Assembly (NCBI RefSeq): GCF_023016155.1
Contig: NZ_JALKBG010000006.1
Span: 558,001-622,000 of the forward strand
Reading direction: 5' to 3'
From: Aliiroseovarius sp. F20344
GTDB taxonomy: Bacteria; Pseudomonadota; Alphaproteobacteria; Rhodobacterales; Rhodobacteraceae
Length of the DNA stretch: 64,000 nt
In this document: in pieces, positions 1-64,000 of the stretch
How the letters are laid out: the number at the start of each line of letters is the position of its first letter
Numbering within the stretch: position 1 is the first letter of the stretch
Program-made: the position numbers and the translations under genes
Notes under the pieces: model-generated
Databases searched by the model: none
What the model saw: the letters and a program-made list of their open reading frames with translations, nothing else
Told to the model about the DNA's origin: nothing

Positions 1-1
1 T

Positions 2-370
2 ACAGGGGAAGCTCAGGTCTCAACCTGGCTGTATCGTGTGGTTTCCAACCTCTGTACGGATCGGTTACGCAAGCGGCGCACAGTGAACATCGACGCGGCT
101 GGTGACCCAGAAGACGGGCGGCCATCTGCGGTTGAGAGCATGATGGATGAAGACAGGGCGCAAGCCTTGCAGGGTGCACTGAACCGGCTGCCCGACCGGC
201 AACGGATTGCAGTGACACTTCGGCATATCGAAGGGGCCACCAACCCCGAGATCGCCGAGATCATGGACATAAGTGTCGAGGCGGTGGAAAGTCTAACCGC
301 CCGGGGCAAAAGAGCATTGGCCAAGGATCTGGCCGGACGACGTGAGGAGTTGGGATATGGCGAAGACTGA
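2..370 (+). CDS. ECF-type RNA polymerase sigma factor (5' truncated)
   Basis: The gene runs in from the left edge; 122 codons are visible and the true start is outside the window. The first visible residues (QVSTWLYRVVSNLCTDRLR) match the end of sigma region 2, and residues from about 60 on (LNRLPDRQRIAVTLRHIEG, then an HTH ending in ARGKRALAKDL) match region 4, so it is a two-domain ECF sigma factor that directs RNA polymerase to a small regulon. The next gene starts inside its 3' end (ATG at 357, 14 nt overlap), and the third gene overlaps the second, so the three form one translationally coupled unit. The neighbours, a membrane-anchored small protein and a CpxP/ZraP-like sensor, suggest an envelope or metal stress response; that is inference. 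Subgroup cannot be assigned from the visible part. Confidence 0.88.
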   Translation, partial: TGEAQVSTWLYRVVSNLCTDRLRKRRTVNIDAAGDPEDGRPSAVESMMDEDRAQALQGALNRLPDRQRIAVTLRHIEGATNPEIAEIMDISVEAVESLTARGKRALAKDLAGRREELGYGED

Positions 371-770
371 CAAACAGCCCCTGCTGGACAGTGAGCTTGA
401 GCTATTCTTTAATGCGGCGCGAAAAGCGGATGTCGAACCTTCGGCTGATGTCTTCAATGCCATCATTGCGGATGCCGAGGCTCAATTGTCTGCGGTCGAA
501 ACTCTACCTGTTGTTGGGCAAGGATCCCAAGAAGGCGGGTGGCTTCAATCGATATTCTCTGCAATTGGTGGCTGGCCAGCTGCGGCAAGCCTTGCCTCCG
601 CGACGGTGGCCGGTGTGTGGATCGGATTTACGCAGCCCGTGCAACTTGAGACCCTATCAGGTGGGTTGGTGTTGTCGGGTGATTATACGGCTGCGGATAC
701 GTCCTATGCGTTGGAAGATCTGGCGCCGGGATATTTGGGAACAACACTCTTTGCGGAGGATGAAGGATGA
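357..770 (+). CDS. Small single-TM protein, putative anti-sigma partner
   Basis: A 137-residue protein with a hydrophilic acidic N-terminal half (about residues 1-60) and one hydrophobic segment around residues 70-90 (SIFSAIGGWPAAASLASATVAGVWIGF), followed by a short, probably periplasmic, tail. ATG at 357 is preferred over an upstream in-frame codon at 342 because it gives the expected MAKTDKQ start and a tight overlap with the sigma gene. It overlaps the next gene by four bases (ATGA at 767-770). The topology (cytoplasmic domain, one membrane span, small outer tail) and position directly after an ECF sigma gene fit an anti-sigma factor, but no ZAS motif (HxxxCxxC) is present. No enzymatic motif is seen. 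The role is inferred from context only. Confidence 0.6.
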   Translation: MAKTDKQPLLDSELELFFNAARKADVEPSADVFNAIIADAEAQLSAVETLPVVGQGSQEGGWLQSIFSAIGGWPAAASLASATVAGVWIGFTQPVQLETLSGGLVLSGDYTAADTSYALEDLAPGYLGTTLFAEDEG

Positions 771-1288
771 GCGCATCTGATCAAAATACGCAACATTCCA
801 AGCCCGAAAGGAAATCGCGCCGCCATTTGACGCGCATTATTTTAGTGATCTCGCTCACGCTGAACCTATTGGTTTTGGGGCTGATCATTGGCGCGAAACT
901 GTCGGGGCATGATCGCGCGAACTTCGATCACCGTGGCCCGGAACGCGGGGTGATCCGCGATCTTGGTTTTGCGCCGATTGCCAAGGCTTTAAACCCCAAA
1001 GATCGCCGCGAAATTGGCCGTGAGTTTCGCCGCGAAGGCGGATCGTTCAAGGAAAACCGCGCAACGCTAGAGCGCGATTTTGAAATGCTTCTGAAGCTGC
1101 TGAGAGCTGAGGCTTTTGACAAAAGCGTCCTTGAAAACGCGATGTCCCAACAGGCGGATCGTATGCGGAGCCGAGGGGAAAGCCTGCGAAATCTTGTGGT
1201 CGATCGAATTGTGAGCATGTCGCCCGAAGAACGAAAGGCTTTTGCGGATCGGCTTGAAGCCACGATCGATCGCAGGTCACACCGCTAG
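767..1288 (+). CDS. Periplasmic heavy-metal sensor family protein (CpxP/ZraP/CnrR-like)
   Basis: A 173-residue protein with a charged N-terminus, one membrane anchor at about residues 23-43 (IILVISLTLNLLVLGLIIGA), and an outer domain that is almost all helix and rich in Arg, Glu and Leu. The pattern, including the MSPEERKAFADRLEA segment near the C-terminus, is that of the metal_resist/CpxP-like family (PF13801 type), periplasmic proteins that sense metals or damaged protein. It overlaps the preceding small membrane protein by four bases, so the sigma factor, its putative antagonist and this sensor are probably co-translated. By analogy with CnrYXH it may pass an envelope signal to the sigma factor; the real ligand is unknown. 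No His-rich tail is visible, so metal binding is uncertain. Confidence 0.7.
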   Translation: MSASDQNTQHSKPERKSRRHLTRIILVISLTLNLLVLGLIIGAKLSGHDRANFDHRGPERGVIRDLGFAPIAKALNPKDRREIGREFRREGGSFKENRATLERDFEMLLKLLRAEAFDKSVLENAMSQQADRMRSRGESLRNLVVDRIVSMSPEERKAFADRLEATIDRRSHR

Positions 1289-1318
1289 CCTGAATGGTCG
1301 GGGTTGGAAGCCGGTGGG

Positions 1319-2704
1319 TTAAGCCGCCGACTTGCCGAAGGTCACAACATTTCTACCCTCAGACTTCGAGGCATAGAGCGCTTCATCTGCCGCCTGGGTT
1401 AGCTCGTGCGAGCTGCGGGCATCATTCGCTTGATCCCCCCAAACGGCAACGCCTACCGACACAGTGACATGAATGGGTGCAGCAATTTCTGACACCTTGA
1501 TTGGAACGTCTCCAACCGCGCGACGCAAACGCTCTGCCATCGCGGCAACATCCTTTGGGCTGACGTCTGGCAGGGCCACCAAAAACTCTTCGCCCCCAAA
1601 TCGAGCCAGAAGGTCAAATTCTCGTAGATTTTTACGCATTCGGTTTGCGACCTCGACCAGCACTTTGTCGCCTACTCCGTGGCCAAATCGGTCGTTGATA
1701 GATTTGAAGTGATCAAGGTCCAGCACCATGATCGCATAGGCTTGTCCGTTGGTAAGCGCCTCTTGCTCTAACCGGTTCAGGTAGCTTTGTGCATAACGCC
1801 GGTTGTGCAATCCGGTCAGTGGATCCTGAACGGCCAGCGAAAGGTTAAGGTCGAAGCGTTTGCGCAGCGCATCAAGCTCTAACTTGCGAGATAGAAGGGC
1901 CTTTAGGCGCAATGACAATTCGATCGCTTCGAAACAAGGATGCATGACCGCATCTGCGCCCAAGTCCAACGCCATTGCGCCATCATTCGGTCGATCCTCG
2001 GAATGGACGACCACGATTACTGCGTTGCGGGTTTGGACGCGCGAACGCAGCTCGCTGACCAGCCGCAACCCATCGGTGTCTTCCAGCAAGGATGCGCTGA
2101 TCACAAAGGCATCCGGTACATTCCGAACAGCATTCATATCCCCCAAAGCTTGTGTGATCGTCATCACATCTAGTCGATGGGGCATCTCGGTAGAAAGGTT
2201 TCGACGCCAAAGCAGACCTTGTTCCGGGTCCGGGGCCACCAGTGCGATATGCGCGGCCGGTACAAAGCTGGCTGCATCTTCCGCGCAGCCGAACTCTGTA
2301 CTGATGTCGCGATGGCGCATGATTTCTTCATATGTGCCGCGTGTCCGGATAAGGTTGCGCACCATGGCAGATAATGTGCTTTCGTTCCCGCCCCGGGAAT
2401 AGACATCCTCGGCACCAGCACGCAATGCTTCGATCCGGGAATTTCGGTCATCTTTGTCAGTGATTAATATCACGGGGATCGAAGACAGAATTTGATCCTG
2501 CTTCAATGCTGTGCAAATCGACAGGCTTTGCCCTTTGCGGCCGCGTCCAAGAATGATCAGGTCGGGCTGCGCACGACGAGCGGTTTCAAGCGCGTCATCG
2601 ACGCGCTCGACCTGTATGACATCGTAGCATGAAACAGTCAGTTTGACCTTCAGTACGATGCGATTGGTCGCCAGATCATCTGCTATGAGGATCCTTCCGC
2701 TCAT
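1319..2704 (-). CDS. pleD: PleD-family REC-REC-GGDEF diguanylate cyclase with degenerate receivers
   Basis: A 461-residue protein with the PleD order: receiver 1 (about 1-120), receiver 2 (about 150-275), GGDEF domain (about 290-455). The cyclase makes c-di-GMP from two GTP. The active-site loop reads GGEEF (370-374) and an RxxD inhibitory site (REFD, 361-364) lies five residues upstream, so catalysis and product inhibition look intact. The receivers do not look phosphorylatable: D9 and D10 of receiver 1 are kept, but position 53, the acceptor Asp in Caulobacter PleD, is Gly (LIILGRGRKG), and the conserved Lys-Pro is replaced by S-R-G-G (103-106). Receiver 2 has Ser in the acceptor strand (AFVISAS), as expected for the adaptor domain. 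It lies convergent to the sigma-factor operon and divergent from the DUF3572 gene. Similarity to PleD is clear; the control mechanism must differ or be lost. Confidence 0.88.
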   Translation of the reverse strand: MSGRILIADDLATNRIVLKVKLTVSCYDVIQVERVDDALETARRAQPDLIILGRGRKGQSLSICTALKQDQILSSIPVILITDKDDRNSRIEALRAGAEDVYSRGGNESTLSAMVRNLIRTRGTYEEIMRHRDISTEFGCAEDAASFVPAAHIALVAPDPEQGLLWRRNLSTEMPHRLDVMTITQALGDMNAVRNVPDAFVISASLLEDTDGLRLVSELRSRVQTRNAVIVVVHSEDRPNDGAMALDLGADAVMHPCFEAIELSLRLKALLSRKLELDALRKRFDLNLSLAVQDPLTGLHNRRYAQSYLNRLEQEALTNGQAYAIMVLDLDHFKSINDRFGHGVGDKVLVEVANRMRKNLREFDLLARFGGEEFLVALPDVSPKDVAAMAERLRRAVGDVPIKVSEIAAPIHVTVSVGVAVWGDQANDARSSHELTQAADEALYASKSEGRNVVTFGKSAA

Positions 2705-2795
2705 GTGTCCATTTTGCTAGTTGTTGACAAAGGTGTGCAGACACTCTGCGCCCGATTGGTTAAGAAATCCTTTCCAAATGCAAAGGAGTGTTAAA

Positions 2796-3074
2796 ATGAC
2801 ACCGGATCAGGCCGAAGGGATCGCGTTGAAAATGCTTGGTTGGCTGGTTGGCAATGAAGAACTTTTGCCGATTTTCATGGGTGCGACGGGGGCAGATCAG
2901 GACACGTTGCGTGAAAACGCAGGCGATCCTCAGTTTCTGGCTGCGATGCTGGATTTCCTGATGATGGACGACCAATGGGTTATGCAAGCCTGTGACGCTC
3001 AGGGGCTTCCCTATGTGCAGGTGGCATCGGTGCGACAAGCCTTGCCCGGAGGGGCAGATTTTCACTGGACCTGA
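2796..3074 (+). CDS. DUF3572 family protein
   Basis: A 92-residue acidic protein starting at an ATG preceded by AAAGGAG at 2783-2789. The text MTPDQAEGIALKMLGWLVG and the DDQWVMQACDAQGL segment match the DUF3572 family found throughout alphaproteobacteria, whose function is unknown. No signal peptide, membrane span or cofactor motif is visible. It lies 47 bases before the HAD phosphatase gene, with which it is probably co-transcribed, and diverges from the PleD-like cyclase gene. Confidence 0.75.
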   Translation: MTPDQAEGIALKMLGWLVGNEELLPIFMGATGADQDTLRENAGDPQFLAAMLDFLMMDDQWVMQACDAQGLPYVQVASVRQALPGGADFHWT

Positions 3075-3121
3075 AGGCGGGAACTGGGCAGTGTTCCCCA
3101 AGTTTACAGGCAGGAGCCACC

Positions 3122-3814
3122 ATGACCATCAAGGCCCTTCTCTTTGATAAAGACGGCACGCTTTTTCACTTCAAAGCCACATGGGAAGCGTGGACACATA
3201 AGGTGCTTTTGCGTCTGACCAATGGGGATGTCGATTGGGCCACGCGTATTGGTCATGATGTCGGGTTTGACATGGAGGCGCAGGAATTCGCCCCCGATAG
3301 CGTGGTAATTGCGGGCACGCCGGCTGAAATTGTGATCGCCTTGCAAAAGCACGTCGACATGCCTTCGGGTGAGTTGGAAAGAATACTTAACGACGAGGCT
3401 GAAACCGCCCCGCAAGTCGAGGCTGTCGCGCTTGTCCCATTGCTAAATCATCTGCGCGAAAGAGGGCTGGCCCTTGGTGTGGCAACGAACGATGCAGAAC
3501 GCCCTGCAAGGCAGCATTTGCAGAGTGCAAAAGTTTCCGATCTGTTTGATTTCATCTCCGGATATGACAGCGGAAATGGTGTAAAGCCAGATGCGAGCCC
3601 ATGCTTGGCATTCGCGCACCATATCGATGTCCCTGCGATGCATGTGGGAATGGTCGGTGATAGCCTGCACGATCTGAAGGCCGGACGCGCTGCAGGAATG
3701 AAAACCATCGGTGTTCTTACCGGGGTCGCCACACGGGATGAGCTGCACCCCTTTGCGGATGTTGTTCTTGCTGATATCGGCGAAATTCCGGCTTGGTTGG
3801 ACCAACTGGTTTAG
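3122..3814 (+). CDS. HAD-superfamily phosphatase, phosphoglycolate phosphatase-like
   Basis: A 230-residue HAD hydrolase. Motif I is FDKDGTLF near residues 8-15, with the nucleophile Asp and the general acid Asp two residues on; motif II is the Thr in GVATND (about residue 120); motif III is Lys in NGVKPDASP; motif IV is GMVGDSLHDLKAGRAAGM. The alpha-helical cap between residues 20 and 100 places it with Gph/PGP-type HADs, which dephosphorylate 2-phosphoglycolate or related small phosphoesters. It begins with a good ribosome site (CAGGAG) six bases before the ATG and follows DUF3572 closely. The exact substrate cannot be read from the sequence. Confidence 0.83.
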   Translation: MTIKALLFDKDGTLFHFKATWEAWTHKVLLRLTNGDVDWATRIGHDVGFDMEAQEFAPDSVVIAGTPAEIVIALQKHVDMPSGELERILNDEAETAPQVEAVALVPLLNHLRERGLALGVATNDAERPARQHLQSAKVSDLFDFISGYDSGNGVKPDASPCLAFAHHIDVPAMHVGMVGDSLHDLKAGRAAGMKTIGVLTGVATRDELHPFADVVLADIGEIPAWLDQLV

Positions 3815-3889
3815 GTTCCAAATCGGCTTTGCGGTTTATTAAGATTTAGGCTGTTACATCGTCATCAGTTAATAACCTGAGTGGCGAAA

Positions 3890-4480
3890 ATGCATGGCTT
3901 GATCCTGTGGACATTCGAATTTTTTGTGCGCCTGACCTATGGAAATCAGGTGTGGACTGGTGTGTTGTCCAAGCTCGACCTTAGCCTCAATGCGGTTGAA
4001 CCACTGTTTCACTATGATGATCAGGTTGGGCTGTCGATCCTTCAGCAATTGGCCGTTGACCTTAATCGGGATCGGCAATCATTGCTGGAAGATTTCGGCA
4101 CGTTCCTAGTAACTGATACGCGGGTTGAAAGAGTACGCAGATTGCTGCGGTTCGGTGGGGTTGACTACACGGATTTTCTTCACTCTCTTGAGGACCTTAA
4201 AGGGCGTTCGCTTCTGGCTGTGCCGGACCTACACCTACCGAATATTCAAGTGGATGAACGGCAGCCGCATCGCTTTGAAATCACATGCGAAAACATTCCG
4301 AAAGGCGCGCCTTACGTGCTTTTAGGCGTGCTGCGGGCTCTGGCTGATGATTTTGGCTCTCTGGTTTTTTTAGAGGTGACTGCCGAGACCGCCGACAATG
4401 TCGTCATCACAGCAGACCTGCTTGAGTGCCAACACGCAGAAGGGCGTGAGTTTTTGTGGGCAACAGGTGGCGTATCATGA
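3890..4480 (+). CDS. H-NOX (heme NO-binding) domain-like protein lacking the heme histidine
   Basis: A 196-residue single-domain protein with the H-NOX pattern throughout: MHGLILWTFEFFV at the start, the helical N-terminal subdomain to about 85, then the distal segment VDYTDFLHSLEDLKGRSLLAVPD and LHLPNI. Aligning by eye to bacterial H-NOX proteins (FLxSLxxIH...YPxxxLP), the proximal heme-ligand His falls on Lys104, and the YxSxR heme-propionate motif is absent (region 127-134 reads HRFEITCE). Heme binding is therefore doubtful, though His98 lies one turn and a half earlier. ATG at 3890 gives the family's usual M-x-G start; an in-frame ATG nine bases upstream is possible. Its stop overlaps the start of the HNOBA-GGDEF gene (ATGA at 4477-4480), so the two are translationally coupled and likely form a complex that controls c-di-GMP synthesis. 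The fold assignment is confident; the signal sensed is unknown. Confidence 0.8.
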   Translation: MHGLILWTFEFFVRLTYGNQVWTGVLSKLDLSLNAVEPLFHYDDQVGLSILQQLAVDLNRDRQSLLEDFGTFLVTDTRVERVRRLLRFGGVDYTDFLHSLEDLKGRSLLAVPDLHLPNIQVDERQPHRFEITCENIPKGAPYVLLGVLRALADDFGSLVFLEVTAETADNVVITADLLECQHAEGREFLWATGGVS

Positions 4481-5457
4481 ATATGGAACGGCCAATTCCC
4501 TTCACTTGTGGTGTTCTTGATCGCGTTCTGCCGATGCACCTGATGATAGACGCAAAGGGGATCATTCAGCACGCCGGCCCAACCATCCAAAAGGTGTTTG
4601 GGGATCGCGACGTTGTCGGGCGAAACGTTTTTGGGTTGCTGGAGCTCAAACGGCCAAGAAATATCAAGCGGATTGAAGATGTTCGGGGAATCGACACCAA
4701 ACGTGTTCGGCTGAAGATCCGAGACGAATATGAAACGCCTTTGACGGGGGCCGTTGCGTTTATGCCCGATTTGAACTGCGTTCTGTTGAACCTCTCTTTT
4801 GGCTATTCCATCGCAGAGGCCGTCGCGCGCTATGAATTGACGGGGTCAGATTTCGCCCCCACCGAACTGGCCGTCGAAATGCTGTATCTGGTAGAAGCAA
4901 AGACAGCAGCTATGGACATTGCAAGCCAACTTGCACACCGACTTCATGACGAAAAAGAAGTCGCCAAAAATGAGGCGCAGACGGACGGGCTAACAGGTTT
5001 GGCCAACCGACGTGCGCTTGATTTGCGTTTTGGCCGCCAGTTGAAACGCAATGTGCCGTTTTCGCTGATGCATCTGGACCTCGACTACTTCAAATCCGTC
5101 AATGACACCCATGGTCATGCGGCGGGGGATGCGGTGCTCGAAGCAGTGGCTGATGTTTTGCAACAAGAGACGCGCGAAGTGGATCTGGTCGCGCGTGTGG
5201 GGGGGGATGAATTTGTGATTGTTCTGGACAATCTCGTTTGCCCAGCACGCTTGGAAAAAATCGCCGCCAGACTGATCCAGCGTATCGAAAAGCCCGTTGT
5301 TTTCAGGGATATTGAATGCGGAGTGTCGGCCAGTATTGGTGTGGTGCTATCGACCAGTTATGTGCATCCAGATCCCTTGGAAATGGCCGAAGATGCGGAT
5401 CAGGCACTGTATGCCTCAAAGCGTGCTGGCAGAGCTGCATTTACGGTAAGCCGATAG
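4477..5457 (+). CDS. HNOBA-like PAS / coiled-coil / GGDEF diguanylate cyclase
   Basis: A 326-residue protein. Residues about 12-130 resemble the heme-NO-binding-associated (HNOBA) PAS-like domain of soluble guanylate cyclase: HLMIDAKGIIQHAGPTIQKV followed by an LLELKRPRNI segment equivalent to the F-x-x-x-RP motif. Residues about 133-168 form a charged signalling helix (VEMLYLVEAKTAAMDIASQL onward). The GGDEF domain follows, with DGLTGLANRR at 170-179, active site GGDEF at 242-246 and an intact RxxD product-inhibition site (REVD, 233-236), so it should make c-di-GMP. The gene starts within the stop of the H-NOX-like gene. Together they are a split two-protein analogue of soluble guanylate cyclase with GGDEF in place of the cyclase domain. 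The output domain is certain; the HNOBA call is by pattern and position. Confidence 0.83.
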   Translation: MNMERPIPFTCGVLDRVLPMHLMIDAKGIIQHAGPTIQKVFGDRDVVGRNVFGLLELKRPRNIKRIEDVRGIDTKRVRLKIRDEYETPLTGAVAFMPDLNCVLLNLSFGYSIAEAVARYELTGSDFAPTELAVEMLYLVEAKTAAMDIASQLAHRLHDEKEVAKNEAQTDGLTGLANRRALDLRFGRQLKRNVPFSLMHLDLDYFKSVNDTHGHAAGDAVLEAVADVLQQETREVDLVARVGGDEFVIVLDNLVCPARLEKIAARLIQRIEKPVVFRDIECGVSASIGVVLSTSYVHPDPLEMAEDADQALYASKRAGRAAFTVSR

Positions 5458-5532
5458 GTCCTTTTGTTCGGTTGACAGGATAGGGGGCAGGCCTTAGCAC
5501 AAACAAGACTCCAACACAGCCGAGGCCCCCCT

Positions 5533-5901
5533 ATGCCCTTGTTATCGCATGCAATCGTTACCCTTTTTGTCGCGAGTTCATGGGTGCCGATCTTAGCCAA
5601 CCCTGTGGCGTCTCAGACAGACGATATAATACGATCCATTCTGGGGCGGGCGCTTAGCAGCGAACAAGTTTCGCAAGCATTCATCAATGCTGACGGATCA
5701 TTGGAAGGTGTGTTTAACGGCATTGCTTTTGCAGGGACTTGGACGCTGGATGATAACAAATACTGTCGCGAGTTCACTCGTGGATTGACCGGCGCACCGA
5801 TCTGCATGGACGTGTTTGCTGAATATGCCCCGGATGGCGACATTCAAACCGTGATCTTTGTAAGTCCGGGCGGGAAAGCGACGTTCAGCGTCGGCCAGTA
5901 A
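5533..5901 (+). CDS. Small exported protein of unknown function
   Basis: A 122-residue protein with a hydrophobic N-terminal segment (about residues 5-23, HAIVTLFVASSWVPILANP) that looks like a signal peptide. The mature part contains GVFNGIAFAGTWTLDDNKYCRE and GAPICMDV, which reads like a small beta-barrel or lipocalin-type motif (F-x-G-x-W) with two cysteines that could form a disulfide. A GAGG ribosome site lies before the ATG (CCGAGGCCCCCCTATG). It stands alone between the GGDEF gene and a minus-strand tRNA. I do not recognise the family and no function is assigned. Confidence 0.6.
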   Translation: MPLLSHAIVTLFVASSWVPILANPVASQTDDIIRSILGRALSSEQVSQAFINADGSLEGVFNGIAFAGTWTLDDNKYCREFTRGLTGAPICMDVFAEYAPDGDIQTVIFVSPGGKATFSVGQ

Positions 5902-5978
5902 CAAACTACGTGAAAATGCGATCCGGTTTGCGCAGCGTAGCTCAGCAGATTTGATGCGGCGATGTTTGGAAAACCAAG

Positions 5979-6053
5979 TGGCAGCCCGTAGGGGAATCGA
6001 ACCCCTCTTTCCAGGTTGAAAACCTGGCGTCCTAACCGATAGACGAACGGGCC
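5979..6053 (-). tRNA. tRNA-Glu (anticodon TTC)
   Basis: Read on the minus strand, a 75-nt cloverleaf starts GGCCCGT and ends ACGGGCTGCCA with CCA encoded. The anticodon arm is CCAGG-TTTTCAA-CCTGG, giving anticodon TTC (Glu), and the T arm is AGGGG-TTCGATT-CCCCT. An identical copy lies at 7764-7838 on the same strand. Confidence 0.97.
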
Positions 6054-6151
6054 ACGTTGTTGGTAGGCGGCTTATTAGGCGAGCCCATTTACAAGCGCAA
6101 GAGGGGAAATCAAAGAAATCTGAATTTCCATCTCTGCGAGCGACGCCCGGG

Positions 6152-7639
6152 TTAGAATTGGGGGACGAAAGTAACCTGCGCATTTTGCGTGGTTGTCACG
6201 CCACTTAGCGTAAACTCCAGTCCGCGATCGCTTGGGGTGAAACCAATCAGGTTGATGTCGGCATCATTGAAGCTCACGCCAAACCCATCGTACCGCATGT
6301 CCTGCGCAAGACGACGCAAAGCTTCTTTGGTCGACGCCTCTGTCTCAGCTTTCACCCCGGTTAGGTCCGCATGCACATGCGTCTCAACAAGCTCTTCCAG
6401 TTTCCCTTTCAGAAGCCATTTGGCGGACTTAAGCAGCAGGCCATCACTTTCTTCAGTGATACGTGCATTGACCATTGTCAGCTTGTTGTCCGTAAGTTGA
6501 GGGGTGGCGGTGAAGGTAATGTCGCCATCGAATTTCTGCCCAAACAGGACACGGCTGAGCCAGCCTTTTGAAGCGGACAACCCAAGCTTTACCGTCATAT
6601 CCCCGTCATTCGTCCCGCTAAGCGTCGCATTGGACAGGGTCATGTTAAACGCGCGTCCGTTTTGGGGCCATTTCATCTCGGTCTGCGTGATCTCAGACGT
6701 GGCAATCTCGCTTAACCGATCCCAGCTTGCAGAGACAGGCAGTCTGATCGCGATGCCACCGGTATCGATCTTATCGATGAATTTCAACGGGGGAACGTCG
6801 CTGCGACGGGGGCGATCTGGCCTGTTGGGGGTCAAAACACCGGTCGCTTCAAAGCACAGGCTTAGACCTAGGCGTAGAGCATTTTCCTGTTGATCGACAA
6901 AGGGTTGAACCGCCTCAAACCGAACGGGCTTGGTCACGATCCACCCGGGCACATCGCCCCGGACTTCGATCACCTTATGGGAGTCGTCCCAAAGGTCTTG
7001 TGCCTCTTTGCGCAAGAACTGGTCTTTTGGCAGGTCGCGGTTCAGCTTCGCCATCAACTTGTCGACCTTTTCTTGGACCGTGGGCTGAAGCAGCTTTCGG
7101 AACGATAATCTGCCCAACTTGGCGATTTTCGCCTCGGCTTGGGTTACCTGCACAGATGCTACCGCGCGTGGGTTCAGGCTCCAGTCTTCTCTAAGGATCG
7201 GTCTGAAATCACCGACCACACGCGCTTCAAGCTTGCTGGATTGGCTTATGGGAATGTTCGCGGGGGCAACTTGGTTCAAAAGCGCGCCGACCGCACCGCG
7301 CACAATCTGGATGCCGCCGGTCAACTGCACATTGCCACGAATGTTGGCTTTGGCAATCAGCCCACCATTTGCGCTCGGACGTAGAACGATATCAGATCGT
7401 CGTGCAGCCCAGCCGAGCGTGTCATCCACCAACCGACCCGGAACCGGATCATTCTCAATCCCGCGCATCACTTCGTCGACCGAGGCATTAAGCTGCGTTT
7501 GCAGTTCGTCCAGCGGGATCGACAAGGGCAGTGTGATGTAAGAATGGGTTGTTGGATCGCACTCTTGCGCGTTGGCAGGAAATGCAGACCACGCAGATAG
7601 TGCAAGGCGAAGGAAGCTTTTACGGAACATCATAACCAT
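6152..7639 (-). CDS. DUF4403 family exported protein
   Basis: A 495-residue protein with an N-terminal signal sequence (FLRLALSAWSAFPANA, cleavage likely after residue ~24). The mature chain shows the DUF4403 pattern: an early SYITLPLSIPLDELQTQLN segment, a middle NGRAFNMTLSNATLSGTNDGDM stretch, and a C-terminal half with repeated beta-rich units (VKLGLSASKGWLSRVLFG; LTDNKLTMVNARI). The family resembles elongated BPI/TULIP-like envelope proteins and its function is unknown. Three in-frame ATGs (7639, 7633, 7630) are close together and no ribosome site clearly decides among them. The gene is enclosed by two identical tRNA-Glu genes on the same strand. Confidence 0.75.
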   Translation of the reverse strand: MVMMFRKSFLRLALSAWSAFPANAQECDPTTHSYITLPLSIPLDELQTQLNASVDEVMRGIENDPVPGRLVDDTLGWAARRSDIVLRPSANGGLIAKANIRGNVQLTGGIQIVRGAVGALLNQVAPANIPISQSSKLEARVVGDFRPILREDWSLNPRAVASVQVTQAEAKIAKLGRLSFRKLLQPTVQEKVDKLMAKLNRDLPKDQFLRKEAQDLWDDSHKVIEVRGDVPGWIVTKPVRFEAVQPFVDQQENALRLGLSLCFEATGVLTPNRPDRPRRSDVPPLKFIDKIDTGGIAIRLPVSASWDRLSEIATSEITQTEMKWPQNGRAFNMTLSNATLSGTNDGDMTVKLGLSASKGWLSRVLFGQKFDGDITFTATPQLTDNKLTMVNARITEESDGLLLKSAKWLLKGKLEELVETHVHADLTGVKAETEASTKEALRRLAQDMRYDGFGVSFNDADINLIGFTPSDRGLEFTLSGVTTTQNAQVTFVPQF

Positions 7640-7763
7640 AGGTGTTGATCAAGTTGCCTGATGTTGCGAGGAATTGACCCCAGCAGCAAGGGGCAACTGG
7701 ACAGGAAATTCACCACAGAAAAGTGATTTTCCGCTGTGTGGACATCAAGATTTCAGGGAAAAG

Positions 7764-7838
7764 TGGCAGCCCGTAGGGGAATCGAACCCCTCTTTCCAGG
7801 TTGAAAACCTGGCGTCCTAACCGATAGACGAACGGGCC
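7764..7838 (-). tRNA. tRNA-Glu (anticodon TTC), second identical copy
   Basis: Same 75-nt sequence as the tRNA at 5979-6053, with anticodon TTC and encoded CCA. The identity extends only a few bases beyond the tRNA ends, so it is a gene-sized duplicate rather than a longer repeat. Confidence 0.97.
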
Positions 7839-7926
7839 ACTCTGTGGTGAGGGGTTTCTATGTCAAAGCCCGAAGCCACGCAAGAGGCATTTTCACTTTT
7901 TTGGAGCGAGATAAAATCAAATTAAT

Positions 7927-9675
7927 TCAGGCCTTTGCCGCGTCTTCCAGCCGAAGTTGCGGGCTGGTTCTGCCCTGCCATTGGTTGATTTCGAGTCGCC
8001 CCGCCAGATGAAAGCGAGCCCCGCCATGGTTTTCAAGCATAGGGCCCAAAGGACCATCGAAAGCCCCAAACGCAATCGCGTCGATCCGCGTTCCCAAGCC
8101 GTCCCCAAAACTGACTTTCAGGTGATTTTGACCAACGCGTTTGGCGAAAAACACCTGCACATCCGGGAAAGCAAAGCGCGGAGCGCGGGCAGAGGCCCCA
8201 AAGGGCCCGGCCTCTTCCAAGGTTTCGATCAGATCGACGGTTGCCGCGGACGGCATCAAGACACCATCCAGAACCAGATCCGCGGCCCCAAGCGCGCCCG
8301 CACCTTGTTTTTCCATCAGCTCGTTCAGCCGCGCCATGGCGGGCTCCAACTGATCACGCGACAGGCTAAGACCCGCTGCCATTTTATGGCCACCACCTTT
8401 TTGGATGACACCTTCGGTCGCCAGCTTCTGAATGGCTGCACCAAGATCAATCCCGCTGACCGAACGGCCCGACCCTTTGCCATCATCCTCGGCAAATCCG
8501 ATTACGATGGACGGGCGATTGGTGGCCTCTTTCAGGCGGCTGGCGACGATGCCCACAACGCCGGGATGCCATCCTTCGCCCGCAGCCCAAACCAACGGGG
8601 CGTCTAACCCGCGTTCTTCCGCCTGCTCCATCGCAACTTCTTGCACGCGGGCTTCAATCTCTCGCCGTTCTGCGTTGAGTTCATTAAGCTTCTCGGCAAT
8701 GGAATTGGCTTCGTTTGCATCCGTTGTCGCCAACAATCGCGCGCCAAGATCTGCTTTTCCGATACGACCGCCTGCGTTCACGCGCGGCCCCAGTAAGTAT
8801 CCAAGGTGATACGCGCGCGGGGCTTCGTTCAGCCCGGACACATCTGCCAATGCAACCATCCCAGGACGCGCACGACGGGCCATGATCTTCAAGCCCTGTC
8901 GTACGAAGGCACGGTTTGCATCGATCAGGGGGGCAACGTCCGCAACGGTGCCAAGCGCCACAAGGTCGAGCATCGAAATCAGGTCGGGTCCACTGCGTCC
9001 AGCTTCGCGCAGCAAACGTCCCAGCTCGACCAGAACAAGGAAGACGACACCTGCCGCACAAAGATAGCCGGGGGCGTCGATTTCGTCTTGGCGGTTTGGG
9101 TTCACCACTGCGGTCGCATCGGGCAGCGTTTCAGCGCCAAGGTGGTGATCCAGCACGATCACATCTGCGCCTTTTGCGCGGGCTGCGGCGATTGGTTCGA
9201 AGCTAAGCGTCCCGCAATCAACGCAGATGATCAGGCTGTGATCCTTGGCCAGCTGTTCCATAGCGGGGGTGTTGGGGCCGTAGCCTTCCGCAATTCGATC
9301 CGGGATATAGAGCTTGATCTGTCGGTCGAATTGCCGAAACCAGTCGATCAACAGAGTGGCCGAGGTTGCGCCATCTACGTCGTAATCGGCGAAAACCGCA
9401 ATCTTTTCGTTCTGATCTAGGGCTGCAAGGATGCGGGCCGCCGCCTTGTCCATGTCTTTCAGCTTGCGCGGGTCGGGTAGAAGGTCGCGCAGCGTTGGGT
9501 CAAGGTATCCTGCTGCCTCGTGGGCCGGAATGCCACGTTGCGCCAGCAGTTTGCAAAGCGGCGCGGGCAAGGTCGTTTGTTGGGCAATCGCTTCGGCCTG
9601 CCGTTCTAACTCGGGCGAGGGGCCGATCCATTTGCGCCCGGTCAAAGAGCTTTCAACGCCCAGAAACGTGCTCAT
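7927..9675 (-). CDS. recJ: Single-stranded-DNA-specific exonuclease RecJ
   Basis: A 582-residue 5'-3' single-strand DNA exonuclease of the DHH phosphoesterase superfamily, acting in RecF-pathway recombination and mismatch repair. Visible motifs: motif I FADYDVDGATSATLL (about residue 97), motif II with ICVDCG, motif III VLDHHLG (the DHH signature), and the DHHA1 motif GGHKMAAGL near residue 430. The C-terminal OB-like domain runs to the end (residues about 460-580). Length is typical for RecJ. The start overlaps the stop of the isochorismatase-family gene by four bases (9672-9675), and the gene ends the hom-glpX-isochorismatase-recJ run. Confidence 0.96.
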   Translation of the reverse strand: MSTFLGVESSLTGRKWIGPSPELERQAEAIAQQTTLPAPLCKLLAQRGIPAHEAAGYLDPTLRDLLPDPRKLKDMDKAAARILAALDQNEKIAVFADYDVDGATSATLLIDWFRQFDRQIKLYIPDRIAEGYGPNTPAMEQLAKDHSLIICVDCGTLSFEPIAAARAKGADVIVLDHHLGAETLPDATAVVNPNRQDEIDAPGYLCAAGVVFLVLVELGRLLREAGRSGPDLISMLDLVALGTVADVAPLIDANRAFVRQGLKIMARRARPGMVALADVSGLNEAPRAYHLGYLLGPRVNAGGRIGKADLGARLLATTDANEANSIAEKLNELNAERREIEARVQEVAMEQAEERGLDAPLVWAAGEGWHPGVVGIVASRLKEATNRPSIVIGFAEDDGKGSGRSVSGIDLGAAIQKLATEGVIQKGGGHKMAAGLSLSRDQLEPAMARLNELMEKQGAGALGAADLVLDGVLMPSAATVDLIETLEEAGPFGASARAPRFAFPDVQVFFAKRVGQNHLKVSFGDGLGTRIDAIAFGAFDGPLGPMLENHGGARFHLAGRLEINQWQGRTSPQLRLEDAAKA

Positions 9676-10223
9676 CCAAGCACCTGATCGGTCGACAAAA
9701 CTTGCGCAAACTCGCCATGTAGCTGGTCCAAAGCTGCCTCGTGAATTTGCGCAGCGTTTGGGGGTGTTTCATTGCGCCAAGAGCTGTCAGCATTGCCCGT
9801 GAAAGCCGCGCAGGCGTCGTGGACCAGCCGGACTTTGAAGCCCAGATTGGCTGCCATGCGCGTGGTTGTCGAGACGCAATGCGGGGTTGTCAGGCCGCAG
9901 ATGGTGACGTCGACCACATCAAGCTTTCGCAGACGTTTTTCAAGATTGGTACCAATGAAGGCCGAGTTCACATGTTTGGTTAAGACCGGTTCACCTTCGC
10001 GGGGCGACACCATGGATTTCAACGCTACGAGCCCACCATCCGGGTTAAGCGGGCTGCCGGCCGTCGTCGACAGGTGCTGAATGTGAAAGACGGGCGCAGA
10101 GTGCGCCCGCCAATGGGTCAAAAGCCGTCCGGCGTTTGACTCGGCATCCAGATTGTTGCGCGTGCCCCAGAACGGGTCGTCAAACCCTTCCTGAATATCA
10201 ATCAGGATCAGGGCCCCAAGCAT
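9672..10223 (-). CDS. Isochorismatase-family cysteine hydrolase
   Basis: A 183-residue protein of the isochorismatase/nicotinamidase fold. The catalytic triad is visible: Asp in LILIDIQEGF (about residue 9), Lys in VLTKHVNSAF (about residue 86) and Cys in GLTTPHCVSTT (about residue 118), the last preceded by the usual cis-peptide region. Family members hydrolyse amides or vinyl ethers; the substrate cannot be named here. Its ATG shares one base with the stop of glpX (10223) and its stop overlaps the recJ start by four bases, so it is embedded in a coupled operon, although its role there is unclear. Confidence 0.85.
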   Translation of the reverse strand: MLGALILIDIQEGFDDPFWGTRNNLDAESNAGRLLTHWRAHSAPVFHIQHLSTTAGSPLNPDGGLVALKSMVSPREGEPVLTKHVNSAFIGTNLEKRLRKLDVVDVTICGLTTPHCVSTTTRMAANLGFKVRLVHDACAAFTGNADSSWRNETPPNAAQIHEAALDQLHGEFAQVLSTDQVLG

Positions 10224-11194
10224 CAGTCGGCAGAAACCGGGTTGCGGTAGATCATGCGACGAACCGATCCGGTTTTCGACCGCATCAGCAGCGTTTCGGT
10301 GGTCAGCCAGCCGGGTTCGCGTTTGATGCCCGACACGATCGAACCATCGGTGACGCCGGTTGCCGCAAAGATCACATCGGCGGTGACCATTTCGTCACGC
10401 GAATAGATGCGGTCCAGATCAGTGATGCCCGCCTTGGCCGCGCGGCCACGCTCGTCATCATTGCGGAAGGTCAACTGACCCCACATTTGCCCGCCCATAC
10501 ATTTCAAAGCAGATGCAGCCAGTACACCTTCCGGCGCGCCACCGCGGCCCATATACATGTCGATGCCTGTGATCTCGGCCTCGGCGCAGTGGATGACACC
10601 GGCCACGTCACCATCGGTGATCAGGCGGATCGCAGCACCGGTCGAGCGGATGCCTTCAATCATTTCTTCGTGGCGGGGGCGTTCCAAAACGCAGACCGTG
10701 ATGTCTTTGGTGTCGCACCCTTTGGCTTTGGCCAGGGCTTCAACGCGCTCCTTGGGAGACATCTCAAGCGAGACGACGTCTTTGGGATAGCCCGGGCCAA
10801 TCGCCAGCTTCTCCATATAAACGTCAGGGGCGTGTAGCAGAGTACCACGCGGAGCCATGGCAATCACGGTCAGCGCGTTTGGCATGTCTTTGGCGGTCAG
10901 GGTTGTGCCTTCCAGCGGGTCCAGTGCGATGTCCACCGCAGGGCCGTCGCCGGTGCCGACTTCTTCGCCGATATACAGCATCGGGGCTTCGTCACGTTCG
11001 CCTTCGCCGATCACAACGGTACCTTGAATGTCCAGCAGGTTCAGCTGATCACGCATCGCGTTCACAGCGGCTTGGTCTGCGGCTTTTTCGTCCCCGCGGC
11101 CGACCAGATCGGCGCTGGCCGTGGCGGCGGCTTCGGAAACACGGGCCAAACCAAGCGAAAGCATGCGGTCGGCAAAAACGACTTTATCAGCCAT
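10223..11194 (-). CDS. glpX: Class II fructose-1,6-bisphosphatase GlpX
   Basis: A 323-residue class II fructose-1,6-bisphosphatase that removes the 1-phosphate from fructose 1,6-bisphosphate in gluconeogenesis. The text VFADRMLSLGLARVSEAAA, GEGERDEAPMLYIGEEVG (metal-binding acidic residues), DIALDPLEGTTL and MGRGGAPEGVLAA is diagnostic of GlpX. ATG at 11194 (MADKVV) with a GAGG ten bases upstream is preferred to a TTG at 11203. It follows hom by about 220 bases and is coupled to the isochorismatase-family gene by a one-base TGATG overlap. Confidence 0.96.
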   Translation of the reverse strand: MADKVVFADRMLSLGLARVSEAAATASADLVGRGDEKAADQAAVNAMRDQLNLLDIQGTVVIGEGERDEAPMLYIGEEVGTGDGPAVDIALDPLEGTTLTAKDMPNALTVIAMAPRGTLLHAPDVYMEKLAIGPGYPKDVVSLEMSPKERVEALAKAKGCDTKDITVCVLERPRHEEMIEGIRSTGAAIRLITDGDVAGVIHCAEAEITGIDMYMGRGGAPEGVLAASALKCMGGQMWGQLTFRNDDERGRAAKAGITDLDRIYSRDEMVTADVIFAATGVTDGSIVSGIKREPGWLTTETLLMRSKTGSVRRMIYRNPVSAD

Positions 11195-11414
11195 AAGGGG
11201 CAATCCTCACTGTCTCTATTCGGGTTCCGGTTTAAGCGCCGGGGGGGGCAGGGGCAAGTGCCTTACTTGGCGAAATAGCAGCCACAAGCCGCTTTCACGA
11301 ATAGAATCGAATGTCCGGGCTGCGAAAGTGCCCCTGAAAGAGCAGCGCGATCATAAAGATCACCGTGGCCGTGGTGACCCACGGCGCAGTTTCGTAACCG
11401 TTGCGGGAGCTGGG

Positions 11415-12707
11415 TTACAGATCTTCGATACGAATGGCGACGGGATCACCATCAACCACGCCAGTGGCCGCAAAGCCTTTGATCGCTGCATCTAATGCGT
11501 CACGGGTGCATTTATGCGTGACGATCAGGACGGGGGCCAATTTTTCATCATGGCTGGTTTGGCGCATCCGGTTGATCGAAACGCCTGCGTCACCAAGAAC
11601 GGCGGCGACCTTGGCCATCGCGCCCGGTTTGTCCAACAGGGACATACGCAGGTAATAGGGGGCAGGCTTCGCAGCCTTTGCACCCGTTACAGGGCGCAGA
11701 GTTTTTGCAGGCTGGCCAAATACCGGGATTGAGATGCCGCGCGCGATGTCCATCACGTCGCCCATCACAGCGCTGGCGGTTGGACCTTCGCCCGCTCCAG
11801 GTCCGCGCAGAACAACCTGCTCAACCGCGTCGCCTTCCACGACGACCATATTGGTGCCGCCTTCCAGCTGACCCAACGGAGAGGTGGCTGGCACAAGGCA
11901 GGGTGACATACGCTGCTCAAGCCCGCGACCCGTCATCTGGGCAACACCCAGAAGCTTGATCCGGAAACCCATTTCTGCAGCGTGTTCAATATCTTCCAGT
12001 TGGATGCGCTGAATGCCTTCCAGTTCGACCGCGTCAAAATTGACCTGCGTGCCAAAGGCGATCGAGGACAGGATCGACAGTTTATGACCGGCGTCGATGC
12101 CGCCCACGTCCAGGTTGGGATCGGCTTCCAGATACCCAAGCTCGGCGCATTCTTCGAACAGCGCGTTATAGCCACGGCCCGTGGCCTGCATCTGGGTCAG
12201 AATATAGTTACATGTGCCGTTCATCACGCCCATGACGCGGGTGATTTCGTTTCCGGCCAAGCCCTCCATCAGGGATTTGATAATCGGAATGCCGCCAGCA
12301 ACGGCGGCCTCGTAGCGGATGCGTACGCCAGCGGCCTCGGCAGCCAAGGCCAGCTCCTGTCCATGGTGGGCCAAAAGCGCTTTGTTGGCGGTGACGATGT
12401 CTTTGCCCGCTGCAATCGCGGCTTCACAGGCATCTTTCGCGGGGCCTTCATGGCCGCCCATCAGTTCGACAAATACGTCCACATCATCGCGCTTGGCCAG
12501 TGCAATGGGATCGTCTTCCCATCCATAATCCGACAGATCGACACCGCGATCTTTGTCTTTCGTGCGTGCAGAAACGGCCGAGATCACGACGGGGCGTCCT
12601 GCACGATCTTCCAGCATGGCAGCTTGCCGGCGGATGATCTTCACAACGCCGATGCCGACGGTGCCAAGACCTGCAATCCCAAGGCGAAGGGGGGCAATCT
12701 CACTCAT
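11415..12707 (-). CDS. hom: Homoserine dehydrogenase
   Basis: A 430-residue enzyme that reduces aspartate semialdehyde to homoserine, the branch point to threonine and methionine. Order: NAD(P)-binding domain with GIAGLGTVGIGVV at the N-terminus, the catalytic domain with YEAAVAGGIPI and MGVMNGTCNYIL, and DPNLDVGGIDAGHKL; then a C-terminal ACT domain (about residues 350-430, LLDKPGAMAKVAAVLGDAGVSI) that normally gives threonine feedback control. ATG at 12707 with GGAG seven bases upstream decides the start. It heads the hom-glpX-isochorismatase-recJ run. Confidence 0.97.
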   Translation of the reverse strand: MSEIAPLRLGIAGLGTVGIGVVKIIRRQAAMLEDRAGRPVVISAVSARTKDKDRGVDLSDYGWEDDPIALAKRDDVDVFVELMGGHEGPAKDACEAAIAAGKDIVTANKALLAHHGQELALAAEAAGVRIRYEAAVAGGIPIIKSLMEGLAGNEITRVMGVMNGTCNYILTQMQATGRGYNALFEECAELGYLEADPNLDVGGIDAGHKLSILSSIAFGTQVNFDAVELEGIQRIQLEDIEHAAEMGFRIKLLGVAQMTGRGLEQRMSPCLVPATSPLGQLEGGTNMVVVEGDAVEQVVLRGPGAGEGPTASAVMGDVMDIARGISIPVFGQPAKTLRPVTGAKAAKPAPYYLRMSLLDKPGAMAKVAAVLGDAGVSINRMRQTSHDEKLAPVLIVTHKCTRDALDAAIKGFAATGVVDGDPVAIRIEDL

Positions 12708-12823
12708 GTCAGTCTCCGTCGGCACTATTGTCGTTCAGGGACGTGTAGCCAAAGGCGCGGCCCTGTGCAATCCACGGCTGGCCCACATTGGGGAAATTCC
12801 TTTGAAAGTCCGGCGAGGTGCCT

Positions 12824-13111
12824 CTAGCGGCGCGCCAGTGCTGCTTGCATGCGCGATTTGGTAGCCCCGTCCACCACAGCACTTCGGCGCAGACGATCGG
12901 CGCGCGCGCGCAGAGATGCTGCGCGTGATGCCAAGGCTCCAGTGCCAAAATCTCCCTGATCCGCTGGGATCTGACCAACGATGTCATCCATTGCGACAAT
13001 CTTTGGGAAGGGCGCGTTCTTTGTAGCGCCATCTGCGAAATCGGGCATGTTCGAACAGGCCACAAGCGTGCCAAAGGCCAGAAGCAAACTGGTCGTGAAC
13101 GGGCGAGTCAT
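12824..13111 (-). CDS. Small predicted lipoprotein
   Basis: A 95-residue protein with a lipoprotein signal peptide: hydrophobic segment then lipobox LVAC with Cys19 (FGTLVACS). The mature part is short, contains FPKIVAMDDIVGQIP and ends in an Arg/Ala-rich helix with repeated ALASRAASLRARADRLRR spacing. This looks like a small outer- or inner-membrane-anchored protein; I do not recognise a named family. It precedes hom on the same strand with a gap of about 115 bases and diverges from the TetR regulator gene. Confidence 0.65.
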   Translation of the reverse strand: MTRPFTTSLLLAFGTLVACSNMPDFADGATKNAPFPKIVAMDDIVGQIPADQGDFGTGALASRAASLRARADRLRRSAVVDGATKSRMQAALARR

Positions 13112-13228
13112 CTGGCGGTGGTCCTTGATGCTTTGGTCATGGCGACCATAGACAGCACATTCAGGCGCTGCAAGGCAGCATGAAAGTAAGCGTGCAATGT
13201 TGGCAGGACGTCGCGAAACGCTTGGATA

Positions 13229-13242
13229 TGAACGATTGTTCA
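13229..13242. promoter_or_regulatory. Inverted repeat upstream of TetR gene, candidate operator
   Basis: TGAAC-GATT-GTTCA is a perfect 5+5 inverted repeat ending 14 bases before the ATG of the TetR-family gene. Its size and position fit an autoregulatory TetR operator; that is inference. Confidence 0.4.
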
Positions 13243-13256
13243 GTTACCAATCCATC

Positions 13257-13844
13257 ATGGCTCGGAAAACTGGATCACATAGCGAAATCACTGGCCCACG
13301 TGTGCGAGAGGCCGCGCTGACGCTGTTTGCGCGCCATGGCTTTGCGGCCGTGTCGATGCGCCAGATCGCGGGCGAGGTCGGTGTGCAGGCAGGCGCGCTT
13401 TATCTTTATACAAAGGACAAGCAGAGCCTGCTTTTCGACCTGATGCGCACCCATATGGACGATCTGTTGGCCGCATGGGCAGAGGAACCCAAAGGCGAGG
13501 GCGCGCTGGATACGCTTGAGGCCTTCACCCGGTTCCACATCCGTTTTCACTTGGAACGACCCGACGCGGTTTTCATTGCTTATATGGAGCTTCGCAACCT
13601 GACGGATGACAATTTCGCCGCTATCGAAGTTCTGCGTCGTCAGTATGAGGGAGAATTGGAAGCCATTTTGCGGGCAGGGCAGCACGATGGCGCCATCACC
13701 GTTCCAGATATTCGTCTGACCACCATGGCGCTGATTGCTATGCTGACAGGGGTGAACACCTGGTATCGCGAAGGTGGTCGTCTGTCGCGCGAGGCCGTGG
13801 CGGATCGGTATTGGGATATGGTACGCGGCGCAGTTGGCGCGTGA
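13257..13844 (+). CDS. TetR/AcrR-family transcriptional regulator
   Basis: A 195-residue regulator. The N-terminal HTH is canonical: VREAALTLFARHGFAAVSMRQIAGEVGVQAGALYLYTKDKQSL (about residues 15-58, shown here only by its usual landmarks F-x-x-x-GF, T/S-M-x-x-IA, G-x-LY-x-Y/HF-x-x-K). The C-terminal ligand domain (about 65-195) contains FHLERPDAVFIAYMELRNL and a C-terminal NTWYREGGRLS, typical of TetR proteins that regulate acyl-CoA or fatty acid catabolism; the effector is not known. ATG at 13257 (MARKTG) is chosen over an upstream ATG because it follows the inverted repeat at 13229-13242. It lies 40 bases before dnaG in the same direction. Confidence 0.85.
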   Translation: MARKTGSHSEITGPRVREAALTLFARHGFAAVSMRQIAGEVGVQAGALYLYTKDKQSLLFDLMRTHMDDLLAAWAEEPKGEGALDTLEAFTRFHIRFHLERPDAVFIAYMELRNLTDDNFAAIEVLRRQYEGELEAILRAGQHDGAITVPDIRLTTMALIAMLTGVNTWYREGGRLSREAVADRYWDMVRGAVGA

Positions 13845-13883
13845 GTACTGGACTCTGTCCGCTATCGAACCGATATATAGAAC

Positions 13884-15851
13884 ATGTCTCTGCCGCCCGG
13901 TTTCCTAGATGAGTTGCGTACCCGCCTCAGCCTGACACAGGTTGTGGGGCGTAAGGTCATGTGGGACCAGCGGAAATCCAATCAAGCCAAGGGCGACATG
14001 TGGGCGCCTTGCCCCTTCCATCAGGAAAAAACCGCGTCTTTTCATGTAGATGACCAGAAGGGGTTTTACTACTGCTTTGGCTGCCACGCGAAGGGCGATG
14101 CGATCAGTTTTGTGAAAGAGACCGAAAATGTCTCGTTCATCGAAGCGGTCGAGATCTTGGCGGGAGAAGCAGGCATGAAGATGCCCGCGCGTGACCCGAA
14201 AGCCCAAGAAAAAGCGGACCGCCGCACGCAGTTGGCGGAGGTGATGGAGATGGCGGTCAGCCATTTCCGCCTGATGCTGAAGACGGGGGCGGGGGCCGAG
14301 GCGCGGGACTATCTGACCCGCCGTGGCCTGAACGAAGCGGCACTGGATCGTTGGGAAATCGGCTTTGCGCCCGATGCGTGGCAGGGGCTTTGGGATCACC
14401 TGAAGGGCAAGAATGTCGACGATGACTTGATCCTTGGCGCGGGGCTGGCCAAGCCCAGTCAAAAGGGTGGCAAACCCTATGACACGTTCCGCGGACGTAT
14501 CATGTTTCCCATTCGGGATGCGCGTGGACGGGCGATCGCTTTTGGGGGCCGTGCGATGGACCCAAACGACAACGCCAAATACCTGAACTCGCCTGAGACC
14601 GAGCTTTTTGACAAAGGCCGCAGTCTGTTCAATCACGGCCCCGCCCGCGAAGCCGCGGGAAAAGGGCAGCCGTTGATTGTGGCCGAAGGTTATATGGACG
14701 TGATTGCCTTGTCCGAGGCCGGGTTCAATGCCACAGTCGCGCCGCTTGGAACTGCGATCACCGAAGATCAGTTGCGCTTGCTTTGGCGGATCGCGCCCGA
14801 ACCCATCATCGCGCTGGATGGAGACACGGCCGGTCTGCGTGCCGCGATGCGGGTGATCGACAACGCACTGCCATTGCTAGAAGCGGGTCAAAGCCTACGG
14901 TTCTCGATCATGCCGGAAGGCAAAGACCCCGATGATCTGCTGAAAGAAAGCGGATCCAGCGCGATGCAGACGCTGATTGATGGGGCTATTCCGATGGTGG
15001 ACCTGTTGTGGCGGCGTGAAACCGAAGGCAAGGTCTTTGACAGTCCTGAGCGCAAAGCGGCGCTGGACAAGGACCTGCGCCTCGCCATTTCGAACATTAA
15101 GGATCAGTCGATCCGCAATCACTATGGCCAGGCCATCAAAGACAAACGGTGGGAGCTGTTCCGCTCGCGCCCGAAAGGGCAGGGTGGCCAAAAGCGCGCG
15201 TGGCAACCGGGTAAGGGGCAGGGATGGCAGCAAACGCCGCCGGTTTTGGCCTCGACCAAGGGATCCATATTGGCGACGGCAGATGATCTGGCGCAGGAAG
15301 CGCTGCGAGAGGCTGTGATCCTTGCCATCCTGATCCGCCGCCCTGACATGCTGGATCAGGTGGAAAGCAGGATGGAGCGGTTGGACATGGTCGGCCCAGA
15401 TCATGGCGAACTTCTTCGGGTGATCTTAGGCCATGCGCATTCTGGTGCAGATGCGCTGGAAGAGGCCATCTTGAACCGAGTTGGCGGCGATTGTCTGGAC
15501 AAGCTTTTCATGCTGAACCATGTGCGCATCACGCCAGCCATTCGGTCTGTTGAGGATGATGAAATCGTTCAGGCCTGCCTGACGGAAGAGCTGACCAAGC
15601 TGGAAGCCCTGCGTGGGGTGCGTCGCGAGGTGCAGGATGCACAAGCCGACATGGAGGCCCTGCCGGATGAGGGTGTGACATGGCGGCTGGGGCAGGCAGC
15701 CGAAGCCCGCAACAATGCATTGCGCAGTCAAACCGAAGACAAAACCACCTATGAAATTGCGGACAATGGATCGCTGATGGACCGGGAAGAGCGCGATGCA
15801 TTGGACGCTTTGCTGGAACAAATTGATCCGGCGAAGCGAAAAAGCCACTAA
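13884..15851 (+). CDS. dnaG: DNA primase
   Basis: A 655-residue primase that makes RNA primers at the replication fork. The N-terminal zinc domain shows CPFHQEKTASFHVDD and CFGCHAKGD (CHCC ligands, about residues 40-65). The polymerase core (about 120-440) has GRIMFPIRDARGRAIAFGGR and the TOPRIM motifs VAEGYMDVIAL and ALDGDTAGLRAA. The C-terminal helicase-binding domain is divergent, as usual. It directly precedes rpoD, the familiar dnaG-rpoD pair of the macromolecular synthesis operon without rpsU. Confidence 0.97.
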   Translation: MSLPPGFLDELRTRLSLTQVVGRKVMWDQRKSNQAKGDMWAPCPFHQEKTASFHVDDQKGFYYCFGCHAKGDAISFVKETENVSFIEAVEILAGEAGMKMPARDPKAQEKADRRTQLAEVMEMAVSHFRLMLKTGAGAEARDYLTRRGLNEAALDRWEIGFAPDAWQGLWDHLKGKNVDDDLILGAGLAKPSQKGGKPYDTFRGRIMFPIRDARGRAIAFGGRAMDPNDNAKYLNSPETELFDKGRSLFNHGPAREAAGKGQPLIVAEGYMDVIALSEAGFNATVAPLGTAITEDQLRLLWRIAPEPIIALDGDTAGLRAAMRVIDNALPLLEAGQSLRFSIMPEGKDPDDLLKESGSSAMQTLIDGAIPMVDLLWRRETEGKVFDSPERKAALDKDLRLAISNIKDQSIRNHYGQAIKDKRWELFRSRPKGQGGQKRAWQPGKGQGWQQTPPVLASTKGSILATADDLAQEALREAVILAILIRRPDMLDQVESRMERLDMVGPDHGELLRVILGHAHSGADALEEAILNRVGGDCLDKLFMLNHVRITPAIRSVEDDEIVQACLTEELTKLEALRGVRREVQDAQADMEALPDEGVTWRLGQAAEARNNALRSQTEDKTTYEIADNGSLMDREERDALDALLEQIDPAKRKSH

Positions 15852-16042
15852 TGCGTTCGCCATAGGGGGGCGACTGCTTGCAAAGCCCCGCTAAAGCACC
15901 CACCTTACAGCTGTGGACGAATCACTGATTCGAATCAGCGTGACGTCCGTCCCGAATCACCCAAGCGCGGGTGGCCGTCAGCGAAGGACGCTTCGCATCA
16001 CCACAAACGGCCCAGACCGCATCTTTCGTGCAAGGAGAGCCC

Positions 16043-18025
16043 ATGGCTGCCAAGGACACCGCCAACGATCAAAAAGACGATCAGCACGCCGAACCGATGA
16101 CAGATATGTCACAAGCCGCGGTGAAGAAAATGATCGCCGAGGCGCGCGAGCGTGGCTACATTACCTACGATCAGCTGAACCAGGTGCTGCCGCCCGAACA
16201 GGTCAGTTCCGAACAGATCGAAGACGTGATGTCGATGCTGTCCGAAATGGGTATCAACATCATTGAAGATGAAGAGGCGGAAGAGGAAGAGAAGGGCTCG
16301 ACCGAACTTGTCGCCAAGAATGCCGGTGGTGAAGTTACCGTAGCAACGGCTGAGACGGAAAAGCTCGACCGGACTGACGACCCTGTGCGCATGTATCTGC
16401 GCGAAATGGGATCGGTAGAGCTTCTGTCGCGTGAAGGCGAGATTGCGATCGCCAAGCGGATTGAAGCTGGCCGCAACACCATGATCTCGGGCCTTTGTGA
16501 AAGCCCGTTGACCTTCCAGGCGATCACCATTTGGCGTGAAGAACTTCTGAACGAAGACATCTTGTTGCGCGATGTGATCGACCTTGATGCGACCTTCGGC
16601 AATCAGCTGGAAGAAGATGAAGAGGAAGAGGTTGCACCGGCCGCCAATGGCGCAGCACCCGCTTCCGAGAAGAAAGAAAAAGCGCAAGAGCTGGATGCAG
16701 ACGGCAATCCCATCACCAACGATGACGATGATGATGACGAGGATGAAGCCGCCAACATGTCGCTTGCCGCGATGGAAGCCGCTCTGAAACCGCGCGTGCT
16801 GGAAACCCTCGAACTGATCGCCCGCGACTATGAAATGCTGTCGGAAATGCAGGATCTGCGGATGTCCGCGACCCTGAACGAGGATGACAGCTTCTCGAAG
16901 AAGGAAGAGGGCGCGTATCAGAAGCTGCGTTCGGAAATCGTTTTGCTGGTGAACGAGCTTCACCTGCACAACAACCGCATCGAAGCACTGGTCGACCAGC
17001 TTTACGGCATCAACCGCCGCATCATGTCGATTGACAGCGCGATGGTGAAACTGGCTGACCAAGCCCGCATCAACCGCCGTGAATTTGTCGAGGCCTATCG
17101 TGGCCGTGAATTGGACCCGACTTGGCTGGAAGAGATGGGCGAAAAGACCGGGCGCGCCTGGCAGTCCTTCATCGAAAAGTCGACCGACAAGGTTGAGAAG
17201 CTGCGCGGCGACATGGCGCAAGTGGGCCAATATGTCGGCGTCGACATCCCTGAATTCCGCCGCATCGTTCAGCAGGTTCAGAAGGGTGAGAAAGAAGCGC
17301 GTCAGGCTAAGAAGGAAATGGTAGAAGCCAACCTTCGCCTCGTGATCTCGATCGCTAAAAAATACACGAACCGTGGCCTGCAATTCCTTGATCTTATTCA
17401 GGAAGGTAACATCGGCCTGATGAAGGCGGTGGACAAGTTTGAATACCGTCGCGGTTATAAGTTCTCGACCTATGCGACATGGTGGATCCGTCAGGCGATC
17501 ACGCGTTCGATCGCGGACCAAGCCCGCACGATCCGTATCCCGGTTCACATGATCGAAACGATCAACAAACTGGTCCGGACTGGTCGTCAGATGCTTCACG
17601 AAATCGGTCGCGAACCGACACCGGAGGAACTGGCCGAAAAGCTGCAAATGCCGCTTGAGAAAGTGCGCAAGGTGATGAAGATCGCCAAAGAGCCGATCTC
17701 TCTGGAAACACCGATTGGCGACGAGGAAGACAGCCAACTGGGTGACTTTATCGAGGACAAGAATGCCGTGCTGCCTTTGGACAGCGCCATTCAGGAAAAC
17801 CTCAAGGAAACTACGACCCGCGTGCTAGCTTCGCTCACTCCGCGTGAAGAACGTGTGCTTCGGATGCGCTTTGGTATCGGCATGAACACCGACCACACGC
17901 TGGAAGAAGTGGGCCAACAATTCAGCGTGACCCGCGAACGTATTCGCCAGATCGAGGCGAAAGCGCTGCGCAAACTGAAGCACCCAAGCCGCTCGCGCAA
18001 ACTGCGCAGTTTCTTGGATCAGTAA
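16043..18025 (+). CDS. rpoD: Housekeeping sigma factor RpoD (sigma-70)
   Basis: A 660-residue primary sigma factor. Region 1.1 is at about 20-90 ([21 protein letters not shown]), region 1.2 begins at [21 protein letters not shown], and a non-conserved insert carries an acidic run (DDDDDDEDE) near residue 235. Region 2 has [20 protein letters not shown] and [14 protein letters not shown], region 3 [15 protein letters not shown], region 4 [16 protein letters not shown] and an HTH ending [20 protein letters not shown]. The ATG at 16043 follows AAGGAG (16032-16037) at ideal distance. An intrinsic terminator follows the stop. It recognises most vegetative promoters. Confidence 0.98.
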
Positions 18026-18047
18026 CAGCTTTCACAGTCTTTTAGAG

Positions 18048-18079
18048 AACGCCCTGCAATTTGCGGGGCGTTTTATTTT
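18048..18079 (+). terminator. Intrinsic terminator after rpoD
   Basis: AACGCCC (18048-18054) pairs with GGGCGTT (18066-18072) across an 11-nt loop and is followed by TTTTATTTT. It lies 23 bases after the rpoD stop. Confidence 0.8.
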
Positions 18080-18633
18080 CAGCCGTATGTGCAGCTCCGA
18101 TCAAGGCAGGCTTGCTGAGTGATTCCTTGTCGGTTAGGCCACAGACGGCTGGATGTGACGCACCTCCACCTATGCCAGAATTGATCTATTTCCACCTCTA
18201 CCCAGCGGACACAATTCTTCGACGAGAACAGATTGTTTCCCTAAATTTGAACAAAAAAGCCCTCCTTAGGATTTAAAAATGTGGCGGTTTGTGGCAGGAA
18301 TGTGGCGGGGAAATGTTCACGTCAGTCTATTTTGCTGACTTATACTGGGTAATTTGAAATGTATGATGTTGTGAGGGGAAAGCCATTGGCGCTGCAGCCA
18401 GATTGGCAAATTGAGACACCGCGCCGACGCGATGGGTTCGCGAATAAAGTATCGGCGGTTCGGTTGGGACGATTGCTTGCGTTGAAAGCGCTTGAGAAAC
18501 GCAAAAGCGAAGGCTTGGCTTCATGCCGCCCATCGTTTGCGCATTTCTAGGCGCAGTATCGAGAAGTCGACTGAAGCCCGACACTGCCTTGCGTGCTTAA
18601 CGTTGATCTGTTGCTTCAGCTTTGGCTAAAACA
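18080..18633. other. 554-bp region without a supported gene; possible small RNA unit
   Basis: No convincing protein gene is found on either strand; the short open frames at 18359-18550 (+) and 18327-18584 (-) match no family I know and lack good ribosome sites. The stretch is locally AT-rich between 18180 and 18280. It contains three TGTGGC(G/A)G repeats at 18280, 18290 and 18301, spaced 10 and 11 bases, and a -10-like TATACT at 18341-18346. A strong plus-strand terminator at 18634-18670 closes the region, suggesting that something is transcribed from it. It may hold a small RNA or the remains of a lost gene. Confidence 0.4.
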
Positions 18634-18670
18634 AAACCGGTGACGCATTTGCGCACCGGTTTCGTTTTTT
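18634..18670 (+). terminator. Strong intrinsic terminator with no recognised gene upstream
   Basis: AAACCGGTG (18634-18642) pairs with CACCGGTTT (18654-18662), with an inner CGC/GCG pairing in the loop, followed by CGTTTTTT. It ends 12 bases before the ATG of the yjbQ-like gene and must serve transcription coming from 18080-18630 or from further upstream. Confidence 0.8.
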
Positions 18671-18682
18671 CGGGGTACCTAA

Positions 18683-19102
18683 ATGGCCAACATGTTTGAG
18701 ATCACCACGCATGGAGCGGGACTGTATGAGTTCACCGACCAAGTGACATCTTGGTTGCGAGCGCAGAATACGAGTGATGGATTGCTGACCTTGTTTGTGC
18801 GCCACACATCTTGTTCGCTGCTCATCCAAGAAAATGCGGACCCTGAGGTTCAAACAGACCTGAACAACTTCTTTTCACGATTGGTACCGCCCAGCACGGA
18901 TCCAACGATGAGCTATCTGACACATACTTATGAGGGGCCGGATGATATGCCCGCGCATATTAAATCCGCGCTGCTGCCCGTGAATCTGTCGATCCCTGTC
19001 CATGACGGGCGGCTTATGCTGGGAGCATGGCAGGGGATCTATTTGTTCGAGCACCGCACGGCCCCGCATCGGCGGCAGGTGGCTGGGCATCTGTCTACCT
19101 GA
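18683..19102 (+). CDS. YjbQ/UPF0047 family protein (secondary thiamine-phosphate synthase-like)
   Basis: A 139-residue protein of the small YjbQ/UPF0047 family. Landmarks: GLLTLFVRHTSCSLLIQENAD, the conserved His/Ser/Glu cluster, and WQGIYLFEHRTAPHRRQV near the C-terminus. Family members have weak thiamine-phosphate synthase activity in E. coli assays but their physiological role is unsettled. The gene stands alone after a terminator and converges on the dodecin gene, with a shared hairpin between them. Confidence 0.88.
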   Translation: MANMFEITTHGAGLYEFTDQVTSWLRAQNTSDGLLTLFVRHTSCSLLIQENADPEVQTDLNNFFSRLVPPSTDPTMSYLTHTYEGPDDMPAHIKSALLPVNLSIPVHDGRLMLGAWQGIYLFEHRTAPHRRQVAGHLST

Positions 19103-19116
19103 TGGATAAACATAAG

Positions 19117-19157
19117 AACGCGCCGCAATTCGGTTCGACTGCAGCGCGTTGTCTTTT
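19117..19157. terminator. Hairpin between convergent yjbQ-like and dodecin genes
   Basis: AACGCGC (19117-19123) pairs with GCGCGTT (19144-19150), with a further GCA/TGC pairing inside; GTCTTTT follows on the plus strand. It sits between two convergent stops and probably ends both transcripts. Confidence 0.55.
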
Positions 19158-19168
19158 GTGTGGATGGA

Positions 19169-19372
19169 TCAGCCTTCCAGTACGAACGTTACCATCAGGT
19201 TCACCTGATAGTGTTCAATCTTGCCATCTTTGACCGATACGGATTGTTCTTTCACCCAAGCGCTCACCACGTTGCGCAGGGTTTTTGCGGCGCGTTCAAC
19301 GCCAGTTTCAACCGCATCGTCGAAGCTTTTCTTTGATGTTGCTGAGATTTCGGTAACTCGTGCTACGGACAT
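19169..19372 (-). CDS. Dodecin family flavin-binding protein
   Basis: A 67-residue protein matching dodecin in length and pattern: VARVTEISATSKKSFDDAVETG, the central conserved Trp (SAWVKEQSVSV) that stacks on the isoalloxazine ring, and a C-terminal YQVNLMVTFVL strand. Dodecins form hollow dodecamers that store or buffer riboflavin, lumichrome, FMN or FAD. Its position a few hundred bases from the riboflavin gene row (nrdR-ribD onward) fits a role in flavin handling, though it is on the other strand. Confidence 0.92.
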   Translation of the reverse strand: MSVARVTEISATSKKSFDDAVETGVERAAKTLRNVVSAWVKEQSVSVKDGKIEHYQVNLMVTFVLEG

Positions 19373-19588
19373 TTCTGGTCCTCCTGTTGTTCAGATTACG
19401 CAAGTATTTGAGTTATATCACAGGCCGACAGGGGAGTATTTTCAGCCATTCCCACTTGACGCCTAGCAGGCCTTATCTTGGTGTGTGCAATTCGGGCTAC
19501 ACAAGACTTAGAGGCTGGCCTATAGTGCCTGTGGATAAGTGGTCATAGACCCACACCCACATGGTTCAGTGAAGGAAGGGGATCGCCC

Positions 19589-20062
19589 ATGCGCTGTCCG
19601 TTTTGCGGAAATATCGACACTCAGGTAAAAGACAGCCGCCCAGCCGAGGATCACGTTGCGATCCGACGCCGCCGCTTTTGTCCGGCTTGCGGGGGGCGGT
19701 TTACCACCTATGAACGCGTGCAATTGCGCGATCTTGTGGTGATAAAATCCAACGGTCGCCGTGAAGACTTCGACCGTGAAAAACTAGAGCGCTCGATCCG
19801 TATATCGATGCAGAAACGCCCGGTTGAACCAGAGCGGATTGATCAGATGATCTCGGGCATTGTGCGGCGTTTGGAAAGTATGGGCGAAACAGACATTCAG
19901 TCCAAGACGATCGGTGAGATCGTGATGGAGGCTTTGGCCCGGATTGACACCGTTGCCTATGTGCGCTTTGCCAGCGTTTACAAAAACTTCCAAGCCGCTG
20001 ATGATTTCGACAAATTTGTCAGCGAGTTGCGACCGGACATCCCGCCAGAAGACAACGAGTAG
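19589..20062 (+). CDS. nrdR: Ribonucleotide reductase repressor NrdR
   Basis: A 157-residue repressor with an N-terminal zinc ribbon ([21 protein letters not shown] and [14 protein letters not shown], CxxC pairs) and an ATP-cone domain from about residue 48 ([16 protein letters not shown], ending in [13 protein letters not shown]). It senses ATP/dATP and represses ribonucleotide reductase genes. It is the first gene of the conserved row nrdR-ribD-ribE-ribB-ribH-nusB. AGGGG before the ATG serves as ribosome site. No NrdR box is obvious upstream. Confidence 0.97.
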
Positions 20063-20066
20063 ACCC

Positions 20067-21185
20067 ATGACAGCAGACAAGACGGGCGCGGATAACAGGT
20101 TTTTGCGCTTGGCTCTGTCGCTTGCCCGGCGTGGGCTTGGGCGTGTTTGGCCCAATCCTGCGGTGGGCTGTGTGATTGTGCGTGATGACCGGATTATCGG
20201 CCGTGGTTGGACGCAGCCGGGGGGACGGCCCCATGCGGAAACAGTTGCGCTTGCTCAGGCAGGGGGAGCTGCGCAAGGAGCCACTGCTTATGTCACGCTG
20301 GAACCCTGTGCCCATCACGGAAAAACGCCGCCCTGTGCCGACACACTTATCAAGGCGGGTGTCGCGCGTGTGGTCTGTGCATTGGGTGATCCTGATCCGC
20401 GTGTGGATGGGGGCGGTTTCGATATGCTCCGCGCGGCGGGCATCGAAGTTGTAACGGGCCTCTGCGAGGATGAAGCGCACGTAGACCAGGCCGGCTTCTT
20501 AAGCCGGGTGACCCGTGGTCGCCCCATGATGACGCTGAAACTCGCCAGCAGCTTTGACGGGCGCATCGCAACAGCCAGCGGTGAAAGCCAATGGATCACA
20601 GGGCCCGCCGCGCGCCGCCATGTGCATGCAATGCGCGCAAACCATGATGCGGTGATGGTCGGGGCAGGTACGGCCCGTGATGATGATCCGTCGCTAACAG
20701 TGCGTGGGCTGGGAATTGAACACCAACCGGTGCGGGTGGTTTTATCCCGGCATTTGGACCTTCCGCTGGACAGCAAACTTGCGAAATCCGCAAAAGAAAT
20801 TCCTATATGGATTTGCCATGGTCGCCGTGCCGCGCCCGAGCTGATTTCGGTCTGGAAAGACATCGGCGCCACATTGATCGAGGTGGACGAGGCGCAGGCG
20901 ACGTTGGACCCAACATCGGTTCTTGAGGCTCTGGGCGCGCGTGGCCTGACCCGTGTCTATTGCGAAGGTGGCGGTGGGGTGGCCGCGTCTTTTCTTATGG
21001 CGGGAATGGTCGACGAGCTTGTGGGCTATGGCGCGGGGCTGGCCATTGGTGCCGAAGGGCGACCGTCTTTGGCTGCAATGGGGCTAAGCAGATTGGCCGA
21101 GGCCCCCAGATTTGAGCTGGTCGAGTGTCGCGACATAGGTGGCGATGTCTTGCACCGTTGGCGCGCGACACCATCAACGCCATAG
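20067..21185 (+). CDS. ribD: Bifunctional pyrimidine deaminase/reductase RibD
   Basis: A 372-residue riboflavin biosynthesis enzyme with two domains. The deaminase domain (about 1-150) carries the zinc site PHAETVAL and TLEPCAHHGKTPPCAD; the reductase domain (about 155-370) has RPMMTLKLASSFDGRIA and SQWITGPAARRHVH. It deaminates and reduces the GTP cyclohydrolase II product. The ATG at 20067 is four bases after the nrdR stop, indicating coupling. Its 3' end overlaps the convergent kpsC stop by 12 bases, and the next rib gene (ribE) is 4.8 kb further on, beyond the capsule cassette. Confidence 0.96.
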   Translation: MTADKTGADNRFLRLALSLARRGLGRVWPNPAVGCVIVRDDRIIGRGWTQPGGRPHAETVALAQAGGAAQGATAYVTLEPCAHHGKTPPCADTLIKAGVARVVCALGDPDPRVDGGGFDMLRAAGIEVVTGLCEDEAHVDQAGFLSRVTRGRPMMTLKLASSFDGRIATASGESQWITGPAARRHVHAMRANHDAVMVGAGTARDDDPSLTVRGLGIEHQPVRVVLSRHLDLPLDSKLAKSAKEIPIWICHGRRAAPELISVWKDIGATLIEVDEAQATLDPTSVLEALGARGLTRVYCEGGGGVAASFLMAGMVDELVGYGAGLAIGAEGRPSLAAMGLSRLAEAPRFELVECRDIGGDVLHRWRATPSTP

Positions 21186-23192
21186 ATAGGCGTAGCTGGC
21201 GAAGACCCCCTGTAATTTGGCAAGCATCCGCGTACCGGGTCGCCCTTTGGGCAGATCACCGGACGCAAGACGATCCACAATCACTTCGACCGGACAAGCT
21301 GTTTTGGTGATTGGATCGAAATAGCGCGGATAGTCGATCAGCACAGCATGAGCGAGAGCAATCAGATCAGGGCGCGCTTGTCGCCTGTCCGGCACCTGAC
21401 CCAGATCTGTCGTCAGGCCCCAACCGGCATAGAAGGGCGCCCCCAGACAGGTCACAGACACCCCGCGCAGCAGCGCTTCGAACCCCATGGTGGAGGTCAT
21501 GGTCCACAGCGCATCAACATGCTCCAACAGCGCGATGGGATCAGATTCATCCGCGATCAAGTCTGCATAGCGCAAAGCCTCATCCGCCGGAATGCGTCCC
21601 TCGCGCAACCCGGCTTCGACGTCCGGATGTGGCTTATAGATGATCACGGCGTCGGGATTGTCGGCGCGCACCCGTTTGAGCAAACCCAGATTGGTTGCAA
21701 CCGTTGAAGTGCCCAGCTTGATCGAGGCATCGTCTTCCACCTGCCCCGGCACAAGAATGCGGTTGCCCGACGGCAGTTCGTCAAGGCCAGCAGGCAGTGG
21801 ACGATCCAGATTGTATTTCCCCAGCCGGTTTTGCGTGATGCGCTCAATCAAACGCGCGGCCCGTTCGCGGGCGTGGTCGGGCAGGGTGGTGGCATTCGCA
21901 ATGTGTTGCTCCAGCCTGCTTTCGCGCGCAGGGTCATAATAAATTCCCAGATCATCCCGAACCAAAGACAAGGGTGGGGTAAGCTCTGCCCCCAACCCGC
22001 GCGAACGCAAGAACCCGTCTTCGATGCGCAGGGGGACTTGGTGCGTGTTGTGTTCCGGCGTCTCTTTCCCAGCCCAAACCATCAGCGGGCGTTCAAGTGT
22101 CTCGGCCCCATTTGCAGCGCGCGCGCCATCGTCGTCAAACACCATGGCGGTGTCCGCCTTAAAGAACTCGGCCAGTGGGCGGCGTTTCCACAGGCGCATT
22201 CCGCTGGCGACATAGCCTTGCCTGTCTTCACGCCATGCCCGCGCGCGCGCTTCTAACGTGTCCAACACCTGCTCAATTTCGCACAAGGTATCGCGGTAGG
22301 GATCGTACCAGGTGGGATAGATCATCATCGCAGCCGCAAACAGCTGCGGGCGGGTCAGCTTGCGATTGCGTCTGTTTACGGGCTGCCGATCCTCAGTCAG
22401 ACCCCAGCCCGCATAGAAAGGCTGGCCGAACACCTGCGGCTTGTGCCCCGCCAAGATGGCTTCGAACCCCATGCCGGAGCTGACGGTGTAGACAGCCATC
22501 GCCCCGTCAAGAAGCGCCCATGGGCTGACAGCGTCCGTGATCAGATGCACCTGTACATTTGCATCTTCGGGACCAAAATGACCGGTGCGGTGGCCGGCCT
22601 GCGTTTCGGGATGTGTCTTGATCAGAATGCGCGCATGGGGATGTTCCAGCCGTGCAGCGACCAACATGTCGCGGAATGTGGCCTTGGATGCGCCGCCATG
22701 ACGGATCGACGCGTCCCCGGCGGTCTGATCCAGCACCAGAACATACGGCGCATCGGGAACCGGTCGTGAGGGCAGGAATGCGTTGTATTTGGACAGATGA
22801 CCCGTTTTCATACGCTCAATTGCAACGCGCGCGCGGTTCAGCATTGAACTGTCATCCAGCGGGTCGTTCATCAAGATGTGTTCCAGCCGCGAAGGGAGGG
22901 AGCCATCGAAATGCACTCCCATATCATCCAGCAAAAGACCCAACGGCGGCTCGCCGGACCGACCTGGCAGAACCGACCGTAAAAACGCGTCTTCGACGCG
23001 CAGGACGGGGGCTGCCTTTTTGGCGGCCACCGCCTCGCCCCGACCAGAGGTAGGGCTTTTGCCCCATGTGCCTACCCAGTCGTCGGCAGAGGGAACACCA
23101 AGACGGATTTTCCAACCTGAAAGTTCTAAGATCCGCTTGATGCGTGGTTGTGTCAGAAAGCCGCCATTGTAAACAAAAAGCCGCCGGGGCAT
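21174..23192 (-). CDS. kpsC: Capsule polysaccharide export protein KpsC (beta-Kdo transferase)
   Basis: A 672-residue KpsC-type protein with two homologous modules: residues about 1-330 (MPRRLFVYNGGFLT, then RVEDAFLRSVLPG) and about 330-672 (PLMVWAGKETPEHN, then RIEDGFLRSRGLGA). Both carry the YxxKxHP-type core (ILIKTHPE and VIIYKPHPD) and TVSSGMGFEAIL / TMTSTMGFEALLRG, so each is a retaining beta-Kdo glycosyltransferase-like fold. With KpsS it builds the poly-Kdo linker on lipid that anchors group 2 capsules. The ATG at 23192 gives the family's normal start and length; TTG at 23240 would extend it. The ATG lies in the loop of a terminator-like hairpin. It is the last gene of a kpsS-Wza-like-kpsC unit. 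Confidence 0.92.
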   Translation of the reverse strand: MPRRLFVYNGGFLTQPRIKRILELSGWKIRLGVPSADDWVGTWGKSPTSGRGEAVAAKKAAPVLRVEDAFLRSVLPGRSGEPPLGLLLDDMGVHFDGSLPSRLEHILMNDPLDDSSMLNRARVAIERMKTGHLSKYNAFLPSRPVPDAPYVLVLDQTAGDASIRHGGASKATFRDMLVAARLEHPHARILIKTHPETQAGHRTGHFGPEDANVQVHLITDAVSPWALLDGAMAVYTVSSGMGFEAILAGHKPQVFGQPFYAGWGLTEDRQPVNRRNRKLTRPQLFAAAMMIYPTWYDPYRDTLCEIEQVLDTLEARARAWREDRQGYVASGMRLWKRRPLAEFFKADTAMVFDDDGARAANGAETLERPLMVWAGKETPEHNTHQVPLRIEDGFLRSRGLGAELTPPLSLVRDDLGIYYDPARESRLEQHIANATTLPDHARERAARLIERITQNRLGKYNLDRPLPAGLDELPSGNRILVPGQVEDDASIKLGTSTVATNLGLLKRVRADNPDAVIIYKPHPDVEAGLREGRIPADEALRYADLIADESDPIALLEHVDALWTMTSTMGFEALLRGVSVTCLGAPFYAGWGLTTDLGQVPDRRQARPDLIALAHAVLIDYPRYFDPITKTACPVEVIVDRLASGDLPKGRPGTRMLAKLQGVFASYAYLWR

Positions 23193-23209
23193 CTGCTGCC
23201 CGGCGGCTT
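23171..23209 (-). terminator. Intrinsic-terminator-like hairpin overlapping the kpsC start codon
   Basis: On the minus strand AAGCCGCCGGG pairs perfectly over 11 bp with CCCGGCGGCTT (plus positions 23178-23188 and 23199-23209), the ten-base loop contains the kpsC ATG at 23192, and TTTTTG follows. It should terminate or attenuate transcription after the Wza-like gene and may also hide the kpsC start from ribosomes. Confidence 0.65.
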
Positions 23210-23248
23210 GTTTGGTTTTGCTATGATCGCCCACGGGCAATGGCCCGG

Positions 23249-24391
23249 TTATTCAGCAGCTAAGCTTTGATTCAGTGCCGAAATCGAGCCTGCAGTGGCC
23301 AGCGTTCCAGTCAGGGCAGTCAGCACTTTCGACCACTGAACGTAGGGGGCTTCGGTCACATAAACCGTATCGCCATCGCGGATCACAAAGTCGCGGGCCA
23401 TGAACAAACCGTTGGTTTCGGTCAGGTTCAGGACATAGACCATGCGCTGAGGTCCACGCAGATCTGACCGGCGCAGAACGGCGTTGGCAACAACTGCGCT
23501 TTCGTTACGCAGCACAAATACACCAGTTGGATCTGCGGTCGCCGGGGACAATCCGCCAACTTGAGCAATCGCCTCAACCGCTGAAAGCGTCTGACTTTCA
23601 AAGCCAACGCGGCTTTGCGTGCCCGTGGCGCCAAGGGCGGTATAGGTACGTGTGTCAGCCTCGACCAGGATGCGGTCGCCGCCCCGCAGGGCGATGTCCA
23701 TGTTTGGATATCTGAACAGATCTTCGAACCAAATCTCACCTGAATTGCGGCCACGGATCACTTTCACTTTCGCAATCTCAGGCTCAATCGTCACGCCGCC
23801 TGCACGTGCAAGCATGGCGTTCAGAGTGCGGGTCGGACGTTCGATCGGATAGACACCCTGCCCACCAACTGCACCCGAGATCGAGACAGTTGCCCCATCG
23901 CCAGCCATCCGGCGCACGGTGACCTGCGGATCAGGCGTTTGTTCAGCAAGTTTGCTGGTGATCACGCGACGAATGGCTTCGGGCGAATTTCCGGCGGCTT
24001 TAACGCGACCGGCATAGGGAATGAAGATATTACCAGCGCCATCAACTTGAACCTGTTCAAGCGTTGCCGGGGCACCTGCTGTTGTCAGGATACCGTCTTC
24101 AACGTTTTCCCAGATCGAGATTCCAAGAACGTCACCGGGGCGAATAGTGTCAGAACCGACAACGCCACTGTTCTGAAAATCTTTGCTGAACCCGATCGCA
24201 GGAACTTGGGCCGCCTCGCGTGCGACGCGTGTGTCAACGTCAACGATATAGGCATCGCCATTCTTCTGGACAGAACCTGCGTAGATCTCTTGCTTGCTTG
24301 GACCACTGCGAGGTAGGCCACAAGCGGCAAGGGCTAACACTGCGCCGGCTAAGGCCAAGTGTTTGATCCAATATGTTTTTTTAGCTTTCAC
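23249..24391 (-). CDS. Outer-membrane polysaccharide export lipoprotein (Wza/BexD/KpsD-like)
   Basis: A 380-residue lipoprotein: hydrophobic signal with lipobox LAAC and Cys24. The polysaccharide-export domain begins near residue 80 (IRPGDVLGISIWENV, then VDGAGNIFIPYAGRV and QVTVRRM), followed by SLBB-type repeats (GVYPIERPTRTLNAMLARAGG, and AVEAIAQVGGLSPATADPTGVFVLRN) and a C-terminal hydrophobic helix, the arrangement of Wza-type octameric export channels. It would take capsule polymer across the outer membrane. It sits between kpsS and kpsC on the same strand. The inner-membrane partners KpsM, KpsT and KpsE are not in this window. Confidence 0.9.
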   Translation of the reverse strand: MKAKKTYWIKHLALAGAVLALAACGLPRSGPSKQEIYAGSVQKNGDAYIVDVDTRVAREAAQVPAIGFSKDFQNSGVVGSDTIRPGDVLGISIWENVEDGILTTAGAPATLEQVQVDGAGNIFIPYAGRVKAAGNSPEAIRRVITSKLAEQTPDPQVTVRRMAGDGATVSISGAVGGQGVYPIERPTRTLNAMLARAGGVTIEPEIAKVKVIRGRNSGEIWFEDLFRYPNMDIALRGGDRILVEADTRTYTALGATGTQSRVGFESQTLSAVEAIAQVGGLSPATADPTGVFVLRNESAVVANAVLRRSDLRGPQRMVYVLNLTETNGLFMARDFVIRDGDTVYVTEAPYVQWSKVLTALTGTLATAGSISALNQSLAAE

Positions 24392-24475
24392 CGCTCGACC
24401 CCTTCGTGGAGGTTTGATTCATTTTCTGCAATCTACAGCGAGACAAGATTGTTTTCTAGCTGGGAAGCGTTCCTC

Positions 24476-25780
24476 TTAGCTCACCACACTTAACTGTTGC
24501 CGTGGTGCCGCTGTGCCATATTCCAGAGCGTGATAAGGATCGTGTGGTGAAAGCATCATATCGACGACTTGCCGCAGCAACTGCCGCCGTCCTCGCGACG
24601 AATAAAAACCACCCGCTACCTGACTGGTTTCTAACAAAAAATGGCGATAATCGCGGTAGGCGCGTTTGTCAGGCCGGGTTGGGGATTCAAAGAACTCGGG
24701 CAAGGTTTGTTCGGACACAAATTCCGGTTTCGCATAGACTGCGTCCCCGAAAAGCTTTAGCGGAAGCCCACGCCACAGAACCTGTTGCGCGGCGGTCGAG
24801 TTTATCGTGACGGATGACCGTGCGTGGTCGAGCAATTTCGCAAGCTTTCCGCCGCGCACGTAATGCACGCGGTTCTCGACGCCATACGTTTTGGCCAACC
24901 TGCGAATCTCGCGCTGTTGAGGCACACGCCCATCCTCGAGGGGGTGCGCTTTAAACACCAAGTGGTGATGGGTTGCAGCGCCCTTTGAGAAGTCAGAAAT
25001 GACACGTTCCAAGAACTCGGTCATCGTGGTGAAGGGGCTGTGCATCTGGAAGCTGGAGTCATGTTCCAGCTGAAGCAGCGCAAGGTGATAGGGAAAGCCG
25101 CCATAACGGATGCGCAACGTGGCCGCGATGCGGTTGGCTGCTATCACAGGCATCAGTACAAGTCGTTGAAGGTAAAGAAGGAACTCTTTGCCAACGCTAA
25201 GCGATCTGTGCGGTTTGAAATTGCGATACTTCTGGTTCAGGAACATCACAAACCAGTGGTACAGCGCGCCGTAAAACACATGATGGCGCATGTCCCCCCA
25301 ATGGGCGGGGGCTTCGGGAATGTCGGGTTCGGCATTTGCAAGAATGCGCTGCATGTCATCCACCGAATACTCCATAAGGCGGGAGTTTCCGTTTGATCCG
25401 TCACGCTCGTAGGTCACCCAATAGGGTCGCAGATAGCCTTCTTCGAACACGTGAATGGTCAATCCCCGTGCGCGGGCTTGTTCCACGGCCTGCGCGTGGA
25501 TCGGTCTGGTGTCGCCATACAGAACGATGTCGGTGATGTTGTGGGTGTCGACGATCTGCTCAAACCGCTCAGACCATTGGTCTTGCGTATCGGTGAAAGG
25601 GATAAAGTTTGATTTGTCGTGCCAGAAGGCCTGATCGCCGCGGTTAAACCCAACGCGCCAAACTTTCGCACCGGAATGGCCCAGCATTTTGGCAAGGCGC
25701 CAACAGAAAGGCCCATGCGGACCCTGTAGGAATAAAAAATTTCGGTTCTCGCCCGTAATGCGCGCCATGCGGAAACTCAC
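24476..25780 (-). CDS. kpsS: Capsule polysaccharide biosynthesis protein KpsS (beta-Kdo transferase)
   Basis: A 434-residue single-module KpsS homologue. Landmarks: FLFLQGPHGPFCWRLAKML at the N-terminus, VFEEGYLRPYWVTYERDG, the LVFKAHPLEDGR motif (the KxHP site) and the SSVTINSTAAQQVLWRGLPL segment followed by YAKPEF. KpsS adds the first beta-linked Kdo to the lipid acceptor, after which KpsC extends the linker. It is the first gene of the minus-strand cassette; its 5' end faces ribE. GC content and codon use look like those of its neighbours. Confidence 0.92.
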   Translation of the reverse strand: MSFRMARITGENRNFLFLQGPHGPFCWRLAKMLGHSGAKVWRVGFNRGDQAFWHDKSNFIPFTDTQDQWSERFEQIVDTHNITDIVLYGDTRPIHAQAVEQARARGLTIHVFEEGYLRPYWVTYERDGSNGNSRLMEYSVDDMQRILANAEPDIPEAPAHWGDMRHHVFYGALYHWFVMFLNQKYRNFKPHRSLSVGKEFLLYLQRLVLMPVIAANRIAATLRIRYGGFPYHLALLQLEHDSSFQMHSPFTTMTEFLERVISDFSKGAATHHHLVFKAHPLEDGRVPQQREIRRLAKTYGVENRVHYVRGGKLAKLLDHARSSVTINSTAAQQVLWRGLPLKLFGDAVYAKPEFVSEQTLPEFFESPTRPDKRAYRDYRHFLLETSQVAGGFYSSRGRRQLLRQVVDMMLSPHDPYHALEYGTAAPRQQLSVVS

Positions 25781-25972
25781 CAGATCGCTTCGTGACTGCG
25801 ATGTTATAGAGATACGTGATGTTGGTTATAGGGGAATTAACAGGGGCTTGCGGCAAAAATTGGGCCAAGGTCAACGTTTTCGGGCGCGGGGCGCGACTGG
25901 TCGCATCCTGTCTTCAAACCCAAGGAGAATTCCTCTAGACCAATGCATGCAGATCGACGCAGGAGGCGATTC

Positions 25973-26566
25973 ATGTTTACCGGGATTATCACTGATGTGG
26001 GGCGCATTGAGGCGCTGGAACAAGCAGGTGACATGCGTGCGCGCATTGCGACTGCCTATGACACGTCTGGGATAGACATTGGGGCGTCCATTGCCTCGGA
26101 CGGGGTTTGTCTGACTGTCGTCACTTTGGGCGAGAATTGGTATGACGTTGATATCTCAGCTGAAACTGTGTCGAAAACCAATCTGGGCGACTGGGTGGTT
26201 GGGCTCAAAGTGAACTTGGAGCGCGCTTTGAAAGTGGGCGACGAGCTGGGCGGGCACATCGTGTCTGGTCACGTTGACGGTGTGGCCGAGATCGTCGCCA
26301 TGAATGTAGAAGGGGACAGCACTCGTGTGCGGTTCAAGGCCCCATCTAATCTGGCGCGTTTTATCGCACCAAAAGGATCTGTCGCGTTGAATGGTACCTC
26401 TTTGACCGTGAACGAAGTTGAAGGTGACGAGTTCGGCGTGAACCTGATCTCGCATACAAAAGGGGTCACAAACTGGGGGCAGGCGAAGGTTGGTGATCGG
26501 GTGAACCTCGAGATTGACACGCTGGCGCGCTATGTGGCCCGGTTGGCCGATTACGGACAGTCCTGA
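25973..26566 (+). CDS. ribE: Riboflavin synthase alpha subunit
   Basis: A 197-residue riboflavin synthase that dismutates two lumazines to riboflavin. The two repeated barrels are visible: MFTGIITDVGRIEAL with the ASDGVCLTVV segment, and HIVSGHVDGVAEIV with VALNGTSLTVNEV. The ATG at 25973 follows a strong AGGAGG; an upstream ATG at 25943 lacks this. It resumes the rib row after the inserted kps cassette, from which it diverges. The 190-base upstream region does not show an FMN riboswitch. Confidence 0.96.
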   Translation: MFTGIITDVGRIEALEQAGDMRARIATAYDTSGIDIGASIASDGVCLTVVTLGENWYDVDISAETVSKTNLGDWVVGLKVNLERALKVGDELGGHIVSGHVDGVAEIVAMNVEGDSTRVRFKAPSNLARFIAPKGSVALNGTSLTVNEVEGDEFGVNLISHTKGVTNWGQAKVGDRVNLEIDTLARYVARLADYGQS

Positions 26567-26648
26567 TCTGTGTTTGGCGTGATCTCTGTTTGAAATATTC
26601 GTATATGGGCATATGATTGGCGAAATCCCTGACTGACGGAGTTCGCCC

Positions 26649-27614
26649 ATGTCCCTTCTACGCCCCACACGCCGTGACCTTTTGCGCCTTGCTGCCGTAG
26701 CACCGGCCTTTGCCATGCCTGCGACTGCCCGCGCCATGTTGGGCGCCCCGACGGATGGCAATCCCGCGCATTTCTCGTTCACGCTGGGTCAGGCGAAAAT
26801 TACTATCGTTTCAGATGGTTACTTCACACTGCCGTTTGGTGGGCAGGCGATGAATGCGCCGGAAGACGAAAAGCTCGCCTTTATGGCCGCGCATTACATT
26901 GATCCCAAGGTCGGCTATTCCCACACCAACCACATGTATATCGAGCTGGGCGAGGCGCGCGTGTTGGTCGATGTGGGGTCGGGCAATCGTTGGTTCGATA
27001 CGACGGGCCGTCTGATGGGCAATCTGGAAACTGCCGGAATTGACCCGATGGGCATTACGCATGTGGCCATCACCCACGCGCACCCGGATCACATATGGGG
27101 CATTCGCGACGATTTTGACGAACCCGTTATCCCGGACGCGGAGTACATTATGGGCGAGGCCGAGCGCACACATTGGATGCAAGATGGTCTGGTCGACCGC
27201 GTGGCACCTGAAGATCAGCAGTTTGTGCTGGGCGCTGTAAACTCGATCACCGCCGAAGGGCTGGAATGGACTTTGGCGTCGAATGATCACGAGATCGCGC
27301 CGGGTATCCGCCTGATCGACACGCCGGGCCACACACCGGGCCATATGTCGGTAGCAGTCGAAAGCGACGGGCAGCAGTTGATTGCACTGGGCGACTGCAT
27401 GACCCATGCCATCCTGAACTTTGCACATCCTGAATGGTACTCGGGTCGCGATTCCGATGGAGCGCAAACCGGCGCCACACGCAACCGCCTGCTAGATATG
27501 GCCGCCGCGGACCGGATCGCAGTGCTGGGCTATCACTTCCCGTTTCCCGGCGTGGGTCATGTACGCCGCGAGGGTGATGCCTATCAGTTCGTCCCAGCAC
27601 TCTGGCAGTTCTAA
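26649..27614 (+). CDS. Tat-exported metallo-beta-lactamase-fold hydrolase
   Basis: A 321-residue protein with a twin-arginine signal (RRDLLRLAAVAPAFAMPATARA, first 30 residues; RRxLL-type motif). The MBL signature is THAHPDHIWG (HxHxDH, about residue 138), with further ligands in DTPGHTPGHMSV, GDCMTHA and LGYHFPFPGVGHV, so a dinuclear zinc site is expected in the periplasm. Similar proteins include AHL-lactonase-like and other MBL hydrolases; the substrate cannot be told. It lies between ribE and ribB, 82 bases after ribE and 100 before ribB, same direction, although an exported hydrolase has no known part in riboflavin synthesis. Confidence 0.85.
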   Translation: MSLLRPTRRDLLRLAAVAPAFAMPATARAMLGAPTDGNPAHFSFTLGQAKITIVSDGYFTLPFGGQAMNAPEDEKLAFMAAHYIDPKVGYSHTNHMYIELGEARVLVDVGSGNRWFDTTGRLMGNLETAGIDPMGITHVAITHAHPDHIWGIRDDFDEPVIPDAEYIMGEAERTHWMQDGLVDRVAPEDQQFVLGAVNSITAEGLEWTLASNDHEIAPGIRLIDTPGHTPGHMSVAVESDGQQLIALGDCMTHAILNFAHPEWYSGRDSDGAQTGATRNRLLDMAAADRIAVLGYHFPFPGVGHVRREGDAYQFVPALWQF

Positions 27615-27714
27615 CCCTCTGCCGTGACGTCGCAGGCCGTTTCCTTGCCGCCTTTGGGCTGGCATTGGCCGCGCGGCTGCGCTACTCAGCCCCGAGCCTT
27701 AAGGGGAACGCGCC

Positions 27715-28845
27715 ATGTCTGAAAGCACCACCTACGAAACACCCGGTCCGATCGAGGCTGGATTGTCGGATGCCATCTCATCTACGGAAGAGATCATTGC
27801 CGAAGCGAAAGCTGGGCGGATCTATATCCTTGTGGACCATGAAGACCGTGAAAACGAAGGTGACTTCGTCGTTCCGGCCGATGCATGTGATGCGGCTGCG
27901 GTGAATTTCATGGCCACACACGGTCGCGGGCTGATCTGCCTTCCAATGGAAGCGGCGCGTGTGGACGAGCTGGGCTTGCCGATGATGGCGATGCACAATT
28001 CCTCGCGTCATGAAACCGCGTTCACCGTGTCAATTGAAGCACGCGAAGGCGTGTCCACCGGTATCTCTGCCGCCGATCGTGCACTGACCGTCGCGACCGC
28101 GATCAACCCCGACAATGGCCCCGCCGAAATTGCCACCCCCGGTCACGTCTTCCCGCTGCGCGCGCGCAATGGCGGTGTGTTGGTTCGCGCCGGCCATACA
28201 GAAGCTGCCGTGGACATCTCGCGCCTTGCTGGACGCAACCCTTCAGGGGTGATTTGCGAGATCATGAACGAAGACGGCACCATGGCGCGGCTGCCAGAAC
28301 TGGTTGAAATCGCACAGAAACATGGGATCAAGATCGGCACGATCTCGGATCTGATCGCCTATCGCCGCCGCCATGACAATCTGGTGCGTGAGACGGGTCG
28401 CGAAGCCATCACCTCGGAGTTCGGAGGCGAGTGGGAAATGCGCATTTTCACTGACATGACGCACGAGATCGAGCACGTGGTGCTGATCAAAGGCGACATC
28501 TCGACAGATGATCCTGTTCTCGTACGGACCCATGCACTGCAGGAAGCGCAGGACGTGCTGGGTCTTGGCCCAAAGCCCGCTGACGAATTGCCGCGCGCCA
28601 TGCAGATCATTGCGGATGAGGGCAGGGGCGTTGTGTGTCTGTTCCGTGAGCCGCGCAAAACATTGCATGCCGATGAAGAGGAAGGCCCGCGCACCGTGCG
28701 CCAGATCGGCCTCGGTTCGCAAATTCTGTCGACTTTGGGTCTAAACGAGATGGTGCTTTTGACCGACAGCCCCGAGACGCGCTATGTGGGGCTGGACGCT
28801 TACGGGCTGACCATCACCGGCACGCGCCCGATTCAAAAGGACTGA
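27715..28845 (+). CDS. ribB: 3,4-dihydroxy-2-butanone-4-phosphate synthase with degenerate GTP cyclohydrolase II-like domain
   Basis: A 376-residue protein. Residues about 22-220 are a complete DHBP synthase: DHEDRENEGDFV (metal-binding acidic loop), THGRGLICLPM, STGISAADRALT and RAGHTEAAVDISRLAG. It converts ribulose 5-phosphate into the four-carbon unit of lumazine. Residues about 225-376 have the GTP cyclohydrolase II fold pattern, but the zinc-binding cysteines (CxTGDxFGSxRCDC) are missing: residues 271-290 read RTHALQEAQDVLGLGPKPAD. The second domain should not act on GTP, so a true RibA must be elsewhere. Three bases separate it from ribH. Confidence 0.93.
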   Translation: MSESTTYETPGPIEAGLSDAISSTEEIIAEAKAGRIYILVDHEDRENEGDFVVPADACDAAAVNFMATHGRGLICLPMEAARVDELGLPMMAMHNSSRHETAFTVSIEAREGVSTGISAADRALTVATAINPDNGPAEIATPGHVFPLRARNGGVLVRAGHTEAAVDISRLAGRNPSGVICEIMNEDGTMARLPELVEIAQKHGIKIGTISDLIAYRRRHDNLVRETGREAITSEFGGEWEMRIFTDMTHEIEHVVLIKGDISTDDPVLVRTHALQEAQDVLGLGPKPADELPRAMQIIADEGRGVVCLFREPRKTLHADEEEGPRTVRQIGLGSQILSTLGLNEMVLLTDSPETRYVGLDAYGLTITGTRPIQKD

Positions 28846-28848
28846 ACC

Positions 28849-29400
28849 ATGGCCACTGCAGAACAGCACTACATTCTGAACCGCCCCAGCTTTGACAAGC
28901 CAGTCAAACTTCTGATCGTTGTCGCGCCTTACTACAAGGACATCGCGGACAATCTGGTTGCGGGCGCCAAGGCTGAAATCGAGGCCGCAGGCGGCACATG
29001 GGATCTGGTTGAAGTACCTGGCGCACTGGAAGTACCCACCGCAATTTCCATGGCGGACCGCCTGTCGAACTTCGACGGCTATGTGGCGTTGGGCTGTGTG
29101 ATCCGAGGCGAAACCACGCACTATGAAACTGTGTGCAATGACAGCTCACGTGCGATCCAGTTGATGGGTCTCAATGGGCTGTGCATCGGCAACGGCATTC
29201 TGACGGTAGAGAACCGCAAGCAAGCCGAGGTGCGCGCGGATGTAAAAGACCAAAATAAAGGTGGCGGCGCAGCCGCTGCGGCCTTGCATCTGGTCGCGCT
29301 TTCGCGCAAATGGGCGTCTTCAAGCAAGGGCGTCGGGTTCAAGACACTTACGGATTCGATCAAACTTGCCGGTGACACGAAGGATACCCCAACCGCATGA
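28849..29400 (+). CDS. ribH: 6,7-dimethyl-8-ribityllumazine synthase
   Basis: A 183-residue lumazine synthase that joins the RibD product with the RibB product. Visible: LIVVAPYYKDIADNLVAGA, VPGALEVPTAI, YVALGCVIRGETTHYETV (the conserved catalytic His region) and GNGILTVENRKQAEVRA. It follows ribB by three bases and overlaps nusB by four (ATGA, 29397-29400), so ribB-ribH-nusB are co-translated. Confidence 0.96.
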   Translation: MATAEQHYILNRPSFDKPVKLLIVVAPYYKDIADNLVAGAKAEIEAAGGTWDLVEVPGALEVPTAISMADRLSNFDGYVALGCVIRGETTHYETVCNDSSRAIQLMGLNGLCIGNGILTVENRKQAEVRADVKDQNKGGGAAAAALHLVALSRKWASSSKGVGFKTLTDSIKLAGDTKDTPTA

Positions 29401-29864
29401 CGCTTTCCGGCAACCAGAAACGCCAGATGAAATCTGCAGCTCGCCTTTTCGCGGTGCAGGCGCTGTTTCAAATGGAAGCAGCAGGCCAGACAATGGACCG
29501 TGTTATGGTCGAGTTCGAGGATCATCGTTTTGGCGAGGAGTTCGACGACCACACGATGGCAGAAGGCGACAGCCGACTGTTCCGCAAAGTGGTTGGCGAT
29601 GCGGTAAACCATCAGGCGAAAATCGACCAAATGACTGACCGCGCGCTGGTGGCAAAATGGCCCATCGCGCGCATTGATCCAACCTTGCGAGCATTGTTCC
29701 GCGCAGCAGGCGCCGAACTGGTCGAAGGCGACGCTCCGCCCAAGGTGGTGATTACGGAATATGTCGATGTGGCCCGTGCGTTTTTCCCGGAAGGGGACGA
29801 GGCAAAGTTCTCAAACGCCGTTCTGGATCACATGGCCCGTGAGGCAAAGCCTGAGGCGTTTTAA
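29397..29864 (+). CDS. nusB: Transcription antitermination factor NusB
   Basis: A 155-residue NusB with the usual all-helical pattern: RQMKSAARLFAVQALFQMEAA at the N-terminus, WPIARIDPTLRALFRAAGAEL, VVITEYVDVARAFFPEGDEAKFSNAVLD near the C-terminus. With NusE it binds boxA RNA to prevent early termination in rRNA operons. It closes the rib row, as in most alphaproteobacteria, and starts within the ribH stop. Confidence 0.96.
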   Translation: MTLSGNQKRQMKSAARLFAVQALFQMEAAGQTMDRVMVEFEDHRFGEEFDDHTMAEGDSRLFRKVVGDAVNHQAKIDQMTDRALVAKWPIARIDPTLRALFRAAGAELVEGDAPPKVVITEYVDVARAFFPEGDEAKFSNAVLDHMAREAKPEAF

Positions 29865-29915
29865 GTCTCTAACGCTTGGCGGGCTAAATCGACAGTTTTC
29901 GCGTTTTTCGTTGTA

Positions 29916-29957
29916 TTGACAGCCTACTATGGGTAGATGGTGATATTCTTTTATCAC
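29916..29957 (+). promoter_or_regulatory. Candidate promoter with overlapping inverted repeat before the OpgB-like gene
   Basis: TTGACA at 29916-29921 is a good -35; a weak -10 (TGATAT) follows after 19 bases. It overlaps GTGATA-TTCTTT-TATCAC (29940-29957), a perfect 6+6 inverted repeat ending 23 bases before the ATG, placed where a repressor would block transcription. The regulator is not known. Confidence 0.4.
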
Positions 29958-29980
29958 TTGGTCAGTGTTTCTTGCACGTT

Positions 29981-31570
29981 ATGAAAAATTCGAACTCTCA
30001 GATCCGGCTTGCTGCGTTTTATGCTATATTGATCAGCTTGCTTGCGCTTGGGTATTGGGCGGTCTTCCTACACGAAATCCACGGTGGCCGGGATCTAGCT
30101 CCCGCTGCAATTGTTGCCCTGTTGGGGTATGTTGCGGTGTTGTATCTGCGGCCGCGATCAGCGTCACAAATCAAGCGTCCCGTTGCGCTGATCTATTGGG
30201 TGTTTGCGGGCTTGTTTTATCCTTGGTTGGTTCTGCGCCAGTATTTCGGGGCGGTTACAGTAAGCGCCGTTGTCTACCACTGGGGAGAAGGCGTGACTGG
30301 GGGGGTGAACATTCCGTCCATTTTGGCCCATGTTGCGGCTCTTGTCCTAATCGCCATCCTGCTCCACGCTATCTATCTGTTTGTTGCACAGTCGCGATGG
30401 GGCAATTTCATGTTGCTGTCTGCAGCAACGGTGTTCTTGGTCTTAAACCCAATAACGCGATATGTCGGTGACAATCTGAGCGTTTTGGGGCAGGGCGCGC
30501 CTGAAAGTGTGCGCGCGTTTGCTTCAGACCCCATCATAACGGCCGAGCCTGATCAGCCGCGCAATCTGGTGATTGTTTTGCTTGAAGGGTTAGAGGCAAC
30601 CTACGAGAACCCAGTGTTCGGAGATGCCTACGCGCCGCTTGCGGATCTACGCGAATCCGCCACAAGCTTTTCGAGTGTCCGTCAAATTCCAATGACAGGT
30701 TGGAGCGTTGCAGGATTGGTTGCATCGCAGTGTGGATACCCCACTCCGCCTCGTGGAGTACGCCCAAGTTTTCTTATGTCCGATAAAGAAGTGGACTTCA
30801 TGTCTGATCGGGTTTGCTTGGGGGATGTGCTCTCAAAACAGGGCTATCAGGTTGAGATGCTGCTGGGAGCAAACGCGGTGTTTGGCGGCTTCGAAGCCTT
30901 CCTGAACAGCCATTCTTTCGATCGTGTGACGGATCTGCAGGGGATGAAGGCGTATGGGGCAACAGATTTCGGCCCTTGGGGATTTCATGATGGTGAGGTT
31001 TTCAAAGCCGGGCTTGCGCGCATTCGTGAACTCGAAATGGCCGGTGCGCCCTATGCATTGTCCTTGTTTACGATAGGCCCTCACGGACCATATGGTTATC
31101 TGTCCGAGGCATGCCGTTCTGAGGGTATGCCTGATGCTGTCCCTGATGTGCTTTTGGCGGTGGAATGCACCGGCCGTTTGGCACGCGACTTCGTCAATGA
31201 AGCACGCAAAATTGCTGACCCGTCGACCCTGTTTGTTGTGATGTCCGACCATTTGGCTCATTCCAACGTCAGCGCGATTGGTCAGTTGAAGACGCTACAA
31301 CGCCGTAACACAGTGTTTTTTGTGAATGCGGGTAACGAAGGCACCGTCGTCGGTAAACGCGGAACGATGCTTGATGTTTATCCCACCATTTTGGAAGCCT
31401 TGGGTTTTGAATTGAAGGGTCGAAAAGCTGGATTGGGAACCTCGTTGTATTCTGGAATAAGGTCCTTTGCAGATGGCGAGGATCAATTGACAACAGAACA
31501 ACGGCTTCGTCGCGATGTCAGGTTTGTCCGGTGGCTCTGGCGCAACGAGCTTGGGGATGAACAAGGCTGA
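29981..31570 (+). CDS. OpgB/MdoB-like phosphoglycerol transferase (sulfatase fold, membrane)
   Basis: A 529-residue membrane enzyme. The first ~165 residues hold four to five hydrophobic spans; the rest is a periplasmic alkaline-phosphatase/sulfatase-type domain starting at NLVIVLLEGLEATY, with MTGWSVAGLVASQCGYP (the nucleophile Thr/Ser region shared with MdoB, which has TGWTIAGMVASQCG), LFTIGPHGPYG and VMSDHLAHSN (metal-binding Asp-His). OpgB moves phosphoglycerol from phosphatidylglycerol to periplasmic glucans. No opgG or opgH lies nearby, so the acceptor may be a glucan made elsewhere or another surface glycan. ATG at 29981 is preferred over TTG at 29972. LTA-synthase-type activity is an alternative. 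Confidence 0.78.
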   Translation: MKNSNSQIRLAAFYAILISLLALGYWAVFLHEIHGGRDLAPAAIVALLGYVAVLYLRPRSASQIKRPVALIYWVFAGLFYPWLVLRQYFGAVTVSAVVYHWGEGVTGGVNIPSILAHVAALVLIAILLHAIYLFVAQSRWGNFMLLSAATVFLVLNPITRYVGDNLSVLGQGAPESVRAFASDPIITAEPDQPRNLVIVLLEGLEATYENPVFGDAYAPLADLRESATSFSSVRQIPMTGWSVAGLVASQCGYPTPPRGVRPSFLMSDKEVDFMSDRVCLGDVLSKQGYQVEMLLGANAVFGGFEAFLNSHSFDRVTDLQGMKAYGATDFGPWGFHDGEVFKAGLARIRELEMAGAPYALSLFTIGPHGPYGYLSEACRSEGMPDAVPDVLLAVECTGRLARDFVNEARKIADPSTLFVVMSDHLAHSNVSAIGQLKTLQRRNTVFFVNAGNEGTVVGKRGTMLDVYPTILEALGFELKGRKAGLGTSLYSGIRSFADGEDQLTTEQRLRRDVRFVRWLWRNELGDEQG

Positions 31571-31826
31571 TCAGACTGGGTGTGCTCTAGCGTCTCTAGC
31601 CTTCAAAGCCGATTCAAGCCAACAACTACGTCACCAGTGGGCTCTGTGCGGCTTTTACATATTGGAACCAGAGCGCGCGTGGATGCGACATTTTCTGATC
31701 ATGATGCCCAAAAACTGTAGTCAGGTGCAGATTGCACTATGCGCAAGCCATGCCCCTGCGACGCCATGTCTGCTTTCAAACCCATGAGCGCCAGAGTTAG
31801 GATGCCTCTGTATCAAGGGGAAGATC

Positions 31827-32129
31827 ATGCCAAAACTCGTTCGTGTTTACATCCAAAACGTCCTTGTTGGCTTCGGTTTGTCCGCAGCTTTTGTAGCGGC
31901 GTTGCTTTACACCAACGTTGGGAACCTATGGCACCTGATCTCGACCTCGGATATGGGGTGGATCGCCGTTCTGATGTTGTTCATGTTCAACGGCATCGTG
32001 TTTGCCGGAGTGCAATTTGCTTTTGTTATCATGCGGATGGAGAAGCGTGATGATACACCGAAAGGCGGCAAGCGACAGCCTGTGATCACAGGCGAAACGG
32101 CTCTTGTGAAAGTTGCCGCCCCCCGCTGA
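31827..32129 (+). CDS. Small two-TM membrane protein of unknown function
   Basis: A 100-residue protein with two hydrophobic segments (about residues 11-31, NVLVGFGLSAAFVAALLYTNV, given in part, and about 44-66, IAVLMLFMFNGIVFAGVQF) and a basic cytoplasmic tail ending KGGKRQPVITGETALVKV. ATG at 31827 is preceded by GGGGAAG. I do not recognise the family. It stands between the OpgB-like gene and the DksA/TraR-type gene, in the same direction, with gaps that leave an operon possible but unproven. Confidence 0.6.
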   Translation: MPKLVRVYIQNVLVGFGLSAAFVAALLYTNVGNLWHLISTSDMGWIAVLMLFMFNGIVFAGVQFAFVIMRMEKRDDTPKGGKRQPVITGETALVKVAAPR

Positions 32130-32187
32130 TATCTTGCCAGTTCCCGCGAATGAGGTCATGCTTTCCAAGCGATGAGGGGGGGTAACC

Positions 32188-32457
32188 ATGGCTGGTGGAT
32201 GGGCGCGCGATGGCGCTGTAAGCGAACAGATTGAAGCTTCGGTCTCGGACGAGCTGGCCCGCATGAAGGCCAAGGCGCAGCCCGTGGGGGAAAGCTTCAC
32301 CCATTGCGCCGAATGCGAAGAAGAAATCCCTCAAGCCCGTCGCGAAGCCTTGCCGGGGGTAAAGCTGTGTATTGACTGCGTGCAAGAACGGGATGCGGCG
32401 TTCAAGAACCGTCCCGGCATCAATCGGCGTGGCTCGAAAGACAGTCAGTTGAAGTAG
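32188..32457 (+). CDS. DksA/TraR-type C4 zinc-finger protein
   Basis: An 89-residue protein of the short DksA/TraR group. The C-terminal half has the C4 zinc finger FTHCAECEEEIPQARREALPG followed by LCIDCVQERD (two CxxC pairs about 22 residues apart). TraR-like short forms lack the long N-terminal coiled coil of DksA but can still enter the RNA polymerase secondary channel. A good AGGGGGG ribosome site lies before the ATG. Typical of phage or plasmid genes in enterics, but such stand-alone members are normal on Rhodobacterales chromosomes. Confidence 0.88.
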   Translation: MAGGWARDGAVSEQIEASVSDELARMKAKAQPVGESFTHCAECEEEIPQARREALPGVKLCIDCVQERDAAFKNRPGINRRGSKDSQLK

Positions 32458-32493
32458 CGGCAACGGGTGGCGCCAAAATGCCGGCCCGCAAAA

Positions 32494-33567
32494 TCATCTC
32501 TGAGTTTTGTAAGACGCCAGCACAGAGCGATTGTTTTGCGCGTGGCGGGCAACTAGCTTCACTTGGCGTCGGTTTACTGGAATGTGGCAGGCTGACTGTG
32601 GATTATGTATTTCCAACTCATCTGGAAATATCTCGCGAAGCTCTTGCAGTGAAGCGGGCGGAAGCGACTTAAGTGCTTCAGGACCAAGAAGCAAGCTTTC
32701 AGTGGGAGCACCTTCGGCGAATAGGACCAAATGCTCTTCCATAACGATGTGGTAATAAGTGACGCTTGTGACCGACATATCAACGTAAATGCCGGGCAGA
32801 TCGGTCAGCTTGATGGCGGCAATGAGAACCTCGGAGACACCGAACATGCGTTTCACAATGGGGGACGTCACCAGCATGCGATGTTGGCGAGACACCAGAA
32901 GATCGCGGATTGGGAGACCCTGGCCAAGCGCCCCTTTGCAGATGCGAACCGGGTACAGCCGGGCGTTTTCTTGAAGGTCTGTCTTTGTAATATGTCTGTG
33001 AAGAACATGCGCGATGGGCCGATGACTGCCGCCGAACGTCTCAACCAATGTTCCGGGTAAAAGGTCCTCGACAAGACGGGCACCGTCGGCTGTACGAACA
33101 AGTGTTCCACCAGTAAGACATGGGATACTGCCGGGGGTGGGGGAGGTGTTGACCGTATAGCTGTTTACGTCCCCGGTCGTTGACACAAGCGAAGAACCAG
33201 CACCTGCTTGCCCTATATCAGTAGATGTCAAACCGCTGGCCGGGCCCTGGGTCGCGGTTACGGTCGCGGCATTGTCATCAAAGGAAACGAAGGAATAGAC
33301 CGTGCCGTTTTCGGAAAGCGACACCGCGTTGGTTTTACCCAATCCCGTGAAAGTACCGACAGAATTGTCGATCACATAGATGTCTTTTCCGGCGACCGTG
33401 GTGGGAGTTAGTCCGTTTAGTGACGTGGTCGAGCGAATGGTCCCATTGGCATTGTAGATCGTAACAACGAGATCGGTGACGTCGTAGCCGCCATCAACCT
33501 GAATCTCGATGAAATCCTGAGGTGGACCACCAAGGTACTTTAGCTCTGAGAAGAACGGATCTGCCAT
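32494..33567 (-). CDS. Hint-domain protein with N-terminal beta domain
   Basis: A 357-residue protein. Residues about 1-135 are beta-rich and Thr/Ser/Asn-heavy (FFSELKYLGGPPQDFIEIQV; DLVVTIYNANGTI), resembling a lamin-tail-like domain. A Hint_2-type domain starts at about residue 148 with PCLTGGTLVRTADGARLVEDL (Cys as the candidate nucleophile, G-T-L-V-x-T, V-E-D-L) and includes LLVSRQHRMLV, the block B-like His. Hint domains autocleave proteins, but in Rhodobacterales many sit at the end of secreted proteins and their action is untested. ATG at 33567 (MADPFF) is preferred; GTG at 33579 is possible. It stands alone, convergent to the DksA/TraR gene. Confidence 0.8.
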   Translation of the reverse strand: MADPFFSELKYLGGPPQDFIEIQVDGGYDVTDLVVTIYNANGTIRSTTSLNGLTPTTVAGKDIYVIDNSVGTFTGLGKTNAVSLSENGTVYSFVSFDDNAATVTATQGPASGLTSTDIGQAGAGSSLVSTTGDVNSYTVNTSPTPGSIPCLTGGTLVRTADGARLVEDLLPGTLVETFGGSHRPIAHVLHRHITKTDLQENARLYPVRICKGALGQGLPIRDLLVSRQHRMLVTSPIVKRMFGVSEVLIAAIKLTDLPGIYVDMSVTSVTYYHIVMEEHLVLFAEGAPTESLLLGPEALKSLPPASLQELREIFPDELEIHNPQSACHIPVNRRQVKLVARHAQNNRSVLASYKTQR

Positions 33568-33698
33568 AATCTCAAACACCAGTTACAAGAAACACATCGG
33601 CGTTCAGCCAATATGCGCAAACCCCCGCGCTAGTTGTAACTTTAGTTCAAGTTTTAGTCGAATAACATTTTTTTAGGATTTTCGGTTAATAAGATTTG

Positions 33699-33728
33699 AC
33701 CGATGGCTGAGAGGTATCAGCCATCGGT
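33699..33728 (-). terminator. Perfect 12-bp hairpin just after pepF
   Basis: ACCGATGGCTGA (33699-33710) and TCAGCCATCGGT (33717-33728) form a perfect stem with loop GAGGTA, nine bases beyond the pepF stop. No clear T-run follows on the minus strand, so it is either a weak terminator or an RNA-stabilising 3' hairpin. Confidence 0.55.
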
Positions 33729-33736
33729 TGGTCTAG

Positions 33737-35566
33737 TCAGTCTTCCATCGCTTCCAGCTCGTCGATGAAACCTTCGATCATTCCCAGGCCTTTGGCCCAG
33801 AAATTCGGGTCGGACGCGTCGAGCCCGAAAGGGGCCAGAAGCTCTTTGTGGTGCTTCGATCCGCCAGCTTCCAGCATCTCGAAGTACTTTTGCTGGAAAT
33901 CTGCATCGCCTTCTTCGTAGACAGCATAAAGCGCGTTCACTAAGCCGTCGCCAAACGCATAGGCGTAGACATAGAAGGGCGAATGGACGAAGTGGGGGAT
34001 GTAGGACCAGAACGTCTCGTACCCATCCATGAAATCAAAGGCTTCGCCAAGGCTTTCAGCTTGTACGGACATCCACAGTGCGTTGATGTCATCGGGTGTC
34101 AGTTCGCCTTCTGCGCGGGCCGCGTGCAGTTTGCACTCAAAGTCATAAAACGCGATCTGACGGACAACCGTATTGATCATGTCTTCGACCTTGCCAGCCA
34201 GCAGCACTTTCTTTTCCGCATTTGTATTGGCTTCCGACAGAAGCTTGCGGAAGGTCAGCATTTCGCCAAAGACGGATGCGGTTTCAGCCAGTGTCAGCGG
34301 TGTCGATGATAGCATCTCGCCTTGCTTGGCGGCCAAAACCTGATGCACACCGTGGCCCAATTCATGCGCTAAGGTCATCACGTCACGCGGTTTGCCCAGA
34401 TAGTTCAACATCACATAGGGGTGGACGTCTGTAACGGTCGGATGGGCAAATGCCCCCGGTGCTTTGCCGGGTTTCACGCCTGCATCAATCCAACCCTTCG
34501 AGAAGAAGGGCGCAGCGATCTTAGCCATTCGGGGATCAAAATCGGCATAGGCGTCCATGACGATCTTTTCGGCTTCTGGCCAGCTGACCAGCGCGTCATC
34601 TTCCATCGGCAATGGTGCGTTGCGGTCCCAGACCTGCATCCGGTCAAGCCCCAACCACTTGCGCTTAAGCTCGTAATACCGGTGCGACAGGCGCGGATAG
34701 GCGTCGACCACAGCGTTTCGCAACGCCTCGACCACTTCAGGCTCTACATGGTTCGACAGATGTCGCCCGGTCTGCGGGCTGGGCATTTTGCGCCACGTAT
34801 CCTCGATGGCTTTTTCCTTAGCCAAGGTGTTGTGAACGCGCGCGAAAATCTTGACGTTCTCGCCCAGCACGCGGGCGATCTCTTCTGATGCGGCTTGACG
34901 GGTGTCGCGATCTTTCTCGGTCAGAAGGTTTGCAGTCGCTTCAAGCCCGCGCTCTTCACCATTCACCGTGAACATCAGCCCTGCGACAGTTTCGTCAAAC
35001 AGTGTGTTCCAAGCGGATGCCCCGACCGAGGACTTGTCGTGCAGAAACTGTTCCAGCTCGTCTGACAGCTGATAGGGGCGCATGGCGCGCAGACGATCAA
35101 AGATGGGCTTGTAACGGGCAAGGTCTGCGTTGTCGGCAAACCACCCGTCCAGCACTGTGTCATCAATCCGGTTCACTTCGAGCGAGAAGAACACCAAGGG
35201 CGCGGTGAAAACGGTAATCTGTTCCTGACAGTTCTGGAAAAACTGCGCACGATCTGCGTCAGTTGTCTGCTGGTAATAGCGCAGGCCTGCAAAAGACATG
35301 ATGCGCCCACCGATCAGCTCAATTTTCTCGTAAGCCTTCACGCAGTCCAACATGCCAGCAGCATCCAGATCCGCCAGTTTTCCCTGATAGGTCTGGGCGA
35401 AATCAGCACAGGCGGTTTCAAGCCATTTCAGATCACGCTCAAGCTCTGGTGCGTCTTGCGAGCTGTAGAGATCAGATAGATCCCATTCCGGCAGATCTCC
35501 GAACGGGTTTTCCCCCGTTCCGGCAGTTGCATCTCGCAGAATTTGTGGGGGTAGGGTGGAAAACAT
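33737..35566 (-). CDS. pepF: M3-family oligoendopeptidase F
   Basis: A 609-residue cytosolic zinc peptidase that trims short peptides. The active site is LAHELGHGVHQ (HExxH, about residue 390), with the downstream Glu in LAETASVFGEM; the N-terminal helical domain (LPEWDLSDLYSSQDAPELER) is typical of PepF. The ATG at 35566 has GGAGG six bases upstream and is much better than an upstream ATG at 35692 that would run through the spacer and overlap the yciI gene. It follows the YciI gene by 87 bases on the same strand. Confidence 0.94.
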   Translation of the reverse strand: MFSTLPPQILRDATAGTGENPFGDLPEWDLSDLYSSQDAPELERDLKWLETACADFAQTYQGKLADLDAAGMLDCVKAYEKIELIGGRIMSFAGLRYYQQTTDADRAQFFQNCQEQITVFTAPLVFFSLEVNRIDDTVLDGWFADNADLARYKPIFDRLRAMRPYQLSDELEQFLHDKSSVGASAWNTLFDETVAGLMFTVNGEERGLEATANLLTEKDRDTRQAASEEIARVLGENVKIFARVHNTLAKEKAIEDTWRKMPSPQTGRHLSNHVEPEVVEALRNAVVDAYPRLSHRYYELKRKWLGLDRMQVWDRNAPLPMEDDALVSWPEAEKIVMDAYADFDPRMAKIAAPFFSKGWIDAGVKPGKAPGAFAHPTVTDVHPYVMLNYLGKPRDVMTLAHELGHGVHQVLAAKQGEMLSSTPLTLAETASVFGEMLTFRKLLSEANTNAEKKVLLAGKVEDMINTVVRQIAFYDFECKLHAARAEGELTPDDINALWMSVQAESLGEAFDFMDGYETFWSYIPHFVHSPFYVYAYAFGDGLVNALYAVYEEGDADFQQKYFEMLEAGGSKHHKELLAPFGLDASDPNFWAKGLGMIEGFIDELEAMED

Positions 35567-35652
35567 GAGACCTCCGAATACTTGTTCCTCAAGACATAGG
35601 CGGTGCGCGAGTTGGTTGCAATCTACTGCTGTTTTTGCCCTTGCGCGTGGGC

Positions 35653-35952
35653 TTATAGAATTGCGGACTGATCCTCTAAAATCTTGCCCCATGTGAAGAT
35701 CTGATAGTTGCGATAGGCAGGGACAAAGAACGGATCTTCTTTAATGAGCGCTTCGACCGCGTCGCGGGTGTCAGCGTCAACAATCCAGAGCGCACCACAG
35801 AAATCGGCTTCTGGACTTGGCTTCAGGCCCCCGCCGATGACAAGCTCGGGGTGGGCCATAGCATAGGCCACATGGGCGTCGCGCGTCTTCCTGTCGGCAC
35901 GAATGTTGTTCATCTCAGGTTTGTCTGTGAATATGACGGCCCAACGCTGCAT
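35653..35952 (-). CDS. YciI family protein
   Basis: A 99-residue ferredoxin-like-fold protein with the YciI pattern: WAVIFTDKPEMNNIRADRKTRDAHVAYA with the conserved His (R-x-x-H-x-x-Y), GGGLKPSPEADFCGALWIVDAD and the terminal FFVPAYRNYQIFTWGK. Family members resemble muconolactone isomerase-like and BolA-neighbour proteins; the reaction is unknown. It begins after GGAGATACC and probably shares a transcript with pepF. A 16-bp perfect tandem repeat lies right upstream. Confidence 0.86.
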   Translation of the reverse strand: MQRWAVIFTDKPEMNNIRADRKTRDAHVAYAMAHPELVIGGGLKPSPEADFCGALWIVDADTRDAVEALIKEDPFFVPAYRNYQIFTWGKILEDQSAIL

Positions 35953-35964
35953 TGGTATCTCCTT

Positions 35965-35996
35965 GTTTTATAGAAGCTTGGTTTTATAGAAGCTTG
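35965..35996. repeat. Perfect tandem repeat, 16 bp x 2
   Basis: GTTTTATAGAAGCTTG occurs at 35965-35980 and again, without a gap, at 35981-35996. It lies 12 bases upstream of the YciI start and looks like a recent slip duplication that may alter the spacing of that promoter. Confidence 0.95.
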
Positions 35997-36169
35997 GCGG
36001 TGAACCTGACACGGGAATAGGGCCACTTAAGTAGGGGGAATGCGGCCAAGTTAGACCGCTATGATGTCCGCGCATTGGTGGAAACCGGCCTATTTTCCCC
36101 CTTGGGGGGTTTTGACCCGGCCCGAGCGTCCCTTTATAGGGAGGAGGTCTTTCCTTAGGAGCTTTAGGC

Positions 36170-38704
36170 GTGATCAGATTCGTCCTTGGCATTTTTGGTG
36201 CAGCCTTTACCGGCATCACCCTTGCGATTTTTATGGCTGCACTTGTCGTGGGCGGCGTTTTCTGGATGTATTCCAGGGACTTGCCTAGCCACGAGCAGTT
36301 GTCAAATTACACGCCAGCAACGATCAGCCGGGTCTATTCCGGCGAAGGCCAGCTGATGGATGAGTTTGCGCGTGAGCGTCGCTTGTTTGCCCCGGCAGAC
36401 GAAATTCCGGATCTGGTGAAGCACGCTTTCATCTCGGCCGAGGATAAAAACTTTTACAATCACGCAGGTTTTGACCCGCGCGGAATCGCGGCGGCCGCGA
36501 TCGAGGCTGCACGCGGGGGCGCTCTTCGTGGTGCGTCGACGATCCCGCAGCAGGTTGTGAAGAACTTTTTGCTGAGCTCGGAACGGTCTGCTGAACGGAA
36601 GATCAAGGAATTGATCTTGTCGGTGCGTCTGGAAAACACCCTGTCCAAGGATGACATTCTGGCGCTTTACCTGAACGAGATTTTCTTGGGCCAGAACTCC
36701 TATGGTGTGACGGCTGCCGCCCAAACCTATTTCAACAAGACGTTGGACGAGCTGGAACCGCACGAGGCTGCCTATCTGGCGACCCTTCCTAAAAAGCCTG
36801 CAAAGTTGCACCCGGTCCGCAACAAAGACGTCGCCCTTGGGCGTCGAAACTATGTCCTGCGTGAGATGTATCAGAACGGTTACTTGGATGAGGCCGTGTA
36901 CGAGGCCGAAGTCGCATTGCCGCTTCGGTCCGTGCAAAACGGTGACTTTGAAGGGTTCCGCACCGCATTGCCCTCCAGGGACTACTTCACCGACGAAATC
37001 CGTCGTCAGCTAAGCCGTGACTTCGGGGAAGAAGAGTTCTTTACCGGCGGTCTGACCATTCGCGCAACAGAACACCCTCATCTGCAAGAGGTCGCAGCCG
37101 CAAGCCTTCGCAATGGGCTTGAGAAATATGACCGGGGCAGGGGCGTTTGGCGCCCGACCGGGGTGACCTTGCCTGATGCTGCATTGGTGGATGAAGCCAG
37201 CTGGCGCGCGGCCTTGGCCGAAACGAAGTTCCCGCGTGATGTTGCGGGATGGTCCCCGGCCGTCGTGCTTGAACTTGGTGGCAATGATGCCCGTATTGGG
37301 ATCGAAGGTGTTGAAGACGACGAGGATGGGCATTGGATCCCAGCCAAAGACGTCACTTGGGCACGCCGTTTGAACGAAGACGGAAGCCTGGGTCGAAAAG
37401 CCCGCGTGGCAGGCGATCTGCTGAAACTGGGCGAGGTTGTTCATGTTCGCCGCATGGTCAGCGATGATGACGGCAGCTTTATCCGCTGGACGTTGCGCCA
37501 GATCCCGGAAGTGCAGGGCGGCTTTATGGCGATGGATGTGAACACGGGTCGTGTCTTGGCGATGCAGGGTGGGTTTAGCTATCAGCACTCGGTCTACAAT
37601 CGCGCGACACAGGCGCAGCGGCAGCCGGGTTCAAGCTTCAAACCGTTTGTTTATGCTGCGGCGTTGGACAGCGGGTTCTCTCCTGCAACCATCGTGATTG
37701 ATGCCCCGATCGAAGTTGTGTCGGGGGGCGAGATCTGGCGCCCGAAAAATGCGTCGAACAAGTTTTACGGCCCGACCCCCCTGCGGACTGGGATCGAGCA
37801 ATCGCGGAACCTGATGACTGTGCGTTTGGCGCAGGAAATTGGGATGGACACGGTGGCGGGCTATGCTGAACGCTTTGGCGTTTACGAACGTATGAATCCC
37901 TTCCTTGCGAACGCGCTGGGCTCGGAAGAAACCACTCTTTTCAAGATGGTAGCGGCCTATGCGATGTTTGCCAACGGGGGTGAACGGGTTGAGCCGACGC
38001 TGGTTGACCGCGTTCAGGACCGTTGGGGGAAAACGGTTTATCGGCACGACCGCCGCGACTGCGTGAACTGTGATGATCCGGTGCTAACATCTGGTGCAGA
38101 GCCGACAATCGACAGCAACCGCGAACGTGTGATGGATGCGATCACTGCCTATCAGCTGACCTCGATGATGCGTGGCGTTGTTCAGCGCGGTACGGCCAGC
38201 CGAACAGTGAACCTGCCGGTTCCAACTGCTGGTAAAACGGGAACGACAAACGATGGACGTGATGTTTGGTTTGTTGGCTTCACTTCGAACATCGTGGCAG
38301 GGTGTTACATCGGCTATGACCGTCCTCGCACCATGCCCGGTGCATCGGGTGGCGGGATGTGTGGTCCGGTGTTCAACGGGTTCATGAAAGAAGCCATCAA
38401 AGAACTGGGCGGAGGGGACTTCAAGGTTCCCAAAGGCGGGCATTTCATTAAGATTGACCGGTTCTCTGGCGCTCGTTTGCCCAACAACGCCAGTGGCGAT
38501 CATGTTGTGGCGGAGTACTTCCGCGATGGGGAAGAGCCGCTTTTCGGTGTGATGTTCGACGGTGGTTTTGCGATGGGGGCCAATCTTCCGCTGTTTGATA
38601 ACGCTTCAGAGAACTCTGCAAAGGTTAAAACCTCGACAGGTAAAACCGTTGTGGTGCCTGGTAAGGCTGATTTTGGATCGCTGTCCTCTGGCGGGCTATA
38701 TTAA
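36170..38704 (+). CDS. mrcA: Penicillin-binding protein 1A (bifunctional transglycosylase/transpeptidase)
   Basis: An 844-residue class A PBP that polymerises and cross-links peptidoglycan. It has an N-terminal membrane anchor (LGIFGAAFTGITLAIFMAAL), a GT51 domain with FISAEDKNFYNHAGFDPRG and RGASTIPQQVVKNFLL, an OB-like insert (about residues 330-440), and the transpeptidase domain with QPGSSFKPFVYAA (SxxK), a later SRN motif (EQSRNLMTV) and KTGTTNDGRDVWFVGFT (KTG). The start is GTG at 36170 with AGGAG upstream (36156-36160). It diverges from the yciI gene. Length and order are typical of alphaproteobacterial PBP1A. Confidence 0.96.
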   Translation: MIRFVLGIFGAAFTGITLAIFMAALVVGGVFWMYSRDLPSHEQLSNYTPATISRVYSGEGQLMDEFARERRLFAPADEIPDLVKHAFISAEDKNFYNHAGFDPRGIAAAAIEAARGGALRGASTIPQQVVKNFLLSSERSAERKIKELILSVRLENTLSKDDILALYLNEIFLGQNSYGVTAAAQTYFNKTLDELEPHEAAYLATLPKKPAKLHPVRNKDVALGRRNYVLREMYQNGYLDEAVYEAEVALPLRSVQNGDFEGFRTALPSRDYFTDEIRRQLSRDFGEEEFFTGGLTIRATEHPHLQEVAAASLRNGLEKYDRGRGVWRPTGVTLPDAALVDEASWRAALAETKFPRDVAGWSPAVVLELGGNDARIGIEGVEDDEDGHWIPAKDVTWARRLNEDGSLGRKARVAGDLLKLGEVVHVRRMVSDDDGSFIRWTLRQIPEVQGGFMAMDVNTGRVLAMQGGFSYQHSVYNRATQAQRQPGSSFKPFVYAAALDSGFSPATIVIDAPIEVVSGGEIWRPKNASNKFYGPTPLRTGIEQSRNLMTVRLAQEIGMDTVAGYAERFGVYERMNPFLANALGSEETTLFKMVAAYAMFANGGERVEPTLVDRVQDRWGKTVYRHDRRDCVNCDDPVLTSGAEPTIDSNRERVMDAITAYQLTSMMRGVVQRGTASRTVNLPVPTAGKTGTTNDGRDVWFVGFTSNIVAGCYIGYDRPRTMPGASGGGMCGPVFNGFMKEAIKELGGGDFKVPKGGHFIKIDRFSGARLPNNASGDHVVAEYFRDGEEPLFGVMFDGGFAMGANLPLFDNASENSAKVKTSTGKTVVVPGKADFGSLSSGGLY

Positions 38705-39281
38705 TCAGGAAAACAACCTGAAATAGAGCGGTTGATCGCGGTCCTCCCACAGCCCTTTCGAAAAACTTCTGCAGTGAAAAGCATTTTGCCCATTGTCATT
38801 TCATGGGTGCAGCACTTATGTTCAGGAAACGGAGGCGGATGTTGAAACGCGCCCCGCTCTGAGAATTTCTCTGTCATGGAGACGGATGCCGGTACTGAAA
38901 AACCGCAGACCACATCATGACAGGTTAAAAGCGCTTCGGGACGCAGCCGCAAGACGGACTGGCCGCCGAAGCTGGAAATTGATGACCCGGCAGTAGGTTT
39001 TATCAAACTTGCCCCGGTGTCGGTTGATACGCCCACGCTTTGCACAGCAAAGGGGGGCACATAATGGGTCTCGTACGAACCGCCGGTTTAACCGGACAGG
39101 ATAGGCGAGGCCGGAGAAGAAACGCGATGATGCGTGCGAGGACAGAGCAAGTAGGCAGACAGGGGCAAGTGCCCCTTGATTTGTTGTCTCATCCCCCGCA
39201 TCTGCTCGCCCTTACAAGTCACCTCTATCACGTTGCGCGTCCTCCAGGACGGGTGCGGCGATCCGGGTGCAGAAAGATACA
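38705..39281. other. 577-bp spacer before rne, probable long RNase E leader
   Basis: No supported protein gene on either strand; a 119-codon minus-strand frame at 38701-39060 and short plus-strand frames match no family. Near the stop of mrcA, TCAGG-AAAACAA-CCTGA can form a small stem. Closer to rne there are self-complementary elements: CCGGTTTAACCGG (39083-39095), AGGGGC-AAGT-GCCCCT (39161-39176) and CGTCC-TCCA-GGACG (39238-39251). A structured leader through which RNase E controls its own message is known for enteric rne; here it is inferred from position, length and hairpins. Confidence 0.45.
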
Positions 39282-42143
39282 ATGGCAAAGAAGATGCTTA
39301 TCGACGCCACCCACGCCGAGGAAACTCGGGTTGTGGTGGTTGACGGAAACAAGGTCGAGGAATTTGACTTTGAATCCGAGAACAAACGCCAACTTGCAGG
39401 CAATATCTACCTAGCGAAAGTCACGCGGGTTGAGCCTTCGCTTCAAGCAGCATTTGTAGACTACGGCGGAAACCGCCACGGTTTCCTGGCCTTCTCGGAA
39501 ATTCACCCGGATTATTATCAGATCCCTGTGGCTGACCGCGAAGCGCTTTTGGAAGAAGAGCGCGCCTATGCAGAAGCACTGGCCGCCGAGGAAGACAAGC
39601 CCAAGACACGTCGTCGTCGCCGTTCTCGGTCGCGCTCTAAGGCGGAAGAGACCAAGTCGGATGATGCGGTTGCCACCAAAGAGATCGATCAGGCCTCCAG
39701 TGGTATGGATGTGATTGATCTGGACGATGCTGGATCAGATGAAACCGAGGGCCATTCGCCCATGGATCTGGTTGCTGAAACCCCGGTTGAAGAACCCACA
39801 GATGAAAATTGGGCCGATGCTGAAGGTGCAGACAAGGCTGAAGCAGCTGAAACACCTGAAGAGGCCTCTGAACAAGACGCCAAGTCAGACGCTGATACGT
39901 CATCTTCCGAGAATGATGACGACAGTGATGACGACGAAGATACACCTTTGGAAGCGTCCGAGAAGGATGACCAGATCGAGCGTGTGGCCGATGACGATTC
40001 CAGCGAAGAAATTCGTCCGCGTCGCAAGCCGCGCCCGAAGCGTTACAAGATCCAGGAAGTGATCAAGGTACGCCAGATCCTACTGGTACAGGTCGTGAAG
40101 GAAGAGCGCGGCAACAAAGGCGCAGCTCTGACCACCTATCTGTCGCTGGCGGGTCGGTACTGTGTGCTTATGCCCAACACCGCACGCGGTGGCGGGATCA
40201 GCCGCAAGATCACCAACGCCGCTGACCGCAAGAAACTAAAGGAAATCGCCGCCGAGATCGATGTGCCGAAAGGTGCCGGGCTGATCGTGCGTACGGCTGG
40301 GGCCAAGCGTACCAAGACCGAGATCAAGCGCGACTATGAGTATCTGCAGCGCCTTTGGGAACAAATCCGCGAGCTGACGCTGAACTCCATCGCGCCGGCC
40401 AAGATCTACGAAGAAGGCAACCTGATCAAACGCACGATCCGCGATCTGTATTCGCGTGAAATCGACGAAGTGTTTGTTGAGGGCGAAGCGGGTTACCGCG
40501 TGGCCAAGGACTTCATGAAGATGATCATGCCGTCTCACGCGAAAAACGTGAAGCTGTATCAGGACGCCATGCCGCTGTTCGCGCGCTATCAGGTCGAAAG
40601 CTATCTTTCGGGCATGTTCAACCCGACAGTGCAGTTGAAATCTGGTGGTTACATCGTGATCGGCGTGACGGAAGCCCTTGTGGCGATCGACGTGAACTCG
40701 GGCCGGGCCACGAAAGAAGGCTCGATCGAGGAAACCGCTACGAAGACCAACCTTGAGGCTGCTGAAGAAGTGGCGCGTCAGTTGCGTTTGCGCGACCTTG
40801 CCGGTCTGATTGTGATCGATTTCATCGATATGGATGAACGTCGAAACAACAACGCCGTTGAAAAGCGAATGAAGGACAAGCTGAAGACCGACCGCGCCCG
40901 CATTCAGGTGGGTCGTATCTCGGGCTTCGGTTTGATGGAAATGTCGCGTCAGCGTCTGCGTCCTGGGATGATCGAGGCAACGACCCAGCCTTGTAACCAT
41001 TGCCACGGCACTGGCTTGATCCGTTCGGACGACAACCTTGCCCTGAACATCCTGCGTCAGCTGGAAGAAGAGGGCGTGCGCCGTCGTTCACGCGAAGTTT
41101 TGGTGAAGGCCCCTGTGGGGATCGTAAACTTCCTGATGAACAACAAACGCGAGCATATTGCGCAGATCGAAGCACGCTATGGCATGTCGGTTCGGATCGA
41201 AGCAGATCCTTTCCTGATCTCACCAGATTACACGATCGAGAAGTTCAAGACCGCCACGCGTGTGGTGCCGGAAGCTGCGCCCGTTGTGTCTGTTGATGCG
41301 TCGATCATGGCTGACATCGATGATGTGGAAGACGCGGAAGTGATCGCGGAAGACACCACGGATGAAGTGCCGGCAGCTGCTGAGGGCGAAGATAAGCCCA
41401 AGAAGCGCCGTCGTCGGCGTCGTCGCCGTCGTGGTCGCGGTGGGGATGAGCAGCAGGATGCTGAACAGTCCGAGAGCGGAGAAGCCGAACAGGCTGCTTC
41501 GGAAGGGGATGCGAAAGCTGACGAGACTTCTGAAGACACAGACGCCCCTAAGGATGCTTCTGAAGAACCGACAGAAGAGAAGACCAAGCGCAAACGTGCC
41601 ACCCGGTCGCGCAAGAAGAAGACCGACGAGGTTGCGGCTGATGCTGAGGGTGCCGACGCGGTCGCGACCGAGGCAGTAGAGGCCGAAGCGCCAGCTGAGG
41701 AAGAGAAGCCCAAAAAGCCAGCGCGCAAGCGTCGGACATCCAAGGCGAAGGCCGAGGAAGAGGCCAAGGCGGCAGACTCTGAGGTTTCCGACGAGGCAAA
41801 GCCAGAGGCATCAGAAGAAGCAAAGGAAGAAAAGCCCAAGCGTAAGCGTGCAAGCCGTGCGAAAAAGCCGAAGGCTGAGGACGCTCCGGCCGAGGCAGAA
41901 GCCAAAGCGGAAGAGGCTCAGGCTGAGGAAGAAAAACCCAAGAAGCCGGCTCGTAAACGCGCGCCGCGCAAGAAGGCTGAACCAGTAGCGGCCGAGGCTG
42001 AAAGCGCCCCGGCGGAGGCCCCCAAGGCTGACCCAGAACCCGTCGCAGTTGCTGCGGTTGCCGAACCTGCTCCGGCTGCAGAGGTTAAGTCGGATGAGCC
42101 GCCCAAACCAAAGCGCAAAGGCTGGTGGTCTCTGAACCGCTGA
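39282..42143 (+). CDS. rne: Ribonuclease E/G family endoribonuclease RNase E
   Basis: A 953-residue RNase E, the core of the RNA degradosome. The N-terminus (MAKKMLIDATHAEETRVVVVD) and S1 domain begin normally, but the S1 domain is split by an acidic/basic insertion of about 165 residues (about 100-265) before KYKIQEVIKVRQILLVQVVKE resumes it. The catalytic core has the 5'-sensor and DNase-like region with VAIDVNSGRATKEGS and FIDMDERRNN, and the Zn-link CNHCHGTG (CPxC type). The C-terminal ~280 residues are low-complexity blocks of Glu/Ala and Lys/Arg (KKRRRRRRRRRGRGG; KKPARKRR repeated), a scaffold and RNA-binding tail. It ends with a terminator shared with the convergent TusA-like gene. Confidence 0.95.
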   Translation: MAKKMLIDATHAEETRVVVVDGNKVEEFDFESENKRQLAGNIYLAKVTRVEPSLQAAFVDYGGNRHGFLAFSEIHPDYYQIPVADREALLEEERAYAEALAAEEDKPKTRRRRRSRSRSKAEETKSDDAVATKEIDQASSGMDVIDLDDAGSDETEGHSPMDLVAETPVEEPTDENWADAEGADKAEAAETPEEASEQDAKSDADTSSSENDDDSDDDEDTPLEASEKDDQIERVADDDSSEEIRPRRKPRPKRYKIQEVIKVRQILLVQVVKEERGNKGAALTTYLSLAGRYCVLMPNTARGGGISRKITNAADRKKLKEIAAEIDVPKGAGLIVRTAGAKRTKTEIKRDYEYLQRLWEQIRELTLNSIAPAKIYEEGNLIKRTIRDLYSREIDEVFVEGEAGYRVAKDFMKMIMPSHAKNVKLYQDAMPLFARYQVESYLSGMFNPTVQLKSGGYIVIGVTEALVAIDVNSGRATKEGSIEETATKTNLEAAEEVARQLRLRDLAGLIVIDFIDMDERRNNNAVEKRMKDKLKTDRARIQVGRISGFGLMEMSRQRLRPGMIEATTQPCNHCHGTGLIRSDDNLALNILRQLEEEGVRRRSREVLVKAPVGIVNFLMNNKREHIAQIEARYGMSVRIEADPFLISPDYTIEKFKTATRVVPEAAPVVSVDASIMADIDDVEDAEVIAEDTTDEVPAAAEGEDKPKKRRRRRRRRRGRGGDEQQDAEQSESGEAEQAASEGDAKADETSEDTDAPKDASEEPTEEKTKRKRATRSRKKKTDEVAADAEGADAVATEAVEAEAPAEEEKPKKPARKRRTSKAKAEEEAKAADSEVSDEAKPEASEEAKEEKPKRKRASRAKKPKAEDAPAEAEAKAEEAQAEEEKPKKPARKRAPRKKAEPVAAEAESAPAEAPKADPEPVAVAAVAEPAPAAEVKSDEPPKPKRKGWWSLNR

Positions 42144-42161
42144 TAGGAAGCAAAGTAAGAG

Positions 42162-42189
42162 AAAGCCGGGCACATCGCCCGGCTTTTTT
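42162..42189. terminator. Bidirectional intrinsic terminator between rne and tusA-like gene
   Basis: GCCGGGC (42165-42171) pairs with GCCCGGC (42177-42183), flanked by AAA on one side and TTTTTT on the other, so it can act on both converging transcripts. Confidence 0.9.
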
Positions 42190-42192
42190 CGT

Positions 42193-42429
42193 TTAGCCGC
42201 GTTTGATGAAGTAAAAGGTTACGCCCTCGGGACCAGACTGATCATCTTGCCCCACAAGCTTGTGCCCTTGTTCTGCACAGAAATGCGGAACGTCGATCAC
42301 GGCAGCAGGGTCGGTGGCCTGAAGTCTAAGGACCTGACCCTTCTCAAGCGATTTCAACCGCTTGCGTGCTTTCAGCACGGGCAGGGGACACAATAGCCCA
42401 ATGGCATCCAGATCATCATCATAGGTCAT
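42193..42429 (-). CDS. TusA-family sulfurtransferase
   Basis: A 78-residue protein of the TusA/SirA/YeeD family. The active-site motif is LDAIGLLCPLPVLKARKRL (CPxP, Cys near residue 13) followed by the usual beta-strand VLRLQATDPAAVIDVPHFC. It carries sulfur as a persulfide for tRNA thiolation or other sulfur transfer. ATG at 42429 (MTYDDD) is the start that fits the family. It converges on rne and diverges from ccdA, which may share a redox context. Confidence 0.93.
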   Translation of the reverse strand: MTYDDDLDAIGLLCPLPVLKARKRLKSLEKGQVLRLQATDPAAVIDVPHFCAEQGHKLVGQDDQSGPEGVTFYFIKRG

Positions 42430-42545
42430 ACTGTTCCATAATATCTGCGCCTTGCCCTGTCCATCCTCGGCCAGATCGCAACTTGTCGCGCAGATGTGAC
42501 AAAGCAGCAGGTGACGCCGCCCAAAACCCACGTTATGTGAAAGAT

Positions 42546-43298
42546 ATGTTTGGAATAGAGCTCATCGACGCAAGCCTTGTGCCTGCCCTGACCATCGCCT
42601 TCATCGCGGGGATCCTAAGCTTCATAAGCCCCTGTGTATTGCCGATTGTGCCGCCTTATCTGGCCTATATGTCGGGGATCAGCATGTCTGAAATGAACGA
42701 GGGCGGATCGGGTCGCGGCAAGGTGCTGTTGGCTGCCATGTTTTTTGTTCTGGGTCTGTCGACGGTCTTTCTGTTCCTGGGCTTTGCCGCATCCGCGTTC
42801 GGGGCGATGTTTTTGCAAAATCAATCTCTGTTCGCGGGGATCGCGGGTGTGGTCGTCATGGTGTTCGGCGCGCATTTTCTGGGCGTGATTTCGATCCCGT
42901 TTCTGAACCGCGAAGCGCGATTGGATGCAGGTGATCAAGGTGGCAGCGCGTTTGGGGCGTATCTTTTAGGGCTCGCCTTTGCCTTTGGTTGGACGCCCTG
43001 CATCGGGCCGCAGTTGGGCGCGATCTTGGCCTTGGCTGCAAGCGAAGGCTCGGTTGTGCGCGGCACTGTGTTGCTGGCCGTATACGCAATTGGATTGGGC
43101 CTTCCTTTCCTTTTGTTCGCCGCATTCTTTTCGCGTCTGGGCGGGCTGATGGCGTTCATGAAACGCAATATGGAGCGGATCGAGCGCATCATGGGTTTGC
43201 TTTTGTGGACCATCGGCCTACTGATGCTGACAGGCGGCTTTTCCCGCTTCTCTTACTGGTTGCTCGAGATGTTCCCGGCCATGGCCACGCTGGGTTAA
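42546..43298 (+). CDS. ccdA: CcdA thiol:disulfide transporter (cytochrome c biogenesis)
   Basis: A 250-residue membrane protein with six hydrophobic segments, moving reducing equivalents from cytosolic thioredoxin to the periplasm for cytochrome c maturation. The two redox cysteines are in ISPCVLPIVPPYL (Cys30) and FGWTPCIGPQLG (Cys152), each in the inverted repeat typical of CcdA. ATG at 42546 (MFGIEL) is chosen as the family start. It diverges from the TusA-like gene. Confidence 0.94.
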   Translation: MFGIELIDASLVPALTIAFIAGILSFISPCVLPIVPPYLAYMSGISMSEMNEGGSGRGKVLLAAMFFVLGLSTVFLFLGFAASAFGAMFLQNQSLFAGIAGVVVMVFGAHFLGVISIPFLNREARLDAGDQGGSAFGAYLLGLAFAFGWTPCIGPQLGAILALAASEGSVVRGTVLLAVYAIGLGLPFLLFAAFFSRLGGLMAFMKRNMERIERIMGLLLWTIGLLMLTGGFSRFSYWLLEMFPAMATLG

Positions 43299-43379
43299 GC
43301 AAGGGTGCAAAATCTATGCGCTGGGGGTTATTTCCCCGACCAATCCGGTCTAACCTGACAAAAAGTACAGGCCGGGCAG

Positions 43380-44624
43380 ATGACCAAGCACGCCGACAGC
43401 TCAATCACCGTACGTCGCCGCCGGGTGTTCTACATTCCGGGCTATGACCCCATTCATCCGCGCCGCTATCGCGAACTTTACCGCAAAGAAGGGGCGGCAC
43501 AGGCCGGTATCTCGGGCTATGAGTTGGATCTGATTGGTCGTCAAGGCACGGCCACTTACGGCTGGCAGGTGCTGGGCCGCATGGATGGATATGAGACGGA
43601 AGCCGAATTTGACGTGTTGGTCTGGTCCGACATCGTGCGCAGCAGCATGGAGCGCAACATCCCCCAGACCTATCTGATGATGTTGCGCACCGCATGGACC
43701 TATATCAGTACGGGCACGCTTCGGCGTCTGATGTGGCTTCGTAAAGGTCCTGTGATCGCGGCACTCTATCCAGTGGTTGCCCTGATCTTGCAGTTCATAC
43801 TGGCGGTCGTCGTTGGGCTGATCCTAGGGGGACTGGTGCAATGGGCGTTTGGCGGGGTCTCTCCGCTTTTGGGCCACCTTCTGGGCTGGGTTGCCACGCT
43901 GGGTGTTGTCGCGGCCCTTTTGATCTGGTTTCGCAAAATCGACAATAAGCTCTTTATCTACTACCTGATGCATGACTACAGCTATTCCGCCGCAACCAAA
44001 GGAGCGAACCCGCCTGAGCTTGAGGCACGCATGGCTGAGTTTGGCGACCAGATCGCCAGAGCTCTTGAGACCGATGTGGACGAGGTATTGGTGATTGGGC
44101 ATTCATCCGGTGCGCACATCGGCGTGTCGATCCTGTCTGACCTGCTGGTGCAGGGCAGGGTGCCCGCGTCAGGACCTCAGCTAAACTTCCTGACCCTTGG
44201 GCAGGTGGTGCCGATGGTCAGTTTCCTACCTAAAGCTGGGCGGCTGCGGCGTGATCTGAACCGGCTGTCACAACAAGATCAGATTGCATGGGTTGATGTG
44301 ACCGCGCCAGGGGATGGTTGCGCCTTCGCTTTATGCGATCCCGTGACCGTATCTGGGGCGGCCCCGGACAAGGGCAAACGCTGGCCGCTTGTGTTTTCAG
44401 CGGCCTTCACCCAGACGTTGTCGCCCAAACGATGGGCGCAATTGCGCTGGCGTTTTTTCAGGCTGCATTTCCAGTATCTCTGCGCCTTCGACCAACCCCG
44501 AGATTATGACTATTTTCGCATCACTGCGGGTCCACTGACCCTGCGCGACCGGTATCGTAACCGGGCGCCGTCGAAAAGCCGCATTGACGTCAGCGCGTCA
44601 AAATACACATCACTGGTGCCATGA
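43380..44624 (+). CDS. Membrane protein with alpha/beta-hydrolase-like GHSSG motif
   Basis: A 414-residue protein of uncertain family. The N-terminus RRRRVFYIPGYDP resembles the first strand of an alpha/beta hydrolase; two long hydrophobic segments lie at about residues 125-185; then EVLVIGHSSGAHIGVSIL (about 235-250) carries a GxSxG nucleophile elbow. A catalytic His cannot be picked with confidence; the tail is rich in Phe, Tyr and Arg. It reads as a membrane-embedded lipase or esterase split by two membrane spans. Its stop overlaps the start of the P450 gene by four bases (ATGA, 44621-44624), so the two products probably act together, perhaps on a lipid. Function not assigned. Confidence 0.6.
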   Translation: MTKHADSSITVRRRRVFYIPGYDPIHPRRYRELYRKEGAAQAGISGYELDLIGRQGTATYGWQVLGRMDGYETEAEFDVLVWSDIVRSSMERNIPQTYLMMLRTAWTYISTGTLRRLMWLRKGPVIAALYPVVALILQFILAVVVGLILGGLVQWAFGGVSPLLGHLLGWVATLGVVAALLIWFRKIDNKLFIYYLMHDYSYSAATKGANPPELEARMAEFGDQIARALETDVDEVLVIGHSSGAHIGVSILSDLLVQGRVPASGPQLNFLTLGQVVPMVSFLPKAGRLRRDLNRLSQQDQIAWVDVTAPGDGCAFALCDPVTVSGAAPDKGKRWPLVFSAAFTQTLSPKRWAQLRWRFFRLHFQYLCAFDQPRDYDYFRITAGPLTLRDRYRNRAPSKSRIDVSASKYTSLVP

Positions 44625-45991
44625 CGGAACCTATGCCCCCTAAACCTCCCTCGCGTGCCGGTCGCGTGTCGCTGTGGCGCTATGCAAAGCTGTTTCGCAA
44701 GGACATCCTGTCGGCCCAGCCCGCGCGGCTGTATCACGCGTGGATGGCAGAGTTTCGAACGCCGTTTTTCCGCAGCTACATGTGCAATGATCCCGAGCTC
44801 GTTGATTTGGTACTGAAACAGCGCCCCGATGATTTTCCCAAATCTGACCGGATTCGCGAAGGGCTTGCCCCGCTGCTTGGAAACTCGGTTTTCGTCACGA
44901 ATGGGGATGTTTGGAAACGCCAACGCCGCATCATCGACCCGGCCTTCGAAGGTGGGCGGCTGCGCGAAGTCTTTCCGGCCATGTGGGACGCGGCGAACGC
45001 AGTCGTCGCACGCCTTGAAACTCATTCAGACGGAAAACCCGTTGAGATCGAAAGCCACGCCAGCCATGCAGCGGCGGATGTAATTTTCCGCACGCTCTTC
45101 TCGATCCCTATTGAGCACGAGGTCGCAGGTCGCGTATTTGAAGAGTTCAGGGAACACCAACGCACGCAGCCCGTGCTGAACTTGGGGGCATTCTTGCCTC
45201 TGCCAAAATGGTTCCCCCGCTTTCACAAGCGCGACACGAAACGCACGGCCAAGGTGATACGTCAGTTGATCGCGCAGCTGACACAGGACCGAATGCGCGC
45301 CATCCAAGATGGGGACGCTCCGGATGATCTGGCAACCAAGATCATGACGACACCGGACCCGGAAACGGGGAAGTGTTTCGACACAGATGAGATGGTGGAT
45401 CAGGTGGCCATCTTCTTCCTTGCGGGCCACGAAACCAGTGCGTCGTCTCTGGCATGGGCGCTCTACCTTTTGGCGCTGTATCCTGAATGGCAGGATCGTG
45501 TGGCAACAGAAGCGCGGGCTGAAATCGATCCGGATAAGGTGTATTTCTCAGTCATGTCGAAACTCCGCATTTCGCGTGATGTGTTTCGTGAAACCATGCG
45601 TCTTTACCCGCCGGTTCCAATGATGGTGCGCGAAGCGCAATGCCCCGAACGTTTTCGGGCGCGCGACGTACCAGCAGGAAGTCAGATCGTGCTCAGCCCG
45701 TGGCATCTGCATCGTCATGAACGTTTGTGGGACAACCCGGATGGGTTTGACCCTGACCGGTTTCAAACGCCGAACGGCAAAGAATGTCTGCGCAACGCCT
45801 ACATCCCCTTTTCTACCGGGCAAAGGGTTTGTCCGGGATCTGGATTCGCCATGATCGAAGGGCCGTTGCTTCTGTCGATGCTGGTGCGATCTTACCGGTT
45901 TGAACTTGTGAAAAACCGCCCTGCAATACCTGTCGCACACCTGACTGTGCGTGGAAAAGACGGAATTTGGCTGTCCATTACGCAACGTTAA
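44621..45991 (+). CDS. Cytochrome P450
   Basis: A 456-residue P450. Canonical motifs: I-helix AGHETSASSLAW (oxygen activation), K-helix ETMRLYPP (ExxR), and the heme loop FSTGQRVCPGSGFA with Cys404 as thiolate ligand. No N-terminal anchor or fused reductase is present, so it is a soluble class I-type enzyme needing external ferredoxin. The overall text resembles bacterial P450s related to fatty-acid and carotenoid/terpenoid hydroxylases, but the substrate cannot be named. It is translationally coupled to the upstream membrane hydrolase-like gene; no ferredoxin gene is adjacent. Confidence 0.95.
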   Translation: MTEPMPPKPPSRAGRVSLWRYAKLFRKDILSAQPARLYHAWMAEFRTPFFRSYMCNDPELVDLVLKQRPDDFPKSDRIREGLAPLLGNSVFVTNGDVWKRQRRIIDPAFEGGRLREVFPAMWDAANAVVARLETHSDGKPVEIESHASHAAADVIFRTLFSIPIEHEVAGRVFEEFREHQRTQPVLNLGAFLPLPKWFPRFHKRDTKRTAKVIRQLIAQLTQDRMRAIQDGDAPDDLATKIMTTPDPETGKCFDTDEMVDQVAIFFLAGHETSASSLAWALYLLALYPEWQDRVATEARAEIDPDKVYFSVMSKLRISRDVFRETMRLYPPVPMMVREAQCPERFRARDVPAGSQIVLSPWHLHRHERLWDNPDGFDPDRFQTPNGKECLRNAYIPFSTGQRVCPGSGFAMIEGPLLLSMLVRSYRFELVKNRPAIPVAHLTVRGKDGIWLSITQR

Positions 45992-46132
45992 GCGTTGGGA
46001 ATCACTCAGGGAAAACAAAAAGATATTCTTTGAATCGCATATTTGGTGACAGAAACGCGCCTTTTCCCCGTTTACCGAAACGTCAACTTGTCCAAAATAC
46101 ATGTCATCAGGGGAAACACATTGGGGAATGTG

Positions 46133-46378
46133 ATGATGCCTATCGCTGCCAATCTAACTGCTCCAAAAGGGGGGGCTTATCGTATGTCGCTTCCTGCATG
46201 GCGTATATTCGGTGCTCGTTCTGACGATGCCGAAAACGAAGAGAACTTGTCGAGAGAAGAGCTGGAAGGCCTCTTTCAAGATGTCCTGCAACCAGGGCAA
46301 GACGGTAAGAAGCTTTCGCCAGATGAACTGAGCGAACAGCACCGTATCGCACGCATCCGTGCCGCCCTTCGGGGCTAA
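46133..46378 (+). CDS. Small acidic protein of unknown function
   Basis: An 81-residue protein: a short variable start, then SLPAWRIFGARSDDAENEENLSREELEGLFQDVL and a C-terminal RIARIRAALRG helix. ATG at 46133 follows TTGGGGAATG; the next in-frame ATG (MSLPAW, 46184) is an alternative. Charged, without signal peptide or membrane span. Converges on the ribbon-helix-helix gene, with the stops about a dozen bases apart. I do not recognise the family. Confidence 0.5.
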   Translation: MMPIAANLTAPKGGAYRMSLPAWRIFGARSDDAENEENLSREELEGLFQDVLQPGQDGKKLSPDELSEQHRIARIRAALRG

Positions 46379-46390
46379 ACCACGCGGCCG

Positions 46391-46615
46391 CTAGTTGTTG
46401 ATTTGGTTCTGCGTGTATTCCAGAACATAGACCCGGATTGCCGAGGCCAGCCCACGGTCAACACCGCGTTCATTGTCGATCTCGGCCGCTAAGGCATTCA
46501 ATGGAAGACCGCGCGCTTTTGCGATCAGTTGAAACGCCTGCCAGAACTCAGGTTCCAAGGATACGGATGTTCGGTGCCCGTGAAGGGTGAGTGAGTGTTT
46601 TACGGGTCTGCTCAT
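46391..46615 (-). CDS. Ribbon-helix-helix domain protein
   Basis: A 74-residue protein with a single RHH_4-type DNA-binding fold: VKHSLTLHGHRTSVSLEPEFWQAFQ provides the beta strand and first helix, GLPLNALAAEID the second. Such proteins are usually dimeric repressors or antitoxin-like, but this one is a well-known stand-alone companion of DUF4169 and fumC in alphaproteobacteria. Its start overlaps the DUF4169 stop by four bases (46612-46615). Confidence 0.88.
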   Translation of the reverse strand: MSRPVKHSLTLHGHRTSVSLEPEFWQAFQLIAKARGLPLNALAAEIDNERGVDRGLASAIRVYVLEYTQNQINN

Positions 46616-46806
46616 TCGTCATGATCCCGCTTGTGTCCATCTAAGTGGGACTGCGCGCGCGATGCACTCGTCTTTTCAGATAGTTTTTGCGCTTTTGTGC
46701 GCCCATACTTCACGGCGTTTTCGTCAGCGCGGGCCTTTTTGGCAGCCCGTGCTTTTTCTTTTCGAAACCGGTTCAGGTTGACCGGCCCTGAACCAGATTC
46801 GGGCAT
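46612..46806 (-). CDS. DUF4169 family protein
   Basis: A 64-residue, very basic protein (VNLNRFRKEKARAAKKARADENAVKYGRTKAQKL) matching DUF4169, of unknown function. Its ATG shares one base with the fumC stop (46806) and its stop overlaps the next gene by four bases, so fumC-DUF4169-RHH are a coupled set. The high positive charge suggests nucleic-acid contact; that is inference. Confidence 0.88.
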   Translation of the reverse strand: MPESGSGPVNLNRFRKEKARAAKKARADENAVKYGRTKAQKLSEKTSASRAQSHLDGHKRDHDE

Positions 46807-48200
46807 CAGTCCTTCGGGCCGATCATTTGTTCAGGACGGACCACTTCGTCAAAGGTTTTCTCGTCTACGAAACCAAGGGCGATGGCTTCTTCCTTCAGGG
46901 TGGTGCCGTTCTTATGCGCGGTCTTGGCCACTTTGGTCGCGTTGTCATAGCCGATGGTCGGGGCCAAAGCTGTCACCAGCATCAGGCTTTCCTTCATCAG
47001 CTTGTCGATGCGCGAATCGTTGGCTTGAATGCCGTTCAACATCCGCTCAGTGAAGCTGTCTGTCGCGTCGCCCAGAAGCTGGATCGACTGCAGCAGGTTG
47101 TAGCTCATCATCGGGTTATAGACGTTGAGTTCGAAGTGACCCTGCGAACCCGCAAAGGTCATTGCGGCGTTATTGCCCATAACGTGGGCGGCAACTTGGG
47201 TCAGCGCCTCGGCCTGCGTAGGGTTCACCTTGCCCGGCATGATCGACGATCCCGGTTCGTTTTCCGGCAAGATCAGTTCGCCCAGACCCGAGCGCGGGCC
47301 GGAGCCCAAAAAGCGGATGTCATTGGCGATTTTGTAGCAGCTGCCAGCAACTGTGGCCAAAGCGCCCGACATGAAGACCATGGCGTCGTGGGCCGACAGG
47401 GCCTCGAATTTATTCGGTGCGGTCACGAAGGGCAGGCCAGTGATGCGCGCCATATTGGCCGCAACGGTTTCGCCCCAACCTTTTTTGGTGTTGAGCCCGG
47501 TGCCCACGGCGGTGCCGCCCTGTGCCAGCTCGTAAATGCCGGGCAGGGCCAGCTTCACCCGTTCGATGCCCTGACGGATCATATGGGCGTAGCCTGAAAA
47601 CTCCTGACCCAGTGTGAGCGGGGTGGCGTCCTGCGTATGGGTGCGGCCGATCTTGATGATGTCTTTGAACTCTTCTTCCTTGGCCTCAAGCCCTTTCAGA
47701 AGCTTTTCAAGACCCGGCAGAAGCACGTCACGAACCATCATCGCCGTTGCAATATGCATGGCGGTTGGGAAGGTGTCGTTTGACGACTGGCCCATGTTGC
47801 AGTGATCATTGGGATGAACCGGGTCTTTCGAGCCGATCACGCCACCCATGATTTCAATCGCACGGTTTGCGATCACTTCGTTCGAGTTCATGTTCGACTG
47901 GGTGCCAGAACCGGTCTGCCAGACGACCAGCGGGAAGTTGTCGTCGAACTTGCCCGCGACCACTTCGCTTGCGGCCTGAATGACGGCATCTGCGATCTTG
48001 GGATCCATGTCACCGGCGGCCTTGTTGGCCTCAGCGCACGCTTGCTTGATAACGCCCAGCGCGCGCACGATGGCGACGGGTTGCTTTTCCCAGCCAATCG
48101 GGAAGTTCATCAAAGAGCGCTGCGTCTGCGCGCCCCAATACTTGTCGGCGGGAACCTCAAGGGGGCCAAAGCTGTCGGATTCGGTGCGGGTCTGGGTCAT
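46806..48200 (-). CDS. fumC: Class II fumarate hydratase FumC
   Basis: A 464-residue, iron-free fumarase of the TCA cycle. Landmarks: [25 protein letters not shown], the active-site region [42 protein letters not shown], and the signature [17 protein letters not shown]. The length is normal. It starts a coupled unit with DUF4169 and the RHH protein, downstream of sspB. Confidence 0.98.
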
Positions 48201-48327
48201 GTCTTTGCGCCTTTGTCAAAAATACCGCGTTCTTCATAGCGGAATGGGCGCAAAGTTCAATACTGTATACCGTGGGATACCGCTAACGTTATTGGTATTC
48301 CTTAAGTCGTCGAACTGCCGATCATGC

Positions 48328-48849
48328 TTACTTGCGGAAGCTGTCCAAGCTGACGATCTCAGCGTCGTGATGCTCTTCTTCGACATCTTCCGCTATGTTC
48401 GCCTCAGCCTCGTCATGTTCGGGATCGGAAACAGGCTGCTCTTCTTCAGGCAGGATGTCGTCGTCACCCGCAAGATGCAGATCAGGGTGGTGTTCTTCCT
48501 GCATTTCGAAACGCAGGCCGAACTCGACAGACGGATCCACAAAGGTGCGTATCGCGTCGTAGGGCACGTAGAGCGTTTCGGGGACGTCACCGAAATTCAG
48601 GGTAACGGAAAAGCCGTCTTCGCCCACATCAAGGTTATCAAACCAATGCTGCAAAACGATGGTCATATCTTCTGGAAAACGATCCTTCATCCAGTCCGCG
48701 ATCTCGACATCTTCATGATGGGTGTCGAAGTTGATGAAGAAATGATGCTCGCCCGGAAGCCCGTCGCGTGCCACATCATCCAGCACTTTACGGATCAATC
48801 CACGCATGGCGTCATGCATCAGATTTCCATAGTCGATCTGGTCGGACAT
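48328..48849 (-). CDS. sspB: SspB family ClpXP adaptor
   Basis: A 173-residue adaptor of the alphaproteobacterial SspB type, which tethers ssrA-tagged proteins to ClpXP. Landmarks: IDYGNLMHDAMRGLIRKVL, GEHHFFINFDTHHEDVEI and FSVTLNFGDVPETLYVPYDAI, where the tag-binding groove lies. A long acidic linker (DDDILPEEEQP; AEANIAEDVEEEHHD) precedes the C-terminal ClpX-binding peptide (VSLDSFRK). It lies about 2.3 kb from ssrA, whose tag it would read. Confidence 0.92.
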   Translation of the reverse strand: MSDQIDYGNLMHDAMRGLIRKVLDDVARDGLPGEHHFFINFDTHHEDVEIADWMKDRFPEDMTIVLQHWFDNLDVGEDGFSVTLNFGDVPETLYVPYDAIRTFVDPSVEFGLRFEMQEEHHPDLHLAGDDDILPEEEQPVSDPEHDEAEANIAEDVEEEHHDAEIVSLDSFRK

Positions 48850-48916
48850 GTGCGGGACCTCCTGCGCTTTCAGTCAGAATAGGGGCAGTCTGTTTGGAAG
48901 GGAAGATAGGAAGTGA

Positions 48917-50167
48917 TCAACCGAACAGAAGATTGCTGCCTAATCCGGCGAGTGCCATCAGCAAAAGGGTGAGGGGGAGCGACAGCCGGGTCAGCAAGAG
49001 GGCTGAGAGTGCACAGAGACTGAGGGCTGTCAGATCAACCGAGGACAGGACGGGCCGCAATCCGGGCAATCCTTCCCAAATCGGGCGGGTTTGTGAAAAG
49101 AACACTGTAATGGCGAACCACAGCATCAGGTTGGCGATGACGCCAACAATGGCCGCAGTGATGGCGCGTAGGGCCCCGTCCAGCCGGGGCTGGTTGGTCA
49201 GCCACTCCACATGCGGGGCCGCAGTGAATATCCATAGAAAGCACGGGACAAAGGTGGCCCAGAGCGTCATGAAGCCTGCAGCAAGAGCCAACCCGACCCC
49301 TGCCAGATTGTAGCCAGCCATGAAGCCCACGAATTGTGTCACAAGGATCAATGGCCCTGGCGTGGTTTCTGCCAGCCCCAGACCGTCCACCATCTGGCCA
49401 GCGCTGATCCAGCCCTCTGTCTCAACTGCGGCTTGCGCCATATAGGCAAGCACCGCATAGGCTCCGCCAAAGCTGACAACCGCGAGTTTTGAGAAGAAAA
49501 GCCCAATATCGACCAGAAAATCCGCGCCCAGCAGATAGGCCAGAGCAATTGGAGCCACCCACAATGTGCCCCATGTCATGATGGTTGCGGCGGTGTTGCC
49601 AGCGGGTCGGTCCAAGCGTGGAGCACGTGGGGCATGGCCTGACGCGCGCAGCGCTCCGAACAGGGCGGCAGTGATGACCACAAGCGGGAAGGGCAACCCA
49701 AACAAGTAGAGAGCGGTGAACGCTGCGAGCGCGATCAGCCAATGCAGCGGGCGTTTCAGCGTTTTCCGGCCCAGCTTCAAAAGTGCCTGAATAACAACAA
49801 CGACGACGGTGGCCTTGATGCCTAGAAATAATGCCTCGATCGCGGGGATGCCGCCCCATACGGCATATGCCAGCGCCAAGGCAAACATCACCGCCGCACC
49901 CGGCAAAACAAAAAGAAGCCCGGCAATTAGTCCGCCGATCACGCCGCGCAAGCGCCAGCCTGAATAGGTGCAAAGCTGCATCGCCTCGGGGCCGGGCAGC
50001 AACATGCAAAACGACAGGGCGCGCAGAAACTGATCCTCGCTCAGCCATGGGCGCTCGTCGACCAATTCTTTATGCATAACGGCAATCTGCGCTGCTGGTC
50101 CGCCAAACGACATCAGGCCAATGCGGGTGAAAACGCGGGTCAGTTCCGCCAAGCCGGGAGGTGTCAT
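48917..50167 (-). CDS. chrA: Chromate transporter ChrA
   Basis: A 416-residue membrane exporter of the CHR family with two homologous halves. The first half has IGLMSFGGPAAQIAVMHKELVDERPWL and FCMLLPGPEAMQL; the second repeats with VVSFGGAYAVLAYMAQ and LGLAETTPGPLILVTQFVGF. About ten hydrophobic segments are visible. It pumps chromate from the cytoplasm. Its start overlaps the chrB-like stop by four bases (50164-50167), so the two are co-translated. Confidence 0.93.
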   Translation of the reverse strand: MTPPGLAELTRVFTRIGLMSFGGPAAQIAVMHKELVDERPWLSEDQFLRALSFCMLLPGPEAMQLCTYSGWRLRGVIGGLIAGLLFVLPGAAVMFALALAYAVWGGIPAIEALFLGIKATVVVVVIQALLKLGRKTLKRPLHWLIALAAFTALYLFGLPFPLVVITAALFGALRASGHAPRAPRLDRPAGNTAATIMTWGTLWVAPIALAYLLGADFLVDIGLFFSKLAVVSFGGAYAVLAYMAQAAVETEGWISAGQMVDGLGLAETTPGPLILVTQFVGFMAGYNLAGVGLALAAGFMTLWATFVPCFLWIFTAAPHVEWLTNQPRLDGALRAITAAIVGVIANLMLWFAITVFFSQTRPIWEGLPGLRPVLSSVDLTALSLCALSALLLTRLSLPLTLLLMALAGLGSNLLFG

Positions 50168-50979
50168 CGTGCCCCCCGGTTGTCAGGCCAATCATGGGTT
50201 TCGTCCGCCCCATCACGGGCCCAACGATAGAGCGCATCATAGAGGGGCATTGCCGCGTCCAACTGCTCTGTGTCGTTTTTGTATTGCCGCGACAGCCCGA
50301 CCGAAAGCGCCAGAAGCCCAGCCGCCTCGGGCACGTCAGCAAGCCGGTTGGTGTCCGCCGCGCGCACGACTTCCGCCAGACGGGACATGGCCGGGGTGGC
50401 CAACGCAAACTCTTCGATCATCGTGTCAAAGCTGCATCGTGGACCGCGATGGGACCAGAAAGTGTCCTCGATATCGAACGGAGTTGCGTCATACCTTGCG
50501 GCCACATCTACGACTTGTGCAGGCGGGACAAATAGAAAGCGCGCGTCCGGGTCGACAAAGCGACGGATCAGCCACGGGCAGGCGATGCGATCAATCTTGG
50601 GGCGATGGCGAGTTACCCAAAGCGTCGCCCCGTCTTGTTTGGCAGGGATCGAGGCTGCTGGGACGCGCGGCTGTTTGGCATCGCGCCACGCATAGTTGCC
50701 ACCGGCCAGAACCTCGGCCCGCAATCCGGCGTCTCGCAATATCGCAGCCGCGCCATGGCTCAGCTTCCCGCCTTTCTGGCAGATCGTGACCACGAGGCGG
50801 TCATCCAATGAGGGCAGCAAGGTACGAATACCAGTGTGTGGATGGCGCACCGCGCTGGGGACCAAAAACGGGTCGGCGTCAAAGTCCTCGTCGATCGAGA
50901 CATCAATTAGTACCGGCGCGTCAGGCGTGCCGATCAAGCGCATCAGCTGGGCGGGTGAAATTTCGGAAAATGCAGGCAT
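50164..50979 (-). CDS. chrB: Rhodanese-chromate resistance (ChrB-type) protein
   Basis: A 271-residue two-domain protein. Residues about 1-110 are rhodanese-like, with LVVTICQKGGKLSHGAAAIL as the Cys loop; residues about 125-265 match the ChrB C-terminal domain (LWVTRHRPKIDRIACPWLIRRFVDPDA and DIEDTFWSHRGPRCSFDTMI). ChrB proteins regulate or support chromate export. ATG at 50979 (MPAFSE) is preferred over 51000. It lies just downstream of ssrA on the same strand and is coupled to chrA. Confidence 0.88.
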   Translation of the reverse strand: MPAFSEISPAQLMRLIGTPDAPVLIDVSIDEDFDADPFLVPSAVRHPHTGIRTLLPSLDDRLVVTICQKGGKLSHGAAAILRDAGLRAEVLAGGNYAWRDAKQPRVPAASIPAKQDGATLWVTRHRPKIDRIACPWLIRRFVDPDARFLFVPPAQVVDVAARYDATPFDIEDTFWSHRGPRCSFDTMIEEFALATPAMSRLAEVVRAADTNRLADVPEAAGLLALSVGLSRQYKNDTEQLDAAMPLYDALYRWARDGADETHDWPDNRGAR

Positions 50980-51114
50980 GGCTGGGCATCCTTCAAACAA
51001 GTTTGGTGATGGATGCGAACCTTGAGCCTCGGCCTCACGGGGTGGTTACGCGAACCCCATAGGCATTTTGTGCCAGACCCAAGGGGCAGGGGTCAAGGTC
51101 TTGAAGTGCACGAG

Positions 51115-51435
51115 AAATGGAAGTGCAGGCTTCTGTTGCCAGGTGCCTGCGAACCCCGCCCTAAGCTGCTAGGCCTAGGGGCTTAAGTTTCGGCGACCCG
51201 AACTGCTTACGCAGCCAGAGCCATTGCCGGAGCTTTGTTGTCATTTGCAACTAGCTTAAATGAACCGATAACGGTGGTATCTCACCGAAACAAAGCTAAC
51301 CCCTTTAGACGTCCGTCGATCCTATTTCGCCCCCAAGGTCCCCAAATGAAGGATATTGGTGGAGGCGCCGGGTACCGCCCCCGGGTCCGATCCGCTTATT
51401 ACGAGCGCGTTTATGTCCATAGTCCCCGAGGGGAC
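51115..51435 (-). ncRNA. ssrA: Circularly permuted two-piece tmRNA (ssrA)
   Basis: Read on the minus strand. The acceptor piece comes first (about 51435 to 51357) and ends CGCCTCCACCA; a 22-nt linker (51356-51335) is removed; the coding piece starts at 51334 with GGGGGCGAAATAGGATCGACGG. GGGGGCG of the coding piece pairs with CGCCTCC of the acceptor piece, forming the acceptor stem. The tag frame is 51248-51207: GCA AAT GAC AAC AAA ... GCG TAA, encoding ANDNKAPAMALAA, with one extra Ala from the charged end. A CCGGG/CCCGG T-arm and a late hairpin (GCAGGC/GCCTGC, 51125-51150) are seen. The 5' end is set from the promoter at 51442-51470; the 3' end of the coding piece is approximate. It rescues stalled ribosomes with SmpB. 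Confidence 0.93.
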
Positions 51436-51441
51436 AGGGAA

Positions 51442-51470
51442 CATATATGGTCACCATACGGCCGGTTCAA
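51442..51470 (-). promoter_or_regulatory. Promoter of ssrA
   Basis: On the minus strand TTGAAC (51470-51465), 17-bp spacer, TATATG (51447-51442), a good sigma-70 promoter. Transcription would begin about 51435, right at the hairpin GTCCCC-TC-GGGGAC. The -35 box overlaps the last codon of the desaturase gene. Confidence 0.65.
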
Positions 51471-52492
51471 GCTCGAACTAAGGTATTAGGCACAGGGCGC
51501 GTTGCGTGAAAATCCGGGTCGCGTGTGGCTTGCGCCCAAAGCACTGACAGGATTTCCCGATATGCCGCCCATAGGTTTGGATATGGCGGTGGGCACTGAT
51601 CGACGATCTGCGCGTGGAACCGGGGCAGGGCGTGATAGGGCACTGTCGGCGAGGCGTGGTGCTCTAGATGGTAGTTCATATTCATGTAGAGAAACCTGAA
51701 CACCGGGTTGATCATAACCGTGCGGCAGTTTTCACGGTGATCGCAGACATTCTCGGCAAGACCGGCATGTTGCGTCAGCCCCAACAGTTGATGTAGCCAG
51801 CCGCCATAAAACCTTGGTCCGATGACAAATAGCAAAGGCAAAACTGATTGGATTGCGAGGCACCAAACACCGAGGATCGCCCAAAGGGCTACATAAATCC
51901 TGCTTGTTCGTACGAGGCGCACTTTGGCACGTTCGGGCACGAACTGTGATTCTTGGTTACCTAGTCCGCGAAATGCGTGGCGCATGATGCGGCGCGTTTC
52001 GGAAATTCCCGAAGGAATAAACAGAAAATCCAAGGCAATGCGCACCAGGTCCGCAGGGCGGGCGACCTGTATTTCGGGATCGCTGCCCACAACAATGGTA
52101 TGCGTGTGGTGTCGCGTGTGCGAATAGCGCCATAGATAGGCTTCTCGCAGAGTCATGAAGCTGCACAGCTGATAGAACCAGTTATTCAGCCTTTTGGTTC
52201 GAAACACAGTGCCATGTGACAGTTCATGCCACCGCGCGTCTGAAGACGAATAGATTGTGCCATAGGCGATGAAGGCGGGAAATGCCCAATAGGTTCCAAG
52301 GCTCAGCCACGCCAGCCATCCGGAGATGCCCAGAAGGGCGATCCATAGACAAAAATTGAGCAAACCGGGCATGTCCGTTGGTTCGCGTAAAGCGGCAAGT
52401 TCTTCTGGGGCGATTCTGGGCGACCACCACCTGATTGGACGAGGGCGACCTTCGTTTTCGTGCAGTTGATAGTCGCGCTTACCAAACTTCAT
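51467..52492 (-). CDS. Membrane fatty acid desaturase
   Basis: A 341-residue integral membrane di-iron desaturase. The histidine boxes are DARWHELSHGTVF (HxxxH), WRYSHTRHHTHT (HxxHH) and MNYHLEHHASP (HxxHH), with four hydrophobic segments around them. The overall text is that of a FADS_acyl-CoA_FA-type enzyme rather than an alkane or sterol hydroxylase, but the substrate is not given by the sequence. It follows the GntR regulator by 78 bases on the same strand; a perfect LacI-like palindrome at 52521-52536 precedes its start. The end overlaps the ssrA promoter. Confidence 0.9.
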   Translation of the reverse strand: MKFGKRDYQLHENEGRPRPIRWWSPRIAPEELAALREPTDMPGLLNFCLWIALLGISGWLAWLSLGTYWAFPAFIAYGTIYSSSDARWHELSHGTVFRTKRLNNWFYQLCSFMTLREAYLWRYSHTRHHTHTIVVGSDPEIQVARPADLVRIALDFLFIPSGISETRRIMRHAFRGLGNQESQFVPERAKVRLVRTSRIYVALWAILGVWCLAIQSVLPLLFVIGPRFYGGWLHQLLGLTQHAGLAENVCDHRENCRTVMINPVFRFLYMNMNYHLEHHASPTVPYHALPRFHAQIVDQCPPPYPNLWAAYREILSVLWAQATRDPDFHATRPVPNTLVRA

Positions 52493-52520
52493 CGTCGCCT
52501 CCAGCTTGTGAAGTCAAGAA

Positions 52521-52536
52521 TTGCAACCGGTTGCAA
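52521..52536. promoter_or_regulatory. Perfect 16-bp palindrome, LacI-family-type operator
   Basis: TTGCAACCGGTTGCAA is fully self-complementary with the central CCGG and TTGCAA arms seen in LacI/GalR-family operators. It lies 28 bases before the desaturase start, in the spacer after gntR. No LacI gene is in the window. Confidence 0.6.
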
Positions 52537-52570
52537 AATTGTCAAGATGTGCGTTGGTCCGAGCTTGGTA

Positions 52571-53302
52571 CTAGTGTTTTTTCGCGCTTTTTGAGATGAA
52601 ACTCTTAGCAAGTTGAACCGTGTAGACCTCAAGGTCAGACAATACTTGCACTGACGCCGCTTGGTTTTGCCCCTCAATCGCGTCCGCCAACTGCGTATGC
52701 AGCCCGACAATCCGCTCCCGATCCCTCTGCGTATAGGTGATCATGTTCATCAAGGGCTGCATGGCCTCGACCGCGCCCGCAAGTTGGTAGGACAGCACTG
52801 GATTGCCCGCGCCATCGACCAGCGCGCGGTGGAAGGCCACATCTGACGCGCAGAAGGCTTCATCCGTCAGGCCGGGTTGGCTCTGGCGGTGGATCTCGGC
52901 GCGCATGGTGGCCAGTTGATCCGGCGTGCGGCGCTGGGCAGACAGGGGCGCGCAAGAGCGTTCCAGCGCGTATCGGGCCTCGCAGGCGGTCTCAAAGTCG
53001 ACGCTGTTCATGGACAGAAGCAGGGTCGAGGTGGTGATCTGCTGGTCATAGGCGTCTTCGAACGACATGCGGTTCACGAAGGCCCCGCCGGACGCGCCAC
53101 GTTGGGTGCGGATCAGGTTTTGTGCGGCCAAGCGCTTCAAAGCCTCGCGAACGGTGGACCGGCCCACATCAAACTTCTCGCACAATTCCGCCTCAGACGG
53201 CAGGCGTTGATCGACGATCAGGCTGCCCCCGATGATGGCGTCACGTATGGCCTCGGCGATCTGTGCTGACAGGTCTTTATTCTCGTCCAAATCTGTTTTC
53301 AC
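52571..53302 (-). CDS. GntR-family (FadR subfamily) regulator, probable DMSP operon regulator
   Basis: A 243-residue regulator. The winged-helix domain (about 1-75) has IAEAIRDAIIGGSLIVDQRLPSE and VGRSTVREALKRLAAQNLIRT; the helical FCD effector domain (about 90-235) has FCASDVAFHRALVDGAGNPVL and HTQLADAIEGQNQ. In Ruegeria pomeroyi a GntR gene lies directly before dmdA-acuI; here it lies divergent from the DUF2182-DUF1326-dmdA-acuI unit, with two matching palindromes between them. Start is GTG at 53302. A direct role in DMSP control is inferred. Confidence 0.88.
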   Translation of the reverse strand: MKTDLDENKDLSAQIAEAIRDAIIGGSLIVDQRLPSEAELCEKFDVGRSTVREALKRLAAQNLIRTQRGASGGAFVNRMSFEDAYDQQITTSTLLLSMNSVDFETACEARYALERSCAPLSAQRRTPDQLATMRAEIHRQSQPGLTDEAFCASDVAFHRALVDGAGNPVLSYQLAGAVEAMQPLMNMITYTQRDRERIVGLHTQLADAIEGQNQAASVQVLSDLEVYTVQLAKSFISKSAKKH

Positions 53303-53330
53303 GCCGCGTCACTTCCCTAATTTGCCGTAA

Positions 53331-53372
53331 TTGTCTGACAATTCATTTGCTCGATTGGCAATTGTCAGACAT
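53331..53372. promoter_or_regulatory. Paired GntR-type operator sites in the divergent dmd promoter
   Basis: Two 11-bp sites, TTGTCTGACAA (53331-53341) and TTGTCAGACAT (53362-53372), share the TTGTC-N-GACAA form of FadR/GntR-subfamily operators. Their starts are 31 bp apart, three helical turns, so dimers would lie on one face of the DNA. They sit between the regulator start (53302) and the DUF2182 start (53404). Confidence 0.7.
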
Positions 53373-53403
53373 TATCAATCTCGACTCGCAAGATGGAGGC
53401 AAC

Positions 53404-54183
53404 ATGTCGGTCACGTCAAGGATCAGAACGATGGGCGCGCCACATTGGCTGGCGTTGTTTGCTCTGATCCTTGTGGGATGGGTGCTTCTTTATGCGATGG
53501 CACTGCCGCCTGATGCGTTGGAGCTTTCGCGCATCTATGGCGCGGACTTCTGGCGGTCGCTCTGCGTGGTAGAGCCTGACAAGGCTGGCTTCGTGGGCCT
53601 GTTTGCCATGTGGGCGGTTATGTCTGCTGCCATGATGGCCCCAACTGCGCTGCCGACCTTTGCCACCTATGACGACCTGATCGCCTCGGGTGCCGGAAGC
53701 AAGCGGGGGTTCTTGGAACTGATTGCAGGCTATCTGGTCATCTGGCTGGGCTTTGCAGCCATCGCAGCCGCAGGGCAGCTTGTGCTGTTCCGGGTGGGAC
53801 TGTTGTCGCCGCTTGGCCAAAGCGTCTCGCCTTGGCTGACGGGCGCGCTGTTGATCGGGGCAGGGGCGTATCAATTCTCAAGCCTCAAAGACAGTTGCCT
53901 CAGCCAATGTCGCCAGCCAATGGCTTTCTTCATGCAATACTGGCGCGAGACCAGATGGAACGATGCAGCTCTTGGCCTGCGTTTAGGGGCAATCTGCCTT
54001 GGTTGCTGTTGGGCGCTGATGCTTTTGGGCTTCGTGGGCGGGGTAATGAACCTCGCCTTCATGGGGCTCGCCACTCTTATCATGATTTTTGAAAAACTGC
54101 CCGATCTCGGCCGCTATCTGACCCGCCCCTTGGGCTGGGCGCTGATCGCGGGCGGGATCGTGGCGCTTGTCCAGGGAGGATAA
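53404..54183 (+). CDS. DUF2182 family metal-associated membrane protein
   Basis: A 259-residue integral membrane protein with about seven hydrophobic segments. Family landmarks: MWAVMSAAMMAPTALPTFATYDDL, the Cys cluster SSLKDSCLSQCRQPMAFF, and LGAICLGCCWALMLLGFVGGVMNLAFM. The cysteine and methionine motifs suggest metal (perhaps copper) contact, in line with annotation of the family as a predicted metal-binding integral membrane protein; function is not established. ATG at 53404 has GGAGG three bases upstream of the codon spacer. The gene is followed after one base by the DUF1326 gene, and both lie between the regulator and dmdA. Confidence 0.83.
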   Translation: MSVTSRIRTMGAPHWLALFALILVGWVLLYAMALPPDALELSRIYGADFWRSLCVVEPDKAGFVGLFAMWAVMSAAMMAPTALPTFATYDDLIASGAGSKRGFLELIAGYLVIWLGFAAIAAAGQLVLFRVGLLSPLGQSVSPWLTGALLIGAGAYQFSSLKDSCLSQCRQPMAFFMQYWRETRWNDAALGLRLGAICLGCCWALMLLGFVGGVMNLAFMGLATLIMIFEKLPDLGRYLTRPLGWALIAGGIVALVQGG

Positions 54184-54184
54184 C

Positions 54185-54817
54185 ATGGACGGATCGCAAA
54201 TTGGCACGGTCGAATGGACCATCAAAGGGGAACTGATCCTCAACTGTAACTGCACGGTGTTCTGCCCTTGCGTGGTCAGTCTTGGGGATCACCCGCCGAC
54301 CGAAGGGTACTGCATGGGTTGGGCCGGCATCCGCATTGACAGCGGTCAGTATGGTGATGTGGATCTTGCGGGCCTGAACGTAGGCCTTCTGCTGGAAATT
54401 CCGGGCCGTATGGCGCGGGGCAACTGGAAAGCAGCCGCCTATATCGATGACCGTGCTTCGGACGAGGCATTTGAGGCGTTGTGCCACATCTTCACGGGCG
54501 CTGCAAAAGGCACCACGGGCCTGTTCAAAATGCTGGTCAGCGAGTTCCTTGGCGCCGAACGCGCACCCGTGTCGTTCGAAACCGAAGGCAACACCCGTCG
54601 TCTGATCGTCGGTAAAGCCATTCGCGGTTCGATCACTCCGGTGCCGGGCAAAGGCGGGGCCGAGCAGGTGATCACCAACACCAATTACTGGATGGGGCCG
54701 GACATCACCGTCGCCAAGGCCGACGAGGCCCGCGTACGCGCCTTTGGTCGCGTCTGGGATTTCGACGGCAAATCCGCTGAAATCTGCCAGATCGATTGGA
54801 AAGGCCCCGGTCGCTAA
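54185..54817 (+). CDS. DUF1326 family protein with CNCxxxCPC motif
   Basis: A 210-residue soluble protein. The diagnostic motif is near residue 23: LILNCNCTVFCPCVVSLGDHP, a cysteine cluster that looks metal- or cluster-binding. The rest is beta-rich (TEGYCMGWAGIRIDSGQYGDVDLAG; RGNWKAAAYIDDRA) and ends with WDFDGKSAEICQIDWKGPGR. The family is often next to DUF2182, as here (spacer of one base), and the pair is probably functional as a unit. It precedes dmdA by 32 bases in the same direction, so it is in the DMSP operon. No function is known. Confidence 0.83.
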   Translation: MDGSQIGTVEWTIKGELILNCNCTVFCPCVVSLGDHPPTEGYCMGWAGIRIDSGQYGDVDLAGLNVGLLLEIPGRMARGNWKAAAYIDDRASDEAFEALCHIFTGAAKGTTGLFKMLVSEFLGAERAPVSFETEGNTRRLIVGKAIRGSITPVPGKGGAEQVITNTNYWMGPDITVAKADEARVRAFGRVWDFDGKSAEICQIDWKGPGR

Positions 54818-54849
54818 CGCGGCCGGAGGACCCCACGGGAGCGCGACCC

Positions 54850-55950
54850 ATGGCTATGATCTCACCATCCCGCCGTTTGCGGCGTACCCCATTCTCAGAC
54901 GGCGTCGAAGCCGCTGGGGTTAAGGGCTACACGGTTTACAACCACATGCTGCTGCCGACCGTCTTTCGGTCGGTGGAAGAAGATTATGCTCATCTGAAGC
55001 GGGCCGTGCAGGTCTGGGATGTGTCTTGCGAACGTCAAGTCGAGGTGCGCGGACCAGATGCCGCCCGCCTGATCCAGATGCTCACCCCGCGTGATCTGTC
55101 AAAGATGCAGGACGGGCAGTGTTTCTATGTTCCCATGGTCGATGAGACCGGGGGGATGCTGAACGACCCGGTAGCTGTGAAACTGGACGAGGACCGGTTC
55201 TGGATCTCGATCGCGGACAGTGACCTGCTGTTTTGGGTGAAGGGACTGGCTTATGGGTTCCGGCTGGACGTTCTGGTTGATGAACCGGACGTCTCGCCCT
55301 TGGCCATTCAGGGGCCGTTATCGGATGAGCTGGCGGCGGCAGTCTTTGGCGACGCAGTGCGTGACATACGGTTCTTCCGGTATAAGCGGCTGAAGTTTCA
55401 GGGTCGCGATCTTGTGGTCGCGCGTTCAGGCTACTCCAAACAGGGTGGGTTCGAGATCTATGTCGAGGGGGCGGACATCGCGATGCCCCTGTGGAACGCG
55501 CTGATGGAAGCGGGCAAGCGTATGGACGTCTATGCGGGTTGTCCCAATGGGATTGAACGCGTCGAAGGCGGGCTTTTGTCTTACGGCAACGATATGACCC
55601 GCGAAAACACCCCGCACGAAGCCGGGTTGGGGCGGTTCTGTTCGACCGAAAGCGCGCTGGGCTGTGTGGGGCGTGATGCTCTGTTACGCGTGGCCAAGGA
55701 AGGCCCCGTTCAGCAAGTGCGCGCGATCGAGATACTGGGTGGCGTGCCACCCTGCGACCGGGCTTGGCCGCTTATGGATGGGGATCGGCAGGTGGGGCAG
55801 GTGACCTCGGCCGCCAATTCACCTGACTTTAACACCGGTGTCGGCATCGGCATGGTGCGCATGACCCATTGGGACACGGGTACCGAGCTTGATGTGATGA
55901 CGCCTGACGGACCGCGTGCTGCGACCGTCTATGACACTTTCTGGATTTGA
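54850..55950 (+). CDS. dmdA: DMSP demethylase DmdA
   Basis: A 366-residue GcvT-fold enzyme that moves a methyl group from dimethylsulfoniopropionate to tetrahydrofolate, giving methylmercaptopropionate. The text ISPSRRLRRTPFSDGVEAAGVKGYTVYN (start), VWDVSCERQVEVRGPDA, RSGYSKQGGFEIYVEG and GLLSYGNDMTRENTPHEAGLG is that of DmdA rather than the glycine-cleavage T protein, and the immediately following acuI supports this. ATG at 54850 with GGGAG upstream gives the family length. Operon order: DUF2182-DUF1326-dmdA-acuI-CdiI-like. Confidence 0.93.
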   Translation: MAMISPSRRLRRTPFSDGVEAAGVKGYTVYNHMLLPTVFRSVEEDYAHLKRAVQVWDVSCERQVEVRGPDAARLIQMLTPRDLSKMQDGQCFYVPMVDETGGMLNDPVAVKLDEDRFWISIADSDLLFWVKGLAYGFRLDVLVDEPDVSPLAIQGPLSDELAAAVFGDAVRDIRFFRYKRLKFQGRDLVVARSGYSKQGGFEIYVEGADIAMPLWNALMEAGKRMDVYAGCPNGIERVEGGLLSYGNDMTRENTPHEAGLGRFCSTESALGCVGRDALLRVAKEGPVQQVRAIEILGGVPPCDRAWPLMDGDRQVGQVTSAANSPDFNTGVGIGMVRMTHWDTGTELDVMTPDGPRAATVYDTFWI

Positions 55951-55960
55951 GGAGACGACA

Positions 55961-56953
55961 ATGTTCAAAGCATTGATGATGGAGCAAAACGACGAAGGGT
56001 TGGCATCCGCGTCGATCAAGGAAATCGATACCGATGCGCTGCCCGAGGGCAATGTGACCGTCGCCGTGGAATACTCCACCGTAAACTACAAAGACGGGCT
56101 GTGCCTGTCTGCCAAAGGCGGAGGACTTGTGCGCAACTATCCCCATGTTCCGGGCATCGATTATGCAGGCACGGTCGAGGCGTCGGATGACGATCGATAC
56201 AAGCCCGGCGACAAGGTCGTGCTGACCGGCTGGCGCGTGGGCGAGGTGTCTTGGGGTGGCTATGCCCAGAAGGCACGTATCTCGGCGGACAAGCTGGTAC
56301 CGCTGCCCGACGGTCTGACCACCCGTCAGGCGATGGCTGTGGGGACTGCGGGCTTCACCTCGATGTTGGCTGTCATGGCTCTGGAAGATCATGGACTGAA
56401 ACCGGGGCAGGGACCGGTGCTGGTCACCGGGGCTGCGGGTGGTGTTGGGTCGGTCGCGACCGCAATTCTGGCCAATCTGGGCTACGAGGTTGCAGGGGTG
56501 ACAGGACGTCCGGATCAAGCGGATTACCTGAAGTCCTTGGGTGCGACCACCATCGTGGCACGTGAAGAGCTGAACGAAACCACCAAACGTCCGCTTGAAG
56601 CGGAAACTTGGGCCGGTTGCGTGGATGCCGTAGGTGGCGACATGTTGGCGCGTGTTCTGGGACAGATGAAATATGGCGCGTCCGTATCAGCCGTGGGGCT
56701 GGCGGGCGGCGCTGGGCTGCCTGCAACGGTCATTCCATTCCTTCTGCGTGGTGTGAACCTTCTGGGTATTGATTCCGTCATGCAGCCTTACGACAACCGC
56801 GTGCGGGCGTGGCAACGCATTGCCAAGGATCTGCCGATGGACAAGCTAGAAGCCATGATCACCCCTGCGACACTGCAAGACCTTCCCGGACTGGGGGCAG
56901 ATATCCTAAAAGGGGGTGTCAAAGGTCGTGTTGTGGTGGATGTAAATGCCTAA
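55961..56953 (+). CDS. acuI: Acryloyl-CoA reductase AcuI (MDR family)
   Basis: A 330-residue NADPH-dependent reductase that turns toxic acryloyl-CoA from DMSP cleavage or from MMPA routes into propionyl-CoA. Landmarks: MFKALMMEQNDEG, VNYKDGLCLS, HVPGIDYAGTV, GWRVGEVSWGGYAQ and the Rossmann loop VTGAAGGVGSVATAIL; it lacks the zinc ligands of alcohol dehydrogenases, as AcuI does. GAGGAG precedes the ATG, ten bases after dmdA. dmdA-acuI is the arrangement described in Ruegeria pomeroyi. Confidence 0.95.
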   Translation: MFKALMMEQNDEGLASASIKEIDTDALPEGNVTVAVEYSTVNYKDGLCLSAKGGGLVRNYPHVPGIDYAGTVEASDDDRYKPGDKVVLTGWRVGEVSWGGYAQKARISADKLVPLPDGLTTRQAMAVGTAGFTSMLAVMALEDHGLKPGQGPVLVTGAAGGVGSVATAILANLGYEVAGVTGRPDQADYLKSLGATTIVAREELNETTKRPLEAETWAGCVDAVGGDMLARVLGQMKYGASVSAVGLAGGAGLPATVIPFLLRGVNLLGIDSVMQPYDNRVRAWQRIAKDLPMDKLEAMITPATLQDLPGLGADILKGGVKGRVVVDVNA

Positions 56954-57290
56954 ACAAGATGAGGGGCGCCTGATCGCGTCCCTCGCCAACAAAACGCTGG
57001 AAGAGATTGACGGGCAGCACTGGGGAACGCCTTGCTGCGCGTCCTACATCGAGGCGACATGCGCCTCGCTGCGCAAGAAACCCCTTGGACAATTCACCAC
57101 CGAAGACCTGCGCATCATGATCGCGCAGGATATCGGAGCAGAAGTGCTGAAGCCCTTCGCATTGGAAGTTCTGAGACAAGACCCACTCGCCGAGGGAGAT
57201 TACTACCCCGGGGACCTTCTGGAAGCCGCTACCAAACACTGGCCCGATGACGAGTTCCTTGCGGCTTTGGCTGCACGCCACGGCAAGTAA
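56946..57290 (+). CDS. CdiI-like contact-dependent inhibition immunity-family protein
   Basis: A 114-residue acidic protein matching the CdiI_2-type immunity family: TLEEIDGQHWGTP near the start, ATCASLRKKPLGQFTTEDLRIMI, and VLRQDPLAEGDYYPGDLLEA. Family members neutralise CdiA or similar toxin domains, though many are orphans. No CdiA, CdiB or toxin gene is in the window. Its start overlaps the acuI stop by eight bases, so it is translated with the DMSP operon; the reason is not clear. Family assignment is by pattern; whether it is a working immunity protein is open. Confidence 0.78.
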   Translation: MPKQDEGRLIASLANKTLEEIDGQHWGTPCCASYIEATCASLRKKPLGQFTTEDLRIMIAQDIGAEVLKPFALEVLRQDPLAEGDYYPGDLLEAATKHWPDDEFLAALAARHGK

Positions 57291-57297
57291 GTAAAGT

Positions 57298-57326
57298 GGC
57301 TCGAGCCGCGTGGGCTCGAGCCGTTT
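57298..57326. terminator. Bidirectional hairpin between CdiI-like and hsp20 genes
   Basis: GGCTCGAGCC (57298-57307) pairs with GGCTCGAGCC (57313-57322) with loop GCGTG; each arm is itself palindromic. It lies eight bases after the CdiI-like stop, between convergent genes. Confidence 0.7.
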
Positions 57327-57343
57327 CAATCGCCAGCTTCGCT

Positions 57344-57826
57344 TTAGCCAGCTTTGACTTCGACTTTGCGAGTTTTCTTCTGCTTGTCCGCCGGTTTTGG
57401 AACCGTGACCGTCAGAACGCCATTTTTGACATCGGCAACCACCTTGTCAGGATCGATATCGAACGGAAGCCGAGTGCTGCGCATGAACGAACCGGCACTT
57501 CTTTCAATGCGATGGAATGTTCGGCCATCCTCTTCGCCCTTTTCATCCTTCTCGGACTTTTTCTCGCCTTTAATAGTGATGCTGTCGCCGGTGATTTCAA
57601 CGTCGACATCGCTCATCTCGATCCCGGGAAGCTCGGCGGTGATGCATATCTCGCTGTCCGTTTCGCTGACATTTGTACGTATGGCGAAATTGCCACCACG
57701 CACCGGGATGCCGCTGTCGAAATCTTCAAACAACGTATCGACCTGTTTGCGAAGTGCATGAAACGGGCTGTCTTCGTTTTCGCCCCAATCGCCCCACATT
57801 TTGGGAAGCCATTCACGTTGGGTCAT
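57344..57826 (-). CDS. Hsp20/alpha-crystallin family small heat-shock protein
   Basis: A 160-residue small heat-shock protein. The alpha-crystallin domain (about 45-150) has VSETDSEICITAELPGIEMSD, ITIKGEKKSE, the FHRIERSAGSFMRSTRLPFDID block, and VKNGVLTVTVPKP near the end (GVLTVT signature). It holds unfolding proteins. AAAGGAGG precedes the ATG. A perfect FNR-type palindrome lies 65 bases upstream of the start, so oxygen-limited induction is possible; no heat-shock sigma-32 promoter is obvious. Confidence 0.93.
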   Translation of the reverse strand: MTQREWLPKMWGDWGENEDSPFHALRKQVDTLFEDFDSGIPVRGGNFAIRTNVSETDSEICITAELPGIEMSDVDVEITGDSITIKGEKKSEKDEKGEEDGRTFHRIERSAGSFMRSTRLPFDIDPDKVVADVKNGVLTVTVPKPADKQKKTRKVEVKAG

Positions 57827-57890
57827 CGTTTCCTCCTTTGAAGCAGTTGTTGTTAACGGTGAATATTATGCGCATGTCCCGGCCTGTTTC

Positions 57891-57906
57891 TTTGACGCGC
57901 GTCAAA
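57891..57906. promoter_or_regulatory. FNR/CRP-type palindrome upstream of hsp20
   Basis: TTTGACGCGCGTCAAA is fully self-complementary and contains TTGA-N6-TCAA, the form of FNR/FixK/Dnr boxes. Its centre is 72 bp before the hsp20 ATG and about 203 bp before the aminotransferase ATG; the hsp20 spacing fits activation at about -41. Confidence 0.5.
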
Positions 57907-58101
57907 CCCAGGGACACTAACGGCAAACTCAGACGACAGGGCTTGACGGCTCTTGTGCGTGCCGCTAGCCCGAAGAGGTCCCACTGTGGTGCGGACTGCC
58001 CGCGAGATCGAAAACTCGTTGGGCTGGCTGGAAGACCTGCCAGATCGAGGGTGCCCGATCTGACGGGCGCACTCCCAAAGACTGAAAGAAGGAGCCTTCT
58101 C

Positions 58102-59328
58102 ATGGCTGAACTGGATATCAATTGGGTACGGGCACAGTTTCCCGCGTTTTCCGAGCCATCATTACAGGGGCAAGCGTTTTTCGAGAACGCCGGCGGGTCC
58201 TACACCTGTAAACCAGTGATCGACCGGCTCACGCGTTATTACACGCAGCGCAAAGTACAGCCGTACGGGCCTTATGAGGCCTCGCGTCTGGCAGGCGAAG
58301 AAATGGACGAAGCGCGTGCGCGCCTGGCGGCCATGATGGGCGTAGCGACGGATGAGCTGAGCTTTGGTCCCTCGACCACGCAGAACACTTATGTTCTGGC
58401 GCAAGCTTTCCGTCAGTACCTGTCACAGGGCGATGCGATTGTCGTGACCAATCAAGATCACGAAGCAAATTCCGGCCCATGGCGGCGGCTTGCAGATGAA
58501 GGGTTCGAGGTTCGCGAATGGCAGATTGATCCCGACACGGGCCATCTGGACCCGGCGGATCTGGACACGCTTTTGGGCGACGGAAAGGTCAAGCTTGTCT
58601 GCTTCCCTCATTGCTCTAACGTGGTGGGCGAGATAAATGACGTTGCTGTAATCTGCGCCAAAGCTCGGTCCGCGGGGGCCTATACCTGCGTAGATGGGGT
58701 CAGCTACGCCCCACATGGATTTGTGAATGTCGATGCCTTAGGCGCTGATATTTATATGTTTTCTGCTTACAAAACCTATGGACCGCATCAGGGGGTCATG
58801 GTGATCCGTCGCGCGCTGGGCGACGCGCTGCCCAATCAGGGGCACTATTTCAACGCGGGAAGCCTTTACAAACGCTTTACGCCAGCGGGACCGGATCATG
58901 CTCAGATCGCGGCTTCGGCTGGGATGGCGGATTACATGGAGGCGCTGGCTGGTCACCACGGGATCACTGGCGATGCGGCTCAGCTGGCAGCCGGTGCGCA
59001 TGACTTGATGCGTGCGCACGAGGTCAATCTTTTGCAGCCATTGCTGGATTATGTAGCTGCCAAGAACTCGGTCCGTCTGCTTGGACCGGATCAAGCTGCG
59101 CAAAGGGCGCCGACCGTGGCGTTGGTCTCTGAACACACTGGGGGGGATCTGGCCCAAAAGCTGGCCCCAATGGGGATTATGTCGGGTGGGGGCGACTTCT
59201 ATGCCGTACGTGCGCTTGAGGCGCAGGGTATTGATCCAAACCATGGCGTGCTGCGTGTCAGCTTTACCCACTATACCTCGGCCGATGAGGTCACAAAGCT
59301 GATGGAAGCGCTGGATCAGGTGCTCTGA
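58102..59328 (+). CDS. Class V PLP-dependent aminotransferase / cysteine desulfurase-like
   Basis: A 408-residue fold-type I PLP enzyme. Landmarks: FFENAGGSYTCKPVIDRLTRYY, QDHEANSGPWRRLADEGFEV (the His stacking on PLP), VDGVSYAPHGFVNVDALGADIYMFSAYKTYGPHQGVM, where the Lys in SAYKTYG holds PLP. It resembles SufS/CsdA-like proteins, but the catalytic Cys loop of true cysteine desulfurases is not evident, so the substrate remains open. AAGGAG lies ten bases before the ATG. No suf or isc genes are adjacent. Confidence 0.85.
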   Translation: MAELDINWVRAQFPAFSEPSLQGQAFFENAGGSYTCKPVIDRLTRYYTQRKVQPYGPYEASRLAGEEMDEARARLAAMMGVATDELSFGPSTTQNTYVLAQAFRQYLSQGDAIVVTNQDHEANSGPWRRLADEGFEVREWQIDPDTGHLDPADLDTLLGDGKVKLVCFPHCSNVVGEINDVAVICAKARSAGAYTCVDGVSYAPHGFVNVDALGADIYMFSAYKTYGPHQGVMVIRRALGDALPNQGHYFNAGSLYKRFTPAGPDHAQIAASAGMADYMEALAGHHGITGDAAQLAAGAHDLMRAHEVNLLQPLLDYVAAKNSVRLLGPDQAAQRAPTVALVSEHTGGDLAQKLAPMGIMSGGGDFYAVRALEAQGIDPNHGVLRVSFTHYTSADEVTKLMEALDQVL

Positions 59329-59505
59329 TCCCTTTATTGCGACAACAATGCCGCAGCGGCGAGACAAGGCTTTCGCCGCTGCTTTTCATCCGGCAATACT
59401 GCACCTGCAAAGCAGTTTTCCGCATCTGCATAGCAGCTACCTTGCCAGCGCGGCCTAGCTCGACATAGCCTTTCACCAGATATGAACGTGTTTCTGGGGG
59501 GAGAC

Positions 59506-60714
59506 ATGATCCTAACTGATACAAAGAACCAAGACGGCCTGCCGCGGTATTTCGCGCAGGTCTTTGATGTTGCAAAGCGAATGAACAAAGGCCGATTGGA
59601 CTTTGTTATGCCTGATGGTCGTCGGTTTCGTGCCGAAGGTGCCGCGCCAGGATATGTGGCCGAACTTCATGTTCACGACCCAGACGTGTTTGCGCGTTTG
59701 ATCCGCGAAGGTGATCTTGGATTTTGCGATGCGTATATCGAAGGTGACTGGTCGACACCCGACCTTCAGGCCTTTCTGGACCTTGTTCAGGACGACAATG
59801 ACATGGTCTATGACGGGTTTCCCGGTCAGATCTTCCTGCGCGCCTATGAACGTCTACGGCACGTCATGCGGGCGAACACGAAAAAACAGGCCAAGAAAAA
59901 TATCTCGCACCACTATGATCTTGGAAACGATTTCTATGGAATGTGGCTGGATGAAACGATGACGTACTCGTCCGCTCTGTTTCGTACAGGGCAGGAAAGC
60001 CTTGAGAAGGCGCAAGAAGAGAAATACGCCTCGATGATCGATGAAATGGGCGTTGGTCCGGGGGATCACGTGCTTGAAATAGGCTGTGGCTGGGGTGGCT
60101 TCGCCGAACACGCCGCGCGTAAAGGTATTCGGGTCACGGGGCTGACCATCAGTCAGGAGCAACATGATTTCGCAGTCGAACGTCTGCGACGCGCAGGGCT
60201 GTCTGATATGGTCGAGATCAAGCTTCAGGACTATCGCGATGAAACTGGACAATATGACGGGATCGCATCAATCGAGATGTTCGAAGCCGTGGGCGAGAAA
60301 TACTGGCCCATCTATTTTGAGACCGTCAAATCCTGCCTGAAACCGGGGGCGCAAGCGACGCTGCAAATTATTACCATCGCGGAACGCCGTTTTGCGGCCT
60401 ATCGCAAGGGCGTTGATTTTATTCAAAAATACATTTTTCCCGGTGGCATGTTGCCCTCAAAGACTGTGTTGCAGGATGAAGTCGCGCGGGCCGGGTTGGA
60501 TACGCGCAACCAGATCACGTTTGGTGAAAGCTATTCAGTAACCCTGCGACGGTGGTTTGATCGTTTCAACGGAAGCTGGGGGCGGATCGCAACCATGGGG
60601 TTCGATGACAGGTTCCGGCGGATGTGGAATTTCTATCTGACCTCCTGTGCGGCAGCGTTTCATTCTGGCAGTTGTGATGTTGTGCAATTGACCGTTGCGC
60701 GAAGAAACGGATAA
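59506..60714 (+). CDS. Cyclopropane-fatty-acyl-phospholipid synthase-family methyltransferase
   Basis: A 402-residue SAM-dependent enzyme of the CFA synthase family. The N-terminal domain (about 1-115, AELHVHDPDVFARLIREGDLGF) is followed by NISHHYDLGNDFYGMWLDETMTYSSA, the SAM motif HVLEIGCGWGGFAEHAA and VGEKYWPIYFETVKSCLKPGA. It methylenates or methylates the double bonds of membrane phospholipids. The start is the ATG at 59506 after GGGGGGAG; an upstream ATG at 59482 lacks this. The family in alphas includes both CFA synthases and UfaM/UfaO-like branched or furan-fatty-acid enzymes, so the product is not certain. Confidence 0.9.
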   Translation: MILTDTKNQDGLPRYFAQVFDVAKRMNKGRLDFVMPDGRRFRAEGAAPGYVAELHVHDPDVFARLIREGDLGFCDAYIEGDWSTPDLQAFLDLVQDDNDMVYDGFPGQIFLRAYERLRHVMRANTKKQAKKNISHHYDLGNDFYGMWLDETMTYSSALFRTGQESLEKAQEEKYASMIDEMGVGPGDHVLEIGCGWGGFAEHAARKGIRVTGLTISQEQHDFAVERLRRAGLSDMVEIKLQDYRDETGQYDGIASIEMFEAVGEKYWPIYFETVKSCLKPGAQATLQIITIAERRFAAYRKGVDFIQKYIFPGGMLPSKTVLQDEVARAGLDTRNQITFGESYSVTLRRWFDRFNGSWGRIATMGFDDRFRRMWNFYLTSCAAAFHSGSCDVVQLTVARRNG

Positions 60715-60811
60715 ACCCGCGAAAAAGTTGTGTTTTATGCCATAATATGGACATATGCGGTTCGTAACGATTAGCTAACCATCAGCACAGCCAGAAAGGC
60801 CCGAGAAGCAC

Positions 60812-61252
60812 ATGCCTACAGCCGCAAAACTGATTTCCGCTATCATTCTGGCTGTGATCGGATGGCTTTGCGCCGAAATGGTTAAGCCCTTAATGGAAGA
60901 AGGCCAGGAGTTGCCATATCTGTCGCCGACATGCGCGGCGGTGGGGTTCTTTGTTGGGTGGATGTATCTTGGCCCGCGGGCTGACAAAGGGCAGGGGTCG
61001 GTTGGTGCGAATGCCGGTACGACAATTCTTGTCCAAGTCATTGTCACACTTTTCATTTTTGCCTTTTCCGAGATGATCAGCAACTCATTGCGCAAACGCT
61101 ATGATGGGCCGATTGAGGCGCTGCAGGATATTTTCGTTATTGGGTATGAAACCGTTTTGGAGTTCACCACTGCTGAAATCGCTGCCACCGCCATTCTCGG
61201 GGGCTTTATTGCGTCAACAAGTGCATTTTACGCCGCCCGAAAATGGGGGTAG
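60812..61252 (+). CDS. trgA: TrgA family membrane protein (tellurite resistance)
   Basis: A 146-residue membrane protein with about four hydrophobic segments (KLISAIILAVIGWLCAEMV; TCAAVGFFVGWMYLG; LVQVIVTLFIFAFSEMI; ILGGFIASTSAFYAA). TrgA was found in Rhodobacter sphaeroides in the trgAB-cysK tellurite-resistance locus, and the same three genes lie here in a row. Mechanism is unknown. The call rests on both the pattern and the neighbourhood. Confidence 0.88.
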   Translation: MPTAAKLISAIILAVIGWLCAEMVKPLMEEGQELPYLSPTCAAVGFFVGWMYLGPRADKGQGSVGANAGTTILVQVIVTLFIFAFSEMISNSLRKRYDGPIEALQDIFVIGYETVLEFTTAEIAATAILGGFIASTSAFYAARKWG

Positions 61253-61297
61253 AGCGTTAGCACGCCATTTGCCGGCGGGTCGCGAAAAGGGTTTGCT

Positions 61298-62434
61298 GTG
61301 ACATCCATGTTTTTCTACGGCACCTTGTGTCATCGCCCACTTCTGGAAACAGTGCTTGGACCAGACAGTGTCAGCAGCATTCACGATGCAGTACTTTGTG
61401 CTCATAAGGTGAATTGGGTTGAAAATCAGCCGTTTCCGATGATTTCTTCAAGTGATCTGTCAAGCCAAGTTTCCGGAGTGTTGGCCGAAGATCTATCTGA
61501 CGAAGATGTCGCCCGCTTGAATTTTTATGAGGGTGGGTTCGACTATGCGCTGAAGAATGTTTCGGTTGAGGTCGATGAAGGTCGCAAGCCCGTCGACACT
61601 CAGGTTTATTTTCCTGCGCCGGGTTTGTGGAAACCGGGCGCGGTTTGGAGCCTTTCTGACTGGGAAATGCAGTTTGGCGAGATGACAGTTGAGGCCGCGA
61701 AAGAGGTTATGAGTTACTTTGGGGTGGTCTCGCCTGAGGTCATCGCCCAACGCTTCCCGATGATCCGCACTCGAGCTTCTAGCCGCATTCGCGCGCGCAA
61801 CGAACCTGTGCCCGCCACTTTGCGTGCAGATTATGGACCCAACGACATTGAAGTTTACGACAGTCGTCGCCCTTATGCGCAGTATTTCACGATGGAAGAG
61901 CGAGAGCTGTCTTTCCGCAAATACTCGGGCGATATGAGCGACGTTGTTGATCGTGCAGCCTTTGTTGGCGGCGATGCCGTTATTGTTTTGCCCTATGATC
62001 CGGTTCGTGACCGGGTTTTGGTGATCGAGCAATTCCGAATGGGACCGCAAATCCGCGGCGATGTGCGCCCATGGTTGTTGGAACCCATTGCGGGGCGCAT
62101 TGACGGCGGTGAAACACCCGAAGACAGCGCTCGTAGGGAAGCAATGGAAGAAGCCCGCCTGACCTTGGATCGTCTGATCCCTTTGACCGCGCATTACCCT
62201 AGCCCCGGTGCCAGCACCGAGTATTTCTATCCCTTTATCGCGTTGTGCGATTTGCCCGATGATGCCGGTGGAATAGCAGGGGTAGAGAACGAAGCCGAAG
62301 ACATTCGCAGCCACGTCATTTCTTTTGAACATCTGATGACGCTCGTCACCTCGGGTGAAGCGAATTGCGGCCCATTGATACTGGCGGCGTACTGGTTGGC
62401 TGCAAACCGACAGGATTTGCGCACGCATTCGTGA
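61298..62434 (+). CDS. trgB: TrgB family protein: GGCT-like plus Nudix hydrolase domains
   Basis: A 378-residue two-domain protein. The N-terminal part (about 1-170) opens with MFFYGTLCHRPLLETVLG, the gamma-glutamylcyclotransferase/AIG2-like YGTL signature; the C-terminal part (about 185-370) is a Nudix hydrolase with the box GRIDGGETPEDSARREAMEE (G-x5-E-x7-RExxEE), similar to ADP-ribose pyrophosphatases. In Rhodobacter sphaeroides trgB adds to tellurite resistance. Start GTG at 61298 has AAGGG at good distance; an ATG at 61307 is possible. It follows trgA and precedes cysK. Confidence 0.87.
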   Translation: MTSMFFYGTLCHRPLLETVLGPDSVSSIHDAVLCAHKVNWVENQPFPMISSSDLSSQVSGVLAEDLSDEDVARLNFYEGGFDYALKNVSVEVDEGRKPVDTQVYFPAPGLWKPGAVWSLSDWEMQFGEMTVEAAKEVMSYFGVVSPEVIAQRFPMIRTRASSRIRARNEPVPATLRADYGPNDIEVYDSRRPYAQYFTMEERELSFRKYSGDMSDVVDRAAFVGGDAVIVLPYDPVRDRVLVIEQFRMGPQIRGDVRPWLLEPIAGRIDGGETPEDSARREAMEEARLTLDRLIPLTAHYPSPGASTEYFYPFIALCDLPDDAGGIAGVENEAEDIRSHVISFEHLMTLVTSGEANCGPLILAAYWLAANRQDLRTHS

Positions 62435-62506
62435 TGCTCGGCCCTTGAACCGCCTATGCCCAAGTCCTACAGATGATAGGAACACTGCGTCACAAGGGGC
62501 TGAAAA

Positions 62507-63541
62507 ATGGACATCAAACGCGATCTCGAAGCCACGGTGGGAAACACTCCACTGATCCGCCTGAAAGCTGCTTCCGAAGCCACAGGCTGTGAGATCCTTG
62601 GCAAGGCTGAGTTCATGAATCCGGGTCAGTCCGTCAAAGACCGGGCAGCCCTGTTTATCATTCGTGATGCTGTGGCCCGTGGGGCGTTGAAGCCGGGGGG
62701 TACGATTGTTGAAGGGACGGCTGGAAACACCGGGATCGGACTTGCGCTGGTTGGTGCCTCGATGGGCTTCAAGACAGTAATTGTGATTCCGGAAACGCAG
62801 TCTGAAGAAAAGAAAGACATGATCCGTTTGGCCGGGGCAGAGCTGGTGCAAGTGCCCGCGGTTCCTTACAAAAACCCAAACAACTATGTTCACTACTCGC
62901 GCCGATTGGCAGAGAAGTTGAATGAAAGCGAACCCGCCGGGGCGATCTGGGCCAACCAGTTTGACAATGTTGCAAACCGTCAGGCGCATATCGAAGGCAC
63001 CGGGCCCGAGATTTGGGCGCAAACCGATGGCAGAGTGGATGGTTTCACCTGTGCCGTTGGATCAGGCGGTACGCTAGCCGGTGTCGGTATGGCGCTGCAG
63101 CCCAAAGGCGTGAAAGTGGCGTTGAGCGATCCGATGGGGTCGGGGCTTTATTCCCTTTATCAAACCGGTACGGCGGCAGCCGAAGGCGGTTCGATCACAG
63201 AAGGGATCGGGCAGGGGCGTATCACGGCCAATTTGGAAGGCTTCAAACCCGATATGGCGTTTCAAGTGTCAGATGACGAAGCACTGCCCGTGATCTATGA
63301 CCTGCTGCGCAATGAAGGGCTGTGCCTTGGCGGGTCGTCAGGGATCAACGTGGCTGGCGCCATGCGCATGGCGCGTGAAATGGGACCTGGCCACACGATT
63401 GTGACAGTGTTGTGCGACTACGGCACTCGATATCAATCGAAACTGTTCAACCCCGCCTTCCTTCGTGAAAAAGGGCTTCCAGTTCCTGAATGGTTGGATC
63501 GCGATCCTGCCTTTATGCCCGAAGTGTTCGAGGACAGCTGA
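62507..63541 (+). CDS. cysK: Cysteine synthase A
   Basis: A 344-residue O-acetylserine sulfhydrylase. The PLP lysine lies in NPGQSVKDRAA, the phosphate-binding loop is VEGTAGNTGIGLALV, and VGSGGTLAGVGMAL and GGSSGINVAGAM are typical. It makes cysteine from O-acetylserine and sulfide. In Rhodobacter sphaeroides cysK is the third gene of the trgAB locus and contributes to tellurite resistance. Its stop shares one base with the start of the mechanosensitive channel gene (63541). Confidence 0.95.
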   Translation: MDIKRDLEATVGNTPLIRLKAASEATGCEILGKAEFMNPGQSVKDRAALFIIRDAVARGALKPGGTIVEGTAGNTGIGLALVGASMGFKTVIVIPETQSEEKKDMIRLAGAELVQVPAVPYKNPNNYVHYSRRLAEKLNESEPAGAIWANQFDNVANRQAHIEGTGPEIWAQTDGRVDGFTCAVGSGGTLAGVGMALQPKGVKVALSDPMGSGLYSLYQTGTAAAEGGSITEGIGQGRITANLEGFKPDMAFQVSDDEALPVIYDLLRNEGLCLGGSSGINVAGAMRMAREMGPGHTIVTVLCDYGTRYQSKLFNPAFLREKGLPVPEWLDRDPAFMPEVFEDS

Positions 63542-64000
63542 TGACGAACGGGTTGCGACCGCGCATAGGTCAGAGCTTGCTTCGTGCAATCGGGCTTCTA
63601 GTGGCGAAGGTATTGCTGCTTGCCGCCCTTATGATGGTTCCTGCTCATGCGCAGGAAGCCGAAGTCACCGAAGACACCCCGGCATATATCCTAACGCCTG
63701 ATGGATTGCCTGATTACCTTGCGTGGTCACGCGTGGCCGAACGCGGTGAAAGGGTGCTTGAAATTGGTCGTGCTTCAGACAGCGCGTTAAGCGATCTTAG
63801 AGATGAGATTGCTGAGTGGCGCACGCTTTTCCTGTCTGCACAGGAAGAAAACTCGATCCGCATCAACACTTTGAAAACTCAGCTGGCGACGCTGGGTCCA
63901 GAGCCGGAAGACCCCGGAAGCGAACATGCCGCTGTGACGCATCGGCGGACGGAACTTGCCAGCGCTTTGGCCGAAGTGCAGGCCCCTGTCAAAAATGCGC
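63541..64000 (+). CDS. DUF3772/MscS-type mechanosensitive channel protein (3' truncated)
   Basis: The visible 153 codons encode a signal peptide (LLRAIGLLVAKVLLLAALMMVPAHA, shown in part, cleaved about residue 38), then YILTPDGLPDYLAWSRVAERGERVL and a long helical region (LSDLRDEIAEWRTLFLSAQEENSIRI) of the DUF3772 type that precedes the MscS channel in Rhodobacterales. The membrane part is outside the window. Its ATG overlaps the cysK stop by one base. The pore domain itself is not seen, so the MscS call is by family pattern. Confidence 0.75.
   Translation, partial: MTNGLRPRIGQSLLRAIGLLVAKVLLLAALMMVPAHAQEAEVTEDTPAYILTPDGLPDYLAWSRVAERGERVLEIGRASDSALSDLRDEIAEWRTLFLSAQEENSIRINTLKTQLATLGPEPEDPGSEHAAVTHRRTELASALAEVQAPVKNA

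Follow-up and report, generated by a model that had tools for sequence, protein, structure and literature searches.

Two genes on the plus strand of a 64-kb window of Aliiroseovarius sp. F20344 DNA (the window being the whole stretch that was analysed, 64,000 nucleotides) overlap at their stop and start codons as ATGA (Table 1), confirming the gene pair named in a preliminary description of this DNA. The upstream gene encodes P0001, an H-NOX-like protein, and the downstream gene encodes P0002, a predicted diguanylate cyclase. The ATG chosen as the P0001 start agrees with the MHG start found throughout the alignment of its class. P0001 matches the HNOB profile PF07700 over residues 2-157 (65.6 bits, E 6.8e-18, cut-off 25.5), which bears out the family membership proposed earlier, and an NCBIfam search returned no model for P0001. 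In P0002 both the GGDEF site and the RxxD motif expected of a diguanylate cyclase are present and intact, again as first described. For the description of P0002 as HNOBA-like there is a marginal match to PF07701 (26.1 bits, narrowly above the cut-off of 23.4) that covers only profile positions 3-69 of 216. The order HNOB, HNOBA, cyclase is that of eukaryotic soluble guanylate cyclase, but here it is divided between two proteins and ends in a GGDEF (c-di-GMP) enzyme rather than a cGMP cyclase. The alpha subunit of soluble guanylate cyclase also has an H-NOX domain without heme.

Table 1. Features of the gene pair, in window coordinates (residue numbers in brackets)
Feature	Position	Strand	Evidence
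H-NOX-like protein P0001, 196 aa, Group 5 class	3890..4480	+	PF07700 65.6 bits; within class clade
Class signature RRLLRFGG (83-90)	4136..4159	+	R84 227, L85 228, R87 228 of 228; canonical H-NOX has gaps or other residues
Lys104 codon, at the site of the proximal heme His in canonical H-NOX	4199..4201	+	Alignment to Nostoc H-NOX and 43 canonical relatives
CENIP (133-137) at the YxSxR site	4286..4300	+	YxSxR in 0/228 class and 41/43 canonical proteins
Class signature ADDFGSL (152-158; class consensus ADDYGAL)	4343..4363	+	A152 225, D153 225, Y155 223, G156 227, L158 224 of 228
C-terminal class motif GRxFxL (185-190)	4442..4459	+	G185 203, R186 208, F188 224, L190 220 of 228
ATGA start/stop codon overlap	4477..4480	+	Sequence
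HNOBA-GGDEF diguanylate cyclase P0002, 326 aa (activity predicted)	4477..5457	+	GGDEF 141.4 bits; HNOBA 26.1 bits
Cyclase RxxD motif (233-236)	5173..5184	+	Five residues ahead of GGDEF in 225/229 partners
Cyclase GGDEF motif (242-246)	5200..5214	+	GG[DE]EF in 229/229 partners

In a phmmer search against proteins of solved structure, L103-K104 of P0001 fell opposite L104-H105 of the Nostoc H-NOX (4iah/2o09, E 3.3e-8), whose His105 we take to be the proximal heme ligand. Lys104 is therefore correctly placed at the proximal His position in the preliminary description, and the YxSxR motif is absent as it reported, with C133-E-N-I-P in its place. P0001 thus shares a fold family with canonical NO-sensing H-NOX, but lacks both the proximal His and the YxSxR by which heme-based NO/O2-sensing members are recognised. 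The AlphaFold model of P0001, built from five sequences, is of low confidence (pLDDT 56, with residues 77-116 below 50). When this model was used as a Foldseek query, ranks 1-47 were all H-NOX proteins or soluble guanylate cyclase chains and the best match was the Nostoc H-NOX 2o09 (E 4.9e-9, TM 0.48), so that P0001 is predicted, at the confidence of this model, to have the H-NOX fold.

Relatives were surveyed in 394 genomes of the bacterial family of Aliiroseovarius sp. F20344, sampled at nearly one per genus. HNOB matches were found in 296 of these genomes and matches to P0001 in 286; in G004 and G294 at least, the matching protein is a canonical H-NOX. The loci fetched yielded 274 HNOB proteins, and assignment to the better-scoring of two profiles made for this survey placed 231 nearer the class of P0001 and 43 with canonical H-NOX. 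The alignment comprises the 271 proteins of at least 150 residues, three shorter ones being left out. Identical rows, rows with a best domain score below 30 bits and those under 150 aa were removed before counting. The class proteins of full length that were counted number 228, of which four are from named loci and the others from 223 genomes, with two from G246. HNOB proteins were extracted from 246 sources, which represent part of all HNOB matches; 204 had the class protein only, 24 had both kinds and 18 had the canonical kind only. A separate draw of 385 genomes from the taxonomic class gave 10 matches to P0001. Four of them, at 250-281 bits, are from the bacterial family of Aliiroseovarius sp. 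F20344. The remaining six score 57-111 bits and all carry His and Y-x-S-x-R; one is G294, also of this family, and five come from outside it. In the 385-genome sample the class is thus seen in this bacterial family only. Among viral contigs, 52 stretches matched a pattern and none of them encodes a relative. In G115, G176, G226, G271, G273 and G036 the class member has an in-frame stop codon or is divided between two reading frames.

At position 104 the 228 class proteins have Pro (162), His (17), Gln (9), Arg (9), Asn (7), Ser (6), Ala (6), Gly (4), Glu (3), Lys (3), Asp (1) or Tyr (1), whereas the 43 canonical proteins have His (42) or Gln (1). The three Lys carriers are P0001, A. halocynthiae and G042, and even among the six nearest relatives, P0001 included, the residues are K, K, H, S, R and R; five of these six are Aliiroseovarius or belong to the genus group of strain F20344, and the sixth (L034) is a MAG whose name goes no further than Alphaproteobacteria. 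Conservation of the Lys substitution in relatives, on which the preliminary description had made its wider claim depend, was therefore not borne out, and Lys was rejected as a conserved new ligand. Meanwhile, YxSxR is missing from all 228 class proteins and present in 41 of the 43 canonical proteins of the same survey.

Columns 104, 133, 135 and 138 were masked for a FastTree phylogeny, in which the class is a single clade with support 99 and a long stem (1.70). The clade is found in most sampled genera of the family. The row nearest to it is a canonical H-NOX (L002, from G294) with both His and YxSxR and with a GGDEF gene beside it, and is a candidate picture of the class ancestor. Within the class 28 columns are at least 95% conserved, and in 21 of them canonical H-NOX has another or no consensus residue; these class-specific columns include Trp22, Glu67, Asp68, most of RRLLRFGG and ADDYGAL, and the C-terminal F-x-L. 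P0001 itself has Phe for the signature Tyr155 and Trp for Leu190, and columns 186-190 are gaps in 41 of the 43 canonical rows.

The scattered His residues at position 104 require at least 16 changes between His and non-His for 17 His rows, and the position as a whole at least 52 residue changes. Under a two-state model the class root is His with probability 0.013 (stationary prior) or 0.10 (flat prior), and loss-only evolution from a His ancestor is disfavoured by 2.5 log units against a model that allows gains (lnL -61.9 vs -59.4). The root-state estimates and the poorer loss-only fit together favour a single early loss of His, with sporadic His appearing afterwards, support inside the tree being moderate. 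His104 was also rejected as the sign of a retained heme site: His-bearing members keep 14.00 of 71 canonical consensus residues and the others 14.30, so the His is not part of an otherwise preserved site. None of 1994 tests for residues associated with His104 survives correction, and the rows compared are related; the best uncorrected associations were Ser at 8 (p 2.7e-4), Ser at 46 (3.5e-4) and Trp at 135 (p 4.9e-4), the last found in 8 of 17 His-bearing and 23 of 211 other class members, a difference that is not significant after correction. Among the fetched loci, none of the 17 His-bearing class genomes yielded a canonical copy.

Pro117, at a position that we take to be heme-contacting in canonical H-NOX, is invariant in the class (228/228) and in the canonical proteins, and the glycines of the hinge region are kept in class proteins, leaving room for a pocket that accepts some ligand. 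The locus L066 (G035:C1:2969300-2971600), which we take to be that of the Dinoroseobacter shibae H-NOX, belongs to the same class and has the same cyclase neighbour, but it is one of the 17 with His104 and carries CxWxR. The D. shibae protein reportedly senses NO through heme and inhibits Dgc1 (PMC8846402, PMC7232146), and NO stimulates Paracoccus denitrificans biofilm, in the authors' model partly through H-NOX (PMC5588039). These reports, with the retention of Pro117 and other fold residues, speak for the reading that P0001 still binds heme, through another ligand or through none, and still senses NO; we regard this as unlikely. Since L066 has His104, the D. shibae result is no evidence for Lys or Pro members. 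Furthermore, no alternative His or Cys is conserved class-wide, with counts of 199 for His2, 143 for His76, 122 for His98 and 115 for Cys133 among the 228, and position 2 is mostly Lys in canonical H-NOX (36/43). His98, the residue that had been singled out for checking as a possible proximal ligand, does not take that position in the sequence alignment; it lies six residues upstream of position 104, occurs in 122 of 228 relatives and was rejected as a substitute. A zinc/Cys redox switch was likewise rejected, as no column has more than 115 Cys. The class alignment contains no conserved C-terminal Cys cluster of the Vibrio cholerae Zn/Cys H-NOX type, and within columns 1-192 only 11, 14, 55 and 133 have more than 20 Cys among the 228 rows, none of them C-terminal.

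The retained glycines and Pro117, set beside the lost heme-specific residues, could also mean that the former heme pocket holds a different ligand (lipid-like, a porphyrin precursor or another metabolite) which the pair senses, and PMC8738867, on the group of proteins discussed below, states that no trigger is known. Against this, position 104 tolerates 12 different residues, which does not suggest a single conserved ligand contact there, and we consider sensing of such a ligand improbable.

A P0002-related cyclase follows 229 of the 231 class genes. The two exceptions are the fragment L231 and L181, for which the stretch ends 111 bases downstream. Such a neighbour was found, in a search with P0002 only, beside 2 of 43 canonical genes, for which 2/30 is the fair count because 13 of the 43 stretches have fewer than 600 bases downstream. 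GGDEF is intact in all 229 partners and RxxD in 225; in the 227 partners that could be aligned, R233 is present in 224, D236 in 226 and every GGDEF residue in 227. Natural H-NOX-GGDEF fusions were sought by listing long open frames, and no fusion was confirmed among the 231 class rows. Over the 227 pairs of proteins, H-NOX distances correlate with those of the N-terminal part of the cyclase given the GGDEF part (partial r 0.61, a value that 0 of 200 permutations reached, although the N-terminal part is more variable and this variability alone could raise it) and less with those of the GGDEF part given the N-terminal part (partial r 0.31).

The preliminary description had raised the prospect of a heme-free H-NOX class. 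A class in which loss of the His is conserved does emerge, but it is not new: a fifth and very large H-NOX cluster (Group 5), found with a P. denitrificans sequence, was published in 2022, with less than 10% proximal His, mostly Pro and no conserved Cys, and how its members sense anything is a question that the paper itself poses (PMC8738867). The surveyed class resembles Group 5 in its 17/228 His, 162/228 Pro, Cys of at most 115/228 and GGDEF neighbour, and P0001 differs from the usual member in having Lys at 104. P0001 is assigned to Group 5 by its relationship to P. denitrificans, by these counts and by its neighbour, rather than by a rerun of the published network. When aligned with the class, the protein of P. 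denitrificans HAMBI_2443 (L301) shows both RRLLR and MADDYG, which are motifs of the class; it is 38.1% identical to P0001 over 90% of P0001 and has Pro at residue 104. P0001 is thus a new Lys-bearing member of an already described class. The present survey extends the account of PMC8738867 with a test of the clade, with the class signatures and the counts of neighbours, and with the finding that no sampled class protein retains YxSxR.

The H-NOX proteins of P. denitrificans and Rhodobacter sphaeroides are reported to lack the axial His (PMC5588039). The P. denitrificans HnoX-DgcA system (Pden_3719/Pden_3720) resembles the window pair in its overlapping genes and in this absence (PMC5588039), and differs in having Pro (HAMBI_2443) where P0001 has Lys. 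A P. denitrificans hnoX mutant underproduces biofilm and a mutant without both cyclases overproduces it, from which the authors suggest that DgcA is inhibited by H-NOX (PMC5588039). Given the Pro at 104, this phenotype indicates that a class protein without His matters in the cell. However, c-di-GMP in P. denitrificans was below detection and could not be quantified (PMC12582929), so inhibition of c-di-GMP synthesis by H-NOX is not directly supported there.

At the level of the class, the sequences show H-NOX family proteins that have lost the proximal ligand and YxSxR, carry conserved residues of their own and have an intact cyclase as a near-constant neighbour. The pair in the window is probably best understood as a Group 5 H-NOX with its own diguanylate cyclase, the former serving as a regulatory subunit without a canonical heme that would probably restrain the latter. 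Canonical His-ligated heme would no longer be used for NO sensing. Instead, the H-NOX-like protein would be translated together with the cyclase as its regulatory subunit, would dock on the HNOBA region at the N-terminus of this enzyme and, when docked, would restrain c-di-GMP synthesis in Aliiroseovarius sp. F20344. It may be fixed near the conformation of NO-bound H-NOX, and the shared glycines may still permit switching by another ligand or partner. More tentatively, since it could well prove otherwise, we suggest that a single loss on the stem of the clade removed the canonical heme site, that the heme-independent subunit has since been co-inherited with the HNOBA part of the cyclase and tuned to it, and that His104 has been regained repeatedly by drift, making D. 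shibae an exception and not a model for the class. The observation in the preliminary description is real, and its interpretation is in part supported by the sequence comparisons.

A sensor domain named for heme is without its heme ligand in most of the genomes sampled, yet is retained beside an intact c-di-GMP enzyme. The survey supplies class residues that can serve as targets for testing, and results from the His-bearing D. shibae may not transfer to its Pro and Lys relatives.

Lys104 is unusual, and the in-frame stops in a few relatives (G115, G176, G226, G271 and G273) raise the thought that the P0001 gene once encoded a sensor and is now decaying. This is very improbable: compared with Aliiroseovarius halocynthiae the gene has a pN/pS of 0.144/0.757 over 196 codons, its class signatures are mostly intact and the overlap with an intact cyclase gene is kept. 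The P0002 gene gives 0.154/0.831 in the same comparison, synonymous sites being saturated for both genes, and these substitution patterns indicate purifying selection on the two.

The Aliiroseovarius sp. F20344 genome (G000) has one HNOB gene, three GGDEF genes and two EAL matches, one of which falls in the third GGDEF gene. It encodes two NnrS-family proteins, and a search for copper nitrite reductase, the one NO source covered, gave nothing above the curated cut-off. A second diguanylate cyclase gene (response regulator and GGDEF, PleD-like) lies upstream of the pair at 1319-2704 on the minus strand, bringing two of the three GGDEF genes of the genome together, and a HAD hydrolase gene lies at 3122-3814 on the plus strand; both occur upstream in the same orientation in four near relatives (L032-L035). 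Upstream sequence of 1 kb or more was available for 92 class loci. A trimethylamine-methyltransferase-like gene is found upstream on the same strand in 31 of them, and 15 of the 92 have a HAD hydrolase similar to the one in the window. The figure of gene neighbourhoods in PMC8738867 lists both families among its abbreviations.
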